A DNA stretch of 64,000 nucleotides from contig NZ_CP097484.1 of assembly GCF_023546765.1 (NCBI RefSeq), forward strand, positions 5,628,501 through 5,692,500. The letters run 5' to 3'. Shown piece after piece: positions 1 to 64,000 of the stretch. The number at the start of each line of letters is the position of its first letter. Positions within the stretch are counted from its first letter, which is position 1. The stretch comes from Methylobacterium tardum (GTDB taxonomy: Bacteria > Pseudomonadota > Alphaproteobacteria > Rhizobiales > Beijerinckiaceae). A program made the translations under genes and the position numbers. Under the pieces are notes generated by a model, which did no database searches, was not told the DNA's origin, and was given only the letters and a program-made list of their open reading frames with translations.

Positions 1-238
1 GCGGCTCCTGCTGGGAGGTCGCCAGGATCAGTGCGGCATGCGCCTCGATGCGCTTCGAGGTGTGATCGCCGCCCATCGGCTTTGGCGCGACATGGCCCTC
101 TTGGTGGGCGCGCTGCGACCAGCGGCTGGCGCTGGACACGCTGACCCGGAAGCGAGCTGCGGCGCGGTGGCACGAGGCCCCTGCCGCCACGGCAGCCACG
201 ACACGCTCGCGTAAGTCGACGGACAAAGGTGAAGGCAT
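1..238 (-). pseudogene. IS630-family transposase, N-terminal part, cut by window edge
   Basis: Reading the minus strand from the ATG at 236-238 gives an open frame that runs off the left edge. It starts MPSPLSVDLRERVVAAVAAG and continues with a helix-turn-helix-like stretch (CHRAAARFRVSVSSASRW). This is the usual N-terminus of IS630-type transposases, which begin with a 'LRERVV' helix and a winged/HTH DNA-binding domain. The catalytic DDE part would lie outside the window, so intactness cannot be judged. The adjoining IS481 fragment suggests a transposon graveyard. Confidence 0.75.
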
Positions 239-303
239 GGGCATGCTCCTTCACCCAATAACGCGCCACCCGCTCACCCGTCGCAAGCGGCCCGGGACCG
301 GCT

Positions 304-470
304 CTAGATGTTTGGACCCGGCATTTGGTGGATCGGGTTTAACCTGAAGCGGACGGGCACAGCGGACCATGCCTTGCAGATAGCTTCGTAGGGCGTGAGG
401 CCGCGCAGGGTCTTCACACGGCGTGCGAAGCTGGCGCTGACGAAGTCAGCCAAGTGAGCGCAGAGCTGTG
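304..470 (-). pseudogene. IS481/IS3-like transposase, C-terminal remnant
   Basis: The minus-strand frame ends with FARRVKTLRGLTPYEAICKA and then a VRFRLNPIHQMPG-type tail. This matches the well-known C-terminus of IS481-group integrase-like transposases (NFARRLKTLRGLTPYE..C). No catalytic DDE residues or upstream domains are present, and the match to the family fades upstream of about 470. It is a truncated remnant with no transposase activity of its own. Confidence 0.7.
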
Positions 471-834
471 CGTCGCTGCCTCGAGGCGCACCCACGAAGC
501 TTTCGCGAAACAAGCTTACTATGTAAACGAAACCAATCCCCAGATACTCGACTAATCACGCCACTCGAAAGACACCTGCACATTAAAACGAAGAGAGCAT
601 TCGCCACGAAGTCGCGCCTGAACTCATTATGCGCCCAAGTCGGCTCCTGAGATAGAGAGGATACTTTCTCAAAGCGAGAGTCCCCCCTTCTCGACGCGGG
701 CGCATGTCCCGTCAAATTTCGCAAAACCTGACCTTGCCGGAACTGCCGGAAGCCTAAGCTATCTTAAACAGCATTGCGTTGGCGCGCCGTTTGGTGGATG
801 GTAGGCATTACTTAGATCAGGGGGAAATCGAGAT
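471..834. other. Intergenic stretch without a recognisable gene
   Basis: Only short unsupported frames are present. The stretch is AT-richer than the flanking IS remnants and leads into the cassette starting at 835. A promoter for that cassette presumably lies here. The RBS-like GGGGAAA just before the ATG at 835 is the only signal I can point to. Confidence 0.4.
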
Positions 835-1599
835 ATGGTAACCCGGCGCTCGCTGTTACAGGCACCTTTGGCTGTGGCTTGTTCCTGCTGCTTATCGAGG
901 ACGGCTGGAGCGCAAGTGCCTTCAGGAGCTTATATAAGATCACATCCTCGTCTTTGTGGAATCGAGCCGGGTTACGAAGACGAGAATTTCAAGTACGACA
1001 TGCGGCGTGTATTGCCTCGTTCCGGCTTTAGTCAATTTGATGACCATCTCGCCGAGGAAATAAACGCATTGAACACATTCTTTGTTTTCTTGAATAGTCG
1101 ATATGCACCAGAAGTATTTATTTACGACGACAGAGCTGCGCCATTCGGCGGCATAGCTCTACGGGTGGATGGAGCTCACGCGCGCATACTAATTGGACTT
1201 TCTCTCTTGATCGCCGAGCAAAAGCGCGTTGGCGAATCGTGGCCTTCGAGCGTGATCGGCGCCATGGCGCACGAATGGGCTCATGCATATCAATATCGGG
1301 CAGGTCTCGACGACAAGCTTGAACTGCACGCAGACTACATGTCGGGATGGTACATGGGCCACAAGCAACGATATGGATTAGCCATGGATATAAACGTTTT
1401 TAGTGACGCCATATATCTACGTGGGGGGAAATCGGGTCAATTCCGGGGGAGGCCGTACGGCAGCCCGGAACAACGCGTCGCTGCAATGCTCGCCGGGCGC
1501 TCTGACGGATACAGCAGAGCGTCGCTTAACACACAATTCACCTCATCTTACGTTAACGCAGCCTCAAATCGCGGGTACTCCTATGTTTCTACGCTGTAA
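835..1599 (+). CDS. Exported HEWAH-motif zinc metallopeptidase-like protein
   Basis: The 254-residue protein has an N-terminal export signal (RR pair at 4-5, hydrophobic stretch, A-G-A-Q at about 24-27) and so probably acts in the periplasm. HEWAH at 146-150 followed by ELHAD at 163-167 fits a gluzincin arrangement: two His in HExxH and a downstream Glu as zinc ligands. Putative neutral zinc metallopeptidases carry a similar HExxH...ExxAD pair, but the rest is not a family I can name. The gene is first in a tight run of five: the next overlaps it by 17 nt and the following genes also overlap or nearly touch. Base composition is visibly AT-richer than the neighbourhood, suggesting recent transfer. 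The substrate is unknown; the exported products of the next genes are candidate partners. Confidence 0.75.
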   Translation: MVTRRSLLQAPLAVACSCCLSRTAGAQVPSGAYIRSHPRLCGIEPGYEDENFKYDMRRVLPRSGFSQFDDHLAEEINALNTFFVFLNSRYAPEVFIYDDRAAPFGGIALRVDGAHARILIGLSLLIAEQKRVGESWPSSVIGAMAHEWAHAYQYRAGLDDKLELHADYMSGWYMGHKQRYGLAMDINVFSDAIYLRGGKSGQFRGRPYGSPEQRVAAMLAGRSDGYSRASLNTQFTSSYVNAASNRGYSYVSTL

Positions 1600-2047
1600 T
1601 ACCTCGAAACTGCATCGCCAGGTCGTGGCCAGTGGTGCACTATATTTAGCTTGCCTTTGTCCGTGCATGTCAGCGGATTGTTCCTCCATAAACTCGATTA
1701 GAGCATATGCGAAGAATAGATTTGCGGAGATTTCCGGCAAGAAGCGCTTCGAGTCAAGCTCATATCGGGCGACGTCGTTCTCGATGGAAGGCGGCAAATG
1801 CCGCATCAACGAACTCTCCGAGGATGAGCCTGAATATCGATGTAGCTGGTACTTCAAAAATGCTAATGAGGGGACATCGTTTTTCCAGGATTTTCTCAGA
1901 AATCTTAGGGCTTGCAGCGACAACTCTCCTTCCGTTGATCAAAGCGGAGACTATCGATGGGCCACCTTTTCCGATGGACCTCACGAGTTCAAATTACAAA
2001 TAGACTACGGCTCACGGGTATGGGAAATTCAATTTTCCTATCAGTAG
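1583..2047 (+). CDS. Exported cysteine-patterned protein, copy 1
   Basis: The start is taken at the ATG at 1583, because upstream codons of the frame lie inside the peptidase gene. The 154-residue product has a basic start and a hydrophobic stretch to about residue 33, a plausible signal peptide. The mature part has four cysteines spaced C-x39-C-x13-C-x23-C. The following gene has almost exactly the same spacing (C-x39-C-x12-C-x23-C) plus shared aromatic positions, so the two look like tandem paralogues. Probably two disulphides form in the periplasm. Function is unknown. Confidence 0.7.
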   Translation: MFLRCNTSKLHRQVVASGALYLACLCPCMSADCSSINSIRAYAKNRFAEISGKKRFESSSYRATSFSMEGGKCRINELSEDEPEYRCSWYFKNANEGTSFFQDFLRNLRACSDNSPSVDQSGDYRWATFSDGPHEFKLQIDYGSRVWEIQFSYQ

Positions 2048-2523
2048 TGCCCCGTGGTTTCGCTGTGGGGCCAATATTATTGCTTGCGCTTGCGTGTGTC
2101 GAGCCAACACCGTCCCACTCGGACGAGTTTTGTTCTGGACTGAACCGAGCTCTTATGTCAGCAGGGGCGCACTTCAGCTCGATCAGGTCTGGGTTTGACT
2201 TTAATACGCACAGCTACGGCTCAAAGGTAACTCTGGGACGTCTATCTACTTGCGAAATCTCAGGCGACGAAGCGCAGGCGGAATTTGAATGTCTAGAAGA
2301 GTTTGCTGAGGCGCCGGATGCTAAGGCCGTGTTCTCGATGATGGCGCGGAGCTTGGAGGTGTGCCTGGCCGGAAATGCAAGGAAGGGGAATATGTCCGAC
2401 AACGCCCGGAGGTATACATACTCACAGACCGATGACGATATCGAACTGCATTTGCGGAGATTGCCTAGGAGCGGGGTCTATCAGGTCGTGCTCTCCATCA
2501 CGTTCATCGATCCGAGCAAGTAG
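2020..2523 (+). CDS. Exported cysteine-patterned protein, copy 2
   Basis: The ATG at 2020 lies 28 nt inside the end of the preceding gene and is followed by a hydrophobic segment (PILLLALACVEP), a signal peptide or lipoprotein-like start. The 167-residue product repeats the four-cysteine pattern of the previous gene and ends in a beta-rich stretch (YQVVLSITF) comparable to the other protein's last residues (WEIQFSYQ). An earlier in-frame ATG at 1957 would add 21 residues lying inside the upstream gene and is less likely. Function is unknown; the overlap suggests translational coupling. Confidence 0.7.
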   Translation: MGNSIFLSVVPRGFAVGPILLLALACVEPTPSHSDEFCSGLNRALMSAGAHFSSIRSGFDFNTHSYGSKVTLGRLSTCEISGDEAQAEFECLEEFAEAPDAKAVFSMMARSLEVCLAGNARKGNMSDNARRYTYSQTDDDIELHLRRLPRSGVYQVVLSITFIDPSK

Positions 2524-2532
2524 GAGCGATGT

Positions 2533-2796
2533 ATGCATCTAAAACGTTTGAGCATTATTGGACTGCTGCTCTGCTATAGTAACGGTGGAGAGGCGCAAGT
2601 TCCAAAGCTTGAAAAGCAGTGCCGAACCAAGGTCATCGCCTTATTGACGCGCGATGGGGGGATAGGAATCCCCGAAGATGTACCATTGCCGAAAGCGTCG
2701 GCGGCGGTGGCCCGGGACCAATTGGTCAACGAATGTGTAAGATACATCAGAAAATACGGAGATTATCCAGAGAGCTGTCCATGCCCATTGAGGTAA
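2533..2796 (+). CDS. Small exported protein, unknown function
   Basis: The 87-residue protein starts with a signal peptide (basic LKR, hydrophobic core, cleavage after G-G-E-A). The mature part has four cysteines, including a C-P-C-P near the end. It starts 9 nt after the previous stop and overlaps the next gene by 16 nt, so it belongs to the 835-3374 operon. No family was recognised. Confidence 0.6.
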   Translation: MHLKRLSIIGLLLCYSNGGEAQVPKLEKQCRTKVIALLTRDGGIGIPEDVPLPKASAAVARDQLVNECVRYIRKYGDYPESCPCPLR

Positions 2797-3374
2797 CCCG
2801 AAGCCTCGCCTGTTTACTTACCTTGACGGCACTAACATTACCGGCAGAATGCCCAGCGCAGTCATCAGAAAAAGATGATGCAAGGCGACGGATAGAGGCG
2901 CTTGCTCAGAAGTCTCGCGCCGATCAGACCCAGGGCATTTGCCAGTCGTTTGAGCCCGCCGTCGCAGAGAGTTGCCGCGCGTACAACGTAGCGAGATTCA
3001 AGGCGGAAGCCGAGCTGGCAGGAATCAGGGTGAAGGTCTTCCAATGGCAAATAATGGCGTCCAACGTGGTGCTGATGCTAGTCGTATTACTGACGTGTGC
3101 TGGCGTTGCGCTTGCAGCTTATCAATTGTTATGGTCTCAGAGATGTTCAGCTCGAGACCTCGCGCAGTCTGAAGCAGAAGATTTAAGAAATTCAAAGACC
3201 AATTTGGAGTTCAGCTCTTCAGGTGTTAAGATTCAGAGCTCTATAGTTGGAATAACAGTTTTGGGGATCGCTTGCCTGTTCGTAATCGCTTTCCTCAATA
3301 CCGTCTACCGTATTGAGGTAGTGCCCGGCCGCGCCGTCGACTCTGTCCGGGCGGGCGCCGCAGCCACCGAATAG
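2781..3374 (+). CDS. Membrane protein with signal peptide, unknown function
   Basis: The start is at the ATG at 2781, since upstream codons of the frame lie in the preceding gene. The 197-residue product has an N-terminal signal-like segment, a charged linker with cysteines (ICQSFEP..ESCRAYN), a first membrane span around residues 90-112 and a second around 150-172. It closes the five-gene cassette and could anchor the exported partners at the inner membrane. No family was recognised. The following 280 bases hold no supported gene. Confidence 0.6.
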   Translation: MPIEVTRSLACLLTLTALTLPAECPAQSSEKDDARRRIEALAQKSRADQTQGICQSFEPAVAESCRAYNVARFKAEAELAGIRVKVFQWQIMASNVVLMLVVLLTCAGVALAAYQLLWSQRCSARDLAQSEAEDLRNSKTNLEFSSSGVKIQSSIVGITVLGIACLFVIAFLNTVYRIEVVPGRAVDSVRAGAAATE

Positions 3375-3649
3375 GCTTAGTATCTTAATAGCCATTTGAA
3401 TCGATCTACCGGCTTCCAAATTGTCCGGTAGGTTTCTTTGAGGCCGCAAATGCATCTTTCAGCTTGAGTATGTTTACTTGAGGCCAGTGTGAAATTACGC
3501 GCGGAGGCCTCTTGATGCACGTTCCGCTCGGATTGTCAGAGTCGTCAACTGGCCGTTGTGATGACCAGAATGACGAGAAGGGTGAAGCACGATTACAGCA
3601 AAATATGATCTACAGCTGTGGGCGCTTACGGCGGTCTACACTGTCCGCC

Positions 3650-4290
3650 TATAAGCTGCGCTGCATTTCGTTCGCGGGTGCCCTGTTGCCGTTAATAACT
3701 GATAAATCTGAATTGATCTCGATTAAGACTTCAAGGAATGCGCGGTAGGAATCGACCTTCTCCACTTTAGCATCAACGCTTACGGTTGGCTTGCCGTGTC
3801 CGCGATCAAGCACCGCGGTTGCTGCTGCTACATGGGCGGCCGCAGGGGCGCCATCATCCATCGCCACGTTCACGAGACGCCCAGCATCTCGGCCGTGTAG
3901 GCACACGGTGCCTCTCGTACCTCCAGCGCCACCGATGGCCGGCCACCCGGGTTCGGCGAAGGGGCGACACGCTTGAATCGGCAATGGTGCGGAAATCCGA
4001 TTGGTTCGGGCCGGTCACGGCAATGACGTCGACCCGCTCCTCGCAGGCACGGGCGAGTTGGCGCGGGGAGTACAGGCCGCAGCTATAGCCGTAGAGCAGC
4101 AGGGCCACCATCATGTAGGGATGATAGCACGGGGTATCCGCGCTCCTCTGTGTAGGTGGCGAAAATGGCCGAGCGCTCGAGCGCCTACCGCACCGCATCG
4201 CTCACGAGGTGCGCCATTTGCCCGAGCGGCACGAACTCGTGCAGCAAGGGCGGCAGTGGCCAGCCCTGATCGGCATCTCACGTGTGAAAC
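3650..4290 (-). pseudogene. IS1182-family transposase remnant, frameshifted
   Basis: Pieces of an IS1182-type transposase can be read on the minus strand in more than one frame: PPLLHEFVPLGQMAHLVSDAVR then an in-frame TAG, a frame change, then YHPYMMVALLLYGYSCGLYS and CEERVDVIAVTGPNQSDFRTIAD. The order and spacing are those of the N-terminal half of the family. The remainder toward 3650 is badly degraded, and the catalytic C-terminal part is missing. The IS66 element lies immediately to the right and may have truncated it. Confidence 0.75.
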
Positions 4291-4398
4291 AGCTTAGCCA
4301 TGAGCCGGGTGAATCGTATGCGATGTTTCGAGCCCACCTTTCGCTGGCCGGCGTAGAGGATGATGCTGACGGTCCCTGGATGGGATCGTTTTGTATCT

Positions 4399-4827
4399 AT
4401 GGTCGAGCATATGGTCGAGCCGCCGCAAACCGTTCGGCGGTTTGAGGTGATCACCACCGCGAGCGGCCGGCGACGCTGGTCGCAGTCCGAGCGCAGACGG
4501 ATCCTGGCTGAGGTCATGGCACCGGGTGCCGTCGTGTCGGTGGTCGCGCGCCGGAACGGGATGAGCCCGCAGCACCTGTTTACCTGGCTGCGCGAGGCGC
4601 GGAAGGCGCCGACAGTCAGTGGAAGGGCAGCGGCCTTCGTACCGGTTCTCCTCGATGAGCCTGCCTCTGCGTCATCCGCATCGTCGCCCCGGGCCGGCAT
4701 CCGTCCTCAGAGCAGGCCTGCTGTCGGGATCGAGGTGGAGATGGCCGGCGCCGTGGTGCGCATCGGCGCGGACGCAAGCGAGGCGCAGATCACCGCGGTG
4801 ATCCGGGCGCTGAAGGCTTGCCCATGA
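4399..4827 (+). CDS. tnpA: IS66 accessory protein TnpA
   Basis: The product has a short HTH-like domain: RRFEVITTASGRRRWSQSER, then ILAEVMAPGAVVSVVARRNG and PQHLFTWLREAR. This is the IS66 OrfA/TnpA signature resembling IS3 OrfA. The start is uncertain among ATGs at 4360, 4399 and 4411; the conserved part begins just after 4411. The stop overlaps the tnpB start by four bases (ATGA), indicating translational coupling. In the family the protein supports transposition together with TnpB. Confidence 0.85.
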   Translation: MVEHMVEPPQTVRRFEVITTASGRRRWSQSERRRILAEVMAPGAVVSVVARRNGMSPQHLFTWLREARKAPTVSGRAAAFVPVLLDEPASASSASSPRAGIRPQSRPAVGIEVEMAGAVVRIGADASEAQITAVIRALKACP

Positions 4828-5180
4828 TCGGGCCCTCCGGCGCGGTGCGCGTGATGCTGGCCACCCGGCCGGTGGACTTCCGCAAGGGCATGGACGGGCT
4901 GGCCGCTCTGGTCCGGGACGCGATGGGTGGAGATCCGTTCTCCGGTACGGTCTACGTGTTCCGGTCAAAACGCGCCGACCGGGTGAACCTCCTGGTTTGG
5001 GATGGAAGCGGACTGATCCTCGCGGTCAAGCGTTTGGAGGCTGGCCAGTTCTGTTGGCCGAAGATCGAGGACGGCGTGGTCCGGCTGAGCGCGGCGCAGC
5101 TCGCGGCGCTCGCCGAAGGTTTGGACTGGAAGCGCGTCCATGCGGCGCGTGCCGTGAGCGTGCCGGCGGTTGCAGGCTGA
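4824..5180 (+). CDS. tnpB: IS66 accessory protein TnpB
   Basis: The 118-residue protein carries the IS66 Orf2 signature: LATRPVDFRKGMDGLAALV, then TVYVFRSKRADRVNLLVWDGSG and a basic C-terminal region. The length is normal for the family and the frame is intact. The ATG at 4824 overlaps the tnpA stop; a TTG at 4818 is an alternative. It is required for IS66 transposition in studied elements, but the biochemical role is not established. Confidence 0.9.
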   Translation: MIGPSGAVRVMLATRPVDFRKGMDGLAALVRDAMGGDPFSGTVYVFRSKRADRVNLLVWDGSGLILAVKRLEAGQFCWPKIEDGVVRLSAAQLAALAEGLDWKRVHAARAVSVPAVAG

Positions 5181-5248
5181 GCAAAAAGACTGGCGGACGG
5201 GCTTCATCGCGGTGGTAAGTCACTGGCGGATCTGCTCTAATCCGCTTC

Positions 5249-6772
5249 GTGGCCGCGCCTGCTTCGCCCTCGTCCGACGATCCCGAGACGCTCAAGGCGC
5301 TGCTCGCCGAGGAGCGCGCCGAGAACGAGCGGCTGCGCCAGATCATCCTGGCGATGCAGCGCCACCGCTTCGTACGTCGCGCCGAGAGCCTGCCCGAGGA
5401 TCAGCTTCTGCTCGGGCTTGAGGAGGCCGAGCAGGTCGAGGCTGCGCGCTTTGCCGCCGAGGAAACGGAGCCCGCCAAGAACGAGGCCCGGAGGGTCAAG
5501 CGGCGCACGAACCGTGGTGCACTGCCCGCCCATCTGCCGCGGGTCGAAACCGTCGTGGATATCGGCAACCTCGTCTGCCCATGCTGCTCGGGCGCCCTGC
5601 ACCGGATCGGCGAGGACGTCTCTGAGCGCCTCGATGTGGTGCCGGCGCAGTTCCGAGTGCTGGTGATCCGCCGCCCACGCTATGCCTGCCGGGCCTGCGG
5701 GGACGCTGTCGTGCAGGCACCCGCGCCGGCGCGGGTGATCGAGGGCGGTCTACCCACCGACGCTCTGGTCGCGCAGGTCCTCGTCTCCAAATACGCCGAC
5801 CAACTGCCGCTCTACCGGCAGGCGCAGATCTTCGCCCGCCAGGGCGTCAGCCTCGACCGCTCGACGCTGGCCGACTGGGTCGGGCGCGCCGCCTTCCTGC
5901 TTCGGCCCGTGCACGGGCGACTGCTGGAGACGCTCAAGCGCTCGGGCAAGCTGTTTGCCGACGAGACCACGGCACCGGTGCTCGATCCGGGCCGCGGTCG
6001 CACCAAGACCGGCCAGCTTTGGGCGTATGCGCGCGACGACCGGCCCTGGGGCGGGACGGATCCGCCGGGCGTCGCCTACGTGTACGCGCCCGATCGCACA
6101 GCCGGACGACCGATCGCGCATCTCTGCGGGTTTGCAGGCGTGCTGCAGGTCGACGGCTACGCGGCCTACGAGAGCCTGGCCAAGGGCGGCGCAGTGCGGC
6201 TGGCCTAAAGCTGGAGCCATGTGCGCCGGCAATTCTATGATCTCGCCGCCGCCTCGCCGATCGCGACGGAGACGCTGTCGCGCATCGCCGCGCTCTACCG
6301 GATCGAGGCCGAGATCCGCGGTCGCTCGGCCGAGGAACGACAGGCGGCCCGGCAGGAACGAAGCCGGCCGGTGGTCGAGGCGCTGGAGGCATGGTTGCGG
6401 GAGAAGCTCGGCCTCTTGAGCCGCAAGAGCAACTTGGCCGAGGCGATCCGCTACGCCCTGAGCCGCTGGGCGGGGCTGAGCCTGTTCCTCGACGACGGGC
6501 GCGTCGAGATCGACTCCAACACCGTCGAGCGGGCGATCCGACCTCTGGCCCTCAATCGCAAGAATGCGCTCTTTGCCGGATCCGACGGCGGGGGCGAGCA
6601 TTGGGCGGTGATCGCCTCGCTGATTGAGACCTGCAAGCTCAACGGCGTCGAGCCGCAGACCTACCTGGCCGACGTCATGACCCGCATCGTCGAGGGGCAT
6701 CCGCAGCGGCGCCTCGACGAGCTTCTGCCCCGGGCCTACCCGAGCACACCCACGCTCCAAGCCGTGGCCTGA
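5249..6772 (+). pseudogene. tnpC: IS66 transposase TnpC, interrupted by an in-frame stop
   Basis: The GTG at 5249 begins a typical TnpC: coiled-coil N-terminus, zinc-finger part (CPCCSGALHRIGEDVSE, CRACG), then the DDE catalytic domain with DETTAPVLDPGRGRTKTG and LQVDGYAAYE. At 6206-6208 the frame reads TAA where relatives have an aromatic codon before C/S-W-S-H-V-R-R. Reading resumes in the same frame to 6772 and includes the Glu-containing TVERAIRPLALNRKNALF and GSDGGGEHWA motifs. This is a single nonsense mutation without frameshift, so the gene is inactive unless the stop is read through. Confidence 0.9.
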
Positions 6773-6793
6773 GAACGCCGCCACCCTGGCGCG

Positions 6794-7024
6794 TCAGACG
6801 GATCGTGTGAACAGGGTCCGAAACAGCGCCTCGGATTGGCGCAGGCCCTCGTCGGTCAGCACCACCGACTTGGCGCGCCCGACCGGGTCGGCGATGAGCC
6901 CCTTGGCGTGGAGACGGCCCAGCGCAGCCCAGTCGAAGCCTTTCCAGGTCCGACGCTCGTCGTGGAGCGTCAGCCACAAAAGGGCGAGCACCGCCTCGCC
7001 GATGCGTTCCTCGCCGACCGCCAT
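6794..7024 (-). CDS. DUF6429 family protein, IS66 passenger
   Basis: The 76-residue protein (MAVGEERIGEAVLALLWLTL, ending in a winged-helix-like VVLTDEGLRQSEALF) matches the DUF6429 proteins found beside IS66 tnpC genes in Methylobacterium and relatives. It lies on the opposite strand, converging on tnpC with a 21-nt gap, inside the presumed element. Function is unknown; a small DNA-binding role is possible from the C-terminal winged-helix-like part. Confidence 0.75.
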   Translation of the reverse strand: MAVGEERIGEAVLALLWLTLHDERRTWKGFDWAALGRLHAKGLIADPVGRAKSVVLTDEGLRQSEALFRTLFTRSV

Positions 7025-7361
7025 CCCAGCAGATTAGCACGCCGCGCTCAGACCGGGCGTGGTGCCAGCCGATCGGTTACAGATAAAGATCGTCTCCGGC
7101 GAGAACTCTGAACCCATGAGCGGGCCCCAGTGCCACCAACTCAGGGCCGTGGCGCATGAGCGCGTCAGTTGGGAAGAAAAGCCGGTCGCTAAGGAACGAC
7201 CCCTGCGCCGTCAAGAACCGCGGCTTATAAGAAGGTTGGAATGTGAGGTTATTCTGGTAATGCTGTGTCTTATGCGTAACCCAGGAACTATAAATCGCTT
7301 ACACATCTATTAAAAAGTCGCAAGGACGGTATATGCGTTTCTGAAGATTATATACGACAGA

Positions 7362-8411
7362 TCATCGTTCCATTCTATACGTCGTGGCGATGGCTCCATG
7401 CAACATCGCCGGCGCAAAAGGCTGAACCTGCGCAAGCGCTTTGTTTGCCAAGTTCAACGCGGCTTCATCGGAGAAGGGGCCCCCTGGCCTAGGACCATAG
7501 GTGCGGAGCCGGTCCACCAAATAATTGACGCCAAAACTGAACGCCGGCAGACCTGCCTTTGCTGCCGCTGAGAAGAAGGCGAGGGCATCTGAGTGCAGAC
7601 CAAGACGCGCGGCGGCTTCCCCGGCCAATACGGCGGCGTCGCTGATATCTGGCCGTAGCTTCGCCGCTCTCGCAAACGGACCAAACATTTGCGCGATGTC
7701 TCCACTGCGCAGCAATCCATAACCTAATAGCATACTTGCGGCCGGATGATTGCCGAGATATCGGAGGACCTCCTTTCCGGACATACTGTCGAGAATGACT
7801 GCAACTTCACGTACTTGACCCGCTGCGCGGAACCGCATCATGTCGTCCACGATCGGAACTCCGGTCGCTAATGTACAAGAGATGGTCGTGGCCGTTGGCG
7901 TCAGCTCGACAGTTGCACCCGACGCGATTACGACCGACAGTAGCAAATCATTCTCAAGCCACAACCTGACAGTCGCGACTCCCTCATTCGCACCGCGGGA
8001 GACTCGGATCGAAGAACTCTCGGTGTCGAGTTCGACTGCGCTTGCGATGTTCTGACGCTTGCCGCTTCCTAGGATGAGTTGAGCACGCGTCGCCGCGGGA
8101 AAATGGGCGCTCGCGGCTACCCGCGAGGTGACCTCCGAGTCGATAAAAGCGGTGACGGCGGGAAGCGTACCTAGCTTTTTGTAAATGCCCTTCATTGAGC
8201 TTGCCGATTTTTCCGTTATATCCACCGCGGTCGCAGCTGTGGTTCCGTTCGGGAGCGCTACCGAAACGTAGGCAACCTGATCGGTCTTGGCCGCTTCCGT
8301 AATCGCCTGCGAGAGTCCAGAAACGGTCGAGCGCGCGAGTAGCGCGAAATTTTGGTCTCGCACTTCTGCAGGCAAGCCGCCCAGCCGGTTTTTTAATCGT
8401 TCGGTCCTCAT
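7362..8411 (-). CDS. Unknown protein with alpha-helical (TPR-like) C-terminus, last gene of caspase operon
   Basis: The 349-residue protein is not of a family I recognise. The N-terminal half (to about residue 200) is mixed alpha/beta. The C-terminal half reads as helix pairs of the Sel1/TPR type (for example AAVLAGEAAARLGLHSDALA followed by another helix pair). The start ATG overlaps the stop of the metacaspase gene by four bases, so the two are almost certainly translated together. Position suggests a substrate, regulator or scaffold of the upstream protease. No signal peptide or membrane span is visible. Confidence 0.7.
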   Translation of the reverse strand: MRTERLKNRLGGLPAEVRDQNFALLARSTVSGLSQAITEAAKTDQVAYVSVALPNGTTAATAVDITEKSASSMKGIYKKLGTLPAVTAFIDSEVTSRVAASAHFPAATRAQLILGSGKRQNIASAVELDTESSSIRVSRGANEGVATVRLWLENDLLLSVVIASGATVELTPTATTISCTLATGVPIVDDMMRFRAAGQVREVAVILDSMSGKEVLRYLGNHPAASMLLGYGLLRSGDIAQMFGPFARAAKLRPDISDAAVLAGEAAARLGLHSDALAFFSAAAKAGLPAFSFGVNYLVDRLRTYGPRPGGPFSDEAALNLANKALAQVQPFAPAMLHGAIATTYRMER

Positions 8412-9637
8412 GCGGAAGGTTCGGCAATGAAGCTGAGATCGAAATCGAAATATGGCGGCTTTATCGTGATGATTTGCTTACTGAATGCGCGATAAGTCGC
8501 CGCAACTTCCGGCAAAATCTTTGCGCTGACCACATATCCCCCGGCCCGCGCGCGGTACATTCGTGCGGTCTCACACGGCGGCCCGAAAGTGTAGGGGGCT
8601 GCGTCTTGGAGCGCGTCGAGCACGACCGAGGTATGCGGCACAGCGTCGGAAGGGCTGATTGTGAACCGGCAGTCGACCTCTGGCGGTTCTTTAAGCGTGA
8701 CAATTGGTATGTCGAGCTTAGTCCATTTATCGAAGGAAAGACTGCGCAGGTCGCGGCCGCGCTTGTTATTGGCTTCGTCAACGAGCCGCGCCATGGCTTC
8801 TGCCATAGAGCCGATCGTTACCGTCCATCGATCGCCGCTCGGCCCCCGGATGAGATCGGCTCCCCCCCCGCTCAAGCACGCCAACACATCTGCTCCAAAA
8901 GCCGAAATACCGCATGGGAGAAGCGAGCCGAACGCGGGTCGGCCGACCGAGGCGCCGAAGAAGATCGGGGCGACGCGATCGTCTCGCCCTCCCTCGCTTA
9001 TATCCCAAATCGTCGCTGGCACCGGGTTGGCGAGCGCCTGGATACCCCTGACGTCTGTGCGACAGGCATCGACGAAATAGAATTGGGTTCGCGCCCGGCA
9101 CTCGAACGGCGGCTCGGCCATGCCGTTGTAGATCTCGATAAAGTCAATAGCGCGGCCGAGAAGTGACTCACTTGGGTCGAGGAAATCTGCGAGTAGAAGC
9201 AGTGAGTCCCCACGCGTCCGCTGTATTCCGTGACCGGAATAGTAGAAGAGCGTCGCGCCGGTTGGATCCTGCGAAGCGTCGATGCGCCAGGCGCGGACCG
9301 CCCGCTTCAAATTCGCCAACGTGGCCGGCAGACAATTTGCAAGCACCGGATGCTCGTAGGCCTCGACCTCGCTAGGTGACGCGAGTAGGCGGATGGTGCG
9401 CACCGGCCAGGCGAGCTCGGCGGACGGCTCAAGTAGCCACCGCTGAATTTCGCTTGCCGTCCGAGCAGCCGAGTCGAGCTGATCGAGACCGTAATTGTTC
9501 TGTTGCTCCTCTTCGCCTCCTTTGAGGAACTTGTAAGAGCTGATGCCAATGAGTAGGGCATGCAGACCCGGCCCATCGTCTGCGGAGCGGTAGATCAGAC
9601 CCGTGGAATCGGGCGACACAGTCACACCCTGCGCCAT
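8408..9637 (-). CDS. Metacaspase-like cysteine protease (peptidase C14 fold)
   Basis: The 409-residue protein has the caspase-fold core: first strand LHALLIGISSY (residues 25-35), catalytic His in FYYSGHG (H136) and catalytic Cys in FYFVDACR (C192). These are the order and spacing of peptidase C14. After about residue 300 a beta-rich domain without recognised homology follows; it may bind a partner or hold the protease inactive. No export signal is seen. The gene starts 2 nt after the lysozyme-like gene and overlaps the next gene, so three proteins are made from one transcript. Prokaryotic caspase-like proteases commonly act as executioners in conflict systems; that role here is inferred from context. 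Confidence 0.88.
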   Translation of the reverse strand: MAQGVTVSPDSTGLIYRSADDGPGLHALLIGISSYKFLKGGEEEQQNNYGLDQLDSAARTASEIQRWLLEPSAELAWPVRTIRLLASPSEVEAYEHPVLANCLPATLANLKRAVRAWRIDASQDPTGATLFYYSGHGIQRTRGDSLLLLADFLDPSESLLGRAIDFIEIYNGMAEPPFECRARTQFYFVDACRTDVRGIQALANPVPATIWDISEGGRDDRVAPIFFGASVGRPAFGSLLPCGISAFGADVLACLSGGGADLIRGPSGDRWTVTIGSMAEAMARLVDEANNKRGRDLRSLSFDKWTKLDIPIVTLKEPPEVDCRFTISPSDAVPHTSVVLDALQDAAPYTFGPPCETARMYRARAGGYVVSAKILPEVAATYRAFSKQIITIKPPYFDFDLSFIAEPSA

Positions 9638-9639
9638 TT

Positions 9640-11511
9640 CTAAGCTCCGAGAATTGACCAGTCGAGCGCCACATCGAGCGAGGGCGTGTAAATGCCGTCC
9701 GACCGTCCCTGCGCGCGCTTCTTCTGGAGCGCGTGAAGCGCGGCAGACGTCGCCGGACCGAATTCACCATCGGGAGCACTGATACCCAGCTTTTCCTGCA
9801 TGGCACGCACGCGCTCGCCGGACGAACCGAAGCGCAGCCGCCTCGGCGGTGCGCTTCTCGCGAGCGCAGCCTCGGCGCCGGTGAGCAGCATATAGAAATA
9901 CGGGGCTCCAGGGGTGCCTGCTGGTCCAACTTGGCCAGCCATCTCGCGGAATTTCGCCCACGGTCCCCTGTGGTCACCAGCGGGGCTCGCCGAGCCGACC
10001 ACCACTTGGCAGCCGACCGACGAGAATGCTGCCGTCGTTTGAAAGAACGTCGGGTGTATGTTGTCACCAGGGGTGCAGACGTGCGCCATATCGCCGAGTG
10101 AGTACTCGAGGTCAGCTGAGCTGCGGCGTACCACGACCTCTCTGAAGACGCTTGCCGTCTTCCGGAGCAAGAAGCAGCCCGGCTTCCCGTTATGGGTGCC
10201 GACAATATAGCCGTAGAGACCAGTCGAGAGCAGGTTTCCCCTGTCGTGTTTCGCGCGCCATGACACGACCGCCGCAGCATTCGGTACCGTAGATCCGGCG
10301 AACACTGCGATCTGGCTCTTTGCGCGGTCCCAGACGCCGAGGACGCAGCGCGCCACCTGATGGTCAGGGCGGATATCGCGAAGCGTCACCGACTCTGAGA
10401 AGCCGCCGCCGCCATCGACGATAGCACAGCCGCGCAGGCCAAAAAGGATTCGGGCACCGTCGGGCAGCGCGAAGTCGTTGGCCTCGCTCAGCGCTTCCAG
10501 CGCAGCGGCGTTGAGCCGGAAAAGTCCACCGGTCGGGGGCGCCTCGACGAGATGCGCGTAATCCGGAGACCTTTCGTCCTCAGCCCAGCGGACCGCCGCC
10601 GCGCTGATCGCCGGCGCAAAATCGAACGCGTCGGCCTGTCCCTCGAATTCTGCGCCATCGGGCGCCTCTTGGTCGTCAGAGGTGCCAGGTATTCCCGCGC
10701 CGGAACCGTCATCATCAGAAAGGTCGAAACTTGGGACAAAGGGCGCGGATTGCGTCGTGAGACCGTAGGCGAACAGCGCTGCCTCGTTCTTGCGTCGCCT
10801 CGTCATCTCGGCCTCGATAGCCGTGCCACGCCAAAGCCGCGTCATCGAACGTATTAGGTCCGGGATTCCAGTAAACTGCTTCGCCGCCATGGCGTCCTTT
10901 ATCGCGCGCATTTCGCGATAGCGGTCCTTCGGATCCTTCGCCGGATTCCACCGGATCGCGAAGGAAGCGCCGCGATTGAACGTGAGAGAAACAAGCGCGC
11001 CGAAGCTATCAGGCGAGAGTTCATCGGTGTTTGCAAGCGACGACATCGTCAGAAGCACGAACTTCGGAAGCGTGCGGGCTTTGAAGACGCGCTCTGACAT
11101 GTCCCAAGACACGCGTATGTCCGACATTGACGCGGCGAGCGCCGCCAGCGCCGGGTCGCCGTGGCGGCCGCATGCCCTCGCGAGCCGGTCTAAAGAATTG
11201 CTGCCGAGCTCGGCCCAGTCACGGCGCAGGTCAGCGGCAGAAACATACCCGATGTCGTATCCGAACCCGATCGTGACGCCGGACGCTCCGGCCGGCCAGA
11301 TTGGCCGCGCTTTGATCACCTTTTCATAGAACGGGCGGCCGCCTGTCTCATGGCGGACGATAAGCGCCAAAGCCGCGTCCGACACCGGCAAGGGCGCCAC
11401 CCCGAAATCGGGCACGAAGGGCTCTTGTTCGGCGTCGGCGATTTCCGCTTCGCGGTCGGCCAGCGCCTGAAAATCGTAACCGCTCTCGCTCGGATAGCCC
11501 GTATCGTTCAT
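9640..11511 (-). CDS. Lysozyme-like muramidase with C-terminal peptidoglycan-binding domain
   Basis: The start is placed at the ATG at 11511 because it is preceded by a GGGAGAAGAG ribosome site; the frame is open 92 codons further but without family character. The 623-residue product has a lysozyme-like domain at about 45-270 (RHETGGRPFYE with probable catalytic Glu55, then GVTIGFGYDIGY, later SLTFNRG), as in phage-type lysozymes. A middle domain (about 370-550) is unrecognised. A PG_binding_1-type repeat closes the protein (about 558-623, RLRFGSSGERVRAMQEKLGI). No signal peptide is visible, which is odd for a wall hydrolase and suggests release by lysis or a dedicated route. It heads the operon with the metacaspase. 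Confidence 0.78.
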   Translation of the reverse strand: MNDTGYPSESGYDFQALADREAEIADAEQEPFVPDFGVAPLPVSDAALALIVRHETGGRPFYEKVIKARPIWPAGASGVTIGFGYDIGYVSAADLRRDWAELGSNSLDRLARACGRHGDPALAALAASMSDIRVSWDMSERVFKARTLPKFVLLTMSSLANTDELSPDSFGALVSLTFNRGASFAIRWNPAKDPKDRYREMRAIKDAMAAKQFTGIPDLIRSMTRLWRGTAIEAEMTRRRKNEAALFAYGLTTQSAPFVPSFDLSDDDGSGAGIPGTSDDQEAPDGAEFEGQADAFDFAPAISAAAVRWAEDERSPDYAHLVEAPPTGGLFRLNAAALEALSEANDFALPDGARILFGLRGCAIVDGGGGFSESVTLRDIRPDHQVARCVLGVWDRAKSQIAVFAGSTVPNAAAVVSWRAKHDRGNLLSTGLYGYIVGTHNGKPGCFLLRKTASVFREVVVRRSSADLEYSLGDMAHVCTPGDNIHPTFFQTTAAFSSVGCQVVVGSASPAGDHRGPWAKFREMAGQVGPAGTPGAPYFYMLLTGAEAALARSAPPRRLRFGSSGERVRAMQEKLGISAPDGEFGPATSAALHALQKKRAQGRSDGIYTPSLDVALDWSILGA

Positions 11512-11990
11512 GTCTCTTCTCCCGCTTCCCCTGGAGCGACGATCGATTCGAGATGGTCCCATCCGCTGCTTTGAAATGGCGAGACAGTCTAACTTGACTT
11601 CCGAGAAAATCCAGCCATTATTATCTCCGCAGCTCAATATCCATCTGACGTTAGATGCGGCTCGTTGCCAGGATTCGCGCGGCTTTACGTCTAAGTTTGT
11701 ACAAACCGTACTGTGTCCGATTTTAGAGTTATCTCGGATATCTCTCGCAACGATAATCGAGTTCAGAGCTCTAAGACCAAACCTCAAAGTTTGTTGGGTT
11801 GAGATGAGAGCGCAATAGAATGATTTGGGATAATTGACGCGCTCTGGCGGTCATCTTTCGCGGTGCCGCCGGTACTTTCTCTTTTGTTGGCGTGCTCGGT
11901 GCTCCTCATTTCGACGGCAGTCGGCCTTCCGATCTGACGCGGCACGATACGCCCGAGAGTGCTGTTGATCGATTGTAAGGTGAGACGGCG
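11512..11990. promoter_or_regulatory. Divergent intergenic region between the two conflict-type operons
   Basis: About 480 bases separate the divergent starts at 11511 and 11991 and hold no supported gene. The stretch around 11580-11830 is AT-rich compared with the flanks, as expected for two back-to-back promoters. A shared control region for both operons is an inference from layout; I see no clear operator repeat. Confidence 0.4.
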
Positions 11991-13292
11991 ATGTCAGTCG
12001 TAACCTGGCCTGGGCAAAACCGACCTTATGCTCTCTTGTGCTTCGACGCGGACGGTGCCGAAAGGCCCGCGAGCGGTGGCATCGCGTCTGAAGCGCTGCT
12101 GAATGCCTCGGCAGACCCTACCGATATCTTTATTAATATCCACGGCTGGATGGGTGATATCCCAGCCGCAATCGACCAATATAACCGCTGGTTCAGCTCT
12201 CTACTCGCGCTTCACGATGTCAGCGCGCGTCTTGCTACATTTCGGCCGCAGGGCTTCGTACCGATGTTGGTGGGGCTGCACTGGCCGAGCCTGCCCTGGG
12301 GCGACGAGGAATTGCCCGCTGCGGCGAGCTTTTCACCACCAGAAGGGCGGGAGGTTGATGCACTCGCCGACGCTTATGCCGGACGGTTAGGCGAGCGACC
12401 GGGACTACGTGAAGCGCTCAAGGTCATCATCGCCAACGCGCTCGCCGACAGTGCGCCCCAGACGATGCCGGAGACCGTTCGAGCGGCCTATGAGGCGCTC
12501 GACCTGATGATGACTGAGCTTACCGTCGGCGGCCCGACTGCGCAGCCGGGCGCTGACAACCCTCCCTTCGACGCGCCTGCAATTTTCGAGGCGTCAAGCA
12601 GCGGTCCAGCTTCGTTTGGACTTGAGAGGTTCGGCTCTCTGCTCGCTCCGCTCCAGATGCTGTCGTTCTGGAAAATGAAGGATCGCGCGCGGAGCCTCGG
12701 TGAGGTGAGCTTCCACTCGCTCTTACGGCGACTCGCGGACCGCTATCCAATGGCGCGGCTGCACGTGATGGGACATAGCTTCGGATGCATCGCCGCCTCC
12801 GCGGCGATTGCCGGGGGACCGGGTGTACAGGGCAACCAAATCGCTTCGCTTGCCCTTATTCAGGGTGCGCTTTCACTCTGGTCCTACGGCTCGAACAACG
12901 ACTACGGCAGCGGACGTGGCTATTTCGAGCGGTTGATCGGGGGCCGGCTCGCCGACGGCCCCATTGTCACGACACAGAGCCGCCACGACCGCGCCCTATC
13001 GTATTTCTACCCGCTCGGCGCCGCAGCGCGGTGGCAGATTGACTTTGATGCGGGCAAACTGCCGCGATTTGGCGCTCTGGGCATCTACGGCGCACAAGGC
13101 CTCGGCGCTCCTGTCCGCAACATTGCGATCCTCGACGCGGGTGACGCCTATGACCTTGCAGGTGGGGCCATTCATAACATCGAAGCGAGCCGCGCCATCT
13201 GCCGCGGTGACGGCGTGAGCGGCGCACATAGCGACATTGCTGGACCCGAGGTCGCGCACCTCATCTGGAGCGCCGCAGTGGCAACAGGATAG
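11991..13292 (+). CDS. Alpha/beta hydrolase (lipase/esterase-like)
   Basis: The 433-residue protein has an oxyanion-loop motif (IFINIHGWMGD, 46-56) and the nucleophile elbow GHSFG (261-265, Ser263). A late acidic/His region (ILDAGDAYD, GAHSDI) could supply Asp and His. The long insert at about 105-225 between strand and elbow is unlike standard esterases and may form a lid. No signal peptide is seen. The gene lies 6 nt upstream of the C25-like protease, so they form an operon. The substrate is unknown. Membrane lipid is an attractive guess because lipases are common effectors in conflict systems, but the sequence alone does not show it. Confidence 0.8.
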   Translation: MSVVTWPGQNRPYALLCFDADGAERPASGGIASEALLNASADPTDIFINIHGWMGDIPAAIDQYNRWFSSLLALHDVSARLATFRPQGFVPMLVGLHWPSLPWGDEELPAAASFSPPEGREVDALADAYAGRLGERPGLREALKVIIANALADSAPQTMPETVRAAYEALDLMMTELTVGGPTAQPGADNPPFDAPAIFEASSSGPASFGLERFGSLLAPLQMLSFWKMKDRARSLGEVSFHSLLRRLADRYPMARLHVMGHSFGCIAASAAIAGGPGVQGNQIASLALIQGALSLWSYGSNNDYGSGRGYFERLIGGRLADGPIVTTQSRHDRALSYFYPLGAAARWQIDFDAGKLPRFGALGIYGAQGLGAPVRNIAILDAGDAYDLAGGAIHNIEASRAICRGDGVSGAHSDIAGPEVAHLIWSAAVATG

Positions 13293-13298
13293 GAGCAC

Positions 13299-14723
13299 GT
13301 GGTGGCGGAACGTGACGTCGCGAGCGCGAAGTTCGCGTCATTCGGCATTGACGCCGAGACGAGCAGGCCTCTCCCGGATCCCGATCCCTCGGGCTTTGCC
13401 AAGCGAGCCTCGACGGACGCCAATGATCCCGCGGCGATCCGGCGGCACGAAGACGCAATGACCTTCGGGACGGTCGTTGAGGTCAATGAGGAGGATCTCT
13501 CCAGCAGCGGGTGGGGGATTGTATTTGCTGCTGCCGACCCCAGGGCGGAAGAAATCGAGAACGCACTCGCCCCGTTGATTGAGCATCGAAAGATGCAAGC
13601 TGGCTTGCAGTTCCGCATTTTCAAACATGACCAGGGGGTTCGGGAAGGCGACACGGCCGAGGCATGGCTCGAACGGCTTGATATCGGCCTTGATCTAGTC
13701 GAGCCCGCCAAGGGAGCGCCGTATTATCTTCTGTTGATCGGCGATCTAGAGCAAATCACCGCCGAATTTCAGTATCGAATAGACCTGTATTGGGCCGTTG
13801 GACGGATACATTTCGACACGCTGGAAGCTTATCAGAACTATGCTGCCAACGTGGTTCGTTATGAGACCGCGCAATCGATCCCGCACCGACGCACAGCAGC
13901 AGTCTTCGCACCGAGGCATCTTGGCGACCAAGCAACGGAGATGTTTAACGAGATGGTCGCTGCGCCGCTCGTCGCCACCGCGCCACTGAACGATTTCTCC
14001 TGGGAACCGATGCTCGCTGCGGCCGCGACCAAGGCAGCGTTCTCGGAGCTTATCACCGGCAAGCGTGATTGCGGTTTGCCGGCGCTGCTTTTCAGCGGCG
14101 GACATGGAATGGCTTTCCCGCCCGAAGACCCGCTGCTTCCGGTCACCCAAGGCGCGCTCGTCTGCCAAGACTGGCGTGGGCCCGGGACAAAAATAGAAGC
14201 CAGCCATTGGTTTGCAGCCTCCGACCTGCCTGAAGGCGGCGTAGCGGCAGGAGCAATCCACCTACTGTTTGCCTGCTACGGCGGCGGATATAGTGCGACG
14301 GATACCTTTCGCGATCGAGGAGCTGCGCGCCGCATTGCTGATCGCCCTGGAATTGCGCGGCTTCTCCAGGCGATGCTCGGGCGAGCGGACGGCGGACCGC
14401 TCGCGGTGATCGCGCACATTGATCGAGCCTTCGCCTATAGCTTCGCGACGCTGAGGATGGGCGAGCAGGCACAGGGCTTTCGCAGCGTCCTATTTGCGCT
14501 GATGCTAGGTCGGCGAGTTGGCAGCGCGCTCGATCGTTTCAGCGTCAAGTGGGCCTCCATCGCGACCCAGATCGCTGATCTTTCCCGGTCTCAAGAAACG
14601 GGGGAAACGGATCGAAAGCTTTTACAGCTCTGGATCGCCCGCGATGATGCTCGCAACTACATCGTATTTGGCGATCCGGCGGTGCGCCTGCACCCGTCCA
14701 TTACGAAATCCGCCCCTCGGTAG
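13299..14723 (+). CDS. Gingipain (peptidase C25)-like caspase-fold protease
   Basis: The 474-residue protein begins at a GTG right after a GGAG site. Motifs appear in the order of family C25: YYLLLIGDLEQI (142-153), WAVGRI (165-170), then FSGGHG with candidate catalytic His269, then LLFACYGGG with candidate catalytic Cys326, and a final YIVFGDPAVRL (454-464). GDPxxRL near the end is a C25 hallmark. Unlike gingipains there is no signal peptide, so the protein probably works in the cytosol. The family call is from motifs only. With the metacaspase on the other side of the divergent promoter, this gives two different caspase-fold proteases in one locus. Confidence 0.75.
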   Translation: MVAERDVASAKFASFGIDAETSRPLPDPDPSGFAKRASTDANDPAAIRRHEDAMTFGTVVEVNEEDLSSSGWGIVFAAADPRAEEIENALAPLIEHRKMQAGLQFRIFKHDQGVREGDTAEAWLERLDIGLDLVEPAKGAPYYLLLIGDLEQITAEFQYRIDLYWAVGRIHFDTLEAYQNYAANVVRYETAQSIPHRRTAAVFAPRHLGDQATEMFNEMVAAPLVATAPLNDFSWEPMLAAAATKAAFSELITGKRDCGLPALLFSGGHGMAFPPEDPLLPVTQGALVCQDWRGPGTKIEASHWFAASDLPEGGVAAGAIHLLFACYGGGYSATDTFRDRGAARRIADRPGIARLLQAMLGRADGGPLAVIAHIDRAFAYSFATLRMGEQAQGFRSVLFALMLGRRVGSALDRFSVKWASIATQIADLSRSQETGETDRKLLQLWIARDDARNYIVFGDPAVRLHPSITKSAPR

Positions 14724-14862
14724 ACGCCAGGCACCCGTCGCGAGGGGCTGCTTCCGACCCGTAAGAGACCCTTCGAAGGTCATATCGCAGGCCGCTTAAT
14801 GGAATAAAGACGTACGATCGGCCGCTTCCGGATGAACGTCTCAAGCGTAGTCGACAGCAGCA

Positions 14863-17800
14863 TTAATCGGATATATGTGCTGCTGCGGTTGTCTTTGAGC
14901 GCCTTCGTGATCGTCTGCGTGCTTCAAGCCGCTTGATAAATTCATCACTGGTCGCGTGATCACCTCGATGCGCAGCTATAAGGCTTAATCGATCACGAAT
15001 TAACGCTGCATGGTTGATGGGCCATGTCTCGGCAATGCGCAAGTATGCCCCACGAAATCGCGGATCAGCAAGATGTGCCTCGGCCGAGTCCAGATCGCAA
15101 CGAAATGCCGCAGATATGAAAAAATCCCAGACGCGGTCGTGTCGGAATTGGATGCGCTCCTCTATACCGGCAACTCCTTTCACTGCCCGACGAACAAGGA
15201 GCCTTGCTCTCAGGAGGCTGGATGTCTCTGCAGGAAACTCATCAGGTTTAAACCAGTTTCGATCTACCAATCTCATCTCGACCGCGTGCCGTCCAAAAGA
15301 CTTAAGTGGAAACGACATACCGGTTATGCTACGGTAGCCTGGCTCGCCCGTGACACCCTCATCGGCAATGCGAAAAGCTTCGCCGATGAGCGCTGTCGCT
15401 GACGGCATGTCTCCTCGAGCGAGCAGATCTGCGGCGAAGGCGAGATCGAAAGGGTTGGACAGCATGAGCTCGGCTGCCCGCCGGTCATGCGGGCTCGGCG
15501 CCTCATCCAATGCACGACGCAGGAAGGCTGAGACGGCAGCTGTATAGTCTGCTCCGTGGCACTTCTGTGTCTCGTCGGCTCCAACCGGGCGAGAGGAAAG
15601 AAAACTCTCCGCCTCCGCCCGATCTAGCGGCAGAAGGTCAATCTGTTGCGATGGCTGTGCTGGTTCCCACTCAATCGGTTGCGTAGTCAAGATCACGCGA
15701 CCCCTAGACATTTCGCGCGCAAAGCTTCCTATTTTTTCCCGAGTATCGGCTGATACCTCATTTAGGCCATCCACGATTGCAATCAACGCTCCAGTATAGA
15801 CGAGGCTGCGCACGAAATCTGTGCTTTGAATATCGTGAATCGTCCGCGCTATTGCAGTATCAACGCCGTTGGAGCAGTCGCGAGCTAGGAGGTAAGCCAC
15901 AGGATGGGAGGCTGTTGCGGTCAGCCAACGCACAGCGCTGGTCTTGCCAAGTCCAGCCTCACCGCGAATTACGACCGTTCCGCGCAAGTTTGGCAGAATG
16001 CGATCTATCGGAACGGGATCACCTCCGTTGAGCCGAGCTCTTGTGCTGAAATAGCCGAGCTGCCAAAACTCCTCTATTCGGGCGGCTGCGATTAGGTCGG
16101 CGCGGAATGGGATAAGAAGTCTTCGCCTGAGCGGCGGCATAATCAACAGGAGCAATGGAACAAACCATAGGCTCATCGCACTGCGTGCCTGAGCATTCCA
16201 GAAAAACACAGCTTGAATGGTTCTCGAATATGGAAATAAAACCAGAAAAGCTGTCCAAAATGCCGTCCATCCAGCAAGAGACCAAGTAAACCACCGCATA
16301 AATGGCGCGAAATTCTCCTGCATAAGATGGTCGGCAAGGGCCCTTTGGTAGGCAGAATTACTTTCTTGAAACTTCTTCAAGAGATGCTCTAGAGTGTGCT
16401 TCTGGTCCAGCGTCCAGCACCGCTGTACTAGACCGTCAGATGGCAGATACTGGAGCCACTTGAGCCCTAAACTCACCAATTGGCTCCATGTGCCTGCCTC
16501 TTTTAGCGTGTGGCACGCAGCATAGACAATACTCATCGCTCTGGCTTCTGCCTCATCCCGAAGACCGGGTGTGGAGACAAGGGCTGGCCAATGCTGCAGT
16601 AGCAGAGACAGAGTCGCATGAGCAGCATCCGGATTATTACGAACCTGATCTATCGGAGGAGCTAATGGCCAACCGAGCCAGGAGAGAAGTGTCTCAGCCT
16701 GTTCGTTGCGGGCGTCGGCGCCCGTCGCAATGTGGCCCGCTGCCCGCAACCGTCCTACGGCAGTTGCTCCGCGATCATGAATTAACTGAATTGCGCCAAT
16801 AGCTGTCGATGCGCTGCCAGGGCCCGCTCGTATGAGTACCTTCATGGTGGCATTTCGCAACTCGTTGTCGCTGTCTGCAAGGAGGAGCAGGAGCTTGTCC
16901 ACGACAGCGTCGGTTCTTGCTCTCAGCGGCAAGCGTGCCAGCGCGTCCACCGTGGCCTTACGCACAACTTCTTCACGATCTGCGAGCAGGGGCAGAATCT
17001 TGTCCACGATAGTGCTCGTTGGCGTTTGCTTTCCGATACTGACGAGTGCATCCACCGAGGTCTTCCTCACATCTTCGTTTTGATCAGTGAGGAGGGGCAG
17101 TAGCTTGTCTATGACAGCATCAGAGTGCGCTCCGAGGGGCAGGCGTGCCAGAACGTTCGCGGTAACTTTGCGCACATCGTTGTCGCCATCAGAGAGGAGG
17201 GGCAGGAGCTTGCCTACGACAATGTCACTTTGCCCTCCCAGCGGCAGTTGCCCCAGCGCGCTCACCGCGGCTTTGCGCACAATTCCGCGGTCAGCTGCGA
17301 GCAGGGGCAGGAGCTTGCCCACGACAGTATCGGTCCGCGCTCCCAACGGCAGGCGCGCTAGCGCGTCCGCGGTGGCAGCACGGACCTCACCCCAGGAATC
17401 TGCGAGGAGTGGCAAGAGCTTGCCCACGATCGTGTCAGCTCTCACTCCTGACTGAAGTTTTGAGAGTGCGTTCACCGCGCTCCAGCGCACAGATCCTTGA
17501 GAATCATCGAGGAGGAGCAGGAGCTTGTCCACGACCGCATCGGTCCGTGCTCCCAGTGGCAGGCGTGCCAGCGCATTCACTGCGGCGGCGCGTGTATACA
17601 AATCGCTATGTACGAGGAGTTGCAGGAGATTGTCGACTATAACAGCGGCATCGACTCGCTCTTGTTTTCCGATACCGGCGAGTACTTCTTCCACTCCCGT
17701 TTGGATGCTCCACTCGCGTTGTTTGAGGAGAGGCACGATCTTGCCGGCAATAATGTCGGTTTGCGTTCCGAGCGACAGATTTGTCAGCGCGTCCACCGCG

Positions 17801-19386
17801 ATCTTGCGCCCGTCTTCGTCTGGGTCTGCGAGGAGGGGCAGGAACTCGTCCACAACAACGTTGGCTCGCGCACCTAGCGGCAGATGCGTTAGCGAAACGG
17901 TCGCGCTCGCTCGCACATCTTCGTTTTGATCAGTGAGGAGGGGCAGTAGCTTGTCTATGACAGCATCAGTGTGCGCTCCGAGGGGCAGGCGTGCCAGAAC
18001 GTTCGCGGTAACCTTGCGCACATCGTTGTCGCCATCAGAGAGGAGGGGCAGGAGCTTGCCTACGACAATGTCACTTTGCCCTCCCAGCGGCAGTTGCCCC
18101 AGCGCGCTCACCGCGGCTTTGCGCACAATTCCGCGGTCAGCTGCGAGCAGGGGCAGGAGCTTGCCCACGACAGTATCGGTCCGCGCTTCAATTCCGATCT
18201 TGACAAGCGCGTACTCCGCAGCCCTCCGCGCAAGTTCGTTGCTATCTTCGACGAAGGATGGGAGATTGTCCAAGTCAGAACTGGATGGCTTTTCCTTGCG
18301 TGGTGATTGGCCTTCACGATACGTGACGATTACGTCCACTAAGGGTTCGCGCGCAGGTTCATTGATATCTGCGAAAAAGGCCAGGAGCTTGCCCACAACA
18401 GCGTCGGTTCGGGCTTGATTACTGATCGTGACGAGTGCGTCCGCTACGGACTTGCGCGCAACGTCATCGCGATCTGCGAGGAGGGGCAGGAGCTTGTCCA
18501 CCACAGCATCAGTTCGCGCCCCTAGTGGCAAGCGCGCAAGCGCCGCTGCCGCAAGCCTGCGCACATTCGATTTGGGATCTGCGAGCAGGGGCAGTAGCTT
18601 AGCCACGATAACGTCGGTATGTGCCTCCAGCGGCACGCTCTCCAGCGAAATCACCGCAACGGTGCGCACCCCTTCTTCGCTGTGTGAGAGGAGGGGTAGG
18701 AGCCTGTCTAAGAATGCATCAGTTCGAGCTCCTGATGGAAGTTGTGGAAGTGCGAGCATCGCGCTCGTGCGCACACCATCGTGACGATCTGCGAGGAGGG
18801 GCAGTAGCTTTTCAACGACAGCGTCCGTTCCCTCTTCGGTCGGATGGAGGAACACCAGCACGTCCGCCGCGCTCTTGCGCGCGCGGTGGTCGCGATCTGC
18901 GAGGAGAGGAAGGAGCTTGCTTACGATAGCATCGGCTCGCGCTTGCTTTCCGATATTGATGAGTGCGTCAACCGCGGCCTCGCGTACACCTCCATCGCCG
19001 TCTGCGAAGAGGAGCAGGAGCTTGTCTACAACAGCATCAGTGTGCGCTCCCGGGGGCAGGCGTGCCAGAGCGTTCGCGGTAGCCTTGCGCACATCGCTGT
19101 CGCCGTCCGAGAGAAGGGGCAGGAGCTTGTCAGCGGCGACATTGGCTCGAGTTCCCAGTGGAACAGCCTTGGGGAGTGATCCAAACAGCATGACTGCCGC
19201 AGTTACAACATCATTCCTTGGATCAGCGATTGCGGCCTCGTAGCCGCGGACAAGCCAATCCGGCGGCTGTTCATCCTGCGACCGGCCTGAATAGGGCCAC
19301 GCTAGAAGACTCAGTCCAGCCGCCAAGGTGTAAGCAGCTAAAAGACGTGTGCGGCGCACTATGGTCAGCATCCTGCACTTCAGCAA
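14863..19386 (-). CDS. Giant membrane HEAT-repeat/NACHT NTPase
   Basis: The 1507-residue protein has an N-terminal signal-like segment (about 8-32) and then about 20 HEAT units of 37-38 residues (consensus TDAVVDKLLPLLAD...VRKAAVDALARLPLGA) to about residue 860. A helical part, hydrophobic spans near 1032-1052 and 1070-1085, and a NACHT-type NTPase follow. Walker A is GEAGLGKT (1142-1149), Walker B LIAIVDGLNEV (about 1201-1211) and a sensor-like VILTTQP is about 1231. FRHDRVWDFF near 1414 resembles the post-NTPase winged-helix end of STAND proteins. Such NTPases are signal-sensing switches; the HEAT array would be the sensor. An alternative start is the Met at codon 6. The gene converges on the C25-like gene with a 139-nt gap. 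Confidence 0.85.
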   Translation of the reverse strand: MLKCRMLTIVRRTRLLAAYTLAAGLSLLAWPYSGRSQDEQPPDWLVRGYEAAIADPRNDVVTAAVMLFGSLPKAVPLGTRANVAADKLLPLLSDGDSDVRKATANALARLPPGAHTDAVVDKLLLLFADGDGGVREAAVDALINIGKQARADAIVSKLLPLLADRDHRARKSAADVLVFLHPTEEGTDAVVEKLLPLLADRHDGVRTSAMLALPQLPSGARTDAFLDRLLPLLSHSEEGVRTVAVISLESVPLEAHTDVIVAKLLPLLADPKSNVRRLAAAALARLPLGARTDAVVDKLLPLLADRDDVARKSVADALVTISNQARTDAVVGKLLAFFADINEPAREPLVDVIVTYREGQSPRKEKPSSSDLDNLPSFVEDSNELARRAAEYALVKIGIEARTDTVVGKLLPLLAADRGIVRKAAVSALGQLPLGGQSDIVVGKLLPLLSDGDNDVRKVTANVLARLPLGAHTDAVIDKLLPLLTDQNEDVRASATVSLTHLPLGARANVVVDEFLPLLADPDEDGRKIAVDALTNLSLGTQTDIIAGKIVPLLKQREWSIQTGVEEVLAGIGKQERVDAAVIVDNLLQLLVHSDLYTRAAAVNALARLPLGARTDAVVDKLLLLLDDSQGSVRWSAVNALSKLQSGVRADTIVGKLLPLLADSWGEVRAATADALARLPLGARTDTVVGKLLPLLAADRGIVRKAAVSALGQLPLGGQSDIVVGKLLPLLSDGDNDVRKVTANVLARLPLGAHSDAVIDKLLPLLTDQNEDVRKTSVDALVSIGKQTPTSTIVDKILPLLADREEVVRKATVDALARLPLRARTDAVVDKLLLLLADSDNELRNATMKVLIRAGPGSASTAIGAIQLIHDRGATAVGRLRAAGHIATGADARNEQAETLLSWLGWPLAPPIDQVRNNPDAAHATLSLLLQHWPALVSTPGLRDEAEARAMSIVYAACHTLKEAGTWSQLVSLGLKWLQYLPSDGLVQRCWTLDQKHTLEHLLKKFQESNSAYQRALADHLMQENFAPFMRWFTWSLAGWTAFWTAFLVLFPYSRTIQAVFFWNAQARSAMSLWFVPLLLLIMPPLRRRLLIPFRADLIAAARIEEFWQLGYFSTRARLNGGDPVPIDRILPNLRGTVVIRGEAGLGKTSAVRWLTATASHPVAYLLARDCSNGVDTAIARTIHDIQSTDFVRSLVYTGALIAIVDGLNEVSADTREKIGSFAREMSRGRVILTTQPIEWEPAQPSQQIDLLPLDRAEAESFLSSRPVGADETQKCHGADYTAAVSAFLRRALDEAPSPHDRRAAELMLSNPFDLAFAADLLARGDMPSATALIGEAFRIADEGVTGEPGYRSITGMSFPLKSFGRHAVEMRLVDRNWFKPDEFPAETSSLLRARLLVRRAVKGVAGIEERIQFRHDRVWDFFISAAFRCDLDSAEAHLADPRFRGAYLRIAETWPINHAALIRDRLSLIAAHRGDHATSDEFIKRLEARRRSRRRSKTTAAAHISD
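17068..17341. repeat. 274-bp near-identical direct repeat, copy A (inside HEAT gene)
   Basis: Positions 17068-17341 are repeated at 17914-18187, an offset of 846 bases (282 codons, in frame). I count only two or so mismatches, far fewer than among other HEAT units of the gene. This points to a recent internal duplication or gene conversion. Confidence 0.85.
17914..18187. repeat. 274-bp near-identical direct repeat, copy B (inside HEAT gene)
   Basis: This is the partner of the repeat at 17068-17341. The identity ends sharply on both sides, with different HEAT-unit sequence following. Recombination between the copies would delete or add exactly 282 codons without breaking the frame. Confidence 0.85.
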
Positions 19387-20275
19387 AATTGTGGCGGTTC
19401 AGCAAGCATTTTCATGCGAAACGAGGGCTGCAATGCCCGCCGACGATTGATGTGCTGCAGTGCTAGCAATCACGAACGGATACTGCGCAACCCCAGTGAA
19501 ACCGGTTGCATTGGCCTCTCGGTTGGGCGGACCAATCGGGATTCGAACTGGCGTTCACAATCCGTGTTTGTGGCGGCGAGAACAATGACTATTGCCGGTA
19601 CACCATCGTCCGCTCGGGACCGCGCGAGGCTACCCGTAGGCCTGCCCGACGAATGCGCTGCCTGCTCTTTGAGCTTGGATAAGTTTCGGTGGTCAGTAGT
19701 CCTCTGCGCTCAACTCACGCGCGCCATCGCTTCCGACCGGCCGATATGCTTTCCAAGAGCGGCCGCGGCGGCGAGGGGCTTAGAGGTTGTGTGTAGATGC
19801 GGCTCCTAGCTGCAGAGGATCGTGCGACCAAGACGCCGAAATCAAACATGGCAGTCCGCCCAGTATCGCTGGAACGGTTAGTACTCAGCCGGCACGCAAG
19901 TGGATTAGCTCGTGCAGTGGCTATCAACGCGACGGCCAAGCTTTCAAGGCTTTGATGGACATAGCTGCGGCAATCAAAGCCGAGGTGAGCATCATTGCAA
20001 AACCTGCAGACGGAGCGGACTCTAAGGCAGTGCTCGATAGCAATAGGTTGGAAAAAAGCCAATTTTAGATCTTTACAAATCTTGTATGCAATGGGGTTGC
20101 TTCGAAGTTGTCAGCATGGTCTTGGTATCTACGATATATCATTTGCACTAAAGTTGTAAAAGATGTATCAATAACGTCACAGAAGGTTTTGATTCGCCAA
20201 TTCGGATCCTTGATAACTGGTTGACCGCTTATCTGCTTGTGGTAAAATTGCATTCCTCCGGACGGGAGGATTTCG
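19387..20275. other. Long intergenic region, no supported gene
   Basis: Nearly 900 bases lie between the HEAT/NACHT start and the next plus-strand gene. Short frames in this stretch have no family character, apart from a weak resemblance to part of an HPr domain around 19849-20068 that is broken by frame changes. The last 200 bases are AT-rich and probably contain the promoter for the gene at 20276. Confidence 0.45.
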
Positions 20276-20725
20276 GTGGATCCACTTTCTGCAATCACCG
20301 CTGCCCTGGTCGCGGGCTCAAGTGCGGTTGCCTCCGGCGTTGCAACAGAAGCCGTCAAGGATACCTACAAAGGGCTCAAAACCGTCCTCGTCGACACCTA
20401 CAAGCTGGCCTCAACTCAGCTCCTCGAGAAGAAGCCCACCAGCCCCGCGGCTCAGGAGGCTGTCAAGGAGGAAATCCAAGACACGCCCGCAATCCTCGAC
20501 GATCAAGCGGTGCTTAAGAAGACTAAGGCTCTGCAGGATGCGATGCGCCAAGAACTGCCTGACCATCTCACCGCCTGGGGCACCGACATCAAGGAACTTG
20601 AGGCCGGCGGCAACATCATCGCTGAGTGCATCCAGGGTGGCGTCCGCGGCAAGAAGTGGAAGGCCAAAGGCGACGTGCGGATCTCGCGTGTGACGGCCCG
20701 CGGTTCGTCCTCGCGAAACCCATAA
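20276..20725 (+). CDS. Small adaptor-like protein with Ala/Gly-rich N-terminus
   Basis: A strong GGGAGGA site at 20264-20270 precedes the GTG at 20276. The 149-residue protein starts MDPLSAITAALVAGSSAVAS, continues as an amphipathic helix (TEAVKDTYKGLKTVLVDTYK) and ends with a GGNIIAECIQGG...GDVRIS stretch. That tail resembles the 'GGDIII' lead of the big TPR protein downstream. Short N-terminal modules of this style are familiar in front of NTPase and TPR proteins of conflict loci, where they recruit effectors; assigning that role here is inference. About 340 nt separate it from the TPR gene, with a TPR fragment between. Confidence 0.6.
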   Translation: MDPLSAITAALVAGSSAVASGVATEAVKDTYKGLKTVLVDTYKLASTQLLEKKPTSPAAQEAVKEEIQDTPAILDDQAVLKKTKALQDAMRQELPDHLTAWGTDIKELEAGGNIIAECIQGGVRGKKWKAKGDVRISRVTARGSSSRNP

Positions 20726-20792
20726 CGGAGGCGGAACGGCTCCAAGCTGCCTCGGCAGGAAACATCGGAGCTCGGCTCGGCTACGGCTGGGC

Positions 20793-21071
20793 GTGACTTC
20801 TTCCTCAACGTCACGCTCAATCAGAGGGCGACAACAGTTGCAAGACAGATCGGGCTGGGCGGCGACTCAGATGAACCTCGGCATTGCACTCGAGGCGCTA
20901 GAAGAGCAAGGGAGCGGGACGGCGCGGCTAGAGGCGGCGGTTGAGACTTTCGATGCCTGTCTGAGGGTCGCCGCGTCGGTATGGCCGCCCAACTGGGTCG
21001 GGCAGGTGTGCGCCGTCCGAGACTTGGTACGAGCCGAGATCGAATGGCGAGGCTCGGCTCAAGATGGCTAA
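20793..21071 (+). pseudogene. TPR-protein C-terminal fragment
   Basis: From about 20840 the frame reads WAATQMNLGIALEALEEQGS and then a tail (FDACLRVAASVWPP..) that matches the last repeat and C-terminus of the 819-residue TPR protein downstream (FNACLTVAESVWPP..). It has one repeat only and no N-terminal domain. It looks like the remains of a former copy left by deletion or recombination. A GTG at 20793 could still allow translation, and its stop overlaps the next gene start by 8 nt. Confidence 0.65.
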
Positions 21072-23523
21072 GCGCTCTATGACCAAAATCAGCGTGCAGC
21101 TCGACCACCCTCAGGCGGGCGGCGACATCATTATCAGCGACGTGAAGGTGGGGCCCACGGCTGAGGAGCTGGTCGCAGTCCTGGAGGCACGAGGGCTATT
21201 GGCGGCCTCCGAAGCGGCTGGCCTTCAACGGCGGACCATCATCGGCCTCGCCGTGCGCCTTAAACCTGATGTGTCCAATTTCGATCAGGCAGTGATGGAG
21301 CTGGAACGCGCCGTAGATGTCGCTCTCGACCTTATCGCACGGGGCGAGCGAGGCACGAACGAGGACGCCTTCGTCAACACGGTGCTGGCGCGGGTCGTCG
21401 ACCAGGTCCGCAATGACGATCTGGACGGAGGGGCTCGCACCGTCGGCGAAGCGCTCGCGAACCTCGAGGCGGAAGAAACGGAGAGGCAGGCCCGGTACCG
21501 CCAATCGCAGCTCGCGCTGCTAGAGGAGGGGGTGAAAGTCGATACCCTGCGGCACGATGCAGCCGCGGTTGCCGTGCGCGTCGAGCAGATCGTGGCCGCC
21601 AGCCATCCGACAGACCGGCTGGCATGGCATCCGGAGTTCCGGGCCCGCTACGACGCGTTCTACGCCGATGGAACCTACAAGGGGATCAACTTATCGCTCC
21701 TAGTTGCGATTGAACTCGCGCGGCGGATGGCGACCACGGCCCGCGATGCGGGCGAGCGCGGCCTCGCTCTGAACCTGCTTGGCAGTGCACTCGTGTCAAT
21801 CGGGAAGCGGGAGCGTGGGACGGCGCGGCTGGAGGAGGCGGCCGAGACTTTCCGCGCCGTCCTAGAGGAGCAAACGCGCGAGCGGGTACCTCTCGACTGG
21901 GCAGCGACTCATTACAATCTCGGCAATGCGCTCCTGGCGCTTGGGAGGCGGGAGAGCGGGGCGACACGGCTGGAGCAGGCGGTAGAGGCCTACCGCACGG
22001 CCATGGAGGAGTGCCCCCGCATGCGGTCGTCGCTGCAATGGGCGATGATACAGACTAATCTCGGTGCCGCGCTCCAGACGCTTGGAGAGCAGGAGAGCGG
22101 CACGGCGTGGCTGGAGCAGGCGGTCGAGACCTATCGAGCCGTCCTGGAGGAGTGCGCACGCGAGAGGGCTCCACTGCATTGGGCGATAACCCAGAACAAT
22201 CTTGGCACCGCGCTCCAGACGCTCGGGGTTCACGAAAGTGGGACGGCGCGACTGGCGGAAGCGGTGGAGGCCTACCGTGCGGCTCTACAGGAGCAGACCC
22301 GCGAACGGGTACCCCTCGATTGGGCGATGACGCAGAACAACCTCGGCAACGCACTCGCAGTGCTTGGGGAGCGGGAGAGCGGGACGGCGCGGCTGGAGGA
22401 GGCGGTGGGAGCCTACCGTGCGGCTCTGGAGGAGCTGACCCGCGAACGGGCGCCAATGCATTGGGCGACAACCCAGACCAACCTCGGCAGCGCACTCCGG
22501 ACATTCGGGGAGCGGGAGAGTGGTACGGCGCGACTGGAGGAAGCGGTGGCGGCCTACCGCGCCGCCTTGGAGGAGCGGACGCGCGAGCAGGTGCCGCTGC
22601 AATGGGCAGCTACGCAGACCAGCCTCGCCATAGCGCTTCGGCTGGTTGGGGAACGAGATAGCGGCACGGCGTGGCTGGAGCAGGCGGTCGAGACCTATCG
22701 AGCCATCCTCGAGGGATGCACCCGCGAGCGGATACCCTTTGACAGATCGGGGACTCAGAACGACCTTGGCGTTGCGCTCCTGACACTCGGGAGGCGGGAG
22801 AGCGGGACGGCACGACTGGAGGAAGCGGTCGCAGCCTATCGCGCAGCTCTGGAGGAGCGGGCGCGAGAGCAGGTGCCGCTGCAATGGGCAACGACGCATT
22901 ACAATCTCGGCAATGCGCTCGCAGAGCTTGGGGAGCGGGAGAGCGGGACGGCGCGGCTGGAGGAGGCAGTAGAAGCCTATCGCGCGGCTCTGGAGGAATT
23001 GACCCGTGAGCACGCGCCACTGCAGTGGGCTGCGACGAAGAACAATCTCGGCAACGCGCTCGCAGCGCTTGGAGAGCGGGAGGCCGGGACGGTACGGCTG
23101 GAGGAGGCAGTGGAAGCTTATCGCGCAGCTCTGGAGGAGCACACCCGCGAGCGGGTACCCCTCGACTGGGCAAGAGCGCAGGCTGGTCTCGGTGCAACAC
23201 TTGCACTCCTTTGGCATCGCGAGAGTGGGACGGCGCGGCTGGAGGAGGCGGTGGAGGCTTACCGCGCGGCTCTGGAGGAGCAGACCCGCGAACGGGTCCC
23301 CTTCGACTGGGCAGCGACCCAGAACAACCTCGGTAACGCGCTCTGGGCGCTCTGGGCACTCGGGGAGCAGGAGAACGGAGCAGGCCTGCTGGAGGAGGCG
23401 TCAATGGCCTTCAACGCATGTCTGACTGTCGCTGAATCCGTTTGGCCACCCGAGCGGGTGGAAATTGCACGGGCCCGTCGGGACCAGATACGAGCCGAAG
23501 TCGAACAGCGAAGGACGGTATAA
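21064..23523 (+). CDS. TPR-array protein with conflict-type N-terminal domain
   Basis: The 819-residue protein begins with a beta-strand lead, then DIIISDVKVGPTAEELVAVL and a helical region to about residue 220. Twelve TPR-type units of about 43 residues follow (WA.TQNNLGNAL..LGERES, then TARLEEAVEAYRAALEE). The C-terminus is FNACLTVAESVWPP plus a helix. The 'xGDII...T.EEL' lead is seen at the start of many bacterial TPR/NTPase signalling proteins. The units are nearly identical, which implies ongoing expansion or conversion and a protein- or peptide-binding solenoid. No enzymatic domain, signal peptide or membrane span is present. It probably acts as scaffold or sensor for the neighbouring proteases or NTPase, but that link rests on position only. 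Confidence 0.8.
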   Translation: MAKRSMTKISVQLDHPQAGGDIIISDVKVGPTAEELVAVLEARGLLAASEAAGLQRRTIIGLAVRLKPDVSNFDQAVMELERAVDVALDLIARGERGTNEDAFVNTVLARVVDQVRNDDLDGGARTVGEALANLEAEETERQARYRQSQLALLEEGVKVDTLRHDAAAVAVRVEQIVAASHPTDRLAWHPEFRARYDAFYADGTYKGINLSLLVAIELARRMATTARDAGERGLALNLLGSALVSIGKRERGTARLEEAAETFRAVLEEQTRERVPLDWAATHYNLGNALLALGRRESGATRLEQAVEAYRTAMEECPRMRSSLQWAMIQTNLGAALQTLGEQESGTAWLEQAVETYRAVLEECARERAPLHWAITQNNLGTALQTLGVHESGTARLAEAVEAYRAALQEQTRERVPLDWAMTQNNLGNALAVLGERESGTARLEEAVGAYRAALEELTRERAPMHWATTQTNLGSALRTFGERESGTARLEEAVAAYRAALEERTREQVPLQWAATQTSLAIALRLVGERDSGTAWLEQAVETYRAILEGCTRERIPFDRSGTQNDLGVALLTLGRRESGTARLEEAVAAYRAALEERAREQVPLQWATTHYNLGNALAELGERESGTARLEEAVEAYRAALEELTREHAPLQWAATKNNLGNALAALGEREAGTVRLEEAVEAYRAALEEHTRERVPLDWARAQAGLGATLALLWHRESGTARLEEAVEAYRAALEEQTRERVPFDWAATQNNLGNALWALWALGEQENGAGLLEEASMAFNACLTVAESVWPPERVEIARARRDQIRAEVEQRRTV

Positions 23524-23699
23524 TCCGCCAAAGGCGCGATTAGGCTGTGGATAGGCGTTGAAGCGGGACCCCGGATCAGAGCCAATGTAGCGCGTTGTTA
23601 TCACTAGCAAAATCGCGAGAGGGGCGGGGTCCCGGTCGGCGCCGATCGGGACCCCACCTCTGTGCGAAAAACGTTTGTATGTTGAGAATCTTACCGTGC

Positions 23700-23834
23700 T
23701 TCAAAAGGGGTCCTAGTTCGGCGCTTATCCGCACCTGGCCGACCCCGAAGCGGGCGGCCGCCTGACGGCGCGAGGTCGCCGCAGCCGCGGGTCACCACCC
23801 GCTCGCGCAGGTCCAAGCTGTAGGGGCGGCTCAT
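23700..23834 (-). pseudogene. IS630-family transposase fragment
   Basis: From the ATG at 23832-23834 the minus strand reads MSRPYSLDLRERVVTRG, the classic IS630 N-terminus. A frame change follows, and then decayed sequence. The DDE domain is absent. With the antiporter fragment next to it, this marks the right edge of the conflict gene cluster as a recombination scar. Confidence 0.65.
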
Positions 23835-24084
23835 GCATCACTCCGGCTGTCGACCGGCCGAGTGAATCAGCCTCCCAGCGCCGCGTGAACCCCACCAAGC
23901 CGACTCAGCCCAAACCGAAAACGCTCTAGCTCAGCCGGCTACACGACGCAGCATGGACCACAGTAGAGGGCTGAAATCAGTTCGATCGGCACCGGATACC
24001 GCGAGGAACGCCGCCGTTGGTCGAGGTGACGTTGCCATGGAGCCCTCGCCGCTTCGCTGCTGCGGCAAGGGGCGGCGATACGGT

Positions 24085-24293
24085 TAACAGCTCGTTGCTG
24101 CCAAGCCGGCAAGGGACCGCAGGTTCGGCCCGAACGCCTGCGGCGGATGGAGGAGGCCGAGCGCCGGCCCGACCAAGAAGCTTCAGCCGAGGAGCAGGAA
24201 GATGGCTGGGATGCAAAGCCGGGCGGCAAGAACCTGCGCGGCGACACCGCCGACCACGATGCACAGGATCGCCGTCGCCACACCGTGCTCCAT
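24085..24293 (-). pseudogene. Cation/proton antiporter N-terminal remnant
   Basis: The frame starts at the ATG at 24291-24293: MEHGVATAILCIVVGGVAAQ, then VLAARLCIPAIFLLLG, an in-frame TGA, and SFLVGPALGLLHPPQAFGPN. This is the first two membrane segments of an NhaP/KefB-type Na+(K+)/H+ antiporter, a protein normally of 400-600 residues. Only about 65 codons remain and one is a stop, so the gene is dead. Confidence 0.65.
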
Positions 24294-24507
24294 ACACAAC
24301 GCTCCTTGAAACGCGCAGGGCGGGGCTGGCTTGGCGGGTCACAACGCGACGCGCTCCGGGTGGCGTACTTCGCGCTCATGGCCTGAGCCGTTCCGACGTG
24401 TCGACCGAGGGAAGCCGGGTATCTTTCGACCGGATGGCTACCTACTGAAATCAGTCAGGCCAGCAATTGGGAAACCCGCTTCGGCGGATCGGTGGTGGGC
24501 GCTGGGC

Positions 24508-25038
24508 TTAGGGCCGATCCCGCGCGGTGCCATGTCGATTCCTGTTCGGGTCGTTTATGGCACCCGCCTGCTGCCCGATGCTCTCAGCGAGGTCCGGGAT
24601 GTCCAGCAATTCGCCGTGGATCTGCCGGTAGACAATCCTTCCCTCCAAAATCACAATGACTGTGCCAGCAATGACGAGCAGAAAGCCAAGCAATGCGGTT
24701 CCCGCGCTAATGAACTTCAAGACCGCTACATCGGGGAAGGTCAGAGCCAGGCCGCCCGATATCAGTGTGCATATCAATAGTATGGCCGACACTAGACCGC
24801 ATCCAGTAGCCCTGCTCATCAGTTCGCATCGGCGCTTGTAGTGGACGATCTGATCTACCATATTGGATTTTCTGCTGCCGGACAGATCGGAGGTTCTATA
24901 CTTTTCGATGATGTCACGGTAACGCTCGACCGCGGCGTCGTATCTCGTCTGCAGGAAGCCCACGAAGATCCAGGCCGCGAAGATTAGAGAAGCTGCCGGC
25001 CCGATCACCTTCAGCACGTTTGCGAGATCAAGATCCAT
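24508..25038 (-). CDS. DUF2721 family membrane protein
   Basis: The 176-residue protein has three membrane spans (about 9-27, 80-100 and 110-135), with a charged helical stretch between the first and second (YDAAVERYRDIIEKYR). Length and layout match the DUF2721 family of small bacterial membrane proteins of unknown function. It is a single gene with no close operon partner; the hydrophilic tail after residue 140 probably faces the cytosol. Confidence 0.75.
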   Translation of the reverse strand: MDLDLANVLKVIGPAASLIFAAWIFVGFLQTRYDAAVERYRDIIEKYRTSDLSGSRKSNMVDQIVHYKRRCELMSRATGCGLVSAILLICTLISGGLALTFPDVAVLKFISAGTALLGFLLVIAGTVIVILEGRIVYRQIHGELLDIPDLAESIGQQAGAINDPNRNRHGTARDRP

Positions 25039-25601
25039 TGGACGTCAGCTACTCCGATATCGTGGGCAACGGCCTATTGCCTCAAGGAGCGTTGAGCGCT
25101 CCCCAAAACGACGGTCTTCAGCTCTCGGCGCATCTCATCTGGCGCGGCAGGCAGAGGAGAAAATCTGACTGACGGGTTCGCGGTTCAGGGCGCTCGGTTC
25201 ACGATTCAGGGGGCGTTCCGACTGCTCAACCCTACACAACGCCCAGGCGGCGTGTTGAGATCGCGGCGGGCCCCCAAGAGTGAACGTGTTGGTGTCCGTT
25301 CGCGTGTCTGGCGCCAAGGGTAAGGGGCACTTTCCGTTGCCGCCCCTGGCGGCGAACTGCCGTCTGTTTTTGGGCGGCTATAGCCAAGGCCACAGGCCAT
25401 CCCGTCCGCATGTACAGTCCAGGCATGTCTCGCGCGGCATCCTCCGTGCAAGGCACGCCCACAGGGATGACCGCGTTCGCTTCGCGGGAACTGCATGGGA
25501 ACTCGTCACTCCGGTCACGCAAGTGCCCGCGGCCCCATCAGGCTCGCGGCACCAGGCAATGCGGAAGGTTAAGTGACGTTCGTTCAGGCAGTGGCACGCT
25601 G
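25039..25601. other. Intergenic region with a short imperfect direct repeat
   Basis: No supported gene. At about 25173-25216 two imperfect copies of a roughly 21-base unit (ggttcgcggttcagggcgctc and a variant) lie in tandem. A six-base stem hairpin (ggagcg...cgctcc) is at 25086-25102. Confidence 0.4.
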
Positions 25602-26486
25602 TCACCTACCCACAACCTGCATTCCGGCGCGTCCGAGCCGCGCGAGACTCTCGGCGAAGTTGCGCAGTTCGGTCTGCCTGAGGCGCTCGACGGTCACCTG
25701 CTCGTCCAGGCCGAGGCGCCAGGCGAGGTCACGGCGATCCGGCTCTCTGTGCAGGTCATCGACTTGCTGCGCGTAAGCCTCGACGTCGTCCCGGCTTCGG
25801 GCAAGGCCCGCTTCGACCATGCCGTCCGCCTGCCGGCGAAGGGCACCGGCCACTTCGTCGAGGCCGATCTCGGGGTGGTACTGCACGCCCCAGAACACGC
25901 CGCCGTCAAAGCGGATCTCGGCGGCCTGCACGGCGGTGACCCGGTTGCCGGCGAGCAGCGTGGCGCCGGGCGGCAGCGCCTCGACCTCGTCCGTATGGAT
26001 GGAGGGTGCGTCGTATGCGGCGGGCCGGCCTGCCAGCAACGGATGCTCGCAGCCCGCCTCCGTCAGGGTGATGCGCCGCCCAAACGCCGCCTCCCGCCCG
26101 CGTACGTTCGGGCGCACGCTGCCGCCTGCCGCAACCGTCGCCACCTGCAGCCCGGCACAAGAGCCGAACGCCGGCGTCCCGGAGGCGAACACGGCCCGCA
26201 TGAAGGCGACCGTCCTCCGGGTCTCCGGTGTCTCCTCATAGAGGTGCAGCGGCGAGCCCGTCAGGAACACGGCGTCGTACCCGGCCAGGGTCGCGCCGGG
26301 CGAGAGCGCCGCGTCCGCGTCGGCGGGCTGGATGCGGTCGCAGGCGGCACCGGGCGAGAGCTCGCGCAGGATGCCGAGATACGTCTCGCCGGATGAGCGT
26401 CCGACACTCTCGCGGCGCTTCCTGCGCGCTTCCGGTGTCTCGCTCTCCGCGACAAGGAAGCGCCATTCACGGTCATTCGTGGTCAA
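25602..26486 (-). CDS. Class I glutamine amidotransferase-like protein
   Basis: The 294-residue protein has the class I GATase triad context: nucleophile in FGSCAGLQVATVA (Cys about 119) and the GVQYHPEIG motif carrying His and Glu. The rest resembles stand-alone GMP-synthase-like amidotransferases, which take an amide from glutamine for an unknown acceptor. The C-terminal 80 residues are helical and extra to the core. No synthetase partner lies nearby. Confidence 0.85.
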   Translation of the reverse strand: MTTNDREWRFLVAESETPEARRKRRESVGRSSGETYLGILRELSPGAACDRIQPADADAALSPGATLAGYDAVFLTGSPLHLYEETPETRRTVAFMRAVFASGTPAFGSCAGLQVATVAAGGSVRPNVRGREAAFGRRITLTEAGCEHPLLAGRPAAYDAPSIHTDEVEALPPGATLLAGNRVTAVQAAEIRFDGGVFWGVQYHPEIGLDEVAGALRRQADGMVEAGLARSRDDVEAYAQQVDDLHREPDRRDLAWRLGLDEQVTVERLRQTELRNFAESLARLGRAGMQVVGR

Positions 26487-26503
26487 GGATCTCGTACGTC
26501 CTC

Positions 26504-26896
26504 TCAGTGTCCCCGGGGCATCGGGAACCAGGGTTTCAGGGTCGCGACACCGGCCGTGAAGCGGGTGTTGGCGATGGCGGACAAGGTTCCGACGAAAGCG
26601 CTGGCGGCTTTCGCCTCGGCCTCCAGTGCCGGCTTTCGCCGGAAGAACGTCTCGCCCGCGTCGGGGACGTCGGGCGGGAGGCGCTGCGCCATCGTCTCAT
26701 GCAGGCGGCGCCTGAATGGGCGGTCGGACTCGCGCTCGTCTCTCACCATGGTGGCCGCCGCCGAAGCGCGGCGTTCCCCTCTGCCGCCTATCGGGAGGTC
26801 GCTCTCGTTCAATCGGACCTCAGGAGAACTGTTCGGCTGGATGGGTGCGGCATCCCGCATCGGGTCGAGCCACCCGCTCGCGCGACGGAAGTTCAA
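26504..26896 (-). CDS. Hypothetical protein coupled to NepR-like gene
   Basis: The 130-residue frame overlaps the stop of the NepR-like gene by four bases (ATGA), the usual sign of translational coupling. Composition is Ala/Arg/Pro-rich with no membrane span and no recognised family. The first 60 residues look less structured than the rest; an internal Met (MAQRL..) is another possible start. Confidence 0.45.
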   Translation of the reverse strand: MNFRRASGWLDPMRDAAPIQPNSSPEVRLNESDLPIGGRGERRASAAATMVRDERESDRPFRRRLHETMAQRLPPDVPDAGETFFRRKPALEAEAKAASAFVGTLSAIANTRFTAGVATLKPWFPMPRGH

Positions 26897-27081
26897 TCGC
26901 TGCCGCTGCGCGCGCGGTCCATCGCCTGCAGTAGTTCGACCAGCCGTGGATCGAGCTCCTCGTCCCAGATGGGTTCGTACAGCTCCTGCATCCGCCGTCC
27001 GAGGTGCTCGCGAGAGATCGCGTCGAGCGTCGGCACGTCCTCGGCCGTGCGGCCAATATGCTCGTCCTTCTCGGCCCTCAT
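26893..27081 (-). CDS. NepR-like anti-sigma factor
   Basis: The 62-residue protein carries the NepR core LGRRMQELYEPIWDEELDPR followed by LVELLQAMDRA, as in 'IGRxLRxxYDxVxxEPVPDRxxxLLxxL'. NepR proteins hold the general stress sigma factor EcfG inactive until PhyR binds them. The start at 27081 is chosen for its AAAGG site six bases upstream; an ATG at 27099 has no spacer. No ecfG or phyR gene is adjacent, so this would be an additional NepR paralogue. The conserved helix is clear, but the short length leaves some doubt. Confidence 0.65.
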   Translation of the reverse strand: MRAEKDEHIGRTAEDVPTLDAISREHLGRRMQELYEPIWDEELDPRLVELLQAMDRARSGSD

Positions 27082-27205
27082 CTCAACCTTTCGCGCCATC
27101 CTTCCCGTGGCGCTCGATCGCCGCGCGGCAGGCGGGCGAAAGGCTGGCCAGGTTACGCCGAAAGCAGGCTCGGACCTCCGGACCGTCACGCATGGCGAAC
27201 ACCTC

Positions 27206-27415
27206 TCAGACGTCGGTCTCCCGCGCCACAATTGCGTCCTCGTCAGTACCCTTCTGTCCCAAACCGACGTCCGGCCCGCTAGGCGGATCAGAGGGCGCTT
27301 TTGGGCTGATTGTAGGAATGGATTGTCGCTCATCACCGACGCGAGCCCAGCGCTCCGCGTCGTACTCGGTGTTGGCAAGATCCTGTGTGTTCGTGGTCTG
27401 CGACTTGTCCGGCAC
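27206..27415 (-). CDS. Small acidic hypothetical protein
   Basis: A GTG start preceded by GGAG at a suitable distance opens a 69-residue frame rich in Asp, Glu, Ser and Pro, with no hydrophobic segment (likely disordered). Codon use is regular. No family recognised. Confidence 0.45.
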   Translation of the reverse strand: MPDKSQTTNTQDLANTEYDAERWARVGDERQSIPTISPKAPSDPPSGPDVGLGQKGTDEDAIVARETDV

Positions 27416-27485
27416 CCGGCGATCTCCACGTTCGAAAGCCCCGCCGACAGGGCCAGTTATGGCCCATCGGCGTTATCTTCCCTCA

Positions 27486-27983
27486 TCAGGCAAGCCCATT
27501 TCGGCGCAGGTTGCTCAAGATCGAGAGATGCGTCTGGATCGATGGAACTGCGACCGTCGCGACAGCACGCCCGCTCTGGTCAGATCCGCCCTGAGCGTAG
27601 GCGGTGTTCAGGGCGAGCAGTTCCTCGTGCCCAGCAAGCTGGCCCTCGACATAGGCCCGGTCGAACTGACGACCCGGCCCTATCCCCTGCAATTGCTGAA
27701 CGATCGCGAGCTGATCCGGTCGCGGCTGAACAGTGCCCGGTGTGGCGCCCAGCGCGGCAGCGATGGCGGTCTGTTCGTTGATCTCCAGCTGGGCGAAGTT
27801 GCGCACGTTGGGATTGCGCGAGCGCTCCAGGGCAAGGCGACTGGTGAGAATCGCGAACTCGCCGCCCATCAGCTCGGAGAGCCTAAACTGGTCGGGCGAG
27901 GCCGGCAGAAGTGGCTGTGCGGACGCCATTGGTGCAGCTGACACTACGCCAGCAAGCGCAAGCAGTACGGAGCGTCTGTCCAT
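27486..27983 (-). CDS. DUF4142 family exported protein
   Basis: The ATG at 27983 begins a signal peptide (MDRRSVLLALAGVVSAAP, cleavage after A-S-A-Q). The 165-residue protein then shows the DUF4142 helical core (FRLSELMGGEFAILTSRLAL, NPNVRNFAQLEINEQTAIA). DUF4142 proteins are ferritin-like helical bundles in the periplasm or outer membrane, often stress-linked, with unknown activity. The frame is open upstream, but only from 27983 is there a signal peptide. Confidence 0.85.
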   Translation of the reverse strand: MDRRSVLLALAGVVSAAPMASAQPLLPASPDQFRLSELMGGEFAILTSRLALERSRNPNVRNFAQLEINEQTAIAAALGATPGTVQPRPDQLAIVQQLQGIGPGRQFDRAYVEGQLAGHEELLALNTAYAQGGSDQSGRAVATVAVPSIQTHLSILSNLRRNGLA

Positions 27984-28113
27984 GATCGCACCCTTCGATT
28001 CATTCGTAAGAGCCTGCATCACAGCAGCTCCGCTGCGAAAATCATGGTCTGGTCCCAGGTGTTCCTGATGATAAGTGCGGCGTAAAATCCGCAGATTTGC
28101 TGACTGATCTATA

Positions 28114-28308
28114 TTGGACGGAATGGAGGCGCGCGATCTTAGATCCCAGAAGACGATCGAGGGTGCCCGACTGCGTGAGCAGTTGGCAGCCGCGAAGGAC
28201 ATGCTCATGGAGACAGCTACCGATGCTGGCCATGTGCACGCTCGCATCGAGGCGATGAAAACCGAGCGGCTAGAAGCTGAACGGTACGGCTCAGTATCGT
28301 CCAGGTAA
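28114..28308 (+). CDS. Small coiled-coil hypothetical protein
   Basis: The 64-residue frame is one long amphipathic helix (KTIEGARLREQLAAAKDMLM..). It may start at 28114 or at the Met at codon 4. No family recognised; the call rests on helical periodicity and an uninterrupted frame. Confidence 0.35.
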   Translation: MDGMEARDLRSQKTIEGARLREQLAAAKDMLMETATDAGHVHARIEAMKTERLEAERYGSVSSR

Positions 28309-28505
28309 GCTGGTCAGCGACAGGCCTCGCAGGTCTAAGATACGCTGACGGACAACACAGTGCCGGCGTGTTCAACACGCCTCCTGACCCTCGCAACAGC
28401 GGTGATTGAACGTTTCATCCGGCCTCGCGCCGAAACTTTAACAAGAGGCAAGGCGCGCGATCCCACATGCGCTCATAGGGGCCACGCACGATTGCGGAGA
28501 TCCTC

Positions 28506-28736
28506 ATGAGCGAAAATATCGAGGCCGAGCTAAAGCTTCTCGTCCGCCAAATCTCTGAGCGGGCCACACAGGGCGGCGGGATGGACCGCGAAACCTACGA
28601 GGCTCTAACAGCGGCTTTCGTGGCCCTCTCCGCCCCAGATCACGGCGGCGGGCGCCAAGGACACGGGACTGCACTGCTGGCCGCACAGGCGCGCCTCCGT
28701 GCATGCGCGGCCGAGACCTGCGTTAGAGCGGCCTGA
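28506..28736 (+). CDS. Small hypothetical protein
   Basis: The 76-residue frame starts at the ATG at 28506 with a GGAG site at 28496-28499. The first 45 residues form an amphipathic helix (ENIEAELKLLVRQISERATQ). No family recognised. A stem-loop just downstream could end the transcript. Confidence 0.5.
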   Translation: MSENIEAELKLLVRQISERATQGGGMDRETYEALTAAFVALSAPDHGGGRQGHGTALLAAQARLRACAAETCVRAA

Positions 28737-28758
28737 GCTCCGTCCCGTGCTGGGTGTG

Positions 28759-28781
28759 GGGCGGCTCTGCTCAAGCCGCCC
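28759..28781. terminator. Stem-loop between convergent genes
   Basis: GGGCGGCT (28759-28766) pairs perfectly with AGCCGCCC (28774-28781) around a 7-base loop, between two convergent genes. There is no T-run on either side, so it may be a weak or factor-assisted terminator. Confidence 0.5.
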
Positions 28782-28788
28782 TGTGATC

Positions 28789-29049
28789 CTACTTGTGACT
28801 GCCGCCCGACGCCGTGCCTGAGCCTGTGCCATTCTTACTGAGGTCGCCGGCTGTGTTGCCGGAGCTGCCGTCACCGTTCTTCAGGGCGCCACCTTGGTTT
28901 GATGTAGAGCCGGTTGTGTTGCCCCGCTGCATCGAGGAGCCAGAGCTTGCGCCATGGCCGCTTTGGCTGCTGGTTGAGGAGTTGCCTTGTGCGAAGGCTG
29001 TACCGGTCAGAGCAACCGTAGCAATGATGGCGACCGCGAGGTTCTTCAT
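28789..29049 (-). CDS. Exported Gly/Ser-rich low-complexity protein
   Basis: From the ATG at 29049 the protein has a standard signal peptide (MKNLAVAIIATVALTGTAFA) and then about 66 residues of Gly, Ser, Thr and Asn with few charges. It is likely a disordered secreted protein of a type common in Methylobacterium. Function unknown. Confidence 0.6.
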   Translation of the reverse strand: MKNLAVAIIATVALTGTAFAQGNSSTSSQSGHGASSGSSMQRGNTTGSTSNQGGALKNGDGSSGNTAGDLSKNGTGSGTASGGSHK

Positions 29050-29144
29050 GAGCGTCTCCCTTCGGTAGTACGTCGAAAACCGGGGAGAAGTTGTAGTGTT
29101 CCTCACGAAATACTGAGTGCTCGTAATTCTGGGCCAGCTGCGGA

Positions 29145-29870
29145 TCAAGCGTGCGGCGGCTTGTCCCTGAAGGGGCCGATCAAGCGCTCGTACTCGGCCT
29201 CAGCCGGTCCGTAGCTGCTGCCCGCAAGGTCGAGGAGCACGCCGCGGTCTCGGACGGTGATGAGCGCGCGCTTGGCCCGAATGGCGCCGTAGCCCTCCAC
29301 TGCCTGGGTCGCGAGTGTCACGCTGGACCGCGTTGTCCCTAGCATCAGGGCCAGGAAGTCGTGCGTGAGCGGTAGTTCGTCACTCTCCAGCCGATCGTGA
29401 GCCATCAAGATCCAGCGGGCCAGCCGCTCCTCGATGGTGAAAGCCCCATTCGACAGGGCCGTCTGGCTCAAGGTCATGACGAGCGTGTGCGTGTAGCGCA
29501 GCATCAGGTCATGGAGGGCGGTGCTGCGCCGCATCACGCTGCGCAGGGCCTCCGCTCTGATCCGCAGCCACGGTCCCCCGACCTGGACCAAGATTTCGTG
29601 TGGGGCGCGATCAGAGCCGAGCACCGTGGAGGTGCTGACCATGGCCTCGTAGCCGAAGCAGCCGACCTCAAGCCTGCGGCCGTCGTTCCTGACCGCGAGG
29701 TTCGGCGAGAGACCGCCTTCCGGGAAGTAGGCGAACTCGAGCGGCTGGCCGACCGTGATCAGGACCTCGCCCTTATGGACGTCCACGCGCTCGAACTGAG
29801 GGAGAAGCTCCTCCAGTTCACCCGGCGGCAGCGTCCGCAGGAGCCGGTTACGGGTCGTCGGTTCGCTCAT
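29145..29870 (-). CDS. Crp/Fnr-family transcription regulator
   Basis: The 241-residue protein has a cyclic-nucleotide-binding beta-roll (about 20-120, FERVDVHKGEVLITVGQ), a long dimer helix (IEERLARWILMAHDRL) and a C-terminal winged HTH (LTHDFLALMLGTTRSSVTLA). The start at 29870 has AGGAG upstream; 14 earlier codons are possible. No FNR-type cysteine cluster is seen, so the ligand is unknown. It is divergent from a second Crp/Fnr gene 257 nt away. Confidence 0.85.
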   Translation of the reverse strand: MSEPTTRNRLLRTLPPGELEELLPQFERVDVHKGEVLITVGQPLEFAYFPEGGLSPNLAVRNDGRRLEVGCFGYEAMVSTSTVLGSDRAPHEILVQVGGPWLRIRAEALRSVMRRSTALHDLMLRYTHTLVMTLSQTALSNGAFTIEERLARWILMAHDRLESDELPLTHDFLALMLGTTRSSVTLATQAVEGYGAIRAKRALITVRDRGVLLDLAGSSYGPAEAEYERLIGPFRDKPPHA

Positions 29871-30127
29871 ACCGTGCTCCTGCCCACCTGCACGGGCTAA
29901 GTTCGTTTTCATGCTCTGAAAAACGGCGTTGCTGGAGGCAAGTGCGTCTTCGCAGCCGCGACGTGGCTGAAAGCCAACTGCAAAACCGGATGCACCATCG
30001 AATGTTCATTTTCAAACGGACGAACCGGAGCGGGTTGAGCGCGATCTAACCGGAGTTAACTGCGGCTCTAAGCCTGGCCGTGATCGGCACGGCGGGCCGC
30101 CCGGCTCGCGAGGGGGCGCGAGAGATC

Positions 30128-30871
30128 ATGACGGACAGCAGGCCGAACGCGGCAGACAATCCATTTCTGCGCAAGCTGGAGCGGTTCGTCGACCTGCCCG
30201 AGGCGGATCGAGCGGCACTCCTGAAGGTGAGCAGCAATGCGTACGCGGTCCGAGCCGGAACGGATCTCATCCGAGAGGGTGATCGACCTGCGGGCGTGTT
30301 CCTGATCCTGGACGGGTTCGCCTGCCGCTACAAGCTGCGCGCCAGCGGCACGCGGCAGATCATGGCCTACCTGGTGTCAGGCGACGCCTGCGATTTCGAC
30401 GTGGCGTTGCTGGAAGCGATGGATCACTCAATCGCCACGCTCTCGGATTGCAAGGTGCTGCGGATCGCGCCCGAAACGATCCGGGAGCTGGTTCAACGTC
30501 CGGCCATCTCTTCAGCGCTGCGGAAGTCCATGCTGGTGGATGAGGCGACCCTGCGCGAGTGGCTGCTCAATGTTGGGCGCCGGTCGTCGATCGAGCGGCT
30601 TGCACACCTGTTCTGCGAGCTGCATCTACGCCTGCGCGCGGTCGGCCGAGCGGACGAGGATCGCTTCGATCTGCCCGTCACCCAGCAGGATCTGGCCGAC
30701 ACGACGGGAATGACCTCCGTGCACGTCAACCGCTTGCTCCGTGAACTCAGGCAGAAGGGGCTGATTGAACTCCGGCAGAAGCACCTGACGATCTTGGACC
30801 TGCCGCGCCTCAGAGAGCTTGCGGAGTTCAGGTCCGGCTACCTGCACTTGGGAGAACGAGCCGCCGCGTGA
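30128..30871 (+). CDS. Crp/Fnr-family transcription regulator
   Basis: The 247-residue protein has a cNMP-binding-like domain (VRAGTDLIREGDRPAGVFLI), a dimer helix and an HTH (VTQQDLADTTGMTSVHVNRL, then LRELRQKGLIE). The start at 30128 is preferred over 30080 because it directly precedes the conserved N-terminus. No iron-sulphur cysteines are seen. It is divergent from the Crp/Fnr gene at 29145 with a long shared upstream region, suggesting common or mutual control. Confidence 0.88.
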   Translation: MTDSRPNAADNPFLRKLERFVDLPEADRAALLKVSSNAYAVRAGTDLIREGDRPAGVFLILDGFACRYKLRASGTRQIMAYLVSGDACDFDVALLEAMDHSIATLSDCKVLRIAPETIRELVQRPAISSALRKSMLVDEATLREWLLNVGRRSSIERLAHLFCELHLRLRAVGRADEDRFDLPVTQQDLADTTGMTSVHVNRLLRELRQKGLIELRQKHLTILDLPRLRELAEFRSGYLHLGERAAA

Positions 30872-32107
30872 GCTCCGGCCGTGAGGACCGGCACCCAGCG
30901 CCCTCAGCCGGGAGAGGGAGGGAGCCGCGGGGCAGTTCAGCTATGGGTGTCGCCGAGCCGCTGCTCGCACCCAGGGTGCCGTCGATCGGCCATCGGCTCC
31001 GTACCGAAGTTCCCCTCGGTCCAGTTTTGTTGGGTGCCACACCAAACGTTGTCGGAGATCAAACCTTCAGGATGTATTAACACCTGTAAATGACCCCCGC
31101 GCCGATCTGATGCTCACTGCGACCTCGCATCTGAGAAGCAGCCTTATGGACCGGCACACGAAGCTCCCAAGCCCGTACCAGCTCTTCGCCAGTCGGACCG
31201 ATGTAGGCATTCTCTGCGCGGTTCGTCAGGACAGAGCCGTTCCAAGCTTCATCCATGCTGAAGCGTGGGTTTTTAGCGGGGTTGTTACTGATCTGGGTGC
31301 TGCCCCAGCCGATTTTAATTTCAAGGCCGCACAGGCGGGCTCGGCTTTGACAGGCTTTCACCTGTTTCTCGCCCTTCGGTCATGAGCGAGATCGGGCCTC
31401 ACAATCGAGAGCGGCCTGAAATCCTAGAGGCGTGAAAAATCTTCCCCTATGCGATGATCCTCTACGGGATCAGGCTCCTAATCGCTGCCTTGCCTGGTGA
31501 CGATCACGTCAGCCATCATTTGCTACTCCGATTTTGTGGCGCTGCGGTTTCGTCCCAGTTTTCCAGGTCCGTGACCGTGTCGCTGAACGGTATCGTGAGC
31601 GCGCGCTGACCGATTGCATCCACGACCTCGAATGCACACGCCGTCCGGTCCCAAACCATATCGGCACGACCCTCAAGCAGCCCGCAGCCAGCCGATACCG
31701 GCAACTTGACGTGTGCTGGTACGAGCGCTCTGATGCTTGGGTGCCGCACCCCGGCCGACCGCATGCGGAAGGCCGTTCAACTCCTTCCGATGAGCTGCGG
31801 CTGACATTCCCGCGACTGAGCAATACCGGCCATCACCCGCATCCATATGTCGACGTGCATAGAGTACGCGGCCGCTTGGCAAAAAGCCGTGAAGGCAACA
31901 AACGTCGAGGTAATGGCAAGCGCTAGGCCGTCAGGATCAACAACAAGCTTGCGCAAAAGGACGTCCTACTCCTCGGATTCTGTCCGGATGCGCAATTCTG
32001 AGCTGGCAGCAGGAGTTCTGTTCGATATCGCACAGGCCGCGCATCGTGTTCAACGATGCGCGGCAACCCAGGTTGAACCTCTCACGGCTTGGGGATGTTG
32101 GCACCTT
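30872..32107. other. Region of decayed sequence without an intact gene
   Basis: Over 1.2 kb only short broken frames are seen. One minus-strand frame (31516-31764) has the texture of a small protein (FEVVDAIGQRALTIPFSDTV) but no clear start. A degraded copy of the membrane protein gene at 60786 lies at about 31730-31980 and is listed separately. Confidence 0.5.
31730..31980 (-). pseudogene. Decayed copy of the small membrane protein gene at 60786
   Basis: In shifting frames the minus strand shows MDAGDGRYC..GMSAAAH and RRP/LAQAC segments corresponding to [18 protein letters not shown] and RRPLRKLA of the intact 98-residue protein at 60786-61082. DNA similarity (for example around 'acgtcgaggtaatggcaagcg') is visible, but frameshifts and stops break the gene. 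Confidence 0.55.
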
Positions 32108-32488
32108 ATGTCGGTCCATTGCACCACCTCCATACCTGTCGTGCTGGTTGTCGAGGACGAGGGTTTGGCCCGCATGATGGCCGTCGACATGCTGGAGGAT
32201 GCCGGCTTTGAGGTAGCCGAAGCCGCGACCGCCGATGCGGCGTTGGCCATCCTTGAGATCGATCCAACCATCGATGTTCTGTTCACCGACATCGAGATGC
32301 CAGGCTCGATGTCGGGTTTGGATCTGGCCGACCACGTCGCCGAGCGCTGGCCGCACATCCGCCTTGTGGTCACCTCCGGGCGTTCTGGGTTTACCAACCA
32401 AGAGGTGCCGGTGGTGGGTCGGTTCGTTCCGAAGCCTTACTTCGCAGATCAGGTGCTCCACGCATTCGAAAAGGCTGATGCTGGCTAG
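32108..32488 (+). CDS. Single-domain response regulator
   Basis: The 126-residue protein is one receiver domain: acidic pair in VVLVVEDEGLARMM, phospho-acceptor Asp in VLFTDIEMPG, Thr/Ser in LVVTSGRSG, and Lys in FVPKPY. No output domain is present, so it probably works as a phosphate shuttle or protein-level regulator, as common for partners of HWE kinases. The start at 32108 fits the domain edge. Its 3' end overlaps the convergent next gene by 4 nt. Confidence 0.88.
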   Translation: MSVHCTTSIPVVLVVEDEGLARMMAVDMLEDAGFEVAEAATADAALAILEIDPTIDVLFTDIEMPGSMSGLDLADHVAERWPHIRLVVTSGRSGFTNQEVPVVGRFVPKPYFADQVLHAFEKADAG

Positions 32489-32742
32489 GGGAAGTTCGCA
32501 ATTCTAGCGCGCTGCAGGCGCTCGATCGTCCTGAGTATTTCCTGCCGATGGCGGTGCCATTCGGCCAGTATCTCTCGGAATGCAGCAAGCATCTCCTCAG
32601 CGCGTGCCGTATCTTGCCCCGCCCGCTGCATCCTCTCGATCCGCAGTTCCTGCTCAGTGATCCGCATCTGCCCCTCGGCAATGTCCTGCTCGGCCTTGGC
32701 AAGGTCAGCGTGCTCTTTCGCGAGGCGGAGGTGATCGGCCAT
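32485..32742 (-). CDS. Small coiled-coil hypothetical protein
   Basis: The 85-residue protein is helical along its whole length (AKEHADLAKAEQDIAEGQMR, then ELRIERMQRAGQDTARAEEM), with heptad-like hydrophobic spacing. It is convergent with the response regulator. No family recognised. Confidence 0.6.
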   Translation of the reverse strand: MADHLRLAKEHADLAKAEQDIAEGQMRITEQELRIERMQRAGQDTARAEEMLAAFREILAEWHRHRQEILRTIERLQRARIANFP

Positions 32743-32980
32743 AGCGGATAAAGTAGGTTAATCCAACCGCGCCGCCAGAAGGGGCTGCCCTCAGGCTTCA
32801 AGATAGGCCAGCTCGATAAATTCATTCGACGTATTGGTCCGAACAGTGGAGACCGCATCCCAAACGGTGCGACATCGAACGGAAAGCTATCATTTGGTTT
32901 CCCACAGAACTTAGGTTAAAAACCGGATCATGCCGTAGGTGTAGTATTTAAAATCTAATGCTGATCTGCAGAGTTATGGC

Positions 32981-33289
32981 ATGAAAGCAAATCCAGCTGA
33001 CATTGACGATCATACGGCCTGGCTGATCCAGCAGATTGCGATAAACGGGCCTCATTCAGCCGATGCGGCAACAGCTGTGACAATCGAGAAGTTGCATCGC
33101 CTCGAGGATTTGGCGCGCAACGCTGGAACCAGCCGACAGGCCTTCCAGAAGATCGTATCGGCGCGCCGGGTGCTCGGCGACCATTCCGATCTCAGTGGAA
33201 TCCCAGCTTTTGCTGAAGACGCAATCTCAGTCCGCCCCGTACCGGAGTGTCTGCGGATAGCCGAGCACATTCCCCCGCAGGGCCTGTGA
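32981..33289 (+). CDS. Hypothetical protein, paralogue of the gene at 48599
   Basis: The 102-residue protein shares DIDDHTAWLIQQIA, then EKLHRLEDLARNAGTSRQAFQK and SARRVLGDHSDLSGIPAFA with the protein at 48599-48904, nearly residue for residue. Both are all-helical, without signal peptide or membrane span. A conserved lineage-specific family is implied; function is unknown. Confidence 0.7.
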   Translation: MKANPADIDDHTAWLIQQIAINGPHSADAATAVTIEKLHRLEDLARNAGTSRQAFQKIVSARRVLGDHSDLSGIPAFAEDAISVRPVPECLRIAEHIPPQGL

Positions 33290-33493
33290 CAACGGGCATT
33301 CGGAACTGGAGCTGAGGAGCGTTCAAGGCCCTCTGACCTCGATTATGCCCGCAGGCGCTGGGTGGCGTGGGTGCGGTGCTGGTTCGCGGAAGCGCCTCAC
33401 CCCAGAACGGGTTGCGGACCAAACGAAGCCCAGAGAATCGTGCCGTTCACATACCGAACGTGTCGAATTTCCCGCTCGCGGCTGACTCGCTCG

Positions 33494-35257
33494 TCACGCT
33501 GGATGAAGCGGCCAAACGAGCGCGATGAGCGGCACGCCCACCACAATGACGATCACGGAGAGTGGCAATCCGAGCCGGGCATAATCGCCGAACCGGTAGC
33601 CGCCCGGTCCCATGACGAGGGTGTTGCACTGGTGGCCGATCGGCGTGAGGAAGTCGCACGCCGCCCCGAGCGCGACCGCCATCAGGAAGGGGTCCGCGTT
33701 AAGCCCGAGCCGCGTGGCCAGCTTCGCCGCGATCGGTCCCATGACAAGCACAGTTGCGGCATTGTTGAGGAAGGGCGTCACTGCCATCGCCAGGATCAGG
33801 ATGGTGGCGAGCGCGGCCACGGGTGACAGGTCCTGAACCACGGCTGTGAGCTTCGCGGCGATCAGATCGGCCCCCCCGGTGCTGCTCACGGTTTCGGAAA
33901 TCGGGATCAGGGCACCGAGCAGGACGAGCACGGGCCACTCCACCGCTTGGTAGGCATCGTGCGGGGTCATCGAGCGCAGGAGCAGCACCGCGACAACGGC
34001 GCCGAAGAAGGCCACGGCCACAGGCAAAATGTGGAGTGCGACGAGCCCCATCGCGAGGAGCAGGATCGCGACCGGCATCCAACTGCGGTCGTTACGGCCG
34101 AGGGCGATTTCGCGGGCGGCGAGCGGCAGAACCTTGAGGGCTCCGAGAGCCGGGGCGAGTGCGCCAGCACGCCCGCGCAGCACGACGACATCGCCGGCTC
34201 GGAAGCGGACAGCCGCGAGCCGCTGCTCAACGCGCCGGCCGCGGCGGCTGACCGCCAGGATGTCGATCCCCGATGCGCGCTGCAGATCGAGCTGCGCCGC
34301 GGTTCGCCCGACGAGACGGGACTCCGCCGTTACGACGCCCTCCATGACCGCGGCCTCGGCGGTGGGTGTGGTGCCGGCGAGGACGAGCCCGGTGCGCGCG
34401 ACGAAGCGCTCCAAAGCGTCGGGGTCACCGGTGAGGAGCAGAACGTCCTCGGCTTTGAGGCGGAAGTCCGCGCTTGCTGGGTACCGTCGGAACCGCTCGC
34501 GCAGGACGGTCGCAATGCGGGTCTCGCCGTCGCCCTCGGCTTCGACCGTGGCGATGGTGGCGCCGACGGCCCAATGGCCGTCGGGTAGACGCGCCTCCGT
34601 GGTGTAGCGCTCCAGCGTGAAGGCCGCGTCCAGCGAGCGTGTGCCGCCATCGCGCCGCGGCAGGAGGCGCCAGCCCAGGCAGAGGAACGCGAAGCCCGCT
34701 GCCGCGACGCAGAGCCCGACGGGCGCATAGTCGAACATCCCGAAGGGATGACCGGTCAGGTCGGCGCGGACCTTGGAGACGATGACGTTCGGTGAGGTGC
34801 CGACCAGGGTCACGATGCCGCCGATGAGCGAAGCGAACGCCATGGGCATCAGCAGGGCTGAGGGCGGCGTGCCGCTTCGGCGGGCGAGTTGGAGGGCAAT
34901 CGGCATGAAGATGGCCAGCGCGCCGACGTTCTTCGTCACCATCGAGAGGAGCAGCACCCCGCCGACGAGGATCGGCACTTGCCGTCCCGGGCTGGTCAGG
35001 GAAGGCATCAGGGGCCGCATCAGGGTCTCGACCGCACCCGAGCGGGCGATGGCGGCGGAGAGCACAAGGGCGGCGCCAACGATGATCACGATGTCGTCCG
35101 AGAAGCCGGAGAACGCCCTGTCGGCCGGCACGAGCCCGATCACGATGCCGACGGCCAATGCCGTGAGCGCCACCACGTCATAGGGCAGGCGGTCCCAGAC
35201 GAAGGCGGCGACGGTGATGCCGATAAGGCCGAAGGCGAGCACTTGATCGAGGGTCAT
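33494..35257 (-). CDS. SLC13-type anion permease with TrkA-C domains
   Basis: From the ATG at 35257 the 587-residue protein has an N-terminal half of membrane spans with the signature LVGTSPNVIVSKV and a soluble middle of two TrkA-C-type domains (about 205-370; GATIATVEAEGDG, LVGRTAAQLDLQRASGIDIL). The C-terminal half has FLNNAATVLVMGPIAAKL and ACDFLTPIGHQCNTLVMGPG. This is the layout of SLC13/DASS-like permeases (YbiR/SdcS type) for divalent anions such as sulphate or dicarboxylates. The substrate cannot be told. The frame is open upstream, but the family starts at this Met. Confidence 0.88.
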   Translation of the reverse strand: MTLDQVLAFGLIGITVAAFVWDRLPYDVVALTALAVGIVIGLVPADRAFSGFSDDIVIIVGAALVLSAAIARSGAVETLMRPLMPSLTSPGRQVPILVGGVLLLSMVTKNVGALAIFMPIALQLARRSGTPPSALLMPMAFASLIGGIVTLVGTSPNVIVSKVRADLTGHPFGMFDYAPVGLCVAAAGFAFLCLGWRLLPRRDGGTRSLDAAFTLERYTTEARLPDGHWAVGATIATVEAEGDGETRIATVLRERFRRYPASADFRLKAEDVLLLTGDPDALERFVARTGLVLAGTTPTAEAAVMEGVVTAESRLVGRTAAQLDLQRASGIDILAVSRRGRRVEQRLAAVRFRAGDVVVLRGRAGALAPALGALKVLPLAAREIALGRNDRSWMPVAILLLAMGLVALHILPVAVAFFGAVVAVLLLRSMTPHDAYQAVEWPVLVLLGALIPISETVSSTGGADLIAAKLTAVVQDLSPVAALATILILAMAVTPFLNNAATVLVMGPIAAKLATRLGLNADPFLMAVALGAACDFLTPIGHQCNTLVMGPGGYRFGDYARLGLPLSVIVIVVGVPLIALVWPLHPA

Positions 35258-35314
35258 CCGAGAGGCACCTGATCGGAGCACCACGGCGGCGGTGCAGGTT
35301 GAAGGGGGCGTCTG

Positions 35315-35848
35315 GTGCAGCCAAACGACAGCGGTTCCGACCGCCGGCCGTCGGAGGCCGGACGAGAGGCGGTCAGCCGTCGCAATCGGGAAATCGCGCC
35401 CGGCGGCCGCCAGATCTCCGAGGCGATTGGCCAGAAGGTGCTGCACGGCTTCCTGCAGAACAGGCACCAGACCCTGATGCCGCTCAGCATCAGCCTCGGG
35501 CGGATCGCTGACGCGGAGCGGGCGGCCATCGCCCGTTTCGCCGCGGTCGCTGTTCGTGCCGGTAGTGCGAGCGCAGCGCTCGAACCGGTGCGCGCGTGCC
35601 TCATCGGCTTCGCGGCAGATGCTGAGATGCTCGCCGCTTTCGAGGCCGCCCTGCAATCGCCGCCGCCTCTCGATGCGGCTCTCAGTGGTCTTACAGATCC
35701 CGAAGTCGCGTTGATCGCCTTCATCCTGTGCCTGGTCGCTGCGCGCAGTGCGGGTCCGGCGGCAGGGGCGTTCGCTGACTACGTCGCCCTGCATCGCGGA
35801 TTGCCGACAGCAGCGGTGCGCGCGGCGGAACGACGGTACCGAACTTGA
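35315..35848 (+). CDS. Hypothetical all-helical protein
   Basis: A GTG at 35315, 57 nt from the divergent permease start, opens a 177-residue frame. After a charged N-terminus it is helical (ADAERAAIARFAAVAVRAGS, DPEVALIAFILCLVAARSAG), with a weak TerB-like flavour. The true start may be further in. No family recognised. Confidence 0.45.
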   Translation: MQPNDSGSDRRPSEAGREAVSRRNREIAPGGRQISEAIGQKVLHGFLQNRHQTLMPLSISLGRIADAERAAIARFAAVAVRAGSASAALEPVRACLIGFAADAEMLAAFEAALQSPPPLDAALSGLTDPEVALIAFILCLVAARSAGPAAGAFADYVALHRGLPTAAVRAAERRYRT

Positions 35849-35893
35849 CCGAAGGGGCCGTCGGCGATGCGGAGACCGGCCTCGCACAAGGCT

Positions 35894-36364
35894 TCAACGC
35901 ATGTCAGAGCCTTCGAGAAGGCCCTGGAGCGAGACCTGCAGCGCGTCGTCGTTCACGAGCAGATGCCGAGAGATGTCGGCAAGGGTTAGCCAGCCCACGG
36001 CCGTCCCGCTCCTGTCGAGCACCGGCAGCCGTCGGACGTAGTTGGCCACCATGACGTCCAGGGCGGCGCGCACCGTGTCGTCCGGTCTGCAGGACAGGAC
36101 AGGCCGGGAGGCAACCTCCTGTACGGAGATGGCCGTCGGATCGCGGCCGCGCGCCACCACCCGATACAGCAAGTCACGGTCGGTCACGATGCCGACGACT
36201 TGGTCGGGTGAGCCCACCGGCAACGCGCCGACCTCGATCTCGCCCATCAGGATGGCGGCCTCCTGCGCACTCGCTTGAGGCTCGATGAACTCGACGTCCC
36301 GGGCCATCACGTCGGAGACGCGAAGCTGTTCGGCGGGTGGGTTGTGCAGGGCCGGCTCGATCAA
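35894..36364 (-). CDS. CBS-domain pair protein
   Basis: The 156-residue protein consists of two CBS domains: VSDVMARDVEFIEPQAS..VVGIVTDRDLL, and VASRPVLSCRPDDTV..LPVLDRSGTAVGWLTLADI. CBS pairs bind adenosine nucleotides and sense energy state. As a stand-alone pair it probably regulates another protein by contact. No membrane or catalytic part. Confidence 0.88.
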   Translation of the reverse strand: MIEPALHNPPAEQLRVSDVMARDVEFIEPQASAQEAAILMGEIEVGALPVGSPDQVVGIVTDRDLLYRVVARGRDPTAISVQEVASRPVLSCRPDDTVRAALDVMVANYVRRLPVLDRSGTAVGWLTLADISRHLLVNDDALQVSLQGLLEGSDMR

Positions 36365-36499
36365 AATCTGGTTCCCCGGGGACAGGACCCGTCCGAGGAT
36401 CCCCTTGAGTCGGCGACCAGCCCCCGCGTCGGCGCACCTCGTTCGGAAGCTTCGGATAACGAAACACCGGATGGCTTTCCCGAGTTCGTAGCCTGCCGC

Positions 36500-36736
36500 T
36501 CAGAGTAGCCGCGTTGCCTGCGCGCGGATGACGATGCTGTCCTGCCTGAAACAGGCCTCCAATCTGCGCCGGTAGCCTGCCCACCATCCGGGGTCGAGCT
36601 CAGACGTCAGGACCTCGAACACGACGATGTCGTCGCGTGTCGTCTCGCCATTCTCCTCCCACAAGCCCTCGGCCGGAGCGCGGGTGAAGGCGGTGAGCCC
36701 GCCGAACCGCTCTGTCAGTTCCGAGCGCACGCGCAT
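36500..36736 (-). CDS. Small hypothetical protein
   Basis: The 78-residue frame has a regular alpha/beta pattern (LTERFGGLTAFTRAPAEGLW, then IVVFEVLTSEL, then WWAGYRRRLEACF, then IVIRAQA), consistent with a ferredoxin-like fold. I recall proteins of this style in Methylobacterium but cannot name the family. Confidence 0.6.
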   Translation of the reverse strand: MRVRSELTERFGGLTAFTRAPAEGLWEENGETTRDDIVVFEVLTSELDPGWWAGYRRRLEACFRQDSIVIRAQATRLL

Positions 36737-36863
36737 GTAATCGGAACAAGGAAAAGGCTGCCCCCGTTGTCGAACAGGGGCAGGAGAATCTGGATCAGGT
36801 GATGTGACATCGAACGATTGCGTTTGTCAGGCGGCCTTGCCCGGCTCAAAGGTGGACCTGCTG

Positions 36864-37496
36864 CTACCGCGCAAAGACCCTGCTGCTGCGCGATTCAGGC
36901 TGCACATGAAGAAAGCCCGCGATGGCCTGAGCAATCTTCTGCCCGCCTTGCACCGACGGCTCGATCGGATTGGCGAAGTCGGCGTCCTCGCCGCAGAGGA
37001 CACGCAGATCGAGGAGCGAGAGGCCCCGGGCAAAAGCCTCGCGCGTGATGACGTCGTTGAGCAAGGTGAGCGCAGCGGCGGTCAGTCGCCGGCGCTGCGG
37101 ATCGGGGTAGCGCGGATCGTAGATCGTGCAGAGCGCCGTTGGCCGGGTCGTCGCCTGGACCGCGTCCAGCATGTCCCGGTACGCGGCCTGAAACCGCTCC
37201 CGCACCTCGGCGAGGAGGTCGAGCGCTCCGCCCACGGATCCCGTGGCGCGCTCGAGCACGCCGGACATTCTCAGCGCGTCGTTGCCGCCGACGCTCACCA
37301 CGAGGTGAGATGCCGAACTCGGAAGGCGCTCGAGTTGGCGGGCAACATCCGCGATGACGTTTCCGTCGACCGCGAGCAGCGTCGCCTGCCAGCTACCGGG
37401 CAGCACCGTGCGGAGCTGCTGCACGACCTCCGGTCCTCTGCCGACGTAGGCGGCATTGTCAAAGACGGAGTCACCGAGGAGTACGACGTGCGCCAT
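36864..37496 (-). CDS. SGNH/GDSL hydrolase-like protein
   Basis: From the ATG at 37496 the 210-residue protein has block I VVLLGDSVFDN, a Gly in VDGNVIADV and block III VVSVGGNDAL. These are the Ser, Gly and Asn positions of SGNH esterases. The expected DxxH near the end is not obvious: the C-terminus reads DFANPIEPSVQGG where a His would be usual, so activity may differ. No signal peptide is seen. Confidence 0.8.
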   Translation of the reverse strand: MAHVVLLGDSVFDNAAYVGRGPEVVQQLRTVLPGSWQATLLAVDGNVIADVARQLERLPSSASHLVVSVGGNDALRMSGVLERATGSVGGALDLLAEVRERFQAAYRDMLDAVQATTRPTALCTIYDPRYPDPQRRRLTAAALTLLNDVITREAFARGLSLLDLRVLCGEDADFANPIEPSVQGGQKIAQAIAGFLHVQPESRSSRVFAR

Positions 37497-37639
37497 GGAT
37501 GCCCTGCACGGTGTGGGTGTCCTGGACCGAGCGCTGCGCGGAAGAAGGGCGACCATGGTCGCGAGGATCTCGCGCCGGTGGACGAACCCGTTCTGCGGCG
37601 TCATCGGCGTCGTCCCGGAACACGGAAGGAAAGCGGCCG

Positions 37640-38251
37640 CTACGCCCAGCTCCGGAGCAGAGTATCGGTCGTGACCGTCTCCACCTGTTGTCCGTAGCGA
37701 CCATGATAGAGCGTCAGCATCGCGTCGTGAGCCTCGTCGGACGAACTGCAGAGCCCGTCCGTGACGATGATGACGCGATAGCCGAGGTCGACGGCTCCCA
37801 ACACGGTGCCCAGAACACACACGTCCGTCTCGCCGCCCGTGACCACGAGCGTGTCGGCCCCGCGAGCCTGCAGCCGGCGATGCAGGTCGGTCTCCAGCCA
37901 GGGTGAGTAGACGTGCTTGTCCACGATCTCAGCCGGTGGCACGAAGGGAGCGAGTTCCGGGACAAGGTCAATCTGATCACGTCCCAGCTGTTCGATCGTC
38001 ATGGACGCCCAGCGTTCGTAGTAGCGTCTCCACGTGCCCTCGCCATCACCGGCTTTGTCGGCGGGGATGAAGCGCGTGAACACCGTCTGCCGCGGATGTG
38101 CCGCTACGATGCTGCGCACCTTCGGCAGGACACGCGGCATCCAGGGCGTGCACCAATCCGTGTGCTCGGCGAACATCCTCTGCATATCAACGCACAGATG
38201 CGCGCAGCTCTCACCGAGGGGGCCGAAGCGAAGCTCATCATCTCCTGCCAT
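37640..38251 (-). CDS. Isochorismatase-like cysteine hydrolase
   Basis: The 203-residue protein has the family triad: Asp in HLCVDMQRMF, Lys in VDKHVYSPW and Cys in ETDVCVLGTVL. Length is normal for isochorismatase/nicotinamidase-type hydrolases, and the start at 38251 follows an AGAGG site. The substrate is not apparent. A single gene on the minus strand. Confidence 0.88.
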   Translation of the reverse strand: MAGDDELRFGPLGESCAHLCVDMQRMFAEHTDWCTPWMPRVLPKVRSIVAAHPRQTVFTRFIPADKAGDGEGTWRRYYERWASMTIEQLGRDQIDLVPELAPFVPPAEIVDKHVYSPWLETDLHRRLQARGADTLVVTGGETDVCVLGTVLGAVDLGYRVIIVTDGLCSSSDEAHDAMLTLYHGRYGQQVETVTTDTLLRSWA

Positions 38252-38411
38252 GGTGCCTCTGCTAGAATGCCCGATAAGAACATCAGGCGAATGGGACAAA
38301 AGGCCGGGCCGAGAGGAACCCGACGAGCGTTGGAGCGTCGGCTTGACCGACCACGCATCAGCGCCAGGACGGCGAATGACCGCTCAAGATGGAAGAACCA
38401 ACCAAAATCGA

Positions 38412-39476
38412 CTAAGGTGTGAAATCCGTCTCGGGCGTTATACGCCGGCAATAGGCGGCCATCAGTCGGGCGCAGTTCTGCAGGTCTGTCAAACTCAATA
38501 GCTCGCAAGGTGTGTGCATGTACCGGATCGCCACGCCCAGCAAGCCGACTGCCATCCCATCTCTGTTGAGCTGCATCGCATTTGCGTCCGTCGGTGTCGC
38601 GCTTGGAAACACGCTCACCTGAAACGGTATCCCTTCCGCTCTGGCCGCCTCGGTCAGGAGAGCGAACACAACGGGATTCGTGTTCGGGCCACGGGACACG
38701 CTCGGGCCCTTACCGATGTCGAGCTGCCCGTATCGCGCCTTACTCACACCGGGGTAGTCGATGGCGTGACCTACGTCGACAGCAAGCCCTGTCTGCGGCG
38801 CTATGCTGAAGGCAGCGGTTCGAGCTCCACGCGATCCGATCTCTTCCTGCACGGATGCAACAGCATACACACCAATTCCTGAACGGAGGTCCCCATCCTG
38901 GCTGAGGCTTCGCAAGGCTTCCGCGACGATGAACAGGCCAGCCTTGTTGTCGAACCCGCGTGCTGTCGCCCGATCGCCTATCAATGTCTGGAACTCGTAC
39001 TGATAGGTGATCACGTCACCCAGCTGGATGGCCGCCTCAACCTCCGCGCGCGATGTCGCGCCTACATCCACCCAGAGGTCCGTAAGCTTTGGCTTCTTCT
39101 TGCGCTCCTCCTCATCGAGCAAGTGGATGGCCTTGCTGCCCACGATGCCAGCAATTCGCTCCCTTCCGTGCACCCAGACCCTTTGGCCTACTGGGATTAC
39201 ACTATCGTGTCCGCCGATGCCGCTGATGTAAAGAAGGCCGGAATCATCGATGTAGTGCACGATGAACCCGATCTCATCCATATGCGCTGTGAGCATGATC
39301 TTCATCGGCGCGTCCGGGTTCAACGTAGCCGTCACGTTGCCGTGCACGTCAGTGCTCACCTGATCGGCAAAGGGCTGAGCATATTCACGGTAGAGTTTTG
39401 CCGCACCCTGCTCATAGCCGCTCGGGGATGGCACGTTCGCGAGTGCTTTCAGGAATTCGATCGACTCGGCCCGCAT
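38412..39476 (-). CDS. M42-family metallo-aminopeptidase
   Basis: The 354-residue protein shows M42 co-catalytic metal motifs: LTAHMDEIGF, ARGFDNKAG, VQEEIGSRGA (catalytic Glu-Glu), LAVDVGHA and a late RYMHTPCE. Members are tetrahedral aminopeptidases (older name endoglucanase M/FrvX) that trim peptides in the cytosol. The start at 39476 fits the family N-terminus (ESIEFLKALANVPSPSGYE). Complete and single. Confidence 0.9.
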   Translation of the reverse strand: MRAESIEFLKALANVPSPSGYEQGAAKLYREYAQPFADQVSTDVHGNVTATLNPDAPMKIMLTAHMDEIGFIVHYIDDSGLLYISGIGGHDSVIPVGQRVWVHGRERIAGIVGSKAIHLLDEEERKKKPKLTDLWVDVGATSRAEVEAAIQLGDVITYQYEFQTLIGDRATARGFDNKAGLFIVAEALRSLSQDGDLRSGIGVYAVASVQEEIGSRGARTAAFSIAPQTGLAVDVGHAIDYPGVSKARYGQLDIGKGPSVSRGPNTNPVVFALLTEAARAEGIPFQVSVFPSATPTDANAMQLNRDGMAVGLLGVAIRYMHTPCELLSLTDLQNCARLMAAYCRRITPETDFTP

Positions 39477-40232
39477 CCGGTATCCGCCTTCATGACAACA
39501 ACAAGCGACACACCTCATTGAGGTGCCGATCGGACAGCGAACTGTCCTCGAACAGTGAACCCGCGCGCATGCCGGCAGATCGGTGCGGACGCATTTTCCA
39601 CCCGCGATCTCCGCCGCATCACCGAAGCGCCCGCATTGAATCGGAATCCGGCAAAAGCTCTGGCCGTTCGCCGTCCTCAAAGCCGCGGTAGCCATGTTCA
39701 TGATGCGGCCATGTGACCACAACACGTGGAAAGTTTTTGGTGCGGAAGATCACCGCGGTCTGCGAAGATAGTCGAGCTATTCAGCGCTCCCGCAGCCGTC
39801 GAAACGGCAGGTGCTCCGGGCCAAGGCGATCGTTATCCCGATAGCGAAGGGAAAATTGATCCGTCAGTCGGGGAGGCGCCATCCAAGATGCCGCGCAGCC
39901 AAGCTGTAGTGCCTTGAGCGTCGCAGGCACTCGTGTGCCATCTCGACAGCTGCCCCGGTATCTGCTCCGCGTTTGCGGGCTAGAGTGGCTGCTCTTCGTG
40001 CTTGGGCTGCACTATGCAGGCAAATATCGGAATCTCGTCGCCTGATATAAGCCGGACTTCTCTCTCTGTGAAGTTCATCGGTTCTCAGCATGCCGCCTGT
40101 ACTCAAATTCCTCTAACGCAGAGGGATCGCCTCTTACAACTCATATACGTCACGAAACTTCTGCATGAGTCGGGTATGACAATTTCAAAACTGCCTTTGT
40201 TTAGGGTGCGGCGTGGCGTCGGTGACGCCTAT
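39477..40232. other. Intergenic region without a supported gene
   Basis: About 750 bases with only short frames lacking family character or good start sites. I see nothing I can name in it. Confidence 0.45.
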
Positions 40233-40454
40233 TTACCTACCCGGTGTGAATAACTGTTTCGGAGTCTGATCCGCTGCCGGATTGCTGACCAGAACGGGTC
40301 CATTTGTCCCGACTAACCGCTCCTCGAGTCGCCGAACTCGTCTCTGCAAATCCACGACAGCGCGTTGTAGTTCCTGTTGCTCAATCGGTGCTGCCGAAGT
40401 GGCTTCTTCCGGGATTCCATCGGATATCACCGATCTTTCCGAGGTGTTTCCCAA
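40233..40454 (-). CDS. Small coiled-coil hypothetical protein
   Basis: The 73-residue frame has a disordered N-terminus, a helix with heptad pattern (EQQELQRAVVDLQRRVRRLE) and a polar tail. No family recognised; moderate support from the clean helix. Confidence 0.45.
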   Translation of the reverse strand: MGNTSERSVISDGIPEEATSAAPIEQQELQRAVVDLQRRVRRLEERLVGTNGPVLVSNPAADQTPKQLFTPGR

Positions 40455-40558
40455 TATAATAACCTCCTCACGTATAGAGGGCGACTGGATTATTTAGGCT
40501 CGCTGCCCGCGAGAGGCGCTTGACTGCGATAATTAAAAAAGGATCTGGAAAGCACGCA

Positions 40559-40813
40559 CTATGCAACCCGCGCACCAAAGTTGACCCACGCTCCGTTGTA
40601 GGAGAAGGCGCCCATGTAGATGATCTGGCCGCTCTGATCCCGAACGAAAATCCTGCAAGCCAGCTGATCCCTACGCGACTGGATGCTTCCGACAACCAAA
40701 TTCGCGATCAGATCGCCTGTGCGCTGCTTTACCTCACCGAGGTCTGAGCATTCGGCGCCGCTTCCATTGCACACCATACTGTCGTCGTGAACGTCCAGGT
40801 AGTAGCGCGGCAC
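40559..40813 (-). CDS. DUF6894 family protein
   Basis: The 84-residue protein starts MPRYYLDVHDDSMVCNGSGA and continues ECSDLGEVKQRTGDLIANLV then FVRDQSGQIIYMGAFS. This is the pattern of the small DUF6894 proteins (MPRYYFDVHDG..) abundant in Methylobacterium and Bradyrhizobium. Function unknown. Confidence 0.75.
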   Translation of the reverse strand: MPRYYLDVHDDSMVCNGSGAECSDLGEVKQRTGDLIANLVVGSIQSRRDQLACRIFVRDQSGQIIYMGAFSYNGAWVNFGARVA

Positions 40814-41030
40814 CAGCTTCTCCGAAAGTAACTTGTATCTCTACAACCCAGCCAGGGCGCCCCGGTTTCTGTGTGGTGCCATACCGTGCCCCGGACTTGT
40901 AGGAGCGCCTTGCCTCCCTGCCTCAGCGGTCCGAAAGCAATTTTTCGCAGTCTCGGAACTATCAGCGAGGTATCAGGTCCTTCGTCAGTAGGCAGCGTAC
41001 GTAAGCGCCGCATCTTGGACCGAAACCCCA

Positions 41031-42092
41031 ATGAAGCTGTTCCAGTGTCAATCCTGTAGCAACGTCCTGTACTTCGAGAACAGAACCTGCGAGAGCTGCG
41101 GTCACCGGCTCGCGTACTTGCCGGAGGCCGGTACCCTGTCAGCCATCGAACCTGCTGGTGAGGACACCTGGGTGCCGCTCGTCGCGCCAACTCGCCCGGG
41201 CCGCTTCTGCGCGAACGCCGTCTACGACGCATGCAATTGGCTCGTACCGCCGGGCTCGGATCAGGCGTTCTGCCTCGCCTGCCGGCACAATGGCACGATT
41301 CCGAACGTCTCCGACCCACCCCAACTCGCAGCGTGGCAGCAGATCGAGGTGGCCAAGCACCGCCTGTTCTACACGCTCTTGCGCTGGAACCTGCCGCTGA
41401 AGACCCGCAACGAGGATCCCGCACACGGCCTGCTCTTCGACTTCCTGTCCGACCCGCCGGAAACACAAGGCCCGAAGGTGCTGACTGGACACGATAATGG
41501 TCTGATCACCATCGCGCTCGTGGAGGCGGACGATGTGGAGCGCGAGAAGCGGCGCAAGGGTATGGGCGAACCGTACCGCACCTTAATCGGACACTTCCGC
41601 CACGAGGTCGGTCACCACTACTGGGATATCCTCGTGCGCGATGGCGGCAAGCTCGAAGCCTGTCGAGCCATGTTCGGCGACGATACTCAGGACTATGGGG
41701 CGGCACTCCAGCGGCACTACGCGGACGGCGCGCCCCCTGACTGGCAGGAGCACTTCGTGTCCACCTATGCGACCTCACACCCGTGGGAGGACTTCGCCGA
41801 GACCTGGGCGCATTACCTGCACATCGTCGACACGCTGGAGATGGCGAGTGCCTTCGGGCTCGAGGTTAAGCCGTCCCTCGGCAACACTGACGCACTGTCC
41901 GCTCGCGTCAACTTCGATCCATATGAGGCAAACGGCATTCGGCCCATCATCGATGCATGGCTGCCGTTCGTCTTTGCGATGAACTGCGTCAACCGCGCCA
42001 TGGGCAATCGCGACCTCTATCCCTTCGTGCTTTCGCCTGCCGTCATCCAGAAGCTAGGTTTCATCCATGACCTGGTTCACGGGCGGGTTTGA
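41031..42092 (+). CDS. Zinc-binding metallopeptidase (Peptidase_Mx type)
   Basis: The 353-residue protein starts with a zinc ribbon (C6, C9, C20, C23) and has further cysteines at 60, 81 and 84. A domain with HEVGHHYWD (191-199) follows, and HPWEDFAETWAHYLH about 55 residues later may supply the third ligand. This layout matches the putative zinc-binding peptidases PF15887. The substrate is unknown and no export signal is seen, so it is cytosolic. Single gene. Confidence 0.85.
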   Translation: MKLFQCQSCSNVLYFENRTCESCGHRLAYLPEAGTLSAIEPAGEDTWVPLVAPTRPGRFCANAVYDACNWLVPPGSDQAFCLACRHNGTIPNVSDPPQLAAWQQIEVAKHRLFYTLLRWNLPLKTRNEDPAHGLLFDFLSDPPETQGPKVLTGHDNGLITIALVEADDVEREKRRKGMGEPYRTLIGHFRHEVGHHYWDILVRDGGKLEACRAMFGDDTQDYGAALQRHYADGAPPDWQEHFVSTYATSHPWEDFAETWAHYLHIVDTLEMASAFGLEVKPSLGNTDALSARVNFDPYEANGIRPIIDAWLPFVFAMNCVNRAMGNRDLYPFVLSPAVIQKLGFIHDLVHGRV

Positions 42093-42474
42093 ACATACGG
42101 AGTCTCAAGGGTGCCCCTCGGCCACTAACTATGTTCTGCGCGCGCTAGCGATCCGGCGTGAGGTAGTCTGGTCGAAAACCACTGGTCCGCTTTCAGTTGC
42201 TCCACGCGGCAAGCAGGGCATCGCAGCATTTAAGTTCCGGCGTCGAAAGACATGCGCGGCCTGCGGTTGTGCGGAAAACGGTCCGACTCTATTGGCGAAA
42301 TCCGAGCGATGGTGAGCTGGGTGTGGGATGGCCGTCCCGCCCGGAGGCCGCTCATGTCGCTCCGCCCGCAATCCGTCCTCCCGCCGGGGCCTGAGGGGAC
42401 CTCTCGGATCGCCTGAACCGCGTTCCGCCGCGGCAATCCCTGCCTGCTGCTGCGGGACGACGGGCAACGCGGTG
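42093..42474. other. Intergenic region, no supported gene
   Basis: About 380 bases between the peptidase and the convergent P-loop gene. Frames here are shadows or broken; nothing recognisable. Confidence 0.4.
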
Positions 42475-43398
42475 CTACCGCGGCTTTTCGGCGTGCTGCT
42501 GGCCGCGCTCGCGGTCCAATTCGTCGCCGACCGCATCCAGGCGTTGCTGCGGCCTGCCTGAACCGTCCGCAACGGGCCGTGCGTCGAAAGCCGCGTCCAG
42601 CACCAGGGCTCCGGGCCGGATCTCGCCGATCGCGAATGGCGGCGGGGGCGTGCGCAGCCAAATCCCGCCGCGCGTGCTGTCGGCGCAGTCGAGCACACCG
42701 ATTGCCCGCTCCGTCCCGTCCGAATCGGCGAGGCCGACGAGGCGTCCCGGCGAGAGGACCGATGAGGAGGGCGAGCCGATGGCGGGACCATCGGGCAGGT
42801 GAACCAGCCGGCTGTCGGCGAAGTAGGTCGCGAACGCCGCCCGGCGCGCCGCCCGCCGCTCCCCTGATGTCTTCCGGCGAGCCTGCGGCGCGACCGGCAG
42901 GCACAGGACGGTTCGTCCCGTCGCGAAGGAGCGCAGGGCAGCCCCTGCTGGGTCCTGGCCGAGTATGAGCAGGGTATCGGCCGCCGTGGCCGCGATGGCT
43001 GCCCGCTTCAAGGCAAGACCCCGGCCCCCGAGATAGCCGCAGGTGTTCACGACGTGCAGGTCGGCGGCTGCGCAGGCCGCGAGGCGTGCGGCGTCGGCCA
43101 GGAGCAGGCTGCCCGCCGCAACGGGGTCCGTCGTCCCCGCGAAGGCGAAGCCGCGGAGCACGGGGCCCTGCCGCGTGACGGTGCCGAGGGTGACACAGGC
43201 GGGCGGTCCGATGAGCTTCTGGCTCAGGTCGAGGTCGAGGATCGCGGCCGACCGGTCGGCCCCACGCGCCTGCTCGAGCAGTAGGCGGCACAGGGTGCTC
43301 TTCCCGCTGTCCGCGGGACCGAGCACGAGGATGCGGGTCGCGGTGTCCAGAACCCTGCGGATGGCGGTCGCCCAGGCGTCCGGAAAGCCGGGTGGCAC
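42475..43398 (-). CDS. Clp1/Grc3-like P-loop protein (putative polynucleotide kinase)
   Basis: The 307-residue protein has a Walker A GPADSGKST (27-35), a following AAILDLDLSQ, and the motif VVNTCGYLGGRGLALKRAA (from about 117) that corresponds to the 'NTxGWxxGxG' segment of CLP1_P domains. Clp1/Grc3/Nol9 are polynucleotide 5'-hydroxyl kinases in eukaryotes and archaea; bacterial relatives are scarce and poorly studied. The C-terminal part contains GRLVGLADSDGTERAIGVLD, like the C-terminal beta domain of Grc3. RNA-end processing activity is inferred. Confidence 0.72.
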   Translation of the reverse strand: MPPGFPDAWATAIRRVLDTATRILVLGPADSGKSTLCRLLLEQARGADRSAAILDLDLSQKLIGPPACVTLGTVTRQGPVLRGFAFAGTTDPVAAGSLLLADAARLAACAAADLHVVNTCGYLGGRGLALKRAAIAATAADTLLILGQDPAGAALRSFATGRTVLCLPVAPQARRKTSGERRAARRAAFATYFADSRLVHLPDGPAIGSPSSSVLSPGRLVGLADSDGTERAIGVLDCADSTRGGIWLRTPPPPFAIGEIRPGALVLDAAFDARPVADGSGRPQQRLDAVGDELDRERGQQHAEKPR

Positions 43399-43404
43399 CG
43401 GAGT

Positions 43405-43617
43405 TCAGGGCTTGTAGCGGTCTTCCGGCTTCGGCCGGTCCGGGTCAGCGTCCCGCGCCGCGGGCAAATCCGCGCCCGTGAGGCTCCGATGGCTCTGGGT
43501 CCGGTCGCCGGCCTCGGCATGATCCGGACTGCTCTGGCTGGGCGGCGAGAGGGCCCCGGCGACGCTGTCGCCGGCCAAGCCCTCCGCCCGGTCCTCGCCT
43601 TTCCCGTCGACGGACAT
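43405..43617 (-). CDS. Small hydrophilic hypothetical protein
   Basis: The 70-residue frame is rich in Asp, Pro, Ser and Arg, likely disordered, and ends 6 nt before the Clp1-like gene starts, so they may share a transcript. The style resembles other small stress-type proteins of Methylobacterium. No family recognised. Confidence 0.5.
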   Translation of the reverse strand: MSVDGKGEDRAEGLAGDSVAGALSPPSQSSPDHAEAGDRTQSHRSLTGADLPAARDADPDRPKPEDRYKP

Positions 43618-43652
43618 ACGACATCTCCCGTTATGGCTGGCGGGTCTGAGGC

Positions 43653-43919
43653 TCAGAAGGCCGGTTCAGCGTTCCGCGCTCTTGAGGGAGCCGGTCGGCT
43701 CGTCGGCGTCCTGGCCCCCACCCGTGCCCATCGAGCCGGCGCCGGCGGCCGGCCCCCGCCCGGCCGGGTCCCGCCGGGGTGTAGGGGCGTGGAGAGACCC
43801 TTGGGCGCCTGCGGCGGCTCGGCGGACGAGAAGCCCTGGTTGGCGCTCGGCTGGCCCTGGTTTGCCGCGACACGCTCGGCGGCGTCCTTACGCTGCGCGT
43901 CATTGATCGAGACCGGCAT
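43653..43919 (-). CDS. Small hypothetical protein
   Basis: From the ATG at 43919 the frame reads MPVSINDAQRKDAAERVAAN, then a Pro/Gly-rich tail. An earlier ATG at 43946 adds 9 residues. The N-terminal helix looks real; the tail is of low complexity, so the exact end is less certain. Confidence 0.4.
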   Translation of the reverse strand: MPVSINDAQRKDAAERVAANQGQPSANQGFSSAEPPQAPKGLSTPLHPGGTRPGGGRPPAPARWARVGARTPTSRPAPSRARNAEPAF

Positions 43920-44021
43920 GGCGCCCTCCCTGCTCTGGAACTCCACGGGAGGGGAACCCGGGCTCCGCGGCGATGGTTCGGGCCCGGCGCTGAAACGCCA
44001 GGAGGGTCAGGGTGCGCATCG

Positions 44022-45332
44022 TTAGAGGCCGGTCGGGTACGTCTCGCTCTCGCCCGGCTGCGTCTCGGGCACGGACAGAGGCGTGACGGCGCTGGTCTCG
44101 GCGAACCACACGAAGGCATCGAACTGCTCCGGCAGGACCGCTTCGAAGTAGTGGCTCGTGCGTTCGGTGTCGGGACGGTAGACCACGCCGATAGCCCGTT
44201 CGAGGTAGGGATGGGCCCAGGCCTCCCTCAATTCGCGCGCACGCGGACCGCGCAGGTCGGTCAGGCTGCGGGCGTGACCGGCCGCGCGGAACAAGGCCTC
44301 GTGGCTGTCGGCCCGGACGGGGCGCACGCGCATGCATTGCATGGGCTCGTCCCAATCATCTGCGGCCGCGACCGTGCCCCGGTCGGTCCCGAAGCCGATG
44401 AGCACCGCCGCGTCGCCATACGCCGTCTTGGCCAACTCGCCGATGTTGAACTCGCCCTCCCTGCCCATCGCCGTCGCAGCCGCGTTGCCGACATGCGAGT
44501 TGTGAGCCCACACGACCGCCTTCGCGCCCTGAGCCACAAGGTTCTGAAGCGTCTCGAACATGTGGCGATCACGCACGTTCCACGATTCCACTGAGCCTCG
44601 GTACATGGTGCGGTAGTATTGCTCGGCCGCACGCACGATGCGGGCGTTCTGGGCTGCGTCGAGATAGGCTTCGGGGTCCTCGGCCGCGTAGGTGAGGCGC
44701 TTCTCGAGAAGATCCTGAAGGATCCCGGTGACGGCCGGCTCGCAGGGATGCTTGGCCCCGAACATCACCTCGCGGCCATAGCGCTCAGGCGTGGCGTGCC
44801 ACGGGCTCAGGCAGCCGTACCGGTCGCGCGCCTGCCGGGCGGCGGCCGGATCGACCGCGTCCAGGTAGCGCAGCACGGCCTCCATCGAGGCCTCAAGGCT
44901 GTACACATCCAATCCGCGGAGGCGCACGCGCGCGTCCCAGTCTCGATCGGCGTTGAGCGCCCGCAGGTGCGTCACGAAGCTCAGGATCTCCGCGTTGCGC
45001 CACATCCACGTCGGAAAGCGCGCGAAGGCATCGCCCGGGAACGGCGTCTCGCTGCGGTGGACCAGAAAGCGGTCGAGATGGGCGGCATCCGGCCAGTCCG
45101 CTTCGATCGCCACGATCCGGAAGCCGTGATGCTCGACCAAGTGCTGGGTGATGGCGGCGCGGGCGCGGTAGAACTCGGCCGTCCCGTGCGTCGCCTCGCC
45201 GAGGAGGACGATCCTGGCCTCCCCGAACCGATCGAAGCAGGCGCCGAAGCCGGCCTCCTCGGGCGGCGGCAACGGCTCGGCGTTCCGGCGCAGGAGTTCG
45301 GCGAGGCGATCGCGGTCTGCGGAAGGTGGCAT
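44022..45332 (-). CDS. Erythromycin esterase-like hydrolase
   Basis: From the ATG at 45332 the 436-residue protein matches erythromycin esterase homologues: VLLGEATHGTAEFYRARAAI (key Glu and His), IVAIEADWPDA, VVWAHNSHVGNA and YGDAAVLIGFGTDRG. Resistance enzymes of this family (EreA/B) hydrolyse macrolide lactones, but most environmental relatives have unknown substrates. The frame is open far upstream, but the family begins here. Confidence 0.85.
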   Translation of the reverse strand: MPPSADRDRLAELLRRNAEPLPPPEEAGFGACFDRFGEARIVLLGEATHGTAEFYRARAAITQHLVEHHGFRIVAIEADWPDAAHLDRFLVHRSETPFPGDAFARFPTWMWRNAEILSFVTHLRALNADRDWDARVRLRGLDVYSLEASMEAVLRYLDAVDPAAARQARDRYGCLSPWHATPERYGREVMFGAKHPCEPAVTGILQDLLEKRLTYAAEDPEAYLDAAQNARIVRAAEQYYRTMYRGSVESWNVRDRHMFETLQNLVAQGAKAVVWAHNSHVGNAAATAMGREGEFNIGELAKTAYGDAAVLIGFGTDRGTVAAADDWDEPMQCMRVRPVRADSHEALFRAAGHARSLTDLRGPRARELREAWAHPYLERAIGVVYRPDTERTSHYFEAVLPEQFDAFVWFAETSAVTPLSVPETQPGESETYPTGL

Positions 45333-45388
45333 GGGATCATCAGCCTCAACGGGGTCCGGCGCCGGATGCCGGTTCGATCGCGGGGCGA

Positions 45389-46087
45389 TCAGCTCATGAA
45401 GCGCGCGAAGGCCATCGCGACGATCTCGGCCGGGACTATGTGCCCGCCGCTGAACGGCCGGTACGCGACGTCGTAGCCGGATTGGATGAGCGCGGCAGCG
45501 ATGCGGTCCCCGCAGCGCGCGAACGGCAGGACAGGATCCTCTCGACCGTGTGCGATGAAGATGCGCGGCCGTTCCTCCGTTCGCGAGGGCGCCGCGAAGC
45601 CCGGCGACAGCGCCAGGATATCGCTGAACAAGGCGCCGTTCCCGAGACCGAGCGACAGGGCATAGGACGCACCGTCCGAGAAGCCCGCGATGGCGATGCG
45701 CGCTGGATCGATGGCGTAGGCATCGAAGATCCGATCGAGCATTCGATCGAGGAACCCGACATCGGGCCCGTATCCGTGCTGAATGATGTCCCACGTGGAG
45801 CCGCGGGCGTCGGGCGCCGCGACGAGGACAGCGTGTGTGTCGGCCGCATCGGTAACCAGAGGCATCACGTTGGATGCGGAAGCACCGGCCCCGTGGAGCA
45901 TGATCAGGAGGGGGGCCGGCGTGTCCGGTGCCACGGCGGCCGGAACATGCATCAGACCGTCCCGTCCGGCGCCGAGCCCGAGCCGCCGGGTCCCGTGCAC
46001 GGAATCCCCCGACGGCGCAGGCCTGCTCGGACGCGCGGCTGGGCGTGCGCTCAGGATCCCGAGGCGGTGTTCGGCATCAGGACGCAT
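45389..46087 (-). CDS. Alpha/beta hydrolase (LpqC/phospholipase-carboxylesterase type)
   Basis: The 232-residue product has the oxyanion region LLIMLHGAGASASN, nucleophile elbow IAGFSDGASYA, an Asp in GREDPVLPF and a His in FSGGHIVP, a full catalytic set. The first 45 residues are Arg/Pro-rich. It is 56 nt upstream of the erythromycin-esterase-like gene on the same strand, so they may be co-transcribed. Substrate unknown. Confidence 0.82.
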   Translation of the reverse strand: MRPDAEHRLGILSARPAARPSRPAPSGDSVHGTRRLGLGAGRDGLMHVPAAVAPDTPAPLLIMLHGAGASASNVMPLVTDAADTHAVLVAAPDARGSTWDIIQHGYGPDVGFLDRMLDRIFDAYAIDPARIAIAGFSDGASYALSLGLGNGALFSDILALSPGFAAPSRTEERPRIFIAHGREDPVLPFARCGDRIAAALIQSGYDVAYRPFSGGHIVPAEIVAMAFARFMS

Positions 46088-46133
46088 GGGTCCGCTGCTC
46101 CTTCGGCGATGAACCGGACCCGTCGAAGCGCGC

Positions 46134-47051
46134 CTATCCGCGGCCGGGACCGCCGGCAGGGTCGTCGGGCCTACTGGAGAACACGACCCGACCCACGTGA
46201 CCCTCTTCGATCTGCGGCTTTGGGGAGGTGCTGGGACCTCCTCCCTCGTCGCCGACCGGGCCATCCAGAGCGGCGTCCGGGGTGGGGATATGGTTCACGT
46301 CGTCGCTCAGGGTGGCGGGCCGCGGCTGGGCCTCGCCGGGCCCGAACCGCGCGCCATAGGTGTTGTAGCCGTCGCCTCCGAACCCGCCTGGCATGCGCCC
46401 GGATCCGCCGCTGGCCGGGCTGCCGGCTATGCCGAAGGCGGCTCGCACATCGTCCTCGTCGCGGGATGCCTGCCCGGCGCCGTCCGGATCGGGCGCACGA
46501 CCGGCATCGCGACGAGGCTCCGGCGGTTTTGCCAAGCGACGGGCGAGCTCTTGCTGCTCCTCCGCCGAGAGCGGGATGGGCCGGGCGTTGCGGGTTGGGT
46601 CCGCGCGTCCGGAACTCGGCGTTCCGGACCGGTCGGGCTCGGCGGGAAACGAGATGTCGTGCAGGGCCGCACCCGTATTCGGAGCTCCGGCCGCAGCCAG
46701 ATCGCCCAGGGACAGCAGGCCGACGATCTGCCCGTCCCGATCCACCACGGGCATGCGCCGGATTTGCAAGGCGCGCATCCGGCCGAGGACCGCACCGGAA
46801 TCCTCCTCCGCCTGACAGGTGGTCACGTCCGCCGTGAGGATCTCCTGCACGCGCTGGTCCCCAGGCGCTTGTCCGGCGGCGGTCGACCGGACGACGATGT
46901 CGCGATCCGTGATCACGCCAACCAAGAGCCGGTCCCGGCAGACCGGCAGGATGCCGACATTGAGCTCATCCATGAGCCGCGCCGCGTCACGCACGGTGCG
47001 GTTTGGCTCGATCGCTCGAACCCCCGAGGTCATCACGTCGCACACCTGCAT
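46134..47051 (-). CDS. CBS-domain protein with long low-complexity tail
   Basis: Residues 1-120 form a CBS pair: CDVMTSGVRAIEPNRTV..VGVITDRDIVV and VQEILTADVTTCQAEED..MPVVDRDGQIVGLLSLGDL. The remaining 185 residues are Pro/Gly/Asp-rich and probably disordered. The pair resembles stand-alone CBS proteins that bind AMP/ATP. It lies upstream of the hydrolase gene at 45389 with a 46-nt gap. Confidence 0.85.
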   Translation of the reverse strand: MQVCDVMTSGVRAIEPNRTVRDAARLMDELNVGILPVCRDRLLVGVITDRDIVVRSTAAGQAPGDQRVQEILTADVTTCQAEEDSGAVLGRMRALQIRRMPVVDRDGQIVGLLSLGDLAAAGAPNTGAALHDISFPAEPDRSGTPSSGRADPTRNARPIPLSAEEQQELARRLAKPPEPRRDAGRAPDPDGAGQASRDEDDVRAAFGIAGSPASGGSGRMPGGFGGDGYNTYGARFGPGEAQPRPATLSDDVNHIPTPDAALDGPVGDEGGGPSTSPKPQIEEGHVGRVVFSSRPDDPAGGPGRG

Positions 47052-47640
47052 CGTCTGGCTCCGATAATCTCAACGTTCGCGCCCCATCGAGACGACTTCG
47101 AGGCTGCCGTCATCGGCGCCGCGTGCCGTACGGACGGCCTCCGATGATTCTTTCGCAGTCCTGGAGAGCCGGTATCCCGACCCATATCTGCAGACGACAG
47201 GAACAGGCCGGTCGAGATTCTTCCGACAAGGTTGCGGGCGGAGTCGGAGACGAAGTGTCTACGCGCGTCCTGCCATCATCCATCGCCGCGGTTGAATACC
47301 AGGACAACCCAGCATGTCGGCCCGAGTTCGGCCGCTTTGCGGGGCCGCTGTGGACCTGGCCTGAGCCGGAACACGATCGGGACTGCGGTCCTCTCCGTTG
47401 CTCTGCAGGTCCGCGTCAGCGGGCCGGCGCTTCACGCGCCGCGTCCTCAGCCGATCGGCGGCTCTTGACGCAAAACCGCGGTGCACCGCTGCTGAACCCG
47501 CTCAGGATCAAGCGGGACAGGATCCTCGAAGGTCTGGCCGATGATGCAGCCACTCAGCCAAGGCGCCACGAGCGGATCATCACGACCCGAACAACCCACC
47601 CGCGCAGGGGTTGATAGACTAAAGCCGCAGGAGGTGTCTG
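47052..47640. other. Intergenic region without a supported gene
   Basis: Nearly 600 bases with only unsupported short frames on both strands. An AGGAGG site at 47630-47635 belongs to the next gene. Confidence 0.45.
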
Positions 47641-47874
47641 GTGGCGAACTCTCATCCAAGTCACTCATCATCCAGCCAGGAAGTCGAGACCCGTCGCGAG
47701 GACGAAGTCCGTTCAAGCGGTCAGTTCAATGCCGATCAGGCCGCGGATGCCGCGCCCGGGCCGCGCCGCGCTGGCGAAGATCTGAGGCAGCGTCAGGAGA
47801 AATTGCTGGACGAGGCGATCGAAGAAACCTTTCCGGCCAGTGACCCGATCTCACCGAAGCGCATCACCCGGTAG
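47641..47874 (+). CDS. Small hypothetical protein with conserved C-terminal motif
   Basis: A GTG start with a strong AGGAGG upstream gives 77 residues: a Ser-rich disordered head and a helix ending LLDEAIEETFPASDPISPKR. The 'ETFPASDP' motif recurs in small proteins of Methylobacterium and other alphaproteobacteria. Function unknown. Confidence 0.7.
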   Translation: MANSHPSHSSSSQEVETRREDEVRSSGQFNADQAADAAPGPRRAGEDLRQRQEKLLDEAIEETFPASDPISPKRITR

Positions 47875-48598
47875 GCTGTCCTCACTCAGCGAACGGTTCT
47901 GGCGAGGCGCGATTCGAAGAGTTCCGTTCCTGCATCGCTCCCGTGATCGCAGTTCGGTCTACTCCGTAGCGATTAAGCCCGAGCTTCCGGACGCGTCTGC
48001 TGCGGAGCAGGCTCACGAGCAACCGCGCCCCAGAATTGAGCTGCACCGGCCCGCTTGGCTAGGAAGAACGCACTAGAATCGTCCCATGCCCCACCAGCTC
48101 CTGACCATCCGCGGCATCGTGGCTGCGCTCAACTCGGCTGGAAACACGATGTCGGTCACTCGGGAAACCGGCGGTGCCGGACGTGCCAATAGCTATGGCC
48201 ACTTTGGCGACAACATCGCGACGGAGTCCTCCAGAACCGAGGACAAGAACATCGGCAGTGGTGGCACCGTCGGCGATTCCAGCGGCGCGGCCCCGAACGG
48301 GCATTCCGCTTACGGCAACGTCGCACGCGTCACCGCCACAAGCAGCGGGACAGCTCCGGGCACGACGGACCGACGGTAAAAGCGGATCTGCAGACTTTGC
48401 CCCGGCACCTGGACCAGCCAGTGGCGCTGCTAAGCTTGGCGCGGACTGGCATTGAACGGGCAGGCAACGCAACGCATCAAAAAAGTTCGAAAACACACGC
48501 AATATAGTCAACACTCCGGATGCTCTATTAGGTTAATGATCGGCTCTCCTTCGCGGCCTATGTCCGGAACGATGATGACGCTCGACGGAACGGCCGCC
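47875..48598. other. Intergenic region with one doubtful small frame
   Basis: A plus-strand frame at 48086-48379 (Gly/Ser/Thr-rich, 97 residues) may be a low-complexity protein, but it has no convincing ribosome site or family. The 180 bases before 48599 are AT-rich and probably carry the promoter of the next gene. Confidence 0.35.
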
Positions 48599-48904
48599 AT
48601 GAGTAAAAATCTTATCGACTTGGACGACCACACGGCTTGGCTGGTTCAGCAACTCGTGAGCAACAATCCGACTTCGGCTGAAGCGGCAACAGCTCTGACG
48701 ATCGAGAAACTGCGCCGGCTTGAAGATCTGGCACGGAATTCCGGAGCCAACCGGCAGGCATTCCAGAAAATCCTGTCGGCGCGCCGCGTGCTCGGTGACC
48801 ATGCCGATCTGGGCCGGATTCCGGCCTTCGCCGACGACGTTTCGATCAATCCGGTCCCGGAAGCGTTGCAGGTCACAGCACCCGCTTCTGGTCCAACGGC
48901 GTGA
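48599..48904 (+). CDS. Hypothetical protein, paralogue of the gene at 32981
   Basis: The 101-residue protein shares DLDDHTAWLVQQLV, EKLRRLEDLARNSGANRQAF and SARRVLGDHADLGRIPAFAD with the gene at 32981. The ATG at 48599 matches the start of the paralogue; the longer open frame upstream is not conserved. Helical, no export signal. It overlaps the next gene by 4 nt. Confidence 0.7.
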   Translation: MSKNLIDLDDHTAWLVQQLVSNNPTSAEAATALTIEKLRRLEDLARNSGANRQAFQKILSARRVLGDHADLGRIPAFADDVSINPVPEALQVTAPASGPTA

Positions 48905-49131
48905 ACGCCCCGTCCCACCCAGCGGGCAACGGGCGCCGAGACACGGAACAGCGGTTCCGGCCCGTCCCCGCTTCCGTAATCCAGAAGCTGCACACTCTTC
49001 TGAAGGAGCAAATGCCGAACTCCGCGTATCGGGCTCGCATCCGCCTGCTCGATCGGCTCCTTGTCTTCGAAGGCCCGGCCCTCATCGGCTACCAGGATCC
49101 AGTTATCAATCGCCTCACACGCCATATATGA
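48901..49131 (+). CDS. Small hypothetical protein coupled to the previous gene
   Basis: A GTG overlaps the previous stop (GTGA), giving a 76-residue basic frame with a helical middle (ASVIQKLHTLLKEQMPNSAY). No family recognised. Coupling suggests a related job to the 48599 product; the 32981 copy lacks this partner. Confidence 0.5.
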   Translation: MNAPSHPAGNGRRDTEQRFRPVPASVIQKLHTLLKEQMPNSAYRARIRLLDRLLVFEGPALIGYQDPVINRLTRHI

Positions 49132-49591
49132 ATAGCAAATCTAGGTTATCAACATAAGTTACTCAGCATAACGGAAAATAATTACACGAATGTCGAACAA
49201 CCGGCGCCTTCCGGGGATTGTTCGACTGTTCGTAGTGTTTGGAACCGAGGTGATGGTGTGAGCGGAACTCGTGTCTTGAGGGCCGTACCGCTGCCGCAAC
49301 ACTCTCCCGAGATCCCGATCGGCCGCAAACCGGAACCGGCGCGATCCAGCCGCCGAGACCAAGGCTCGTCTGCTCCTCGCACCTGCGCTTGGGCTCTGTC
49401 TGGCAGCGTCCGCAGCATCTCCTCGTCCGCGCGGCAACCCACCGCTACGACAACATGGACCAGATCGTCGGGCAGGCGCTGGCGACCTTCTGGCGAATTG
49501 ACGCCCAGCTCGGGCACCCCGCTTCCGGCCCCCTGCGGCCGACCGCGCCAGCTTTCGACGCCCACCTGTCACCGCAAGCGTAGGGCCACCG
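49132..49591. other. Intergenic region upstream of nuoD
   Basis: AT-rich at first, then GC-rich. A frame at 49389-49583 (TTG start, [13 protein letters not shown]..) ends 8 nt before nuoD but is not recognised. No nuoC, nuoB or other complex I gene fragment was seen. Confidence 0.4.
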
Positions 49592-50782
49592 ATGGCAGAG
49601 CATAATATTCGCAACTTCGCGATCAACTTCGGCCCGCAGCATCCGGCGGCGCACGGCGTGCTGCGCCTCGTGCTGGAACTCGACGGCGAGGTGGTCGAGC
49701 GGGTCGATCCGCATATCGGGCTCCTGCACCGGGGCACCGAGAAGTTCATCGAGTACAAGCCATACATGCAGACGATCCCGTACTTCGATCGTCTCGACTA
49801 CGTCTCGCCGATGGCCATGGAGGAAACCTACGTCCTCGCCATCGAGAAGCTCGCGCGCATCACGGTGCCCCGGCGCGCCCAGCTGATCCGGGTTCTCTTC
49901 CTCGAACTGACCCGCATCCTGTCGCATCTGCTGAACGTCACCACGCAGGCGATGGATGTCGGCGCCCTCACGCCCCCGCTCTGGGGCTTCGAGGAGCGCG
50001 AGAAGCTGATGATCTTCTATGAGCGGGCCTCCGGCGCTCGGCTCCACGCCAACTACTTCCGGGTCGGCGGCGTCCACCAGGACCTGCCGCCGAAGCTGAT
50101 CGGCGACATCGACGCGTGGTGTGACACCTTTCCGGGGGTGCTGGACGACCTCGACGCTCTCGTCATGGGCAACCGGATCTTCAAGCAGCGTACGGTGGAC
50201 ATCGGCATCGTGTCGGTGGACGAGGCGATGCAGTGGGGCTTCTCAGGGCCGATGGTGCGCGGCTCCGGCATCCCGTGGGACCTGCGCAAGGCGCAGCCCT
50301 ACGAGTGCTACGAGGAGATGGAATTCGACATTCCCGTGGGGAAGAACGGCGACACCTACGATCGCCAGGTGATCCGCATGGAGGAGATGCGCCAGTCGGT
50401 GCGCATCATGAAGCAATGCATCGCCAAGCTGCGCGAGCCCGCCGGCCAGGGGCCGATCGCGGCGCTCGACGGCAAGTTCGCGCCGCCGCCGCGCCGGGAG
50501 ATGAAGCGCTCGATGGAGGCGCTCATCCACCACTTCAAGCTCTACACCGAGGGCTTCCACGTGCCCGAGGGCGAGGTCTACGTGGCGACCGAGGCGCCGA
50601 AAGGCGAATTCGGCGTCTATCTCGTCTCTGACGGTTCGAACCGCGCCTATCGCTGCAAGATCAGGTCTCCCTGCTTCGCGCATCTTCAGGCGATGGACTG
50701 GTTATGTCGCGGGCACCTCTTAGCCGACGTGTCGTGCGTGCTCGGCACGCTCGATATCGTGTTCGGTGAAGTGGATCGGTGA
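49592..50782 (+). CDS. nuoD: NADH-quinone oxidoreductase subunit D
   Basis: The 396-residue protein is full length for NuoD (49-kDa subunit): [20 protein letters not shown], then [67 protein letters not shown] and a final [13 protein letters not shown]. NuoD lies in the peripheral arm of complex I near the quinone site. Conserved His and Tyr positions appear kept ([15 protein letters not shown]). The gene stands alone, without nuoA-C or nuoE-N neighbours, which is unusual. It may be a second copy. GC-rich codon use is normal for the host. Confidence 0.93.
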
Positions 50783-51489
50783 ATGTTACAGTCCGTACCC
50801 TCAACACGGCCGACCCAAGTGCCTCCGGGTTTGGCTGGCTGCTGGCGAACTCGGTCGTGCAAGCTGCCTGTCGTTCTACTCGACGTCCGCCTTCTATGGT
50901 TCAGCGTGCTTGCGACCGGCCTTTTGGGCGGGAAAGTCCGCTTCTGAGATGATGCTGAGCAAGTCTGAACGACCGGGATGGGCGGATTTTGTTGAAAAAA
51001 CGCGGAGGCGTCGCTTCAAGCGAGCTCTAAGGAGGCGCCCCTAAGAAGTTTCGTCTTCCCTAGCCGATGCAAGTCCACCTAGGCGGTGAGTTCTGGCCGA
51101 TGTGATAGCAGGACCTTCTCCAGCGAGCGCGGCTTGCAGTGCTGCTTCAGCTCGGTCCCGAGTTTTTCAACGCAATCGGCGCAAAGCCGAACGTCCGATT
51201 CGGCAAAGGGCAAAGTCTGGAACCCTGCCTACCAAAGGCAGGGTGAGGCTTCGCATGCCGCTAAGCCAGCACCGAGGCCAAGCGCCAAGCCGCCGACCAG
51301 GCGAGCCTGGACGCCAAACCCAGCATGACCGGCCGCGCGATCGAGGCCTCGCTCAGCCGGGCCGCGGGCCTGCCTGTCGATCGCGACATGGCGGAGATCT
51401 TTGATGTCTGAGGCGGCTCCCATCTTCGGCGTCGACTGCGGCTCGATAGCAGATCTTGCGCCTGCCAGAAGCACCTTACACGGGGGACG
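50783..51489. other. Region with gene remnants after nuoD
   Basis: No intact gene. On the plus strand at about 51261-51410 a C-terminal-like frame (EAKRQAADQASLDAKPSM then IEASLSRAAGLPVDRDMAEI) follows directly after a stop and lacks a start, so it looks like the tail of a lost gene of unknown kind. Confidence 0.4.
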
Positions 51490-51744
51490 TCAGTGTCCTC
51501 GAACTCCGGTCGAGGCAGGCGGAGCCAACGACAACGCCGCGCGTCCCGCGATACGCCGTAACCGCCTGATGATCTCGAGCGTGGACTCCGGTGCGTTCGC
51601 GAGAGCTGCCGCAGTCTCAAGCGCCATGAGCTCTTGGAAGAAGGCTTCTTCCTCTCGAAGCCCTGGCATTTCGGGAGGCTCGCTTAGAAGCCTCATCATC
51701 TCGCGGATGTGCGGGCTGTCTTCCCACGAAGGGGGTGCTTTCAT
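51490..51744 (-). CDS. Small hypothetical protein
   Basis: From the ATG at 51744 the 84-residue frame is helical (SPHIREMMRLLSEPPEMPGL, EEEAFFQELMALETAAALAN). The frame is open 37 codons further upstream, but that part looks non-coding. No family recognised. Confidence 0.5.
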   Translation of the reverse strand: MKAPPSWEDSPHIREMMRLLSEPPEMPGLREEEAFFQELMALETAAALANAPESTLEIIRRLRRIAGRAALSLAPPASTGVRGH

Positions 51745-51960
51745 AGCCAAGCGCCGTTTTGTGAGAGGTTCGAGATACGAGCTTACGGCCCGCCCAGGCC
51801 TCTCGCGTGAATGCGGGTTAGTTTTCGCATGCCTGATCGGTGCGCTCGTCATCATCGCTGGCGCTGATCAAAGTGGAATCGCGCGGAAATCGGAGGTGTC
51901 CCTCCCCGGCGAACGGCGAGGGGACGAGGGTTTGAGGCGCGCCTTTCCGAGGCGCAGGCT

Positions 51961-52269
51961 CTATTCGTCGTCGCCGAACCAGTCCCGCCCAGGATCGATG
52001 CAGCGATAGCCGACGAGGCACTCTGGATCGTCGCGCGTCGGTACGAAGGCGTTGGACGTCACCTGTGTCGGATCGCAAAAGCTGCGGTCACGCACGAAGC
52101 GGTCGTAGGTGAAACCACCCGTCCCCATCACCAAGGCGCCGCGCGACGACAAAACACTTTTGGCTTGCCGGCAGGTCATGTCTGGGGTCGAAGGACGCTC
52201 CTGCGAGCTTGCCACGATAGGCATTCCTGCGGTGTACAAGACGGCAAGGGTGAGTGAGTACTTCAACAT
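51961..52269 (-). CDS. Exported four-cysteine hypothetical protein
   Basis: From the ATG at 52269 the 102-residue protein has a signal peptide and a mature part with four cysteines (MTCRQAKSVLSSRGALVMGT, RSFCDPT, PECLVGYRC). I recall this small periplasmic type in Methylobacterium. Two disulphides are likely; function unknown. Confidence 0.65.
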   Translation of the reverse strand: MLKYSLTLAVLYTAGMPIVASSQERPSTPDMTCRQAKSVLSSRGALVMGTGGFTYDRFVRDRSFCDPTQVTSNAFVPTRDDPECLVGYRCIDPGRDWFGDDE

Positions 52270-52789
52270 AAGATAAGCAGAGCTTTCGCCGCTCGTTTCG
52301 AGCTGTGCTCGTTCAACCCAGGTCCCTCCACTTGGATCCGAGGTGCGAGGAGCGGCGAAAACCTTCACGTCCGCGCTACTCCCGGCGGTGGAGCGGCGGC
52401 AGGAGCGCGTGCCGCTCAACGTCCCGCTATTTGGCCGCCCGATCGCTGACAGGCATGCGGTGCGATCCTCGCGGGCTTTGCAGAACACTGATCCTACCTT
52501 GTGACGGCTGTGATCAGAATTACCCCAGTTTGATAAAGAGGACGACAGCTATCCGCAGCAAAATCTTGGATCCGATGCCAATCATCGCCTTCTGCAAGAC
52601 AATCCATTGCGGCAGGGGCCGACTAGACGAGCTGCAATTTCCTCTTGAGCTCCGTCTGCGGCCTCACCCGCGGATGCCCCAGCCTGCTGAGCTTCATTCA
52701 GGGCTGCTGGTGGTGGATGATCTGAAAGAGGCGCTGGGATCTGCGGCTCCCAATGCGAGTTGGAATCTTATAAACCGGAGGAGGCTGCC
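52270..52789. other. Intergenic region, no supported gene
   Basis: About 520 bases with only short unsupported frames; ends with a GGAGGAGG site that belongs to the small gene at 52790. Confidence 0.4.
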
Positions 52790-52903
52790 ATGCCCCAGAT
52801 GTTCGACTGGATCTTCTTCGCTATCGTGCTCCCGTTTCCGGCGTTCCTGCTCTGGGATTGGTTTCGGACTAACGGGACATCCAGACGCGTAAAGCAGCTC
52901 TGA
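52790..52903 (+). CDS. Tiny single-span membrane protein (37 residues)
   Basis: The ATG at 52790 has a strong GGAGGAGG site at 52778-52785. The frame encodes MPQMFDWIFFAIVLPFPAFL, then LWDWFRTNG and a basic tail, a single membrane helix with positive charges after it. Good ribosome site, hydrophobic core and basic flank make it a likely real small membrane protein. Confidence 0.55.
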   Translation: MPQMFDWIFFAIVLPFPAFLLWDWFRTNGTSRRVKQL

Positions 52904-53227
52904 CACCATTTACGGCGGATGGTGGGAGCGGGCCGCCATAGGGCTGATCCGCGCCAACCCGCAGGTCGAGTCGATCAATCTGCCGTACTTCAGGTGCCCC
53001 CGAGCCGGACACCGATCGGCTGCGACCGGAAAGCGATGGCTGTTGGCAATAATCGCCGGGCGGCATTGGACTGAGCGCGGGTCTTCACCAGCGGCATAGA
53101 GGACGCAGGGAAGCGGACGGCCAGCCGCCAACGCCGAAGCGCCAGTCCGCGAGAATGTAGTGCTGTCTTGGTGATCGAAGCCGCATGTTTACTGTGAGTG
53201 GGCACAGAGCCGCATTGGTGATCGACC
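52904..53227. other. Intergenic region, no supported gene
   Basis: About 320 bases. Minus-strand short frames have no ribosome site or family character. Confidence 0.35.
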
Positions 53228-53443
53228 ATGGAAGGTCAATGGGAAACGATGGAGACGGCACCGTCCGAGGAGGGGAGCAGAGTTCTTCTCTTCGACGGCA
53301 CGTACCAGTTCGCAGGCGTTCTGACCCGGTACAACCATAAGCATACGGGAGAGTGGCGCCTATGGACCGGGGCTAAGCCGGCTCCGTGGGACGGCGGGAT
53401 CCCGACGCACTGGATGCCGCTGCCGGATGCTCCTTCGGGTTGA
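53228..53443 (+). CDS. Small DUF551-like protein
   Basis: The 71-residue protein reads METAPSEEGSRVLLFDGTYQ, then WRLWTGAKPAPWDGG and IPTHWMPLPDAP. This 'W..M.tAP..g..vLl...THWMPLP' pattern is that of small DUF551-type proteins often found in phages and accessory regions. Function unknown. Confidence 0.65.
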   Translation: MEGQWETMETAPSEEGSRVLLFDGTYQFAGVLTRYNHKHTGEWRLWTGAKPAPWDGGIPTHWMPLPDAPSG

Positions 53444-53622
53444 GGTCAGCCGCTTATCGAGCACGGCACTCCCGCCGCCTCACGGTGTCGGCTTTTCCGT
53501 TGCAGTGGCGCTCACAGTCGCCGAGCTGCCAGGGCCGCCGCTGCCCGGCCCTGTGACACCGGGCTGGGGACACATCGCGTGCTTCAGACCGTTCCCGATG
53601 CCCCACCCTATGAAAGGCCTTC

Positions 53623-53916
53623 ATGACCTCGCTTACCCTCGTTGCGGCCGTCGCAGCGATGATCGTCACGCCCGCCCTCGCTCAAGTCATCGAGACACCC
53701 TCCAGCACGACTGTGATCGTCCCGCGCGGCGCACCCGGCGTCGTCACCCACCAGCCGGGCTCGACCGGTGATCAAGGAGCCGCCACCTACTCGCCGACTG
53801 GTCGAGCTGCCGACGGCATCGCGGAGGACTCCGCCGCCGCCGGCAACGAAGACCAGCCTTCACGCGTCGGCTCGACGGGCAGCGGTGGCGCTGGCGGCAA
53901 CGGCGGTGGCGGCTAA
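53623..53916 (+). CDS. Exported low-complexity protein
   Basis: The 97-residue protein has a signal peptide (MTSLTLVAAVAAMIVTPALA) and a mature part rich in Gly, Ser, Ala and Thr ending in a Gly run. Likely disordered and periplasmic. No family. Confidence 0.6.
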   Translation: MTSLTLVAAVAAMIVTPALAQVIETPSSTTVIVPRGAPGVVTHQPGSTGDQGAATYSPTGRAADGIAEDSAAAGNEDQPSRVGSTGSGGAGGNGGGG

Positions 53917-54093
53917 ACGGCTTCGCGTCGGACTGAACGCCTCTCGGCGATTGTCCGAGCAAGCCCTCCCGTGCCCCGGCAGAGCAATCGCCGGGAGTCA
54001 CACACCAGCCCACAAGACGGCCAGCTTGCACTCCCCACTCAACCGATGGCGCATCGAGGGATATTCGACGCTACGGCCCTGAAAGGCACCCCT

Positions 54094-54450
54094 ATGCTGT
54101 TTCGATCCAAGACCCCACCGTCCCCTGGCAACTTGCATGTGGCAGAGCCGCCCGCCTCCGATCGGCCGACCACGGCCATGCTGAAAGCCGACATCGACAG
54201 CGGCGCGACAGGCGACAAGGTCGAGCACTACGACGTGGGCATGGCGCAGCTCGGCACCTGCGACGAGGCAGGCGGCACGCCGCCCTCACCTGAGCGGATC
54301 GCGCTGGCCAGGAAGACGGCGGCTGAGAACCGGCCGAGGCGGCCCGCCGGTTACCCGTATGCTCGGCAATCCTGGGTCATTCCGACCTATATCGGCTTCA
54401 TCGTATCGGCTGCCGTGATCGTCAGCGGGGCCATCTGGCTTACCCATTGA
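54094..54450 (+). CDS. Hypothetical protein with C-terminal membrane span
   Basis: From the ATG at 54094 the 118-residue protein is hydrophilic (TAMLKADIDSGATGDKVEHY), then has one C-terminal span (VIPTYIGFIVSAAVIVSGAI). This is a tail-anchored layout. The longer upstream frame is unlikely. No family recognised. Confidence 0.6.
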   Translation: MLFRSKTPPSPGNLHVAEPPASDRPTTAMLKADIDSGATGDKVEHYDVGMAQLGTCDEAGGTPPSPERIALARKTAAENRPRRPAGYPYARQSWVIPTYIGFIVSAAVIVSGAIWLTH

Positions 54451-54503
54451 CGATGCGCCTGCGGTGTTCGGATCCTCCGCCGCGCCGACCCTCACGCGGC
54501 TGC

Positions 54504-54947
54504 CTAGCAGCATCCCGGAAACACGGTCAGGTCGTCCGAACGTAACCCGTCCACGGCGCCGATGCCGGCCTGCGCGCACGCCTGGTCCATCGAGTTCGCG
54601 CCAGCCCCGCTGACCCCGCAAGCGCCGATCAGCGCACCGTCGCGGTAGATCGGCAGCCCGCCCTGTCGATGGTTCAGCGGCATCCCTTCTCCCGTAACGG
54701 TGGCAAACCCGCCTGACACCTCGTCGGGATTTGGCATGTAGTCGCTCGGGCGCCCGGTCGATGCCGAAGCGATGGCTTTGCCGATAGCTTGGCGGTTGGT
54801 GGTCGCGGCAGCGCCGTCCATCCTGTTGAGGGCGATGAAGCGGCCGTTCTCGTCGCACACGCAGGTGCTGACCTTTGCCGAATGGTCATGCGCATGGCTG
54901 AGGACCGCATCAACGATCTGTTTGGCCTCGGCAAGCGTGAGCGTCAT
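54504..54947 (-). CDS. GlcG/HbpS-family protein
   Basis: The start at 54947 is supported by GAGAGG upstream. The 147-residue protein matches the GlcG/HbpS family: LTLAEAKQIVDAVLSHAHDH, VCDENGRFIALNRMDG, and GGLPIYRDGALIGACGVSGA. Members bind haem or accompany glycolate and other oxidation genes; no such partner is near. The normal C-terminal 'D...A..G' is kept and a CC pair ends the chain. Confidence 0.85.
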   Translation of the reverse strand: MTLTLAEAKQIVDAVLSHAHDHSAKVSTCVCDENGRFIALNRMDGAAATTNRQAIGKAIASASTGRPSDYMPNPDEVSGGFATVTGEGMPLNHRQGGLPIYRDGALIGACGVSGAGANSMDQACAQAGIGAVDGLRSDDLTVFPGCC

Positions 54948-55033
54948 CGTTGCACCTCTCGGGCAAAACACAGTCCAGAAGGTTGCGTGCTGTCTGCTAC
55001 TGTGCTCCCAAGCACGAGTTTTCGCTCCGTGCT

Positions 55034-55480
55034 TCAAGTCTTCTTTTTGCCGAACGGCACATCAGTTGCGCGGTCGGCTTCTGTGTTCCAGTAAGGTTCC
55101 GTGTTAAAGTAGTGATGGACGTGTTCCTCCCACGCCGGATCAAACGTGGGATCGCTGGTAGTTTCAGGATAGATTGGCCCCGACCTGAGTTGCTCGTCCG
55201 TGCCGTTAATGTCGTAAGCGCCAAGTTCTGCGTTGTAGGTGAGAGCCTGCCAGGGAACGGCGCGTTCACCTGCAGGCTGGCTGCTCATGCCGGTCAGGCG
55301 CACAATAGCGTAGACTATCCTGCCCGACGGCTTATCGATCAGCAGCCTCTTGATGTATCCAATCGAAGCCGAGCCGCCCAGATGAACTTCTGTTCCCTCG
55401 ACTTTATCGCTTGCGATAAGATTGCTTGCTCTTGCGGCATCGCTTCGGGCGTCCGCGCCTAGGGTGTGGGGTTCCACCAT
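55034..55480 (-). CDS. PRC-barrel domain protein
   Basis: The 148-residue protein has the PRC-barrel core: LIASDKVEGTEVHL, IGYIKRLLIDKPSGRIVYAI, RAVPWQALTYNAELGAYDI. PRC-barrels serve in photosynthetic H subunits and RimM, and stand-alone bacterial copies are probably small-molecule or membrane-associated regulators. No membrane span. Confidence 0.85.
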   Translation of the reverse strand: MVEPHTLGADARSDAARASNLIASDKVEGTEVHLGGSASIGYIKRLLIDKPSGRIVYAIVRLTGMSSQPAGERAVPWQALTYNAELGAYDINGTDEQLRSGPIYPETTSDPTFDPAWEEHVHHYFNTEPYWNTEADRATDVPFGKKKT

Positions 55481-55863
55481 GGCTTATATGGCCTCCGGCA
55501 GGAAGACTCGTCCTACCAGGAGAATCCTGCTGCTGGGGGTGAGTTCCGGTGCTGTCAGGTGCCTCGACCGGTAGTGGGCCGACCGTCACCCCTCCTCGAT
55601 CCTACCCAAGCACCTGGATGAAGCTGGCCATATCGTTGAAACCGACGCATTCGATCGTCTGAAAATCAGACAGCCGGGTCAGCACACGCGTGCCTAGAAC
55701 CCTCGGAAGACCGCGATCAACAGCACGGTGAGGATAAAGGAAAGAAGGATCGAGCCAGCACAGCCGAGGCGATTGGAGAAAAAGAATAGCATTTCTATTA
55801 ATCATCCGGTATCGGACCCCGAAGCACTTTGACCGGCTCCCAGATCTTCGGGTGGAAAAGTGT
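55481..55863. other. Intergenic region, no supported gene
   Basis: About 380 bases; a minus-strand frame at 55602-55871 lacks family character and a good start. Confidence 0.35.
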
Positions 55864-56088
55864 TCAGGCACGCTCTAGTTCGTCTGCCAAATTCGAAAGG
55901 TAGCTCAGGATACGGTCGCCGGCCGGGCCATCTAAGCACTGAATTTCTATGGTGACGGCCTGAGTTCTTCCCTTGGAAAGCCGCAGGATAGCTTCCGCGG
56001 CCTCCCCTGCTTTTCGTTCAGTGTCAGACTCAATTTTGACCGTGCACTCCGGCGCACTGATCACGATGCGACAGAAAACGTGTTCCAT
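55864..56088 (-). CDS. Small hypothetical protein
   Basis: From the ATG at 56088 the 74-residue protein has a regular beta-alpha-beta pattern (CRIVISAPECTVKIESDTER, then AVTIEIQCLDG, then a final helix). The open frame upstream is not convincing. No family recognised. Confidence 0.5.
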   Translation of the reverse strand: MEHVFCRIVISAPECTVKIESDTERKAGEAAEAILRLSKGRTQAVTIEIQCLDGPAGDRILSYLSNLADELERA

Positions 56089-56238
56089 GAGGAACAAACG
56101 TTCTCGAACGGCTCCGGTTCGCCTGCCCGCCAGCGACGCAGGCACTCTCAGTACCGTGTTGCCTGATGACACTCGGGTCGATGCCCGACTGAGGTCGGGG
56201 ACCTTCGTGATGCGAGTGTTGCCCCGCTCAGAGCAAAC

Positions 56239-56649
56239 CTACGTTCTGGCCAATTGGGAACCAGTGCTGTCCAGAGTGCGGGGCTTCCCGTCCTCATCTA
56301 GTGCGACGTAGGTGAATACGCCTTCGGTAACCTTCTCCGGGTTAGTCCCTGATCGGTCCCGAACCCAAGTCTCGATCTTGACCGCCAAGGAGGTGTCGCC
56401 CTGCTCCTTGAGAGTGCAATAAACGCTGACCTCATCGCCGACCGAGACTGGCCTGAGGAAACGCATGGCATCAATACTGACCGTAACGAAACGACCTTTA
56501 GCACGCTGAGCTACGAAGGTGCCTCCGGCCAGATCCATTTGAGAGACGGTCCAACCTCCGAAAATGGCGCCGCTTGCGTTGGTGTCGCGTGGCATCGCCA
56601 CCGTCCGTAGGTGTGGACCTCCGGGGATGTTCGGGATCTCATCCGCCAT
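56239..56649 (-). CDS. Acyl-CoA thioesterase, YciA-type hotdog fold
   Basis: The 136-residue protein has the hotdog signature: TVAMPRDTNASGAIFGGWTV, SQMDLAGGTFVAQRAKGRFV and VSVGDEVSVYCTLKEQGDTS. These correspond to the YciA/BFIT group that hydrolyses acyl-CoA to free CoA. The Asn-Gly-Asp context of the family is present. Cytosolic, single gene. Confidence 0.88.
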   Translation of the reverse strand: MADEIPNIPGGPHLRTVAMPRDTNASGAIFGGWTVSQMDLAGGTFVAQRAKGRFVTVSIDAMRFLRPVSVGDEVSVYCTLKEQGDTSLAVKIETWVRDRSGTNPEKVTEGVFTYVALDEDGKPRTLDSTGSQLART

Positions 56650-56752
56650 CTCAGCCCTATTCCGTCCTACCGTGCCATCCAGGAGCCCCCCTAAGCAGGC
56701 GGTGAGCCCTAGAGAAGCGAACAGGTTTAACCGGGTCTTGGTTCGCGAAGGT

Positions 56753-56932
56753 TCATGCCCGGTGTGCGATCCAGCTACCGCTGCAGGTCAGCAAGCTCCC
56801 GTCCTGCGTCCGCCACGTGCCACGTCCGACCTCAATCTCTGGCACGGAGACCGGATTGCCTGCCGCCCAGGCCAGCGGAGCGCTAGTGAGCAACGTCAGG
56901 ACCGCGGCGGAAAACGTTTCTCGACGCATCAT
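56753..56932 (-). CDS. Tiny exported protein
   Basis: The ATG at 56932 (or 56929) opens a 59-residue frame with a clear signal peptide (RRETFSAAVLTLLTSAPLAW, A-A) and a short mature part with one Cys (GRGTWRTQDGSLLTCSGSW). No family recognised. Confidence 0.45.
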   Translation of the reverse strand: MMRRETFSAAVLTLLTSAPLAWAAGNPVSVPEIEVGRGTWRTQDGSLLTCSGSWIAHRA

Positions 56933-57053
56933 GTGAACCGCTGTCGTGTCCTCCACAATGAACCTACGTAACGCGGCTTTCGGAACGAGGCCGCCACCCG
57001 GCGCGGCTGGGAACTTCAAAAGGATCGAGTCAGCTCGTCCTACTTGAGGCGGC

Positions 57054-57446
57054 TTACGGAGCGTTCCGTGATGTTGCGACAAGCTCGGCCATGGCACGCA
57101 CCAGCTCGGCCTCAAGGAACGGCTTATTCAGTCGCGGTCGGCGGCCGTGGACCGAGGTGTCGGCCAGCCCCGCGTCAGCCGTGGCGAACAGATATGGCAC
57201 GGCCAGGATGTCGAGCTTGTCGGCCACTGGATAAGCGCTGTCGCCGTAGCCTAGGTCGACGTCGAGCACCGCAGCGTCGGGGCAGCACGTCTCGATCAGG
57301 TCAAGGGCCTGATCCACGCTCGGCACCGGGCCGAGCACCTCGCAGCCGGCCACCTGCAGCCAGCGCTTCACCTGCATGGCAATCAGGTACTCGTCCTCAA
57401 CCACCAGAACACGACGGCCAACGAGCGGCCCTGCTGCTTCGGGCAT
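57054..57446 (-). CDS. Response regulator, partner of the adjacent HWE kinase
   Basis: The start at 57446 follows a GAGAGG site. The 130-residue receiver has acidic residues in RVLVVEDEYLIAMQ, the phospho-acceptor Asp in DAAVLDVDLGYGDS and a Lys in RLNKPFLEAEL. There is no output domain, typical for receivers encoded with HWE kinases. A longer frame starts at 57512, only 3 nt after the kinase stop. The gene order implies the kinase phosphorylates this protein. Confidence 0.88.
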   Translation of the reverse strand: MPEAAGPLVGRRVLVVEDEYLIAMQVKRWLQVAGCEVLGPVPSVDQALDLIETCCPDAAVLDVDLGYGDSAYPVADKLDILAVPYLFATADAGLADTSVHGRRPRLNKPFLEAELVRAMAELVATSRNAP

Positions 57447-57515
57447 AGAGCCTCTCAGCGCCTGCCACAGACCGTTCACCTTTGCAGATCGCGCGGGGCG
57501 CCGCTCCCACACACA

Positions 57516-59399
57516 TCAGGTAAGTGGCAGTTCTATCTGGCAGCGCACGCCGTCCTCGCCGAGCACGTACTCGGTCCTGGCGCGCAATGCATAGGTGAGC
57601 GCGTTCTCGATCAGCTCGCGCCCGTAGCCGCGCCGCGTCACCGTCGCGTGCTGGATCGGCACGCCGCTCTCGATCCAGTTCAGGAGCAGCCTGCGACGGT
57701 CGCGCTGGTCGCGGGTCAGGGCCCAGGTGACCGACAGCCGGCCCGTGTCCCGTTTCAGCGCGCCGTACTTCACCGCGTTCGTGGATAATTCGTGCAAAGC
57801 CAGGGCGAAGTTCTGCACCTGTCGCGCCGTGAGGTGCACCGTCGGACCGGCCACGACCACCTTCGGCGGCGCGGCGGAAACGTGCGCAGCCAGCTCCAGG
57901 CGCACCAGCGCGCCGAGCTCGACCGTGTCGCTGCCGAACTGGCTGAGCAACCCATGCGCGCGGCCGAGCGCCCCGAGCCGGATCTCGAAATCGGCCATGG
58001 AGCCGCCCTGGCTCAGCGTCTGGTTCGCCACCGAGGTGATCACGCCGAGCAGATTACGCGAGCGATGCTGCAGCTCGTTGACGAGCGTCTCCAAGCGCAG
58101 GCCGGTCCGCTTCTCTTCGGTGATGTCCGAGTAGATGCCGCCAATGCGTTGCACCCGGCCCGCCGCATCGACCAGGGGGAAGTCCGTCGCACTGATCCAG
58201 CGCTCTTCACCATCGTTCGGGCGGCGGATGCGGAACTCATGTTGGATCGGCTCGCCGGACCGCACGCTGCGGAGCGCGTCCATGACCCGGCCTCGGTCAT
58301 CCGCGAGGATCAACTTGGCCCAGGCCTTCAGGTCGTGGCCAGCCAGCACCTGCTCCGACGGTATACCGTAGAGCCGCTCGAAGGCGGGGCTGACATACTC
58401 GAACCGCAGCGTTTCGGCGTTCCTGACCCACACCACCGATGAGGCGGCTTCCGCAAATTGCCGGAACCGCGCCTCGCTCTCCTGCAAGGCCTCGTCCGCG
58501 ATCCGACGCTCAGTGACGTTCTGGCCGATCTTCAGGAAGCCGCACACCTGCGTGCCCTCGTCACGCAGGGTCGTCACCGAGCCCTCGATGAACACGCGTG
58601 AGCCGTCCTTGTGGAGGTGCCAGCGCACGTCCGGCGCCGAGCCCTCGCGCCGTGCGGTCTCGATCTCCTTCGCATCCTCGCCCGCCTTCCGATCCTCCGG
58701 CGTGAACAGGATACTGCTGGGTTGACCAACCGCCTCTCCGGGTGTCCAGCCGAACACGGACGCGGCGCCCGGCAGCCAGTCGGTGATGCGATCCTCGGAG
58801 TCCGTGATGAAGATCGCGTAATCCAGCGCCCCCTCGGCGACCAACCGGAAGCGGTCCTCGCTCGCGCGCAGGTCACGTACTTTGTGCAGCCGGTCGATCA
58901 CCGGGCCCAAGAGGATGGTGTAGGTGCGCAGGAATTCCGTGTCCTCATCGGTGAAATCCCGCGCCTCGGTCGCGTCCACTTGGAGCAGGCCGTAGGGTTT
59001 CCTGCCGGGCAGGAAGATGGGTGCGTTCGCGAGTGCGACCACGCCGGCCGCCTTCATGAAGGCGGGGACCTCGAAGCGCTTCTCCGCGCGGATGTCCTGC
59101 GAGATGACGGGCACGGCTTGCGCGATAGCGAACGTCTCGGAGGAGTGTTCGCTCATTGGCAGACGCACATGGCCAACCACGTCCGGGTTCCAGCCGACAC
59201 CGGCGCGCACGAAGAGGCACCGGCCTGCGTTCTGGATTTCCAGGATCTTGGCGCGGCCTGTGCCGAGCACGTCGGCGACGAGCCTACAGGCCTCGTTGAG
59301 CACGGTGTCGAGGTCCTGGCATTCCAGAGCGAACTCACCGAAGTCGGCCAGCACCTGCTGGCGCTTACGCCTGTCCTCGTTGCGCACGTGCTCGGCCAT
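57516..59399 (-). CDS. GAF-PAS-PAS HWE-family histidine kinase
   Basis: The 627-residue protein starts with a GAF-type domain (about 10-155), then two PAS/PAC domains (about 165-300, RLVAEGALDYAIFITDSEDR; 305-430, FRQFAEAASSVVWVRNAETL). The HWE transmitter has phospho-acceptor His445 in ELQHRSRNLLGVITSVANQT, an N-box HELSTNAVKYGAL and the WIE motif at 575-577 that defines the HWE family. No membrane span, so a cytosolic sensor of light, redox or a ligand; a Cys for flavin was not identified. The gene ends 3 nt before an alternative start of the next gene, a response regulator. Confidence 0.92.
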   Translation of the reverse strand: MAEHVRNEDRRKRQQVLADFGEFALECQDLDTVLNEACRLVADVLGTGRAKILEIQNAGRCLFVRAGVGWNPDVVGHVRLPMSEHSSETFAIAQAVPVISQDIRAEKRFEVPAFMKAAGVVALANAPIFLPGRKPYGLLQVDATEARDFTDEDTEFLRTYTILLGPVIDRLHKVRDLRASEDRFRLVAEGALDYAIFITDSEDRITDWLPGAASVFGWTPGEAVGQPSSILFTPEDRKAGEDAKEIETARREGSAPDVRWHLHKDGSRVFIEGSVTTLRDEGTQVCGFLKIGQNVTERRIADEALQESEARFRQFAEAASSVVWVRNAETLRFEYVSPAFERLYGIPSEQVLAGHDLKAWAKLILADDRGRVMDALRSVRSGEPIQHEFRIRRPNDGEERWISATDFPLVDAAGRVQRIGGIYSDITEEKRTGLRLETLVNELQHRSRNLLGVITSVANQTLSQGGSMADFEIRLGALGRAHGLLSQFGSDTVELGALVRLELAAHVSAAPPKVVVAGPTVHLTARQVQNFALALHELSTNAVKYGALKRDTGRLSVTWALTRDQRDRRRLLLNWIESGVPIQHATVTRRGYGRELIENALTYALRARTEYVLGEDGVRCQIELPLT

Positions 59400-60005
59400 C
59401 GTGCTCTCCCCGGCGCTGAGTAGGCACTCCTCGTCGGCGAGGAACCAAGGCTCAGACCCTGCGGAGGGTCTCAGTGTTTCAGGAAACGCGCAATCTCGAC
59501 GCCGCTGGCTGAGATCCGCCGAACGTCTGCTCCTGTCTGGATGCGGACCTCAGCTTGCATCCGGCGCGACTCGAAGATCTGCCTTGGGTCTGGCCCTCGG
59601 CAATACGGCTTGCGAGGAGCGATTGGACGTCTCAGCCGAACGGGCGCAGGGTGTTGGAATCACCAGCCGGTTCTTGAACCCGTAGGCGCTGGTGGCTGAG
59701 AGTGACGTGTGCTCCCGCCTGCATCGCGCGGAGCACCGGTATGGGGCCCCACTTGCGGCCGATCTCTCCTGAGAAGCTTGAGAGAGCTTTCGCCAGGATG
59801 GCTCGGCGGGCAGCGGTTGCCGAGTACGATCGCGGGATGATCCGAAACGCCGGGCAGCTAATCCAGCGCTCGCGCGAACTGCTAGAGGCAACCAAGCATC
59901 AGGTTCGCCCACCAAGTTCGTCGGCGCCTTATTCGGAACAGGCGGCCGCCCGGAGTTCGCCTCACGGCGCTGGCCGACAATGCCGCAGTCTTTCGGAGTG
60001 GTTGA
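59400..60005. other. Intergenic region, no supported gene
   Basis: About 600 bases with weak frames only. A plus-strand helix-like frame (MIRNAGQLIQRSRELLEATK, at about 59837) may be part of a small protein but lacks a convincing start and end. Confidence 0.35.
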
Positions 60006-60110
60006 GTGTCTGATCGGGTCGTGATCAGCCTTTTCATCGGCACTGCCGGAGTGTTGGGCATCTTCACAGCAGTCGGCGCTGCGTGGATGTTTGATCGCAT
60101 ATTAGGATGA
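60006..60110 (+). CDS. Tiny membrane protein (34 residues)
   Basis: A GTG at 60006 opens MSDRVVISLFIGTAGVLGIF followed by TAVGAAWMFDRIL, one membrane span. No strong ribosome site is visible. Plausible small membrane protein, low support. Confidence 0.35.
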   Translation: MSDRVVISLFIGTAGVLGIFTAVGAAWMFDRILG

Positions 60111-60439
60111 CCCTGCCATTGCCGCACAGTAGGCGATCGCCGAGTTGCGAGGCCGCTCAGCAGGAGGTCCAGGGCCGGAGCAAGCGCGTGAACTGAACGC
60201 TGGCGTTCTGTCGCGCCGGTCAATCCAACTCCAGGCTGGTGGTGGTCATCCCGGCATGTCAGGTCTTTGAAATGCCCAGCCCCGACACTCAGACCTGTGA
60301 AGTGAAGATCGGGGGCGCTTGGTGCGCCGTCAGCCTGGATGAGGCAGCGGCTCACTTACACCATGGCCGTGAAGCGCGGCCCCGCCTGCCATGGGCGAGT
60401 GTGGCCTGACCGGTATTTTGGACCGAGCCGATTGAGAGG
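60111..60439. other. Intergenic region, no supported gene
   Basis: About 330 bases between the tiny frame and the IS3 remnant; nothing recognisable. Confidence 0.35.
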
Positions 60440-60690
60440 TTACTGCATGGTGGGGGCCATGGGTAGACGGAAGGCCAGATCCGGGACGGTGACGGGTGCG
60501 GGCGGCCGGGAGCCCAGGGACGAGTGCGGCCGGACGCGGTTGTCGGTGTTCTGCCCGAGGGCGATCACGGCCTGGGCTCCCTTGAGCGAGTAGAAGATCT
60601 CTTGGCGGAGGCACTCGTCGCGCAGCTTGCCATTGAAGCTCTCGCAAGACCCGTTCTCCCATGGCGAGCCCGGCGCGATGTACTGGATTG
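60440..60690 (-). pseudogene. IS3-family transposase OrfB, C-terminal fragment
   Basis: The minus strand reads [20 protein letters not shown], then [20 protein letters not shown] and [12 protein letters not shown], the last part of an IS3-type integrase with the catalytic Glu region ([15 protein letters not shown]). Upstream DDE parts are missing, so it is a remnant. Confidence 0.85.
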
Positions 60691-60785
60691 CGAGCCAGCT
60701 TTGGCGATCCGCCTGCGCAGTGACTTCGAGATCATCTGCGGAAGTGGTCAGCTGACCTTTGCGCGTCCTTAGATCTGCCCCCTGA

Positions 60786-61082
60786 TCAAGCGGCCTTCGG
60801 CTGGCCAACACTGGTAGCCTGAGGCATGCCGGCATGGATGTTCTGTTCCCTGGATGCCGCATCCTCTTCGGCCGCACCTGGGTGGTCGCGCATCTCTGCC
60901 CAGTGAGCTGCGGCTGACATTCCCCCGACGTAGCCGATACCGGCAATCACCCGCATCCATAGGCCGACGTACGTGGAGAAGCCGGCCAATTCGCAAAGAA
61001 CTATGAGGGCGACAAACGTTAAGGTGATGGCGAGCGCGAGGCCGCCAGGACCAACAGCGAGCTTGCGCAAAGGACGTCTCAC
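60786..61082 (-). CDS. Small two-span membrane protein
   Basis: The 98-residue protein has a basic start, one or two spans ([20 protein letters not shown] and [19 protein letters not shown]) and a hydrophilic tail. A decayed copy lies at about 31730-31980. No family recognised; the presence of a homologous relic shows that it is a real, repeated gene in this genome. Confidence 0.6.
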
Positions 61083-61179
61083 TCTCCAGAGCTGGTCCTT
61101 AGGTTCAAGTCCAGCTTGGCGGCAGCAGTTCTGTTTGGTATCGCACGGGAGTTTGCTGGGCAGGGTGCCGGAGGACGTG

Positions 61180-61210
61180 AAAAAGCCCGCCGCGGCGAAC
61201 CGAGCGGGCT
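61180..61210 (-). terminator. Rho-independent-like terminator, minus direction
   Basis: AGCCCGC (61184-61190) and GCGGGCT (61204-61210) form a perfect 7-bp stem. Read on the minus strand the stem is followed by TTTTT-C, a typical intrinsic terminator. It lies upstream of the 60786 gene, so it would stop transcription entering from the right. Confidence 0.65.
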
Positions 61211-61652
61211 GAAGGTGGTCTGTTTCCGTGAACGCTAACTCGTAGACCGGCCAGCGGGTGATCGGTTCCCGGAGGGGCGCCGCCTGACCGCCTCCGGCTG
61301 AAGATCTCTGATGCTCGCAGGCGCGCCCGGAAATGGGATCTGAGGCGCGATCAGGCCGCCCATCCTGGACCCCAGTTCCAACGCGGGCCGAGGGTGCTCA
61401 CCATCTGGCGCCTCATCCAGATCGGGCGGCCGCCCGGCCTTCGTTTAGGAGCGCTCTGCCTACGGTGCCGAAGCGTCTCCGAGGGGTTGGGTGTCAGACC
61501 GAGTCGCTGAGCGAGATGCGATGGCGCGACCGCCCAATAGGCAGCCTGACCAATCTCCGCTCCGAGAATAGACCTTTACTGGTGCGGCAGATGTTGGTGG
61601 CGCTGGCGATCAAGCTGCGAAGGTCCAGACGCTGCCGGGCCTCGATGGGCAT
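61211..61652. other. Intergenic region, no supported gene
   Basis: About 440 bases. The frame of the next gene is open back to a stop at 61569 with coding-like sequence (QAAKVQTLPGLDGH), so part of it may be a truncated 5' end of that gene. Confidence 0.35.
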
Positions 61653-61853
61653 GTGGCGCGTGAGTTGGTCCGGGGCCTCGTGGAGTCAGCCATCGCCAAA
61701 GGCGTTGATCCAGCCGCGCGCCTTCAGCAGTTTCGCACGCTTCAGCAGGCCGCAATTGCGATGTCGCAAAACCCCGCTGCTGCCCAAACGGCCGAGCGGC
61801 TCGTCTGTGCAATCGACCTCATTCTGCAAGAGCTGACTACAGTGAAGTCGTAG
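61653..61853 (+). CDS. Small helical hypothetical protein, possibly truncated
   Basis: A GTG at 61653 gives 66 residues, all helical (ARELVRGLVESAIAKGVDPA, then RLQQFRTLQQAAIAMSQNPA). The frame continues 28 codons upstream to a stop without an ATG, so the 5' end may be lost. No family recognised. Confidence 0.4.
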   Translation: MARELVRGLVESAIAKGVDPAARLQQFRTLQQAAIAMSQNPAAAQTAERLVCAIDLILQELTTVKS

Positions 61854-61917
61854 GCCAACCGGGTTAGCTGCGCGGCCGCACGCCGATTACGTCTGTGCCG
61901 GACTTGCCAGACGGTCG

Positions 61918-62130
61918 TCAGCGCCTGGGACGCCCGCCATCGGTTCCCGGCTTCAGCGCCCGCTCGACCGCCTCCATCGCACTCTCATGCGCCTTCGCCT
62001 CGCTGCGATGCGGGCGGTCGGAGCGCTCGCTCAGCTTGCCACTTTTGCGGATCGCCCACTGGAAATGCCCCTCGGGCTTGGTCATAGGCGAGACCTCGAT
62101 GGAGTAGGGGTGCGGAACGTCGTCAGCCAT
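61918..62130 (-). CDS. Small conserved hypothetical protein
   Basis: From the Met at 62130 (or 62145) the 70-residue protein reads MADDVPHPYSIEVSPMTKPE, then GHFQWAIRKSGKLSERSDRP, HRSEAKAHESAMEAVERAL. I recognise this as a small conserved type of Methylobacterium and relatives; function unknown. Confidence 0.65.
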   Translation of the reverse strand: MADDVPHPYSIEVSPMTKPEGHFQWAIRKSGKLSERSDRPHRSEAKAHESAMEAVERALKPGTDGGRPRR

Positions 62131-62207
62131 CTGCGCGCTATCCATGTCACATGCGATGACGCCGCAACGGATGCGGCGCCATCAAGCTCCAAGCGGCCCG
62201 TTACGGC

Positions 62208-62417
62208 TTAGGCTGCCTTCAGATTGGCCGCGCTCTCCTTGCCGGAGCGGCGGTCGGCCTCGACGTCGTAGGAGATCTTCTGCCCCTCGTTCAGGCCGCG
62301 CATGCCGGCGCGCTCCACGGCGGAGATGTGCACGAACACGTCCTTACCGCCGTCATCGGGCTGGATGAAGCCGTAGCCCTTCGTCTCGTTGAACCACTTC
62401 ACAGTGCCGGTAGCCAT
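62208..62417 (-). CDS. cspA: Cold-shock protein CspA family
   Basis: From the ATG at 62417 the 69-residue protein has the full cold-shock domain: [20 protein letters not shown] (RNP1 KGYGFI), then [14 protein letters not shown] (RNP2 VFVHI). It binds single-stranded RNA/DNA as a chaperone. The much longer open frame upstream is not conserved. A stem (GCCGCA...TGCGGC) at about 62161-62178 could be a terminator. Confidence 0.93.
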
Positions 62418-62597
62418 TTCGGTATCCTGGTGGTCTTTGTCGTCGTCGGCTCGCCAAGATGGCGTGCCATGAAGCCCGAAACGGCTGCGTCGGCCATCCG
62501 TTCCCTGGGGCTCGGCAGGCCGGATGGTGCACTGCCAGCCAGCATGCGTCACTCTGCTGGTCTGGTGCAGCCGAGCTTGCCAGCATAGCAGCTCGGC

Positions 62598-62852
62598 ATG
62601 GCCAAGCGCGTGAAGTCCCTCCCGCAGGAGCGGGGCACCGTTCTGTTCGACATCGTCTTCGCGGACGGCAGCCGCGCCTCGAACCGGCGCGTGCCGGTGG
62701 AGATCCTGGGCGGCTTGGACGGTGATCAGCCCGCCCGTGATCTCATCGAGCAGCAGGAGGCGGAGATCGCCCAGAAGGCTGGTCGGCCGCCGCGAGTGAT
62801 CCAGAGCCTGACGCGAGCCGCCAGGCCGGAGCCGAGGCCCGTGCAAGAATAG
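62598..62852 (+). CDS. Small conserved hypothetical protein
   Basis: The 84-residue protein starts [20 protein letters not shown], has a beta-strand segment ([20 protein letters not shown]) and a helix with basic tail. It is of a Methylobacterium-type small family with unknown function; it is divergent from the cold-shock gene. Confidence 0.6.
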
Positions 62853-63496
62853 CGGCCGTTCAGCGGAGCGGCTGGGCTGTGGTTTGGGCTCGGCCCCGTC
62901 ACCCGATCTGATCACGGGTCGGCGGGGCTTGGTGCCGTTCCTCACGGCATGGGCCCGATACGCGGCGCGGCCCGAGACGTAGGATGGCGGGCGGCGGTGA
63001 GCTGAGGCTCAACGGTGGCACTTGGCGGGGTCCCGGAACGGGAAAGCTGCTTCTGGCGCCAGTCGGTAACGACAGGTGCGCCAGCAGGCGCGCAGTCAGA
63101 GACCTGCCGCAATCCTCCCGCCTGATTTTGGATAGCACCAGCACGCCACCAATCGCGCCACCCTTGAAGGGGCCGTCATCGCGAGTGCTGGTTGCGGCAA
63201 CGCAGATAGAGGGCTGCCCGGCTGCTGACACTCACCGCAGCCGGCAAAAACGCCTCGTAGCCCGTAAATGACGCAGAAGCGGCGGAATCTCCGCGTGGGA
63301 ATCTACCTGTTCTAGCGGTACGAAAATAAACATTCAAGCCAACCATATGTATTTTACGGCAGAACTGAGATTGACAACTTTTCACAAGCTTAGGCTGGAT
63401 CGGTCCTTAGGTCGTATTTCGAACGAAACTTTCGGCGCGCTAGTCGCTTATAACCTACGCGATCCAAGTTCATATGCCCACGTGCCGAGGCTCTAC
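62853..63496. other. Intergenic region, no supported gene
   Basis: About 640 bases. Short frames on both strands lack family character. The stretch at 63300-63480 is AT-rich and probably promoter-containing. Confidence 0.4.
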
Positions 63497-63682
63497 ATGC
63501 ACAAACGGCTATTGGTCTCCATTGCCGCGCTCATGAGCATGGCTCCTTATCCTGTCATGGCCCAGGATGGGGATCAGGTCGGAGCTGACCAGAGGCGTGC
63601 TTCAGCGACAAGGGCATCGAATAGGACGGCAACTGGACAGACGGCGCCGAACCTGAGCGTACTGGGACCTAGTGAGACCTGA
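63497..63682 (+). CDS. Small exported protein
   Basis: From the ATG at 63497 the 61-residue frame has a signal peptide (MHKRLLVSIAALMSMAPYPV, M-A-Q) and a short polar mature part. The open frame upstream begins in AT-rich sequence and is not conserved. No family. Confidence 0.5.
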   Translation: MHKRLLVSIAALMSMAPYPVMAQDGDQVGADQRRASATRASNRTATGQTAPNLSVLGPSET

Positions 63683-63903
63683 TGAATTCAACTGCGGGCC
63701 CCGAACGATGAGCGGTTCTATGCAATCGCCAGGGACATTTGCATTGTCTGAATTCGCTGAATAACGGCATACACCATCTCAAAATAACAGCCTCGCGCTC
63801 ACGCGCGGCTTTCGCGCTGGTCGGCCAGCGTAGCTGATCGTCTGCCCTTTGCATCTGTTGCAGGGCGCATCCATGCATCGTCCTGCGCCACACGGAGTAT
63901 CTC

Positions 63904-64000
63904 ATGCCGAACATGAAGGATCGCGACGCTGCGCGCGTCGCCATGGTAGCTGGAACTGCCACGCCCGGCACCACAGATCCAATGGCGCGGCTTCCGCGGG
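63904..64000 (+). CDS. Start of a hypothetical protein, cut by window edge
   Basis: The ATG at 63904 follows a GGAG site and opens MPNMKDRDAARVAMVAGTAT, running off the right edge. Too little is visible to identify it. Confidence 0.3.
   Translation, partial: MPNMKDRDAARVAMVAGTATPGTTDPMARLPR

Follow-up and report, generated by a model that had tools for sequence, protein, structure and literature searches.

A putative Canu-like caspase cassette with a muramidase partner, beside an uncharacterised hydrolase-protease pair, in Methylobacterium tardum

Layout of the locus

The window, meaning the whole 64,000-nucleotide stretch of the Methylobacterium tardum contig that was analysed, contains at 7362-14723 five open reading frames, all of which are uninterrupted and have catalytic-motif residues in place. 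With their flanking genes, they are arranged as follows:

4360..7313, plus strand: IS66-family element, its extent taken from ORFs, adjoining the end of the TPR gene
7362..8411, minus strand: TPR-domain protein, 349 aa, with a beta-rich N half and a helical-repeat C half
8408..9637, minus strand: caspase-family (C14) protease, 409 aa; PF00656, H136/C192
9640..11511, minus strand: pesticin-type muramidase, 623 aa, assigned from a fold model and Pfam matches below cut-off
11512..11990, no strand: intergenic region separating the two divergent cassettes, 479 nt
11991..13292, plus strand: alpha/beta hydrolase, 433 aa, with GHSFG; first gene of the hydrolase-C25 pair
13299..14723, plus strand: C25-family (gingipain-like) cysteine protease, 474 aa; PF01364, H269/C326
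14863..19386, minus strand: HEAT-repeat protein with a NACHT-like P-loop, 1507 aa; NACHT match below cut-off

The minus-strand operon begins with the muramidase gene, which lies 2 nt from the caspase gene, and ends with the TPR gene, which overlaps the caspase gene by 4 nt; the hydrolase and C25 genes are separated by 6 nt. An earlier sequence-only reading had described five tightly spaced genes in this order, in two sets facing each other over a shared region of about 480 bp, and the measured distances bear it out. The longest ORF of the muramidase starts at 11787, and the database protein of 623 aa fits an ATG at 11511. Between the C25 gene and the end of the HEAT-NACHT gene lie 139 nt. TPR-type sequence fragments can be recognised by eye near 20-21 kb, and an 819-aa TPR protein has a vWA_Ro60 match without a stretch of its own.

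Proteases and muramidase

The same reading had called two caspase-fold-type proteases, and this call holds: the PF00656 match of the caspase scores 23.9 bits against a cut-off of 21.4, the PF01364 match of the C25 protein scores 26.6 against 23, and both have His/Cys dyads. Among the 24 relatives of the caspase, 23 retain its dyad, and the broken L108 copy still has it in its main fragment; the dyad of the C25 protein, a family which we take to belong to clan CD, is invariant in four aligned sequences. A profile of the caspase family matches MALT1 paracaspase weakly (E 0.0024) and over the caspase domain only. PADLOC matched the window caspase to its general "caspase" model only, and identification as the EACC1-associated caspase (NF047832) was rejected at 28.3 bits against the NCBIfam cut-off of 140.

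The Pfam matches of the muramidase (pesticin-type lysozyme and peptidoglycan-binding) lie below cut-off; its assignment as a lysozyme is supported by a fold model whose best match, mainly over residues 41-264, is pesticin, a bacteriocin. The lysozyme fold places Glu, Thr and Asp at E55, T80 and D86; T201 and D207 of pesticin are listed as mutants in PDB titles, and a Glu presumably completes the pesticin-type catalytic set (Glu/Thr/Asp). The catalytic domain (approximately residues 41-256) is followed by an acidic linker (approximately 264-301), which is modelled with low confidence and is probably disordered, and by a well-modelled C-terminal part with a PG_binding_1-like stretch at its end. 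In related proteins, nuclease (PF01223 in some), amidase or glucosaminidase domains sit on this same C-terminal part, as in polymorphic toxins. This exchange of domains and the likeness to pesticin would suit a toxin of interbacterial competition that the caspase-TPR pair regulates or processes for export, with no part in phage defence; however, a crude scan found no obvious signal peptide, no secretion or immunity gene was recognised among the genes scanned (part of the ORFs), and the caspase-TPR core occurs elsewhere with a defence-type metallo-beta-lactamase (MBL), so that we consider an antibacterial toxin quite unlikely.

Muramidase-type matches were found in six genomes besides that of the window (best four or five candidates per genome), three of which match the catalytic part only. 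By the match strength applied to the 24 relatives, a caspase of the window's type (A3) is absent from three genomic muramidase relatives and from four plasmid loci (L011-L014) with looser ones; the relatives L138 and L139 have distant caspases only, and L014 has only an annotated M15 metallopeptidase. Because the muramidase family also occurs without such a caspase, the coupling of caspase to muramidase is drawn from their shared operon and from a single further case, itself indirect.

A constant caspase-TPR core with a changing third gene

The same TPR domain lies beside the caspase or is fused to it in 23 of 24 caspase relatives, whose loci are mutually non-independent and include some that supplied sequences for the hydrolase, MBL and TPR profiles. 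The third gene varies: 12 loci have an Avs1a/CanC-type MBL-fold gene, ten have an alpha/beta hydrolase gene upstream of the caspase, none has both and two have neither. This exclusivity is limited to one hydrolase family, as a Tle1-like phospholipase (L110) or a patatin (L120) can lie upstream of the caspase with the MBL downstream, and a subtilase (L119) also falls outside it. Sequence and gene order suggest that the TPR protein is a fixed partner of the caspase, in a position like that of CanB. In the PDB it matches TPR proteins in general, with no match reaching E <= 0.001; it ends at the conserved end of its homologues, four of five of which extend approximately 10-20 residues further, and neither it nor the alpha/beta hydrolase has a relative among the viral contigs.

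Three loci with weak caspase matches (~1e-13) and no TPR match (L126, L127, L128) were excluded from the 24. In L102/L124, an apparent fusion of three parts (effector, caspase and TPR domain) was rejected: its first ~500 residues matched no family and look like a stop-to-stop extension of a high-GC frame, the hydrolase match lies in a different frame, and the caspase-TPR fusion alone was retained. Five further loci lie outside the 24: L140-L142, where the MBL has neighbours of ABC-three-component type (annotated so in L141 and L142); L143, which has no caspase match; and L144, which has TPR and MBL matches and no caspase match. Thirteen of 19 plasmid records were read directly (H4, H6, H13, H17 and H19 were left out), and one more, from Streptomyces, was covered through a further set of 20 records, which added four new ones (L145-L148; H86, also new, was left out).

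Within the order, 9 of 397 genomes have the caspase family and 2 of 297 the hydrolase family; the window's genome is included in each count, and as the best four or five candidates per genome were scored, absences are provisional. A first scan of genome contigs with the caspase alone gave no match, and Citrobacter-family genomes gave none in 295 at E <= 1e-6 in a scan run without a positive control. Such patchiness, the adjoining IS66 element and the TPR-type fragments would be expected of an accessory region gathered by transposition, possibly decaying, in which nothing beyond the small pairs has a working relation; against this stand the five open frames with their catalytic residues and a TPR protein that extends as far as the conserved end of its homologues, and we regard a chance neighbourhood as highly improbable.

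The hydrolase-C25 pair

The Pfam match of the alpha/beta hydrolase is below cut-off. Of 34 loci, drawn from several phyla, 30 have the hydrolase and C25 genes side by side, and CHAT, nSTAND1 and WD40 proteins are frequent neighbours; the 35 proteins scanned were chosen large neighbours from 29 of the 34 loci, with those of L022 and L024 scanned separately and none taken from L060, L067 or L092. The whole genome of the window contains no CHAT match and four nSTAND1 matches, none over cut-off and none within the window's range. The Citrobacter locus of this pair has no close DNA relatives in E. coli genomes, as judged by a close-relative search. By sequence comparison, the pair appears to be a second conserved cassette, lipase-like hydrolase with protease, that is uncharacterised: no description of the partnership was found in the literature searched, nor any paper joining gingipain, caspase and anti-phage themes. 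C25 and gingipain are mentioned nowhere in the main text of two eLife papers (PMC7159879, PMC8195603), and the three text matches to CHAT in the 2021 paper are all author names.

Two cassettes rather than one

The sequence-only reading had proposed that co-occurrence of the caspase and C25 genes be checked, and in the loci counted the two were not seen together: the caspase family is found in none of 80 C25 loci (the best 80 of 157 candidates; 16 of the 49 that lack the hydrolase have <1.5 kb on the 5' side), and neither C25 nor the window-type hydrolase family is found in any of the 24 caspase loci. On these counts a conserved five-gene unit was rejected, and the genes look like two cassettes that move independently and adjoin each other in the window. 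A composite unit could still be envisaged in which all five genes act together, perhaps with the HEAT-NACHT protein as a STAND-like sensor, both proteases being activated and the hydrolase and muramidase breaching membrane and wall. The tight packing, the shared divergent region, the complementary activities and the closeness of the HEAT-NACHT gene all fit such a unit; nevertheless, since its halves were never together elsewhere in the loci counted, we consider it unlikely.

Comparison with described systems

Canu (KaeCanABC), a phage-defence system described on 13 November 2025, comprises the caspase CanA, which carries a C-terminal MALT1-like Ig-like domain and forms a complex with CanB, and a gated MBL-fold pro-nuclease, CanC (PMC12799240). 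As in Canu, a caspase, here with a weak profile match to MALT1, precedes a partner that has both a beta-rich and a TPR part, and relatives of this core carry an Avs1a-family MBL-fold gene downstream, as Canu loci do. Unlike Canu, the window lacks a defining part, CanC, and has a muramidase upstream of the caspase instead; no CanC-type MBL was matched in the window or the whole genome, with three positive controls, two of them outside the profile. The claim that no described system has this set of genes therefore fails for the caspase-TPR core, which resembles Canu, and stands for the muramidase, of which no Canu version was found in the literature searched.

Ternary VMAP/MoxR-vWA systems also combine a caspase with an alpha/beta hydrolase (PMC7159879), and the likeness lies in the linkage of a caspase-type protease to an alpha/beta hydrolase next to it; in the window, however, the partner is a TPR protein in the core, or a C25 protease in the other cassette, and no MoxR ATPase or vWA gene was recognised among the genes scanned (part of the ORFs). 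In NucA-trypsin/EAD1 systems a protease-coupled lysozyme is proposed to attack peptidoglycan (PMC7159879), which the window matches in its apparently protease-coupled lysozyme and in the PF01223 domains of muramidase relatives, whereas the caspase-TPR core replaces NucA-trypsin; Pfam scans reported no EAD1 domain. Relatives of the hydrolase-C25 pair adjoin CHAT and nSTAND1-WD40 proteins (Pfam PF12770 for CHAT, PF20703 for nSTAND1), the latter described among conflict proteins (PMC8195603), but the window's pair adjoins a HEAT-NACHT gene instead.

Proposed function

We favour the interpretation that the minus-strand operon is probably a Canu-like cassette for cell death under protease control, in which the effector has been exchanged for one that attacks the wall; the lipase-like/protease pair beside it is uncharacterised. 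Like CanA and CanB in their complex, caspase and TPR protein would form the constant core, with the muramidase as exchangeable partner in the slot upstream of the caspase. An infection signal would activate the complex, which would then cleave the muramidase. The simplest site for the cut would be the linker that joins the catalytic domain to the C-terminal part, and the wall cutter so released would kill or lyse the cell ahead of phage maturation. Since the muramidase has no obvious signal peptide, its access to the wall would require membrane damage or another route, which the adjoining lipase-like hydrolase might conceivably provide. The earlier suggestion of suicide or anti-phage activity survives in part: it is consistent with the coupling of proteases to hydrolases of wall and membrane type and with the Canu-like and CHAT/nSTAND1 contexts of relatives, although its single five-gene system does not stand.

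More broadly, it is an evenly balanced question whether the caspase-TPR pair works generally as a portable protease switch, arming nucleases, lipase-like hydrolases or a muramidase, Canu being one member of a wider family of caspase-gated suicide systems and the window its wall-attacking version. Canu was described as a nuclease-arming caspase; the core considered here would extend this to lipase-like hydrolases and a muramidase. If so, some bacterial caspases act in the manner of initiator caspases whose executioners can be swapped, and the target attacked (DNA, membrane or wall) becomes a part of the system that experiments can test.

The hydrolase-C25 pair adds a second partnership of a clan CD protease with a hydrolase, found beside CHAT-nSTAND1 proteins in several phyla, and may follow the same logic. 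Its STAND partner in the window is possibly the adjacent HEAT-NACHT protein. PADLOC matched this protein to HEAT_CxxC_PDDEXK and OloA, over stretches within its repeats.

Two adjacent protease cassettes

The sequence-only reading proposed that five genes in this region form one suicide or anti-phage system. Reading of the window confirms the five open reading frames, with their coordinates, order and gaps:

Genes of the region (window positions)
9640-11511, minus strand: muramidase; first gene of the operon in transcription order
8408-9637, minus strand: caspase; 2-nt gap to the muramidase gene
7362-8411, minus strand: TPR protein; 4-nt overlap with the caspase gene; last in the operon
11991-13292, plus strand: alpha/beta hydrolase; 479 nt from the minus-strand operon
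13299-14723, plus strand: C25 protease; 6-nt gap to the alpha/beta hydrolase gene

All four enzymes have their catalytic residues, as judged from motifs or alignments. The genome (6.94 Mb) consists of two contigs, and the region lies on contig C1. An IS66-type element (4360-7313) adjoins the end of the TPR gene, its transposase frame apparently split (5249-6208 and 6221-6772). On the other side, 139 nt beyond the C25 gene, lies the end of a gene for a HEAT-repeat protein of 1507 aa, whose P-loop is NACHT-like (Pfam NACHT 17.6 bits, under the cut-off of 26.7). Farther along, a complete 819-aa TPR protein (21064-23523), similar to one encoded on a Methylobacterium nodulans plasmid, is preceded, as judged by eye, by a short alanine-rich open reading frame and a fragment of TPR sequence; the region 20000-23523 has the look of a gene that decayed or recombined.

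The proposal of a single five-gene system is not supported by comparison with relatives, in which the two halves are found apart: caspases of the window's family are absent from the 80 C25 loci (the best 80 of 157), and neither C25 proteases nor hydrolases of the window's type occur in the 24 caspase loci. The sequence comparisons are therefore best read as indicating two cassettes of like logic, each a clan CD protease with a hydrolase, that are adjacent here.

The caspase-TPR core

A caspase profile of five sequences, including that of the window, was applied to genomes, and plasmids were searched by tblastn with single caspases. With only the best candidates per genome scored and the window's own genome included, the profile matches 9 of 397 genomes of the order at E <= 1e-12 and 3 of 337 genomes of the class at E <= 1e-20. 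The 24 caspase loci, window excluded, match at E <= 1e-20; 17 come from plasmid searches (13 + 4) and seven from genomes. The helical-repeat domain of the TPR gene follows the caspase or is fused to it in 23 of the 24, the sole exception being L108, in which the caspase frame is split and followed by IS21. Because some of these same loci went into the TPR profile, which was built up in rounds, the fair test of the pairing is provided by nine loci never used in building, all of which match; a profile from six database proteins alone matched 6 of the first 15 loci (E <= 0.01), and none of the 80 C25 loci matches at E <= 1e-4. Fusion of the two genes in five loci (L109, L120, L122, L124 and L145) argues that the caspase and the TPR protein act together. 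The TPR protein is modelled with a beta-rich N-terminal half and a TPR-like C-terminal half (pLDDT 77.8, from only six sequences), and structure comparison returned ordinary TPR proteins as best neighbours, none at E <= 0.001. Precomputed annotation places the family (P0001-P0006) in PF27295, and a Pfam scan of the window gave no PF27295 match.

An exchangeable partner

An MBL-fold gene is present in 12 of the 24 caspase loci, 3' of the TPR gene in 11 and as a remnant in the broken L108, and one alpha/beta hydrolase family lies directly upstream of the caspase in ten. No locus has both (p = 3.4e-5 assuming independence; the loci are not independent, and the profiles derive partly from the same loci). 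L002 and L004 have neither, and in both an M12-family metallopeptidase gene lies upstream; their TPR domains are inside long proteins annotated as phospholipase-D-like (L002) and trypsin-like (L004). Evidence against strict exclusivity comes from an upstream Tle1-like phospholipase in L110 and patatin in L120, both of which also carry the MBL gene, from a subtilase that is likewise upstream in L119, and from a divergent patatin gene in L003. Plasmid proteins annotated as Avs1a are members of this MBL family (4 of the 50 matches listed). The window's layout fits the hydrolase type, with the upstream slot taken by the muramidase. Profile search found no MBL of this family near the window operon or anywhere in its genome, nor in G315, a hydrolase-type genome; the same search did find the MBL genes in the plasmids of L145 and L146, which were not part of the profile.

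In the published Canu system, the caspase CanA forms a soluble complex with CanB, CanC is an MBL pro-nuclease, and E. coli is protected from phage T4 (PMC12799240). Its layout is the same as that of the MBL-bearing relatives found here, and the same paper mentions that loci vary, with uncharacterised genes and with TPR and Ig-like parts. The window operon looks, by analogy, like Canu with another effector, but is not filed as Canu because CanC, a defining feature, is missing. Gene order, catalytic residues, the conserved caspase-TPR pairing and partner exchange among relatives are observed, and the muramidase, which has no obvious signal peptide, is modelled with a muramidase fold. By analogy with Canu, the caspase-TPR complex would activate its partner through cleavage, which may fall in the muramidase linker; wall attack would then kill the infected cell. 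There is a fair chance that the window points to a wider family of cassettes gated by caspases.

The hydrolase-C25 pair

A C25 profile search of one genome per species (84,980 species) gave 157 candidates; record titles of the best 80 include Proteobacteria, Cyanobacteria, Acidobacteria, Chloroflexi, Nitrospira, Gemmatimonas and others. The window's hydrolase family is present in 31 of these 80 and, with three plasmids added, in 34 loci, 30 of which have both genes on the same strand within 300 nt (between stop-to-stop frames). In the other 49, among them many Chloroflexi loci, that hydrolase is absent from the stretch examined, which extends under 1.5 kb 5' in 16. Two C25-type open reading frames occur in eight of the 49 (L040, L041, L046, L051, L055, L063, L073 and L081), and L016, with the hydrolase, has four.

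The hydrolase family is nearly absent from the window's order (2 of 297 genomes, its own included), and the C25 family matches 3 of 99 genomes of its taxonomic family, strongly only in its own and weakly in the other two; this rarity fits arrival of the pair by transfer. Among 35 large neighbouring proteins, hand-chosen from 29 of the 34 loci, 26 give matches to CHAT, 22 to nSTAND1 (described by Kaur et al. 2021, PMC8195603) and 20 to WD40. Whole-genome searches of the window genome gave no match to CHAT and none above cut-off to nSTAND1, so the pair's usual company is missing; judged by position, one guess is that the HEAT-NACHT gene stands in for it. According to Kaur et al. 2020 (PMC7159879), MoxR-vWA systems couple a caspase to an alpha/beta hydrolase, and a NucA-trypsin system has effectors of the lysozyme type; neither C25 nor gingipain is mentioned in the main text of PMC7159879 or PMC8195603.

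Related loci

About 8.5 kb of L145 (Bosea vestrisii plasmid) combines the caspase-TPR fusion with two TIR genes, another caspase, a lysozyme gene and a gene of the MBL fold. In L006 (Agrobacterium plasmid, 8340-13519), the caspase-TPR-MBL operon adjoins two divergent genes, for a TIR protein and another caspase, which may form a TIR-caspase system next to a Canu-like one. L144 (Agrobacterium pAt plasmid, 5479-7080), with a short TPR-domain open reading frame immediately 5' of an MBL gene and no caspase match, is possibly a degraded or split Canu-like locus. Proteins related to the muramidase (L137, L138), or in L139 to its C-terminal part, lie next to subtilases, trypsin-like or caspase proteases; the L139 protein joins that part to a clostripain (C11) domain.
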